From the NCBI GenBank assembly GCA_030630425.1, contig DAOVNB010000003.1, positions 1-17,951 of the forward strand: 17,951 nucleotides of DNA, written 5' to 3'. The notes under the pieces were generated by a model. It ran no database searches. It was not told where the DNA came from and was given only the letters and a program-made list of their open reading frames with translations. Source of the DNA: an archaeon (lineage in GTDB: Archaea > EX4484-52 > B79-G9). The translations under genes and the position numbers were made by a program. Of this stretch, positions 1 through 17,951 are shown piece after piece (position 1 is the first letter of the stretch; the number at the start of each line of letters is the position of its first letter).

Positions 1-124
1 CTTTTTTTCCCGCAGGAATTGCCACACATATGCCTGAAAGCCCAAGCTTTTCTGCAAATTCTACAATTTTTGCTATGGTTTCCCCTTCAGGTGAAATATG
101 CAGGTCGTAGTAATCTCTAATCAT
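1..124 (-). CDS. rnp3: RNase P protein subunit p30 (Rnp3), N-terminal part only
   Basis: The frame enters the window at position 1 and begins at an ATG at 122-124, giving 41 residues. They start MIRDYYDLHISPEGE and continue into a helix and a strand reading LGLSGICVAIPAGKK. This matches the first beta-strand/helix/strand of the PHP-like TIM barrel of archaeal RNase P p30, a protein cofactor of the ribozyme that removes 5' leaders from pre-tRNA. In many archaea this gene lies directly downstream of rpl15e on the same strand. Here rpl15e is upstream on the same strand but about 940 bp away, which supports both the identification and the idea of an insertion. A TATA-like element at 146-155 lies about 26 nt before the ATG, and an AAGG sits just upstream of it. 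The identification rests on a short N-terminus plus context. Confidence 0.7.
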   Translation of the reverse strand, partial: MIRDYYDLHISPEGETIAKIVEFAEKLGLSGICVAIPAGKK

Positions 125-145
125 AGCATCCTTATGGTTTTGGAT

Positions 146-155
146 ACTTAAATTA
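146..155 (-). promoter_or_regulatory. TATA-like box for rnp3
   Basis: On the minus strand this reads TAATTTAAGT. Its centre is about 26 nt from the rnp3 ATG, so the transcript would start at or very near the start codon. It lies on the rnp3 side of the inserted repeat/MNT block, which implies rnp3 has its own promoter here and does not depend on the rpl15e transcript. Confidence 0.4.
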
Positions 156-185
156 GTTTTAATTAAAAACAGGCATTAAAAAAGA

Positions 186-302
186 AAAATCATGAAACTT
201 TGGTTTAATTGGGGGTATTTTTAAGCTTTTTTATTATTGGTGTGATTTGTGTGTAATAAAAAATCATGAAAATTTGATGCAATTGGTGGATTTCAAGCTT
301 TT
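186..302. repeat. Two related ~44-bp direct repeats (copies A and B)
   Basis: Copy A (186-230) and copy B (260-302) share the order AAAATCATGAAA, then an AATTGG core, then AAGCTTTT. They are imperfect, with the differences concentrated in the middle. A third copy of the second half lies at 779-808, beyond the MNT/HEPN remnant. No coding frame covers them. They occupy most of the otherwise gene-free stretch 125-355. They could be remnants of a small mobile element, binding sites, or tandem duplication debris. Confidence 0.6.
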
Positions 303-355
303 TAATCGCAGATCCATGATTTAGATGCAATTAAAAATCAGTAGAATTAAAAAAG

Positions 356-673
356 ATGGACTTCAATAATAATATTATAGGGACGAACAAAAAATACGAA
401 AAATTGTGTGAAGAAATTGTTTCTTTTCTTAAACTGCAAGGCGCAAAAAAAATAGCAATTTTTGGATCGTATGCAAGAGGGGAAGCAAAACCGTCAAGCG
501 ACATAGACATTCTTGTAGAATTTAAAGACCAAAAAAGTCTTTTTGAATTAGTACGAATTGAAAGGGAACTTTCTGAATTAATAAAAATTAAAGTAGACCT
601 TCTGACAAAATCGGCGATAAGCCCCTATCTTATTGATTCTATCACTAAAGATGCAAATGTGGTGTATGGATGA
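356..673 (+). CDS. MNT-type nucleotidyltransferase (antitoxin of a HEPN/MNT pair)
   Basis: A 105-residue protein with the minimal nucleotidyltransferase signature. G37-S38 and R41-G42 lie in GSYARG, followed by SSDIDILVEF with D49 and D51. The third acidic residue is D81 in IKVDLL. The metal-binding and catalytic set therefore looks intact and the length is normal for the family. MntA-like proteins act in type VII toxin-antitoxin systems, where the nucleotidyltransferase AMPylates and silences a HEPN RNase. The stop codon overlaps the ATG of the next frame (ATGA at 670-673), the usual arrangement for this pair. That partner is cut after 22 residues, so this is an orphan antitoxin-like gene. 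It is on the opposite strand from rnp3 and rpl15e, which flank it. No clear ribosome binding site is seen, and an AT-rich leader precedes the ATG. Confidence 0.85.
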   Translation: MDFNNNIIGTNKKYEKLCEEIVSFLKLQGAKKIAIFGSYARGEAKPSSDIDILVEFKDQKSLFELVRIERELSELIKIKVDLLTKSAISPYLIDSITKDANVVYG

Positions 674-738
674 AAAAAGATGATTCCGTTTACTTAAAAC
701 ATATTTTAGATGCAATTTGCACAATTGAAGACTGTTAA
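670..738 (+). pseudogene. HEPN-domain toxin, truncated to 22 residues
   Basis: Starting at the ATG that overlaps the MNT stop, the frame reads MKKDDSVYLKHILDAICTIE and ends at a TAA at 736-738. This opening is the characteristic first helix of HEPN/DUF86 proteins, which are normally about 110-140 residues long and carry a C-terminal RxxxxH active site. No continuation is visible in any frame before the repeat copy at 779. The toxin is therefore almost certainly lost, and it is lost very close to a copy of the flanking repeat, which suggests deletion at or near that repeat. Confidence 0.75.
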
Positions 739-778
739 AAATCCAGATTAAGAACCTTCTTAAAACTTACGAAAATTA

Positions 779-808
779 GGTTTAATTGGAGTATTTTTAA
801 GCTTTTTT
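779..808. repeat. Third repeat copy (C), near-identical to 202-232
   Basis: The 30 bp GGTTTAATTGG...TATTTTTAAGCTTTTTT here match 202-232 except for one deleted and one changed base. Copies A and C bracket the MNT gene and HEPN remnant as direct repeats about 577 bp apart. Copy C begins 40 bp after the truncated HEPN stop codon. Confidence 0.65.
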
Positions 809-832
809 TACAGCATATCAATTATATGCCGT

Positions 833-960
833 AAAAAAATAAAGGTGTTGTTTGCCGTAAAGACAAGCACAACACCAAAGGAATCATCTTACCCTATTTC
901 ATTTATCTCCCTTGTTGGAGTCAGCTAATTGTATTCTGAACACACAAAAATGTGTTCAAT
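833..960 (-). ncRNA. Candidate ~128-nt non-coding RNA with own promoter and terminator
   Basis: Reading the minus strand, a TATA box (982-988) is followed about 25 nt later by a perfect 8-bp hairpin (951-958 with 937-944, 6-nt loop). Next come a small CTCC/GGAG hairpin (about 907-920) and an 8-bp hairpin (869-876 with 844-851) extended by 3 further pairs. The last hairpin is immediately followed by a U-tract (843-833: TTTATTTTTTT). Promoter, 5' stem and hairpin-plus-U end form a complete transcription unit. No frame longer than about 21 codons exists on this strand. I do not recognise box C/D, H/ACA, SRP or RNase P signatures. The unit lies about 100 nt beyond the rpl15e stop, so the 3' hairpin could alternatively be the rpl15e terminator. 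Confidence 0.45.
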
Positions 961-981
961 TAAATAAATTAATCCGGAGAC

Positions 982-988
982 TTATATA
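982..988 (-). promoter_or_regulatory. TATA box for the candidate ncRNA
   Basis: The minus strand reads TGTATATAAG around this core. Counting 25 nt downstream gives a start near 960, exactly at the edge of the perfect hairpin at 937-958. A second TATA-like GTATATAC lies about 20 nt further upstream (about 999-1006). Confidence 0.45.
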
Positions 989-1065
989 CATTGTTGTTGT
1001 ATATACTATACTTTACTGCGTGTGATTTTTAACAAAAGCACATACAACAGAAAGAAAAAAAGGGC

Positions 1066-1647
1066 TTATTTTTTGCCCTGCTTATATCTTTCCGGTTTTG
1101 TCCTTGCCTTTTCTGCACCAATGCCTTTATTCGTTACGCCTCTTGATTTTTTGCCTGCGCTTGTAAGGCCCCGGTGGACTCTTCGTGTCTGTTTTTTGCC
1201 TGCAATCCAACCCAGATCTTTGTCGTTCTTTATAGCATTGTGGTTTTTATCAACAAGAATCACTTCAAACCAGAAATGTTTCCCGTCCTCTGCAACATAG
1301 TATGAATTCAATACTTCCAAATTTGGGTATTTTCTTGAAGTTCTTTCTTCTGCAATAAGCTGCCTTGATTTTTTAGGTGTGAATTTGACAAACCCTGCTT
1401 TTTTCGGCTTTCTTCCCTTGTGGTGTCTGGGTCTTTCCCGACCACCGCGAGAAACTCGCGCACGAGCAACAATTATGCCCTGCTTTGCCTTGTAGCCTAG
1501 TGACCTTGCACGGTCAATTCTTGTCGGCCTCTCCACTTTCTGGACAGAATCTCCTTTTCTCCATTCAATAAGCCGCCTTTGCCATTCAGCGCCAAGCGCC
1601 TCTTTTGGCTTTTTCCATATGGCTCTTACATACTTGTAAAGTCCCAT
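1066..1647 (-). CDS. rpl15e: Large-subunit ribosomal protein eL15 (L15e)
   Basis: A 193-residue basic protein beginning [11 protein letters not shown] and containing [20 protein letters not shown], the conserved core of archaeal and eukaryotic L15e. The central [12 protein letters not shown] and the tail [21 protein letters not shown] are typical, and the length is as expected. It is a structural component of the 50S subunit that contacts 23S rRNA. A GGATGTGAT element four bases before the ATG is a good match to the archaeal Shine-Dalgarno sequence and fixes the start. Upstream lies a ~450-bp gene-free structured block, which may be its leader. Downstream on the same strand, after an inserted segment, is rnp3. 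Confidence 0.95.
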
Positions 1648-1659
1648 TTTATCACATCC

Positions 1660-2060
1660 GTTTGTATATTGGTTCTATCGTTCAGGCATAAGCGCCCACA
1701 TCCTAGGATAGAATTCATACCACCTTGTTTCGACCTCGACCTAAACAATGTCGCTTGCGCTCCAATGTCTTCTAGCTTAGCTCGAAGAGGGCGGGGTTTG
1801 TTTGGTTCGGTGGTAAGCTTTTCGGAAATCTGCTTCGCATATTTCCTGCATTTCCGAAACCCTTAAAATTCTTCGGAATTTTAGGGTCCAAAAAATCTTA
1901 AAGGATTTTTAAGGATACAGGAAATTCACGAAGTGTATTTCTGAAATTTCAATAAGCCTTCATCTACGGTCTAAAGGTCATCTCACTAAAGTTCGAAGCT
2001 TTTCGACCAAAGGTCGAAAACCGTAGTTTTCGGCTCAGTTGAAAATAATCAATACATACA
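1660..2060. other. Hairpin-rich non-coding block (structured RNA or long rpl15e leader)
   Basis: No convincing coding frame covers the 453 bp between rpl15e and the next gene. Complementary pairs seen by eye (coordinates on +): 1673-1679 with 1707-1713; 1718-1724 with 1809-1815 (TACCACC/GGTGGTA); 1820-1829 with 1850-1859 (10 bp, perfect); 1865-1871 with 1876-1882 enclosing TTCG (a C-UUCG-G tetraloop on the + strand); 1891-1897 with 1904-1910; 1920-1929 with 1933-1942; 1964-1970 with 2020-2026; and 2000-2008 with 2012-2020 (9 bp, loop AAA). The last two share one base. The tetraloop favours a + transcript, but a TATA-like box at 2074-2081 on the minus strand would make this a leader of rpl15e. 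I looked for RNase P, SRP and 5S signatures and found none that are convincing. Confidence 0.5.
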
Positions 2061-2073
2061 TGGTGTATAGAAG

Positions 2074-2081
2074 ATTTAAAT
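2074..2081 (-). promoter_or_regulatory. TATA-like box upstream of the structured block and rpl15e
   Basis: The minus strand reads CTATTTAAATC here, just beyond the stop of the 2101-2484 gene. Transcription from it would begin near 2050 and run through the hairpin block into rpl15e, giving an unusually long (~400 nt) archaeal leader. Confidence 0.35.
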
Positions 2082-2100
2082 AGTTTATCGTAGTTTTACG

Positions 2101-2484
2101 TTATTGCCCTGCAACAAACGCCTCAAAAGATTCAAGCTGGCGCTCAATTGCTTCAATTGGTGTTTCAACAGGCACAAAGCATCCTTCTTGCGGTTTATTT
2201 TCCCTGTAAATCCTGTTGGGATTTATTATCTCAAGTTTAATATAGAGTTTTCCCTCCAACGCAGCAATACTGCCGCACAAAAAGTCATTTTCAACCACAT
2301 CGCCGGTATGTTTTAATGCTGTGAGATCACAATAAGAAAAAAACGCGCGTGATATTTGGTTCTTGGTTCCGGTTATGTCTTTAACACTCAAATCTGAATT
2401 GTTTGAAATCGTATAGTTTATCAGAATATGCTGGCCTGCATTTTTAGGCCCGTAACCTACAATTGATTTTTTAAGCAGTTCCAT
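2101..2484 (-). CDS. Unrecognised 127-residue protein
   Basis: Starts MELLKKSIVGYGPKNAG and ends ERQLESFEAFVAGQ. The composition is that of a soluble protein: strand-like stretches in the first two thirds (HILINYTISNN, KLYIKLEIINP) and an amphipathic helix at the end. There is no signal peptide or membrane segment, and the cysteines (about residues 52, 70 and 102) form no clear motif. I do not recognise the family. It lies 39 bp downstream of ppaC on the same strand but has its own TATA box 26 nt before the ATG, so it is probably transcribed as a leaderless mRNA with possible read-through from ppaC. The coding call rests on an open frame of natural composition and correct promoter placement. 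Confidence 0.7.
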   Translation of the reverse strand: MELLKKSIVGYGPKNAGQHILINYTISNNSDLSVKDITGTKNQISRAFFSYCDLTALKHTGDVVENDFLCGSIAALEGKLYIKLEIINPNRIYRENKPQEGCFVPVETPIEAIERQLESFEAFVAGQ

Positions 2485-2505
2485 ACTTTATAAGAAATAA
2501 GAGAG

Positions 2506-2514
2506 TTTAAATAT
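2506..2514 (-). promoter_or_regulatory. TATA box for the 2101-2484 gene (leaderless)
   Basis: ATATTTAAA on the minus strand is centred 26 nt from the ATG at 2484. Transcription would begin at the start codon. The element lies in the 39-bp gap after ppaC. Confidence 0.5.
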
Positions 2515-2523
2515 TTTTCGGCA

Positions 2524-3438
2524 TCAGAAAACTTCTTCCAAAACAGGCACAACCTGTTTTTTCCTTGAAAGAACGCCGTTGAGCCACACTTCGCCGGCAT
2601 TAAGCTTCTTTTTGTATGCGGCCTCTATTTTTTTTGTATCACCGACTGCTAAAAGAAGGCATCCTTCTTTTATTATATCAGTTATAAGAAGAACAGAAAG
2701 GTCAAGGCCTCTTATCTCTTTTATGCGCGAAAGCTCAGCTAAAAGCTCTTTTTTCCTGGGCACAAGGTCCTTGTAATCAACAGTCTCAACCTGAGTTATT
2801 GATACTTTGGAGCCCGACATATCATACTCTTTTCGGTCCATCTCAAGGATATCTTCTGCAGTCATTTTTCCCCAGACAGACTTTGCCTTAAACATCTCAA
2901 TTCCAAAAGATTCAATGTCTTTTATACCAAGAAGTTTTGCAAGCTTTTGGGCTGTTGTCTTGTCTTTTTCTGTGGTTATGGGGGACTTGAATATGACGGT
3001 ATCTGATATTATTGCTGAAAAAAGCAGGCCTGCAATTTTTTCATCCAATTGTGTTTTTGTGTCAAAATACTTGTTTGCAATTATTGTGCATGTGGCGCCA
3101 ACAGGCTCTGTCAAAAAAGGTATGGTGCACGCGGATGCGAAGTTTATGTTGTGGTGGTCAAGGACCTCTATTACTTCCCCTTTGTCTCTCAAGTCAATGG
3201 ACTGCGCTTCCTGATTATGGTCTACAAGTATCATTTTTTTGCCTGCGCCGTCTTTAAGAACTACGGGTGCCGCTGTTTTGAATTTTTCAAGCACGAACTT
3301 TGTCTCGTTGTTGATGTTGCCGATTCTTGCGGCAACAACATCCTTCTCGCTGTTTTTTGCCTTAAAGTCTGCATAAGCAATGGCTGAACATATTGAGTCT
3401 GTATCGGGGTTCTTATGCCCGAAAATGTATGTTGTCAT
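2524..3438 (-). CDS. ppaC: Manganese-dependent (family II) inorganic pyrophosphatase
   Basis: A 304-residue protein with the full DHH/DHHA2 architecture. It hydrolyses pyrophosphate from nucleic acid and aminoacyl-tRNA synthesis to two phosphates in the cytoplasm. Visible metal and substrate motifs are GHKNPDTDS (H8, D12, D14), LVDHNQ (D73), LDHHN (D94-H95-H96), ISDT (D146), and the C-terminal SRKKQVVP typical of the DHHA2 domain. No CBS insertion is present, so this is the short unregulated form of normal length. The start is supported by AGGTG at 3447-3451, eight bases before the ATG, and a TATA box at 3477-3484. It is divergent from the small membrane peptide at 3561. Confidence 0.96.
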   Translation of the reverse strand: MTTYIFGHKNPDTDSICSAIAYADFKAKNSEKDVVAARIGNINNETKFVLEKFKTAAPVVLKDGAGKKMILVDHNQEAQSIDLRDKGEVIEVLDHHNINFASACTIPFLTEPVGATCTIIANKYFDTKTQLDEKIAGLLFSAIISDTVIFKSPITTEKDKTTAQKLAKLLGIKDIESFGIEMFKAKSVWGKMTAEDILEMDRKEYDMSGSKVSITQVETVDYKDLVPRKKELLAELSRIKEIRGLDLSVLLITDIIKEGCLLLAVGDTKKIEAAYKKKLNAGEVWLNGVLSRKKQVVPVLEEVF

Positions 3439-3476
3439 TTGAATTGCACCTATACGAATCTTTGGGTTGCTTAATT

Positions 3477-3484
3477 TTTATATA
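3477..3484 (-). promoter_or_regulatory. TATA box for ppaC
   Basis: TATATAAA on the minus strand places the transcript start near 3455, leaving a ~17-nt leader that contains the AGGTG ribosome binding site. Confidence 0.55.
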
Positions 3485-3502
3485 GTTTGGTGTTTGAAAA
3501 AA

Positions 3503-3517
3503 CGAAACCAATATAAA
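3503..3517 (+). promoter_or_regulatory. BRE/TATA element for the 39-residue membrane peptide
   Basis: A purine-rich CGAAACC (BRE-like, 3503-3509) is followed by AATATAAA (3510-3517). The predicted start is near 3540 and the leader before the ATG at 3561 is about 21 nt. It is back to back with the ppaC promoter about 25 bp away. Confidence 0.5.
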
Positions 3518-3560
3518 GAAATGAAACAAAAGGTATTTATTGGATTAGAGATTGATCAAT

Positions 3561-3680
3561 ATGACGCATAATGAACTTTCCTGGTTTCTGTTTATGATTT
3601 TTGTTGTTTCTGCATCAGTAATAGTGCTTTTCAAGCGATGGAAAGAAGATTTTTACAATCCCCTTAAGACAACTTACTAA
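3561..3680 (+). CDS. 39-residue single-pass membrane peptide
   Basis: The frame reads MTHNELSWFLFMIFVVSASV, continues IVLFKRWKEDF and ends at TAA 3678-3680. One hydrophobic helix (about residues 8-24) is followed by a short basic/aromatic tail (FKRWKEDFYNPLKTTY). The positive-inside rule predicts N-out/C-in. A well-placed promoter (3503-3517) and a weak GAGATTGATC ribosome binding site before the ATG support expression. It lies 54 bp upstream of nob1 on the same strand. I do not recognise a family; small single-pass peptides of this shape include accessory subunits of membrane complexes, but no partner gene is adjacent. Confidence 0.6.
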   Translation: MTHNELSWFLFMIFVVSASVIVLFKRWKEDFYNPLKTTY

Positions 3681-3734
3681 ATCGCCACAAACATATTTTA
3701 AAACAAAAAAGAAATAATTCTTTAAGGTTACATT

Positions 3735-4217
3735 ATGGAAAAAATATTTATTTTAGACTCAACAGCATTTCTTGAAGGCGGTGCGGGCGAATTCCAGGAC
3801 AAGGCAACTGCAACAGTGTATGAAGTCCTGGAAGAGATAAAAAACGGAATGTCTGCAATAGAGCTTGACCGCATGATTAGGATGGGCATGGCAGTACTTG
3901 AGCCTAAAGATGAGTCTATAAAAGAAATAACCGACACCAAAAAAAAGACACAGGACAAGCTTTCAAAAACAGACACAAAGGTTCTTGCATTGGCCTTGCA
4001 GTTTAAAAAAAAGGGAAAGACTCCTGTTCTTGTGAGCGATGATTACGCTATGCAGAACATATGCAAAAACTTAGACATTGAATTTCTGCCGATATCAAAA
4101 AAAGGCATTACAAAGAAATTTCGCTGGATAAAAACATGCGGCAATTGCGGGCGAAAAATAACGGGCGATGTTTGCGATGTTTGCGGCGGTACAGCCAAAT
4201 TCAGGCCCACAGCATAA
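3735..4217 (+). CDS. nob1: Nob1, PIN-domain endonuclease for 16S rRNA 3' maturation
   Basis: A 160-residue protein with an N-terminal PIN nuclease domain and a C-terminal zinc ribbon. Acidic active-site candidates are D8 (ILDSTAF), E33/E34 (LEEI), D80 (SKTDTKVLALAL) and D102/D103 (VSDDYAMQN). The zinc ribbon is C135-x2-C138 and C147-x2-C150. In archaea Nob1 cleaves pre-16S rRNA at its 3' end during late 30S maturation. The size and domain order are standard. The AT-rich upstream region contains TATTTTAA near 3695. The gene is convergent with the PerM-like gene, with only four bases between the stop codons. Confidence 0.93.
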   Translation: MEKIFILDSTAFLEGGAGEFQDKATATVYEVLEEIKNGMSAIELDRMIRMGMAVLEPKDESIKEITDTKKKTQDKLSKTDTKVLALALQFKKKGKTPVLVSDDYAMQNICKNLDIEFLPISKKGITKKFRWIKTCGNCGRKITGDVCDVCGGTAKFRPTA

Positions 4218-4221
4218 ATTT

Positions 4222-5259
4222 TTATGACTGTTTCTTACCGGGCTCCTTAGAAGACATCTTGATATTCATCTCAACATAACTTCTTATTGCGGTTTCCGCT
4301 ATGACGAGTATTATGGGGCCTATTATGAAACCCATCATGCCGAACAATGCAGGCCCTCCAAAAAAGCCGAGAAGTATTGTAAGCGGGTGGACTTTCCCGA
4401 CTTTTGCACCAATATACGGGCGCAAAAAGATGTCCGGGATAACATTGAGCACTATAACTCCGAAAACAAGGACATATAGGGCAATCAATTCATTTCCTAT
4501 CAAATACTCATAGGCTGCAAGAGGCACATATACCCATGCCATGCCTATCAGGGGCAAAAAGGATGTAATCCCTATAAGGACTGCAAGAATCCATGCATAC
4601 GGCACACCCATAAGTTCAAAACCCGCCCAAGCAACCAATGCCATTATAACAGACATTGTTATGTATGAGAAAAACAAGACTTCAAGAGAATTTTTAAGCC
4701 CGTTTATTATGCTTAAACCAGTCCTGCAATCCCTGTAAGGCAGTGTTCTTACATACTTAACGATTGTGTTTTTAAGGCAGATTCCGTCTTTTAAAAAATA
4801 ATATGTTGCAAAAAGATATACTACTATGTTCACCAGTATCGCAGGAATGCTCTTAAGATTAGCCAAAATCTGCTCTTTTGCATATGTTTCAATCAAGGAT
4901 ATTATTTCCTGCGTGTTTGTGAGGGATTCTGAAAGGCCAAAAGATTTAAGCTGAGGCCTTAAGGACTCCAGAACTTTTGTGACTTCATCTACAAGGCCGG
5001 AAATCTGAGAAACTACGGGTGTTGCGTCCCTTACAACCAAATTCACAAAAGCAAAAAGCGATGCTGCTATCAAAAATATTGTGATTATCACTGCCAGATT
5101 ATAAGAACGGACAAATCTTTTTAAGCCAAAAACCAACGGGTGCATGATATATGCGGTTATTGCGCCAAGAATTACTGCATTTAAGAACGGAAGTATTATA
5201 AGGAGCGCTGCTACAGACACTAAGAAAAGTGAGGTAAATTCAAAAGACCAAAGTTTCAT
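4222..5259 (-). CDS. AI-2E/PerM family membrane transporter-like protein
   Basis: A 345-residue polytopic protein. Hydrophobic pairs lie near residues 10-40 and 57-75. A soluble helical segment follows (about 76-130), then a helix near 140-160 ending YLFATYYFLKDG, and a C-terminal membrane bundle (about 195-330) containing PLIGMAWVYVP and LGFFGGPALFGMMGFIIGPI. This layout and the conserved FLKDG and GGxxxFGxxGxxxGP-like motifs are those of the AI-2E family transporter (PerM) superfamily. Members have been linked to export of small molecules or to Na+/H+ antiport. The substrate here cannot be told. A TATA box at 5283-5291 lies about 28 nt before the ATG. Confidence 0.88.
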   Translation of the reverse strand: MKLWSFEFTSLFLVSVAALLIILPFLNAVILGAITAYIMHPLVFGLKRFVRSYNLAVIITIFLIAASLFAFVNLVVRDATPVVSQISGLVDEVTKVLESLRPQLKSFGLSESLTNTQEIISLIETYAKEQILANLKSIPAILVNIVVYLFATYYFLKDGICLKNTIVKYVRTLPYRDCRTGLSIINGLKNSLEVLFFSYITMSVIMALVAWAGFELMGVPYAWILAVLIGITSFLPLIGMAWVYVPLAAYEYLIGNELIALYVLVFGVIVLNVIPDIFLRPYIGAKVGKVHPLTILLGFFGGPALFGMMGFIIGPIILVIAETAIRSYVEMNIKMSSKEPGKKQS

Positions 5260-5282
5260 AACAAGTATATGTTTTATTCTGT

Positions 5283-5291
5283 TTTATATAT
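5283..5291 (-). promoter_or_regulatory. TATA box for the PerM-like gene
   Basis: ATATATAAA on the minus strand is centred about 28 nt from the ATG at 5259, predicting an mRNA with almost no leader. Confidence 0.5.
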
Positions 5292-5323
5292 TTGCCCCCG
5301 GACTGCCAAAGATTTCAATGACC

Positions 5324-5698
5324 TCAACTATCTTGTGCGAATGCGCCATAGTTTTTTGGGTCCACGCAGACAGAACGATATATATTGGGCGAATCACAAT
5401 GCTTTTTCCCGAAAAAAATAGTTGTGAGGGGATCATATTTGTATGGTCTTGAATCCGTGCATTCAACCCATGTATTGATGCAAACCATATCTTTTGGGCA
5501 GTTGTTTAAATCTATGCGGCAGGGTGTTTCTTCAAAAACAGGTGCTGAAAGGAAATCCCCGTAAATAAGGTAAACTGACAGTATAGAACTAAAAAAAACT
5601 ATAATAGCCAGTAATTTCTCTTTTTTTGTGTCTCTTTTTTTGCGCTCCTCCAAAAAAAGGCCGCCGCTGCCGCCAAAATACAGCTGTAGAAAATCCAT
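5324..5698 (-). CDS. Membrane-anchored cysteine-rich protein, function unknown
   Basis: A 124-residue protein. It has a short N-terminal part with lysine/arginine-rich KKRDTKKEK, one membrane helix (about residues 29-46, LLAIIVFFSSILSVYLIY), then an ectodomain with six cysteines (60, 67, 73, 80, 101, 111). The basic stretch before the helix predicts the cysteine-rich domain is outside. An even number of extracellular cysteines suggests three disulfides. I do not recognise the family. A TATA box (about 5722-5730) about 27 nt before the ATG predicts a leaderless transcript divergent from tfs. A shorter minus-strand frame (5284-5466) overlaps its 3' part and looks like a shadow. Confidence 0.7.
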   Translation of the reverse strand: MDFLQLYFGGSGGLFLEERKKRDTKKEKLLAIIVFFSSILSVYLIYGDFLSAPVFEETPCRIDLNNCPKDMVCINTWVECTDSRPYKYDPLTTIFFGKKHCDSPNIYRSVCVDPKNYGAFAQDS

Positions 5699-5720
5699 AA
5701 CAATTTTTTGTTTTTTGCAG

Positions 5721-5785
5721 TTATATATTTTTCTGCACCGTCAGACAATTTAGTCTGCAAGCAAAAAAAACAAAACTATATATAA
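5721..5785. promoter_or_regulatory. Divergent promoters with a central dyad between the Cys-rich gene and tfs
   Basis: On the minus strand AAATATATAA (5721-5730) serves the 5698 gene. On the plus strand TATATATAA (5777-5785) serves tfs, predicting a start near 5807. Between them CAGAC-AATTTA-GTCTG (5742-5757) is a 5-bp inverted repeat that could bind a regulator common to both promoters. The dyad is short and could be chance. Confidence 0.45.
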
Positions 5786-5834
5786 TTTAGCATACAATGT
5801 GTTAAAATTTTACAATCCCCCCAGGTGATGCGAA

Positions 5835-6164
5835 ATGAAATTATGTGATAAATGCGGAACACTTATGAGCCCTTACAAACACAACAATAAAGTAACGCTT
5901 GTGTGCCCTAAATGCGGCAAAAAAGCAGCAATAGAGAAAGGCACATCATTCAAGATAACTGAAAAAATCAACCACACCATAAAAGATACTATTGTTGTGA
6001 ATGAAAATACTAAAATGACTCTCCCCACAACAAAAATAGACTGCCCCGAATGCGGACATAAAGAAGCCGGCTGGTGGACACTGCAGACAAGATCATCTGA
6101 TGAGCCTGAAACAAGATTCTATCGCTGCACCAAATGCAGGAACACATGGAGAGAATACAGCTAA
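5835..6164 (+). CDS. tfs: Transcription factor TFS (TFIIS/RPB9-like)
   Basis: A 109-residue protein with two zinc ribbons. The N-terminal ribbon has C4-x2-C7 and C24-x2-C27. The C-terminal ribbon has C70-x2-C73 and C98-x2-C101. Between the last two pairs is the acidic hairpin tip D89-E90 in RSSDEPETRFYRC. The DE pair is what stimulates transcript cleavage by RNA polymerase in TFIIS and archaeal TFS, so this is an active cleavage factor and not just an RPB9-type subunit. A strong AGGTGATG ribosome binding site (5823-5830) fixes the start. It is the first of three same-strand genes (tfs, OB-fold protein, pcna), a linkage found in several archaea. Confidence 0.95.
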   Translation: MKLCDKCGTLMSPYKHNNKVTLVCPKCGKKAAIEKGTSFKITEKINHTIKDTIVVNENTKMTLPTTKIDCPECGHKEAGWWTLQTRSSDEPETRFYRCTKCRNTWREYS

Positions 6165-6175
6165 ATTTTTGCAAA

Positions 6176-6184
6176 TATATTTAA
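6176..6184 (+). promoter_or_regulatory. TATA box for the OB-fold gene
   Basis: TATATTTAA begins 12 bases after the tfs stop and is centred about 29 nt before the ATG at 6209. The OB-fold gene is therefore probably transcribed separately as a leaderless mRNA. Confidence 0.45.
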
Positions 6185-6208
6185 AATTCCTTTAAATACG
6201 GTTTGTTT

Positions 6209-6529
6209 ATGGAGTACAAACAACTGCCTGCAAAAGAAATGAAAATAAGTGATATTACTTCTTCCAATATGCGTGTACGGCTTACAGGAACTGTCATAAG
6301 CAAGGAAGACAACGGATTCATGCTTGACGATACCACAGGAGCCGTGAAAGTGATATGCGAAAAAAGCACGCTTTTGCCAATAGCTGAAAAATCAACAGTT
6401 CAGGCGCTTGGTTGGGTTTCTGTAAATGCGAACAATGAAATAGAAATTCGCGCAGACATAATAACTAATCTTATTGGCCTTAACCTAAAACTTTACAGGC
6501 GAACTTTAGAAAACATCACTAAAAATTAA
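6209..6529 (+). CDS. Small OB-fold nucleic-acid-binding protein (RPA-like)
   Basis: From the ATG at 6209 the protein has 106 residues. An in-frame TTG at 6203 would add two more, but the TATA spacing favours 6209. The sequence follows the OB-fold tRNA/helicase pattern: a strand with RVRLTGTVISKEDNGFMLDD, a turn TTGAVKVIC, then VQALGWVSVNANNEIEIRADIITNL. This is the layout of a single OB domain as found in RPA-like and RecJ/RecG-associated proteins. It carries no zinc finger and ends with a short basic helix. Between tfs and pcna, a role in DNA replication or repair as an ssDNA-binding accessory is likely but inferred. Confidence 0.75.
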   Translation: MEYKQLPAKEMKISDITSSNMRVRLTGTVISKEDNGFMLDDTTGAVKVICEKSTLLPIAEKSTVQALGWVSVNANNEIEIRADIITNLIGLNLKLYRRTLENITKN

Positions 6530-6565
6530 AACAACCTTTTTAAAAATGCCCTTTAAAAATAATAA

Positions 6566-6574
6566 GTATTTAAG
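6566..6574 (+). promoter_or_regulatory. TATA box for pcna (leaderless)
   Basis: GTATTTAAG is centred 25 nt before the pcna ATG at 6595. A second candidate CTTTAAAAAT lies 15 bases further upstream. Confidence 0.45.
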
Positions 6575-6594
6575 GATAATCAAGATGATTTACT

Positions 6595-7344
6595 ATGTTT
6601 AATGCAACACTTTCCAATGTATCTGTTTTCAAGGATGCCTTGTCTGCAATATCAGAACTTGTAAGTGAAGGGACATTTATGGCTAAAAAAGACGGCCTTT
6701 TCTTTACAGCAACAGACCCTACAATGGTCACTCTTGTTGATTTCAAGTTTATGGCGGGCGCTTTTGAAGATTACAAAACAGAAGCAGATGCAGAAATAAG
6801 CATCAGTCTTGAAAATCTTTTGAATGTATTAAGAAGGGCAAAAGCAACAGACAAAGTCTCGCTTGAGCTTGATAACAATGCAAACAAGCTTAAAATTTCG
6901 CTTTCCGGCGGTTCTGAGAGAAAATTCACAATACCGCTTTTAGATATTGAAAAAGGGGAAGTCCCTGAAATGAAACTGGATTTTCCTGCAACAGTTGAAA
7001 TATCAACAAGCATACTTTCAGACGGAATTGCTGATGCTTCAATTGTAACAGACACCATTGTTCTTGGAGTAAATACAAATGAATTTACCATGAGTGCTGA
7101 AGGAGACCTTTCTGATGCCCAGTTAAAACTTAAAGGGGGGGCAGAAGGTGTTGTCGGCATTGCGACAAAAGGAGAAGAAAAATCCAAATATTCTCTTGAA
7201 TACCTGAAAAAAATCGAGAAAGGCGGCAAAATCGCAAACACTGTAAAAATACAGTTCGGAACAGACTACCCTTTAAAAGTAACATTTACAGAAAAAGATG
7301 TTGCAGAAATTTCTTATGTTTTGGCGCCAAGAGTTGACGATTGA
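6595..7344 (+). CDS. pcna: DNA polymerase sliding clamp (PCNA)
   Basis: A 249-residue protein of standard length with two repeated clamp domains. The N-terminal half contains DGLFFTATDPTMVTLVDFKF. The inter-domain connecting loop is around residues 118-130 (PLLDIEKGEVPEMK). The C-terminal half ends in DYPLKVTFTEKDVAEISYVLAPRVDD, the signature PCNA tail that forms part of the PIP-box binding pocket. It forms a trimeric ring that tethers DNA polymerase, FEN1, ligase and other factors. It is a single-gene clamp in the tfs/OB-fold neighbourhood. The TATA box at 6566-6574 predicts a leaderless mRNA, and an upstream ATG at 6584 opens only a five-codon frame. Confidence 0.96.
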   Translation: MFNATLSNVSVFKDALSAISELVSEGTFMAKKDGLFFTATDPTMVTLVDFKFMAGAFEDYKTEADAEISISLENLLNVLRRAKATDKVSLELDNNANKLKISLSGGSERKFTIPLLDIEKGEVPEMKLDFPATVEISTSILSDGIADASIVTDTIVLGVNTNEFTMSAEGDLSDAQLKLKGGAEGVVGIATKGEEKSKYSLEYLKKIEKGGKIANTVKIQFGTDYPLKVTFTEKDVAEISYVLAPRVDD

Positions 7345-7413
7345 CTGTGGTAGTTAGATAATTATATGTATTTTAATTATGTTTCAATGATTACGTAAAA
7401 CGAAAATCTAAAA

Positions 7414-7420
7414 TATATAA
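7414..7420 (+). promoter_or_regulatory. TATA box for the 7445 membrane-protein gene
   Basis: TATATAA preceded by a purine-rich CGAAAATC lies about 28 nt before the ATG, so a leaderless transcript is predicted. Confidence 0.5.
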
Positions 7421-7444
7421 CCTGCTAAACACAAAAAAACACAT

Positions 7445-8002
7445 ATGGATGGATTCAATACATTTATTTTGGCTCTAGGCATACTTTTCTTTGGTTTCTT
7501 GCTTTTGATTGGCTCAATAGCAGGCATAACCCAAATGCTGTTTATGGTATTAATTTATATTTTTAGAAAGCAACTGCGATTTCTACTCCGCTCAATCACT
7601 AAAAAAGACTTTATTCTTGTTGTTATTTTTGGAACAATTTTTGGTTTGATTGAAGAAATATTATGGTATGTGACAGAACCGGGAATACAGGAAACAATGT
7701 TTGACAGCCTTTATATTGACCTGGTATCAACGCTTCCCGCATACTTGATTTTCTTTATAGTTGTATATGGCCTTGCTAAAAGAACAGAAACCACTCAAAA
7801 AAAAGCTTTTTTATATGGGGGGATATTCGGTTACATTTTTTATTTTATTGCTGAAAGCGGGCTTTTTGGGTTTCAATTTGGCGGAATTCCGGGAACTCCG
7901 ATATTTCTTATTCTTATATGGGAAGTAAACAACTTCTTTCTAAATGGATTGTTGGTATGGTTTCCTTTGTATGTCTCGGGCTTATTGAAAGATAACGATT
8001 AA
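7445..8002 (+). CDS. Polytopic membrane protein of unknown function
   Basis: A 185-residue protein with about six hydrophobic segments, near residues 6-22, 25-40, 57-77, 90-110, 122-141 and 150-178. Acidic and amide residues sit inside predicted helices: E69-E70 (FGLIEEILWY), an E near 136 (FYFIAESG) and a WEVNN motif near 157-161. A paired EE in a helix, followed by polar residues in later helices, recalls intramembrane CAAX/PrsW-type proteases. The histidines those families use are absent, so catalysis is doubtful. I do not assign a family. The promoter is well placed and the gene is monocistronic, between pcna and a degraded region. Confidence 0.75.
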   Translation: MDGFNTFILALGILFFGFLLLIGSIAGITQMLFMVLIYIFRKQLRFLLRSITKKDFILVVIFGTIFGLIEEILWYVTEPGIQETMFDSLYIDLVSTLPAYLIFFIVVYGLAKRTETTQKKAFLYGGIFGYIFYFIAESGLFGFQFGGIPGTPIFLILIWEVNNFFLNGLLVWFPLYVSGLLKDND

Positions 8003-8012
8003 TGCTTAATGA

Positions 8013-8129
8013 TTATCCCGCAACAACGCTATTTCCAATCTTTAGAATTTTGTTGAAGTCGCGGTCATTTGGCTTGTATTTGGCGAAGTTTACAAGATTG
8101 GTGGTGTTGAAGAATACTTTTTTCTTTTT
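8013..8129 (-). pseudogene. Possible 3'-end fragment of a lost gene
   Basis: On the minus strand an open stretch ends at TAA (8013-8015) and encodes NTTNLVNFAKYKPNDRDF followed by NKILKIGNSVVAG. It has no start codon and is preceded by an in-frame TGA. The composition is protein-like, with a mixed-charge helix. It lies directly downstream of the regulator gene and could be the surviving C-terminus of a former neighbour. I could not identify the parent family; chance is possible. Confidence 0.3.
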
Positions 8130-8137
8130 TCAAAAGA

Positions 8138-9682
8138 TTACGCATTTTTCTTTTTTGCAATGCTTTTTTGGCCGGTTATATCCCTTATAATGTTTATGTA
8201 TTTTCTTTGTCCGTTGAATTCAACAGCCTTATGGCTTACAGAGAGACGCTTTCGAACTCCTTTTTTTGTTATGATTTCTGTTTCATAAGGCCTTGCGTCT
8301 CCTTTTTGCGCCTCTTGCCATCGCTCCAATATAAATGCGTGATAATCTTTCGGTATTAGCAACATAAACGGCTTTCCAACAAGCTCTTCTTGTTTCCAGC
8401 CGCAGATTTCTGTACATATGGGATTCCCGAATTCTAAATTCCCTAAAGCATCAACAACAAAAATTCCGTCGCTTGACAGTCCAATAATGGATTCAAGATA
8501 ATTTTTGGATTCCTTGATTTCTTTGAAAAGTTCCGCATTTTCAATTGCAATGCCTATCTGGTTTGCAAGGGCAATCAGGATATCCAAATCATTAGACTTA
8601 AATTTGTGTGCGCTATTGCTTGCAAGAAACATGACCCCCCAAACAGTGTCTTTGGCCCTTAACGGAATACCCACAAAGGAACGCAAACCTTCTTTTTTAG
8701 CTTCGGGCAGTGCAATTTTTGGGTGCCCTGAAAAATTATCCCTTACATGTATACGTTTCCCGGATTCTGCAATGGCGCGTATAATGCCATCACCAAAATC
8801 AAAAGGATCTTTCATGCATGTTTCCTTAAGTTCTTTAGTAATGCCCTGAAAAGCCACAAGCTCATTTTTCTGTTTGTTGACATCGGTAATAAAAATCATA
8901 CCTGTAGAAACATGCAGAACATACATAATATCCTTTAAAACATCATTTAAGAACTCAGACAATTTAAACGGCCGGCTCGCATTGTATGAAACCGCACCCA
9001 ATAAGGCCATTTTTCTTGTGTGCTCATCAACCCGCTGTTCAAGACGATCCGTATATTCTATTGCCTTTTCCTCAATCTTCTTTTGTTCTGTTATGTCTCT
9101 TAATATCTGCAAAACACCAAGAACGGTTCCTTTTTTAGCCCTTATCGCAAATGAGCTCACTTCAACTGTCATTGCGCCCCCAAAACGGGAAAGTATCTTT
9201 CTTTCAATTGTTGACGGCCTTCCTGTTTTTAGCGTCTCATACGCAGCGCATATATTCGTCTTTTTGCTGTCTTTTTGGTAAATTAAATGGCATTGTTTTC
9301 CCCGGACATCTTTGATATCCCCAATCCACGAACTAAGTGTTTCGTTAATCCAAAGAATTTTGCCCCTCTTGTCAAGCATTATTATTCCGGTGCCTTGCAA
9401 AGTATTAAATAATTCTTTCAAATAATTTTTTCCCACATATATGTTTGAGTTCTTAGAAAAAAATGCAAGAATGGGGGATTCAGATACACTCCAGACTTTT
9501 GCCATTCCCTTATTTTTAAATATTATCCGCCCTTCTGTTTGTAGTATATGCAGATATTTCATTACAGTTGTCCTATTAATTTGCAGCTGCCGCTGTATCT
9601 CTGATGAAGACAGGCCATCTTTCCTTGTTTTTAAAAGAGAGATTATTTTTTCTTTAATTTCTATTGAGTTCACAAAATACAC
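8138..9682 (-). CDS. Helix-turn-helix regulator with PAS-GAF-PAS sensor domains
   Basis: A 514-residue soluble protein. Residues 1-70 form a winged helix-turn-helix (SSSEIQRQLQINRTTVMKYL then a wing ending KVWSVSES). A first PAS domain (about 90-200) contains C and H residues in GKQCHLIYQ...NICAAY and ends in the usual RDITEQKKIEEK linker. A coiled linker leads to a GAF domain (about 220-385, with IGIPLRAKDTVWGVMFLAS). A second PAS domain (about 388-505) ends RDITGQKSIAKKKNA. No HisKA or HATPase module follows, so this is a one-component ligand- or redox-sensing regulator, or less likely a kinase that lost its catalytic end. The first codon is GTG at 9682; another GTG at 9673 has GGTG six bases upstream and may be the true start. 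Operator-like repeats overlap its promoter. Confidence 0.88.
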   Translation of the reverse strand: MYFVNSIEIKEKIISLLKTRKDGLSSSEIQRQLQINRTTVMKYLHILQTEGRIIFKNKGMAKVWSVSESPILAFFSKNSNIYVGKNYLKELFNTLQGTGIIMLDKRGKILWINETLSSWIGDIKDVRGKQCHLIYQKDSKKTNICAAYETLKTGRPSTIERKILSRFGGAMTVEVSSFAIRAKKGTVLGVLQILRDITEQKKIEEKAIEYTDRLEQRVDEHTRKMALLGAVSYNASRPFKLSEFLNDVLKDIMYVLHVSTGMIFITDVNKQKNELVAFQGITKELKETCMKDPFDFGDGIIRAIAESGKRIHVRDNFSGHPKIALPEAKKEGLRSFVGIPLRAKDTVWGVMFLASNSAHKFKSNDLDILIALANQIGIAIENAELFKEIKESKNYLESIIGLSSDGIFVVDALGNLEFGNPICTEICGWKQEELVGKPFMLLIPKDYHAFILERWQEAQKGDARPYETEIITKKGVRKRLSVSHKAVEFNGQRKYINIIRDITGQKSIAKKKNA

Positions 9683-9734
9683 CGCATTGCATTCTTTTGG
9701 AGTTGTTATGCTTATAGATATTATTTAGATTAAC

Positions 9735-9745
9735 AAATTTATATT
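9735..9745 (-). promoter_or_regulatory. TATA box for the HTH-PAS-GAF regulator
   Basis: AATATAAATTT on the minus strand predicts a start near 9715 and a leader of 33-42 nt. Its upstream edge is fused to the first ATTGATGAGC repeat. Confidence 0.5.
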
Positions 9746-9757
9746 GATGAGCTATAG
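9741..9757. promoter_or_regulatory. Operator-like repeat 1
   Basis: ATATTGATGAGCTATAG matches copy 2 at 15 of 17 positions. It abuts and slightly overlaps the regulator's TATA box, where a bound protein would block TBP/TFB or recruit them. Its start is 25 bp from the start of copy 2. Confidence 0.55.
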
Positions 9758-9765
9758 TTTTGATT

Positions 9766-9782
9766 CTATTGATGAGCAATAG
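9766..9782. promoter_or_regulatory. Operator-like repeat 2, perfect 6-5-6 palindrome
   Basis: CTATTG-ATGAG-CAATAG is an exact inverted repeat with a five-base spacer, a typical footprint for a dimeric helix-turn-helix protein. It lies just upstream of the regulator promoter. Confidence 0.6.
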
Positions 9783-9849
9783 AGTTCGAGCAGGTTTATA
9801 TATGATTCATTTAATTGATAAAAAACAGTAATTTAAGCATAAAAAACCA

Positions 9850-9861
9850 AAAAATATATAA
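9850..9861 (+). promoter_or_regulatory. TATA box for the interrupted frame at 9897
   Basis: AAATATATAAAG on the plus strand predicts a start near 9880, exactly inside operator-like repeat 3. Occupancy of that repeat would then repress. Confidence 0.45.
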
Positions 9862-9876
9862 AGATTGAAAAAAGTA

Positions 9877-9893
9877 ATATTGATGAGCAATTA
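9877..9893. promoter_or_regulatory. Operator-like repeat 3
   Basis: ATATTGATGAGCAATTA matches copy 2 at 14 of 17 positions, keeping the ATTG-N5-CAAT dyad. It is centred on the predicted transcript start of the plus-strand frame at 9897. Confidence 0.55.
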
Positions 9894-9896
9894 GTT

Positions 9897-10148
9897 ATGG
9901 TTCGCTATACCTATTTGCTTAAGCGATTATATCCCACCGATATAACCTTCAGAGAATTTGATGTCTCGGCAGGCCAGAAGTAAAATTCTCCTGCCGTTGC
10001 ATCCTATTATTCTAAAAGAGTTTATGTGATTAGTGCACCCCATTTCGATAGCGAGAATGTTAATTTTTCTAAAATCATGAAACCTCTATGTAGCCCCATC
10101 CTAAATAATTACTGGCAGCAAACGATTGAGAAAAGCAAAGTCGCATAA
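9897..10148 (+). pseudogene. Winged-helix-like small protein interrupted by an in-frame TAA
   Basis: One reading frame of 84 codons starts at ATG 9897. It encodes 28 residues ending FDVSAGQK, meets a TAA at 9981-9983, then continues open for 54 codons (NSPAVASYYSKRVYVISAPH onward to IEKSKVA) to a TAA at 10146. The combined sequence around the stop (ITFREFDVSAGQK, stop, NSPAVASYYSKRVYV) resembles the helix-turn-helix and wing of small archaeal DNA-binding proteins, with the stop falling in the turn. The promoter and operator upstream are intact. The likeliest reading is a recent nonsense mutation in a small transcription factor. A sequencing error or genuine expression of two peptides are alternatives. 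The family call is tentative. Confidence 0.5.
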
Positions 10149-10162
10149 ACATTTAAATGTTT
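10147..10162 (+). promoter_or_regulatory. thyX TATA box inside a perfect 16-bp palindrome
   Basis: AAACATTTAAATGTTT is an exact inverted repeat whose centre (10154/10155) is 25 nt before the thyX ATG at 10180. It therefore serves as the TATA element of a leaderless transcript and is symmetric enough to be a repressor site. It also contains the stop codon of the interrupted upstream frame. Confidence 0.55.
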
Positions 10163-10179
10163 AACAAGAACATTTTGTC

Positions 10180-10881
10180 ATGAAAGCCACACTTCTAAAG
10201 CACACTGCTGATGCTGAAAAACTCGCGGGTGTTGCCGCTTTTACATCGTGTTCCCCTGAAGGCTCAGACGAATTGATGAAAACAAAAACAAAAGATGAAT
10301 GCGACAAATTCCTGAAAAGAGTTCTTAATTATGGGCATCATTCCGTAATAGAGCATGCAAGCTTTACTTTCAGTGTTGAAGGAATATCCCGCGCATGCAC
10401 GCACCAGATTGTTCGCCACAGGATTGCCTCATACACCCAGCAGAGCCAGAGATATGTTAAATTCAAGGAACTCGGGTTTGTTATGCCCCCGTCAATAGAA
10501 AAAAATGAAGAAGTAAAAAAAACATACTTAGAAGCTATGAAAAATGCATCAAACGCATACGATAAGCTTATAGAATGCGGAATTGCACCGGAAGACGCAA
10601 GATATGTATACCCCAACGCATCACACACAAACATCATGATTACAATGAACGCGCGCGAATTGTGGCATTTCTTCTCGCTTAGATGCTGCACAAGAGCGCA
10701 GTGGGAATTACGGGAAATTGCGGAAAAAATGCTTGCTGAAGTAAAAAAAGTTGCACCTCTTCTTTTTAAGGATGCAGGAGCATCATGTGTTCGTTTAGGA
10801 TACTGCCCTGAAGGCTCTCTTGGATGCGGCAGATACCCAACATTAAAGCAATTAAAGGAAAAAGAGGCAATTAAATGTTAG
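10180..10881 (+). CDS. thyX: Flavin-dependent thymidylate synthase ThyX
   Basis: A 233-residue protein with the ThyX signature RHRxxSxxxxSQRY, seen as RHRIASYTQQSQRY at residues 79-92. It is preceded by NYGHHSVIEHASFTFSVEGISRACTHQIV, the usual FAD/dUMP-binding helix and strand. A later conserved segment (MNARELWHFFSLRCCTRAQWE) supplies further dUMP contacts. ThyX methylates dUMP to dTMP using methylene-tetrahydrofolate (or an analogue) with FADH2 and NADPH, replacing ThyA. Its last codons overlap the start of glyA by seven bases, so the two are translationally coupled. The start is set by the TATA box 25 nt upstream. The C-terminus (SCVRLGYCPEGSLGCGRYP) is rich in cysteine, as in several archaeal homologues. 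Confidence 0.95.
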   Translation: MKATLLKHTADAEKLAGVAAFTSCSPEGSDELMKTKTKDECDKFLKRVLNYGHHSVIEHASFTFSVEGISRACTHQIVRHRIASYTQQSQRYVKFKELGFVMPPSIEKNEEVKKTYLEAMKNASNAYDKLIECGIAPEDARYVYPNASHTNIMITMNARELWHFFSLRCCTRAQWELREIAEKMLAEVKKVAPLLFKDAGASCVRLGYCPEGSLGCGRYPTLKQLKEKEAIKC

Positions 10882-12143
10882 AACCTGTTGAATCAATTGA
10901 AGGGCTCGATGTAAAAAAAGCCATAAATGAAATAGAATCACTTACAGAAAAGCACAACCAATGGCGAAAAAAAGAGTGCATAAACCTGATTGCTTCGGAA
11001 AATGTGACTTCCCCTGCAGTTGATAAAATATATGTTTCAGACCTTGGCCACAGGTATGCTGAAGGAAAGCCATTCAACCGCCATTATCAGGGGCTTCAGT
11101 ATGTAGACAAGATAGAGGACCTGACGCAGAAACTTGCAAAACAGCTTTTTGATGCGAAATATGTTGACTTGCGGCCTTTAAGCGGCACTACCGCCAATCT
11201 TTCAGCATTGGGCGCGCTTACAAATTACGGGGATACCATAATCTCGAGCTCAATTCCAAACGGCGGGCATGTATCGCATACAAGGTATGGTGTTTCCGGC
11301 CTTATCGGCATAAAAGATTTTTCATTCCCTTTCAATATAGATGAAATGAATATTGATATTGACGCCACAAAAAAGAAAATAGAGGAAAAACAGCCAAAAG
11401 TGCTTCTTTTCGGGGCATCGCTTTTCTTGTTTCCTCACCCAGTAAAAGAAATTGCAGATTTTGCAAAATCCTACGGAACGCGTATAATTTATGATGCTGC
11501 GCATGTTTTAGGGCTTATTGCAGGCAAAAGATTTCAGGATCCTCTGCGCGAGGGCGCTGAACTTATTACAACATCCACACACAAGACATTTCCGGGACCT
11601 CAGAGCGGCATGATTTTCGGCAATACGGATGATTTCGAGAAAATAGAGACTGTTGTGTTCCCGCAGGTCATATGCAACCATCATCTTCACAAACTGCCTG
11701 CAATGGCCGTTGCCTTAGAGGAGATGACAACACACGGACACAGCTACGCAAAGCAGATAATCACAAACGCAAAAACACTTGCACAAAGCATGCATGAGCT
11801 TGGTTTCGCTGTTGTTGCAGAAAATAAGGGATTCACCGAAAGCCACCAGGTTGTGGTTGATGTTTCCCAATTTGGCGGCGGAAAGCCTGTTGCGGAACTG
11901 CTTGAAAGCATGAATATCATCTTAAACAAGAATTTCATACCGGGCGATGAAGTAAATTCAGAGACTATGAGAAATCCGCGCGGAATCCGTATCGGGACCC
12001 AGGAAATGACAAGAATGGGTATGAAAGAAGAAGAGATGAAAATGATTGCAGAATTGATGAAAAAGGCGCTTGTTGATAAAAAAGACATTAAGGACGAAGT
12101 GGTTGGATTTCGAAAAAATTTCCTTGATGTAAAGTATTGCTAA
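10875..12143 (+). CDS. glyA: Serine hydroxymethyltransferase
   Basis: A 422-residue PLP enzyme interconverting serine and glycine while charging tetrahydrofolate or a tetrahydropterin with a methylene group. Visible motifs are INLIASENVTSPAV (37-49), HRYAEGKPFNRHYQG (59-73), the PLP aspartate region YDAAHVLGLIAG (D207, H210), and the Schiff-base lysine in TSTHKTFPGPQSG (K237). Length and spacing are those of archaeal SHMT. The ATG lies inside the thyX 3' end (overlap ATGTTAG). Pairing with thyX makes sense: SHMT regenerates the methylene donor that ThyX consumes, so the operon supplies dTMP and glycine together. Confidence 0.95.
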   Translation: MLEPVESIEGLDVKKAINEIESLTEKHNQWRKKECINLIASENVTSPAVDKIYVSDLGHRYAEGKPFNRHYQGLQYVDKIEDLTQKLAKQLFDAKYVDLRPLSGTTANLSALGALTNYGDTIISSSIPNGGHVSHTRYGVSGLIGIKDFSFPFNIDEMNIDIDATKKKIEEKQPKVLLFGASLFLFPHPVKEIADFAKSYGTRIIYDAAHVLGLIAGKRFQDPLREGAELITTSTHKTFPGPQSGMIFGNTDDFEKIETVVFPQVICNHHLHKLPAMAVALEEMTTHGHSYAKQIITNAKTLAQSMHELGFAVVAENKGFTESHQVVVDVSQFGGGKPVAELLESMNIILNKNFIPGDEVNSETMRNPRGIRIGTQEMTRMGMKEEEMKMIAELMKKALVDKKDIKDEVVGFRKNFLDVKYC

Positions 12144-12177
12144 TCTTTTCTGCTTAATTGGTGTATTGGTGGGAAAT

Positions 12178-12717
12178 ATGAGTTCTGAAGCAAAACAACA
12201 ATCATTGCCTGTAGTGCCGATTCCCGGAGAACGCTACCAAGTAACTGAAATTATTGATAGACACTTTTTGAATGATGACGAAATAAACCTTCTAGCAAAC
12301 GCTGGCAGATATATAGGATTATTAAAAACCATTAAATCTTACACTTACGAAAAAAGAGATCTTGACCTGATTTTAAATAAAGCAGAAATATGTATTGAAA
12401 AAAATCCTTTTGAATGCTGGGAGGATTACACATTGGCAGATTACACACCCCTAATTAATATCTGTTGTGCGGAAAAAATTACAGAAACCTATCAACAAAT
12501 AAAACACGATGAACAAAAATACAACCGTTCTGAAATAAGAAAATCCCTTATTTCGGAAGCAGAAAAAACATATAATGAATTGAAACTTTTTTCTGAAAAA
12601 GAAACAATAACCCCAATCATAAAATTAAAAATAAATATTGAAATAGACTATTATCGAAAATACACATACAAAAAAAGAAAAGGGCACACCAGAAAGAATA
12701 AAGCGCAAAAAGCATAA
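12178..12717 (+). CDS. Unrecognised 179-residue helical protein
   Basis: Chosen start is ATG 12178, with GGTGGG at about 12167-12172 as ribosome binding site. TTG 12166 and GTG 12169 are in frame but lie on that site. The protein starts MSSEAKQQSLPVVPIPGERY, has mostly helical, charged sequence (LNDDEINLLANAGRYIGLLKTI and AEKTYNELKLFSEKE), scattered cysteines (C95, C98 in NICCAEKI region approximately) and a lysine/arginine-rich tail (KKRKGHTRKNKAQKA) that could bind nucleic acid. There is no signal peptide or membrane helix. It follows glyA by 34 bp without an obvious promoter and is probably cotranscribed. I do not recognise the family. Confidence 0.65.
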   Translation: MSSEAKQQSLPVVPIPGERYQVTEIIDRHFLNDDEINLLANAGRYIGLLKTIKSYTYEKRDLDLILNKAEICIEKNPFECWEDYTLADYTPLINICCAEKITETYQQIKHDEQKYNRSEIRKSLISEAEKTYNELKLFSEKETITPIIKLKINIEIDYYRKYTYKKRKGHTRKNKAQKA

Positions 12718-12751
12718 CATTTATAAAACTTATCTGTTAATGATGGGATAC

Positions 12752-12759
12752 TTATTTAG
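12752..12759 (+). promoter_or_regulatory. TATA-like box for rpl10e
   Basis: TTATTTAG predicts a start near 12781 and a ~31-nt leader containing GAGG (12802-12805) ahead of the ATG at 12812. TAATATAA (12787-12794) is a second candidate but would give a start inside the gene. Confidence 0.35.
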
Positions 12760-12811
12760 ATGTTGTTTCTACAAACAATCTATTTTAATATAATTTAAAA
12801 AGAGGATTCAA

Positions 12812-13330
12812 ATGGGATTACGACCGGCAAGAGTTGACAGGAAAACGACAAAAAGGTCATTTACAAGAACAGCTTTAAGAGTTCATAAGAAGAACTTCAT
12901 TAAAGGTGTTCCCGGTGTCAAAATACGCATGTACAATATGGGAAACAAACAATTCACAGGCGATACCGTAGCAACTCTTGTTCCAAAGCAGGATGTTCAG
13001 GTAAGGCACAATGCTCTTGAAGCAGGCCGTGTCGCTGCAAATGCGTATCTTAAAAAGACAGTTCCTGCAGAGGACTATTTCTTAAAGGTGCATGTATTCC
13101 CCCACCAGATTTTACGGGAACACGCCCAGGCAGCAGTGGCTCAGGCAGACCGTTTCTACCAGGGAATGGCGCACCCATTCGGAAGGCCAAAAGGAAGAGC
13201 TGCACGAATGAAAGAAGGCAACACAATTATAAGCATCCGTATAAATAAGGAAAATGTAAAGGATGCAAAAGAAGCCCTTCGAAGAGCAAGCATGAAAATG
13301 CCTCTTTCCTGCAGGGTTGTTGTTGAATAA
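12812..13330 (+). CDS. rpl10e: Large-subunit ribosomal protein uL16 (archaeal L10e)
   Basis: A 172-residue protein starting MGLRPARVDRKTTKRSFTR and containing VPGVKIRMYNMGN, VRHNALEAGRVAANAYL, FLKVHVFPHQILREHAQA and GMAHPFGRPKGRAARM, all hallmark segments of archaeal L10e. It binds 23S rRNA near the central protuberance and the tRNA corridor and is essential. Length is normal. GAGG five to ten bases before the ATG supports the start. It stands alone and is convergent with the secreted-protein gene, with five bases between stop codons. Just past the stop, AAGTT/AACTT with a T-run (13329-13353) may end transcription. Confidence 0.95.
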   Translation: MGLRPARVDRKTTKRSFTRTALRVHKKNFIKGVPGVKIRMYNMGNKQFTGDTVATLVPKQDVQVRHNALEAGRVAANAYLKKTVPAEDYFLKVHVFPHQILREHAQAAVAQADRFYQGMAHPFGRPKGRAARMKEGNTIISIRINKENVKDAKEALRRASMKMPLSCRVVVE

Positions 13331-13353
13331 GTTTTTTAATAACTTTTTTCTTT
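13329..13353 (+). terminator. Weak hairpin plus T-tract after rpl10e
   Basis: AAGTT (13329-13333) pairs with AACTT (13341-13345), followed by a T-rich run to 13353. It overlaps the end of the convergent gene. The stem is short, but T-tracts alone can terminate archaeal transcription. Confidence 0.35.
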
Positions 13354-15369
13354 AGTACTCATTAAGGCAGCCATTAGTATCAACAATAGCAAACCCACCA
13401 CCCCAAGCCCTGGCGTAGTTGTTGCATAACCGTCTTTGTCAACAGAAATAACTGACACTTGTATATCTTTTGATGCTTTCTGGCTGTTTGTAATTGATTT
13501 TGCCTCAACGCGCAGCATGTATTCCCCGACTTTGCCGCCTAAAACATTCAGAGGAACGGAAATTTCTGAGCGCGGGCCTAAATGCACTATCTTTTTTGTC
13601 CTGTCTTTGTATTTCTGGCCTTCAAAATAGGACCAGTATTTTATGTTGATTGGATTCCCGTAAATGCTGAGCTCTATTGAATCAGGTATACCAAGCGGAT
13701 TTTTCAGTTTTATTAAAAGGGTTCTTGTTTTTCCCAAAGGTATTTCAAAAGTATCGCCGGATCCTGTAAATTCAATATCTATTTCGGGCGGGGCAAGGTT
13801 TGCGCAGTAAGACATGCCGATGCATGCGCCATCATAACATTCATCGGAAGAGATGCAGTCACAGCCGTCTTTCTTTTTGACATCGAATGCGCTATTAGTC
13901 TCATTTATGTTGCCCGCATTGTCTGTGGTGTTTGCAGTATAATAATATGTTTTTGTCTCGCATTCAACAGGCAGCTTTATAATACAGTTAACATCGCCTG
14001 CTGTGTGGTTTACAGTGCAGGAATCAATATCAATAGATATTACTGTGCTGTTGCAGCCTGAAAGAGTGTCTGTACACGAAACATCAAATGTAATATTTGA
14101 AAAAGACGGTGCAGGATCCGAAAGAACCACGGTATTTGAAGACGGTATCAATGTGTCAAGTATTATTGAATCACTTTCTGTGTCATTCACATTTCCGTCG
14201 TTGTCCTTGATTTTAGCATGAACTGTGTTTGCGCCATCAGGCCCTGCAAGTGTCCAGATTATTGCATTTGCGCACGGCTGCCAGACTTCTGTATCGAAAA
14301 CACCGTCGTTTGAAAACATGCAGCCGTTTGCAGCAATACCGGAGAAATCATCATCATATTCAAGATTCAGAGTCACAGTCAACTTGTTGGCGTAAGTGTC
14401 ATTGTTGTTTATTGTCATGTTGAGTTCCGGTGGTGTTGTGTCGCAGTTCACCCATATTGTCGGGTCAGAATCGTCACAATCCCACCCCAAACACCCGGTT
14501 CCAAGACCATACCCATCACCATCCGCATCAATACACAACCCAACCGGCGGTGTAGATGGACAATCAGGATCATCACTATCTATCAAACAATCATAATCGT
14601 TATCAATACCATCATAGCATCTGAAAATGTCGCTGTAGTATATTTCGACATCTTCAACAAGGTAATCCGTAAGCAGGCTTTCTTCTATCCCAAAAATATC
14701 TATGACCGGGTAAACCCCGGCGGTGTATTCAATTCCTGATTCGCAGGAGCCGCCGCCATCAATGCATGTCTCGCCGCAGTTCTGGATGTTGTCATAGCAA
14801 AAATCGCATATCGTGCAATAATTCGGGTCTGTTGGATCGCTGCAATTAACATTTATGCAGTTGCCGGTACCTTCATCACAAACTTCTGTAGCCTCGCAGC
14901 AATCCCCGTCGTCGCCATCCACAGAACAGCACAAGGTTCTTCCTGTACCGCATGCAAGGCATGTATCCATACAGCAGGTAAACCCGGTAGCGCATCCATC
15001 CAACGGACCTGCCGGCGGCGAAAAACCATAATGATAATATGAGCATGTATCCGGGGCAGGATCACATGCACCATTTATGCATCTGGTAGGGCACAAGTAA
15101 GTCTCCATTTTTAATGATGCCCCTTCACAATAAAATTCCGCAAGCAAATCAGGGGTTGCTGCGCTGCATTCATCACTGTAGCTGTCAATCACAGTGCCGC
15201 CATCATCGTAACTTGTGGTTGTTCCCTTTACAGTGTATTTAATCCCTCCGTCAGTATCCGAACACGAATCTGCAAAAGCAATGGATGAAAACAAAACAAA
15301 CACAGCTAGTACTGTCAAAACATAAAAAATTCCCGAATTGCGTCCAATATAGTGTTTAAACTGATTCAT
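13336..15369 (-). CDS. Secreted Cys-rich, MopE-motif and Ig-like surface protein with C-terminal anchor
   Basis: Start chosen at ATG 15369, which overlaps the upstream stop by 14 nt. An in-frame start at 15411 would destroy the signal peptide. The 677-residue product has a signal peptide (basic start, GIFYVLTVLAVFVLFSSIAFA, cut near residue 33). A Cys-rich region (34-235) opens SCSDTDGG...KYTVKG, a pattern I associate with DPANN surface proteins. Then comes a MopE/thrombospondin-3-like acidic stretch (about 250-302: DGIDNDYDCLIDSDDPDC, DADGDGYG, DCDDSDP) likely to bind calcium, then two Ig-like domains (about 312-505), a second Cys motif, a beta domain (about 540-640) and a tail TTPGLGVVGLLLLILMAALM plus STKEKSY. 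That tail resembles archaeosortase PGF-CTERM anchors with L in place of F. Function is unknown; cell-surface attachment is likely. Confidence 0.85.
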   Translation of the reverse strand: MNQFKHYIGRNSGIFYVLTVLAVFVLFSSIAFADSCSDTDGGIKYTVKGTTTSYDDGGTVIDSYSDECSAATPDLLAEFYCEGASLKMETYLCPTRCINGACDPAPDTCSYYHYGFSPPAGPLDGCATGFTCCMDTCLACGTGRTLCCSVDGDDGDCCEATEVCDEGTGNCINVNCSDPTDPNYCTICDFCYDNIQNCGETCIDGGGSCESGIEYTAGVYPVIDIFGIEESLLTDYLVEDVEIYYSDIFRCYDGIDNDYDCLIDSDDPDCPSTPPVGLCIDADGDGYGLGTGCLGWDCDDSDPTIWVNCDTTPPELNMTINNNDTYANKLTVTLNLEYDDDFSGIAANGCMFSNDGVFDTEVWQPCANAIIWTLAGPDGANTVHAKIKDNDGNVNDTESDSIILDTLIPSSNTVVLSDPAPSFSNITFDVSCTDTLSGCNSTVISIDIDSCTVNHTAGDVNCIIKLPVECETKTYYYTANTTDNAGNINETNSAFDVKKKDGCDCISSDECYDGACIGMSYCANLAPPEIDIEFTGSGDTFEIPLGKTRTLLIKLKNPLGIPDSIELSIYGNPINIKYWSYFEGQKYKDRTKKIVHLGPRSEISVPLNVLGGKVGEYMLRVEAKSITNSQKASKDIQVSVISVDKDGYATTTPGLGVVGLLLLILMAALMSTKEKSY

Positions 15370-17563
15370 AATACTCAACAAAATTGATAAAAATTGGGTT
15401 GCATTTAGCAATGTGCAGATTACAATTACTTAAGTCAAACAATGGGTCGTCCGATAAAATTAATTCCATTGTATATTGCCTTCCAAGCACTATTCTTGCA
15501 GGTATCTCTCTTCCAAGATATGAATTTAAGTTGCCTGAATAAACCTGGGCATATGGCTGCCATGTAGCATACGATAAAGGAGGGCAAACATATTGTTTTG
15601 CTTGCTTGTCAACAATCCTTGCCTGAAGGGATCCGGTAAAATTAGACATGTCAGCTATGTTTTTTACAGATGACATAACTCTAAACCCGCTATCTGCTTC
15701 CCGTGTTGTTCCTTCCTTTTCACCAGGATTGCCATTTTTAGCACCATCAGAACCAGAGCACCCTGCTTTAGGCGGGGCAACACCCCGGGAAACATCAAAA
15801 ATAGCCTCATAACCTGTAATGCTTCCATTCCTGAAAAGTACTATTTTACCGCCATCATAACCGCTTCCTCGAGTACAGTGACCAGTTGTTGTTCGTGCAT
15901 AACCACCATCCCCGCCTGTTGCCTCGATTTTAGATGAAATGCTGAGATTCTCGGTGTAGACAAAAACATTTCCGCCTTTGCCGCCCCTTCCACCTGAACC
16001 GCCATAACCGTTCGGTCCGCCCACAGCACCATTTGCCTGGATAGATGCCGTGATGTTGATGTTATCGCAAGCAAGCTGAATATTACCACCAGGACCTCCG
16101 TTTCCGCCCCTTCCAACCGAATGACCGCCGTCAGAGGATATTGAATTCAGAACCTTTAATTCCTTCAGGGCATTTAGATATATGGTTCCTCCTTTGCCTC
16201 CTCCGGAACTATAACAGCCATCCCAGGCGTTTTCACCGCCGCTTATGCCGCCAGTCGCAGTTATTGTTCCTGTAACAGTTATTGTATCACCATAAACTTT
16301 CAGGATTCCGCCGGGCTGACCCACGCTTTTGGCAGACATGGATGGTCTTCTTACATGACCACACCACCCATAAATCCCTGTTCCGGGACCGCCTTTAAGG
16401 CTTATTGTGCCAAGAGTAACAGGCCCGTTGGACACTATATCTATTTTGGCACCAACCCTTCTTTTGTTCGAATTAGCATTTGCATAATTCAGATAAACAG
16501 AATTTTTTCCATTAAGAGAAATATCGCCCACAACACCGCCGTGACATGGAGGCCCTGAATTTCCGGCAGCATAGGTATTTATCCTGCCGGTTATGTTTAT
16601 TTCCTCGGCAACAACTGAAAAAGTTCCGGAAGCCCCTCCATAACCGCAGTATATGTTGCCCGTTCTGCTTCCTACATATCGCCCGCCGTTGCCCCCATAC
16701 TGGTTAGAATTTCCTGCAAAGTTGAACTTCTTCGCAGCAACAGTGACCGAACCGCCTGAACCCCCATTTCTATCATCTCGGGTTGATGCACGGGAGCCAT
16801 AAAGATTCAAATTTCCATTAATGATTACATCTCCGGCGACATCAATAGTCACGCTTCCTGAATGATAACCGGGTTGATATCTTCCATCACCCCTTCCTCC
16901 ATAAGCAGATATCCCTCCATTCAAAGTGAAATCGCCGCCATATATGTATGTGTTGCCGCCGCCTCTTGCAGGACAGGAATTTATCTCACAGCAGCAGCTT
17001 CCGCCATAATTAAGAATTGAGCCCACAACAGTAATGTTTTTAGCATCCAATACAACATCGGCTCCAGCGCTTGCGCTTGAGCCCGCGGCTTCGTATTTGT
17101 CAAAATAGGCACCATGAGATTTAATGGTCCCCCCTACAAAAATATTTTTTGCCTTTACAGTCAGCCTGCCGGGCCATCCGCCACTCCTTCCTTGAGAGCC
17201 CAACATATCTATATGTGTCGCAAACACCACATCATTCTTAGCTTCAATTATTATGTGCCTGCTGTCTACTCTTGCCTGCTGCCACCCGTATTTACTGCTG
17301 GTGTATCCGGCAACGCGGACGTCGGTCGGAACAAATTTCGGTATGTTTACATATACATTAGTCCATTTCTTATTAGTTGAATCACGAATGCACTCATGAA
17401 TGCGCGTTGTTGAATTGTAGCTGCAGTTATCATCCATATCCGCAATAGAGTTTATAGTTAAATCTGTTGCATGTGCAACTCCCGGAAAAAGAACAATACC
17501 AATCAACAAAATAAAACTTATCGTTTTTATAAAAATGCCCCCAATATTATTCAATTTATACAA
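15356..17563 (-). CDS. Secreted glycine-rich beta-helix repeat protein
   Basis: The 735-codon frame is bounded upstream by a TTG (17563). The signal peptide core ISFILLIGIVLFPGVAHA suggests translation really begins near residue 12, at an ATA (17528-17530) placed six bases after GGGGGC. Residues 103-553 contain about 13 repeats of roughly 34 residues, each a strand pair like VxAKNIxVxGxI followed by a Gly-rich loop such as GGNGG or GGSGGRGGKGG, the pattern of right-handed parallel beta-helix adhesins and enzymes. One loop carries CCC (190-192). Residues 640-735 form a separate C-terminal domain with cysteines and no membrane anchor. It is exported, and its stop overlaps the start of the anchored protein, which suggests joint function at the cell surface. 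Confidence 0.85.
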   Translation of the reverse strand: MYKLNNIGGIFIKTISFILLIGIVLFPGVAHATDLTINSIADMDDNCSYNSTTRIHECIRDSTNKKWTNVYVNIPKFVPTDVRVAGYTSSKYGWQQARVDSRHIIIEAKNDVVFATHIDMLGSQGRSGGWPGRLTVKAKNIFVGGTIKSHGAYFDKYEAAGSSASAGADVVLDAKNITVVGSILNYGGSCCCEINSCPARGGGNTYIYGGDFTLNGGISAYGGRGDGRYQPGYHSGSVTIDVAGDVIINGNLNLYGSRASTRDDRNGGSGGSVTVAAKKFNFAGNSNQYGGNGGRYVGSRTGNIYCGYGGASGTFSVVAEEINITGRINTYAAGNSGPPCHGGVVGDISLNGKNSVYLNYANANSNKRRVGAKIDIVSNGPVTLGTISLKGGPGTGIYGWCGHVRRPSMSAKSVGQPGGILKVYGDTITVTGTITATGGISGGENAWDGCYSSGGGKGGTIYLNALKELKVLNSISSDGGHSVGRGGNGGPGGNIQLACDNINITASIQANGAVGGPNGYGGSGGRGGKGGNVFVYTENLSISSKIEATGGDGGYARTTTGHCTRGSGYDGGKIVLFRNGSITGYEAIFDVSRGVAPPKAGCSGSDGAKNGNPGEKEGTTREADSGFRVMSSVKNIADMSNFTGSLQARIVDKQAKQYVCPPLSYATWQPYAQVYSGNLNSYLGREIPARIVLGRQYTMELILSDDPLFDLSNCNLHIAKCNPIFINFVEYYESV

Positions 17564-17588
17564 TATAACTTATTTTATGCCCTTGACC

Positions 17589-17604
17589 ATATATATATAT
17601 ATAT
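17589..17604 (-). promoter_or_regulatory. (AT)8 tract as TATA box of the beta-helix gene
   Basis: Sixteen bases of pure AT alternation, ending in TATTTTCGG on the + strand, lie about 60-75 nt upstream of the proposed ATA start. This is the only TATA-like element in the gap. The simple repeat could vary in length by slippage and so alter promoter strength. Upstream of it TTTCGGA (17606-17612) and TCCGAAA (17632-17638) form an inverted repeat. Confidence 0.4.
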
Positions 17605-17663
17605 TTTCGGAAGTTCGGAAAAAATTAGTATCTCCGAAAGTAAATTATAAATAGCGCCAACTC

Positions 17664-17879
17664 TTAAGTTATTAACAGAAAAACAACAACAAGGGGGATT
17701 CTTATTTGTCCGGTGTCTGTCACTTCAAGCGAAGGATAATTATGCGCTCCTGAAAGCTCACATACAGTATCTACAACACACGCAACGCCATCATTACAAG
17801 AACAGTCTACTGCCGAAACAAATCCCGCACTTGCTAAAATCCCTGCAGACAAAACCAATAAAAACAATATTTTTTTCAT
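17664..17879 (-). pseudogene. Truncated paralogue of a secreted repeat protein
   Basis: A 71-residue frame with a textbook signal peptide (MKKILFLLVLSAGILASAG, cut after FVSA), then DCSCNDGVACVVDTVCELSG and EVTDTGQIRIP, ending in a hydrophobic LVVVFLLIT. Reading on in the other frames gives no recognisable continuation. The N-terminal layout (signal, Cys pairs, start of a strand-rich repeat) parallels the gene downstream, and the two leaders are alignable (AATAATATT, G-run, TTTTTAT[G/A]AAAA). I read this as a copy cut off at the beginning of its repeat domain, or a very short secreted peptide. It has a good GGGGTG ribosome binding site five bases before the ATG and a TATA-like AATATATAC near 17914-17922. 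Confidence 0.55.
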
Positions 17880-17923
17880 AAAAACACCCCAAAATATTAT
17901 TGGGTTCTATGACGTATATATTA

Positions 17924-17942
17924 TTTTAGAAAAATTCTAAAA
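17924..17942. repeat. 8-bp inverted repeat at the right edge
   Basis: TTTTAGAA-AAA-TTCTAAAA forms a hairpin next to the TATA-like element of the truncated secreted gene. Read on the minus strand it is followed by T-poor sequence, so it is more likely a regulatory dyad than a terminator. What lies beyond 17951 is not visible. Confidence 0.4.
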
Positions 17943-17951
17943 ATCCCACAC

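Follow-up and report, generated by a model that had tools for sequence, protein, structure and literature searches.

What is the gene-free, multi-helix block upstream of rpl15e, the gene for 50S ribosomal protein L15e, in this archaeon? The window, that is, the whole stretch of DNA analysed, comprises 17,951 nt. The initial annotation, made from the letters alone, took positions 1660-2060 for a candidate new structured RNA, either an independent ncRNA or a structured leader regulating rpl15e. We are highly confident that the block is one copy of a small interspersed double-hairpin mobile element, non-autonomous, of Aenigmatarchaeota-type archaea. This confidence applies to the identity of the element and not to the enzyme that moves it.

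Layout of the element

The annotated block is real and needs trimming: ~1672-1713 is a separate leader, and the element ends at ~2044-2048. The features are listed by position and strand; model scores are those of the covariance model R1 described below.

189-340, plus: decayed remnant(s) of the element family; ATCATGAAACTT at 189-200, model match 263-340 (30 bits, E 0.00046)
766-842, plus: weak decayed remnant of the element family (22 bits, E 0.013)
1066-1647, minus: rpl15e (50S ribosomal protein L15e)
~1672-1713, minus: conserved rpl15e leader, TTCTATCC TAGGATGTGGGC..GCCTGAAC GATAGAA, outside the element
1714-2044, plus (family orientation): complete mobile element (331 bp), 3' edge placed to within ~4 nt in an A-run; supported by the G001 empty site and the covariance model
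1714-1871 and 1714-1831, plus: covariance-model matches to the window copy
1714-1815, plus: hairpin 1, closed by TACCACC (1718-1724) and GGTGGTA (1809-1815)
~1746-1787, plus: module in the hairpin 1 loop, CAATGTCGCTTGCG...CTCGAAG
1815-1819, plus: AAGCT, the junction from hairpin 1 to hairpin 2, at which module b has entered repeatedly
1820-1946, plus: module b, TTTCGGAAAT...TTTCTGAAA, 127 bp, between the two hairpins
1860-1914, plus: module d, two tandem hairpins including the UUCG hairpin at 1865-1882, inside module b
1947-2044, plus: hairpin 2, TTTCAATAAGCC ... GGCTCAGTTGAAA
~1975-2019 (edges approximate), plus: module e, GGTCATCTCACTAAAGTTCGAAGCTTTTCGACC..., in the hairpin 2 loop
2073-2083, minus: TATA-like box CTATTTAAATC, presumed rpl15e promoter
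10074-10183, plus: apparently truncated element copy, ATCATGAAACCTCTATGTAGCCCC..., with a model score of only 8.7 bits (E 3.4)

Read in the family orientation, ATCAT...GAAAATRA, the element lies on the plus strand; the window copy begins TTCAT. The base of hairpin 1 is GAAACC/GGTTTC in most other copies read and TACCACC/GGTGGTA in the window, which is a compensated change; a bare relative of this subfamily with the same kind of change is G003:C151. With filters off, the covariance model also gave a separate match in the second half of the element (1925-2048) and a doubtful match at 5751-5849 (E 0.4).

Folding and known RNA families

All complementary segments quoted in the initial annotation lie where it placed them, among them AAAATTCTTCGGAATTTT at 1865-1882 and the two strands closing hairpin 1. 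Its claim of strong structure also holds: segment 1650-2095 beats 100 of 100 shuffles in folding on each strand (z -5.0 plus, -6.2 minus), and the element alone (1714-2048) reaches z -6.9. The block is not unique in this, as the non-coding stretches 672-1060 (z -4.5) and 9700-10170 (z -3.7) also fold well; these two are not clean controls, because weak or truncated remnants of the element family lie inside them. The stretch 17570-17951 has z -0.4.

The initial annotation saw no RNase P, SRP or 5S signature in the block. An Rfam scan of the whole window found no family at gathering score. Permissive matches within the block number 19; most are to microRNA precursors, meaning long hairpins, and score well under threshold. 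We also weighed an H/ACA-like guide RNA and dropped it, ACA being absent after hairpin 2 in the copies read. The list of open reading frames has one mechanical frame across part of the block, of 95 aa on the plus strand (1579-1866), which enters rpl15e antisense. A sigma-70 promoter scan returned no sites, using a bacterial-type model that is uninformative for an archaeon.

Copies in the genome and in relatives

Positions 1640-2110 were used to search G000, the draft genome to which the window belongs (973 kb in 191 contigs, 75% complete). This gave 16 further partial matches at 69-97% identity; as there are two in each of C84, C34 and C29, the number of places is ~13. In the common unit, ATCAT precedes a hairpin with GAAACC/GGTTTC at its base, and the linker AAGC leads from there to a second hairpin, which ends ...GAAAATRA. 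In its bare form it is ~120 bp, two tandem hairpins linked by AAGC. No gene was present inside any copy read, so we take the unit to be non-autonomous.

Counts of the start motif ATCATGAAACYT are 17 in G000 and 16 in G004, and its reversed control is absent from both. Among the 17 sites in G000, one (C32) has no element, two are the window's own remnants and 14 are complete copies. Five of these 14 are bare (118-121 bp) and nine carry inserts (160-356 bp); C7 and C178, both bare, have common flanks and may be one locus assembled twice. Across genomes, the motif was found in 33 of 61, with 0-4 per genome outside the family when counted as motif occurrences, and the reversed control gave one match in each of 4 genomes.

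We built R1 from 11 hand-picked bare copies, excluding the window copy, which it then finds at E 3.1e-6. At E <= 0.01, R1 has matches in 14 of 61 genomes, mostly of the archaeon's own family. The counts are 23 in G000 (including four training copies and one opposite-strand overlap), 8 in G001, 1 in G002, 14 in G003, 22 in G004, 12 in G006 and 0-2 in other family members; elsewhere, G016 has 4, and G014, G033 and G045 have one each. The bare 118-121 bp copies and the R1 matches thus describe a dispersed palindromic element of ~100-150 bp.

Some draft contigs end in or at element copies: L276 (G003:C18 end), L080 and L109 (G003:C124 start) and L271 (G003:C5 end). The element family may therefore interrupt assemblies, in which case the counts given here could be too low.

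In two genera, an element copy apparently occupies the same site with near-identical flanks (L265 in G004:C183 and L283 in G005:C121). This looks like an old insertion, a transfer or cross-binning. A viral carrier was also considered and set aside, three exact element patterns having no matches in IMG/VR contigs.

The rpl15e site

Two genomes of the same genus, G001 and G003, differ from the window at this site. In G001 the site is empty: GGATAGAA runs directly into ATAATCAATAC with nothing between, and window positions 2043-2100 are identical to G001 over 58 bases. G003 has a bare element at the same rpl15e site, cut by the contig end inside hairpin 2. The window copy holds three inserted modules, one of them with a fourth inside. 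A single site thus shows the succession from empty through bare to nested. At the rpl15e insertion a target duplication of up to 4 nt is allowed.

We read 30 rpl15e upstream regions of at most 170 bases each, the window's included. The block stands at the same position only in the window and in G003, which does not support a conserved rpl15e leader. By eye, a decayed family member was recognised at another position, between leader and rpl15e, in two genomes, G010 and G007, the latter with additional inserted sequence; none was seen in the upstream regions of G005, G008 and G009. R1 at E <= 0.01 missed the G007 and G010 copies.

An independent ncRNA gene is not supported either, given the same sequence at many unrelated places and the intact empty site in G001. 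The initial annotation had named homologues lacking the complementary pairs as evidence against its proposal; G001 is such a homologue, and most of the 30 rpl15e upstream regions read are without the block at this position.

Stem covariation

For hairpin 1 we aligned 21 copies from five genomes (21 of 24 extracted rows), chosen by a pattern that fixes the ends of the outer helix (helix 1) and leaves the inner helix free. Pairing holds in 89% of cells, and 9 of 15 pairs have changed on both sides. None of 500 shuffles reaches the observed pairing, both-sided count or covariation score, and two reach the number of pair types. Pairing falls to 53-59% when the partner columns are shifted by one. 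The both-sided changes comprise six inner-helix pairs and three outer-helix pairs, the latter all from one copy, G003:C151; within the inner helix, pair 25-34 fails to form in 12 of 21 copies.

Hairpin 2, in 15 hand-picked copies, pairs in 88% of cells with 12 of 15 pairs changed on both sides; no shuffle in 500 reaches the pairing or the both-sided count, and one reaches the number of pair types. The pairing percentages of both hairpins lean towards the structures, because these were read from individual copies. Part of the covariation could come from arm-to-arm conversion.

Covariation of the stems had been proposed as a check on the structured-RNA reading. The stems do covary, but as a property of the element family and not of rpl15e leaders. 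What survives of that reading is a real structure, covarying across copies and probably within the rpl15e 5' UTR; the independent ncRNA and the conserved leader are not supported.

Nested modules

Seven occurrences of module b were read, and in each its removal restores a junction like that of a bare copy, exactly or with a single differing base. Its flanks in the window are AAGCT and TTTCAATAAG; in G000:C30 it lies in the opposite orientation at the same junction. All seven junctions fit insertion without target duplication. Three exclude a duplication longer than ~1 nt; for the four at AAGCT, a reading in which 2-4 bases are shared is also possible. At the module b junctions, then, the constant target-site duplication characteristic of DDE-type MITEs is not seen.

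The other modules, too, are present in some copies and absent from others. Module b is found without module d in L041, L054 and G003:C158. The hairpin 1 loop module is present in G000:C84 and, diverged, in G004:C122, and is missing from the G003 orthologue. The hairpin 2 loop is bare, without module e, in G000:C29 and G003:C151. Compared with its counterpart in C7, the inner part of hairpin 2 in C30 agrees at 30 of 32 bases in inverted orientation and 20 of 32 in direct orientation.

Copies inside genes

We tested 28 copy rows and found five within long open frames, two of these five being orthologous. The in-frame hosts are a U32-type protein in G000, together with its orthologue in G003, a protein of unknown kind in G000:C20 and, in G004, the phenylalanyl-tRNA synthetase beta subunit (PheT) and a RaSEA-like radical-SAM protein. 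By NCBIfam, PheT scores above its curated cut-off and the U32-type and RaSEA matches below theirs. Element-encoded residues ~284-323 of the U32-type query are missing in the orthologues of G002, G005 and G013. The PheT insert lies between two conserved blocks whose spacing is nine residues in the solved chain 2cxi_A and 42 residues in the query. The element has thus entered conserved genes in frame, in the U32-type gene and in PheT. A similar element-encoded peptide, HETSVRP..G..GSVSS, recurs in L190, L263 and L252.

A separate observation concerns tRNA-Ala genes whose T loop seems to be interrupted: L305 at 807-933 (G000:C167), L307 from 1441 (G008:C151) and L315 (G004:C129). The insert in G000:C167 is 54 nt; the joined halves are recognised as tRNA-Ala(CGC), and the gene as it stands is not. 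This insert and module e have GTTCGAAGCTTTTCG in common, and our first impression was of an element insertion. A tRNA intron with element-like sequence seems likelier, because L307 and L315 have insertions at the same place, and the interruptions are possibly non-canonical tRNA introns. Against an intron, ARAGORN calls L315 an uninterrupted tRNA-Ala(GGC), and likewise L308 and L309.

The neighbouring leader and promoter

Between the element and rpl15e lies a conserved leader that is found upstream of rpl15e in many relatives, with the consensus C(C/T)(C/T)AGGATGTGG ... GCYGAACGG. As a pattern, written after the sequences had been read, it matches 16 of the 30 upstream regions, against 0 of 6000 mononucleotide shuffles. 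The leader core is present in the window, G001, G003 and G030, but these four deviate from the pattern in its last bases. The core GGATGTGG..CTGAAC agrees with the consensus of RF03144 (eL15-Euryarchaeota), at 14.6 bits against a gathering score of 33.7, and an Rfam scan of 18 relatives' loci gave no match at E <= 5. The pattern's presence in 16 of 30 regions suggests that an RF03144-like r-leader family may extend to Aenigmatarchaeota.

The apical part of this leader varies in length: 80 nt in G004 (L093), 36-55 nt in G013, G024, G027, G031 and G032, and 10-11 nt in G005, G008, G009 and G010. The rpl15e leader thus tolerates insertions.

On the far side of the element stands the presumed promoter. 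A TATTTAAA box lies upstream of rpl15e in five of six relatives checked (G001, G008, G009, G014 and G030; not G005), 80-117 bases from the gene and 42-58 bases from the leader core in those five. The window has the element between this box (2073-2083) and the leader. As the box lies just beyond it, the block is probably inside the rpl15e 5' UTR; judging from the positions of box and leader, the rpl15e transcript probably begins with the element.

Mechanism

On our reading, the element inserted at the start of the rpl15e 5' UTR, between the presumed promoter and the conserved leader. It then gained hairpin modules in the hairpin 1 loop, at the hairpin junction (with another inside) and in the hairpin 2 loop. 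Any effect on rpl15e would be a side effect of a long structured 5' UTR.

As to what moves it, we tentatively favour a trans-acting enzyme that recognises folded hairpins and not a fixed sequence, acting most likely on single-stranded DNA. Compensated stems of variable sequence point to recognition of folded hairpins. Modules inserted in both orientations at hairpin junctions, without a constant duplication, point away from DDE transposases and toward a route through single-stranded DNA or RNA. Fold recognition on a single strand would explain all three: the compensated stems, the both-orientation modules and the lack of a constant target duplication. HUH-type transposases, as in IS200/IS605, act on single-stranded DNA. 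A Y1 transposase (PF01797) as the driver was rejected, having no match in G000-G008; this absence is weak evidence because all are drafts (the window's own genome being 75% complete). PF01797 was matched in 7 of 34 genomes, six of which have 0-1 R1 matches and one (G016) 4.

A broader proposal is more doubtful. These elements may form a previously undescribed class of fold-recognised DPANN mobile elements that grow by inserting hairpin pairs into hairpin pairs, in either orientation and without constant duplication, driven by an enzyme on single-stranded DNA or RNA and entering both genes, in frame, and mRNA leaders.

We consider it unlikely that the unit is a classical MITE moved by a DDE transposase via terminal inverted repeats. 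The ends, ATCAT and ATRAT, do resemble a short inverted repeat and the rpl15e site allows a duplication of up to 4 nt, but the ends span only ~5 nt, the stems differ among subfamilies with pairing kept, and the module b junctions either exclude a duplication beyond ~1 nt (three of seven) or fit none (the other four).

RNA-mediated spread, as suggested for Allomyces mitochondrial double-hairpin elements, also seems improbable to us. It would account for stem covariation together with the lack of a constant target duplication, the same argument that the available text of PMC2800124 makes for Allomyces; the both-orientation module insertions are equally compatible with DNA.

That the repeats are kept for host benefit, as terminators, mRNA stabilisers or tolerated peptide inserts of the sort proposed for REP/BIME, is in our judgement quite unlikely. 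The similar peptide encoded by in-frame copies (L190, L263, L252) would suit such a role, as would a terminator-like hairpin at 2000-2020, except that this one site in the region compares with 0.6 expected by shuffling; the lack of a Y1 transposase match in G000-G008 also speaks against it.

Very improbable is a structured 5' leader or independent ncRNA regulating rpl15e, which strong folding, covariation across copies and a location between promoter-like box and gene would favour, since the empty site in G001 largely refutes it, among the upstream regions read the block recurs at this position only in G003, its sequence lies at many unrelated places including the inside of genes, and rpl15e has a separate conserved leader.

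Relation to known elements

Rickettsia palindromic elements (RPE) are dispersed, ~105-150 bp long and lie in frame in genes, according to the available parts of PMC2229807 and PMC10969869. Protein-coding palindromic repeats of Methanocaldococcus jannaschii (Suyama et al. 2005) are known to us as cited in PMC2229807. Going by these descriptions, both are like the present family in being dispersed palindromes inserted in frame. The present family differs in having two tandem hairpins with a fixed junction, nested modules and another host lineage.

Hairpin-forming repeats of mitochondria (Allomyces, sponges), some of them double hairpins, lie in intergenic DNA and some genes, and for the Allomyces double hairpins a lack of duplications and an RNA route are discussed, as far as the accessible text of PMC2800124 goes. 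Two tandem hairpins also form the unit here. The differences are the archaeal genome and the extensive compensated changes in the stems. In our copies, modules are nested in hairpin loops and junctions; the word 'nested' is absent from the accessible wording of PMC2800124, which is one paper only.

REP/BIME/REPIN sequences are, like the present elements, mosaics of short palindromes in intergenic DNA, from what is available of PMC3116915, PMC2817692 and PMC3733652. In contrast to REPIN/BIME with RAYT, the drafts G000-G008 have no match to a Y1 (RAYT-type) transposase. A GTAG tag marks typical REPs.

The RF03144 leader, as presented in the available part of PMC7247131, shares the core GGAUGUGG..CUGAAC and the place upstream of rpl15e with segment 1672-1713. 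The host here is not a euryarchaeon, and the likeness concerns the element's neighbour and not the element. The element itself (1714-2044), in the 30 upstream regions read, is not a conserved motif of rpl15e orthologues, as an RF03144-type leader would be.

The literature covered archaeal palindromes, Aenigmatarchaeota repeats, protein-coding palindromes and DPANN MITEs; in the portions available to us, mostly outside subscription journals, this element family is not described. The general kind is already known, and the combination of tandem double hairpins, nesting and host group is new.

Implications

To a structure scan, elements of this sort look like new regulatory RNAs. In the present case, strong folding plus covariation did not suffice to tell a mobile palindrome from a functional RNA; it took the orthologous empty site to do so. 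The series of empty, bare and nested states at one site is a direct record of element growth. Protein-coding selfish DNA is best documented in Rickettsia. In-frame copies in genes as conserved as a tRNA synthetase suggest that small archaeal genomes tolerate it too.
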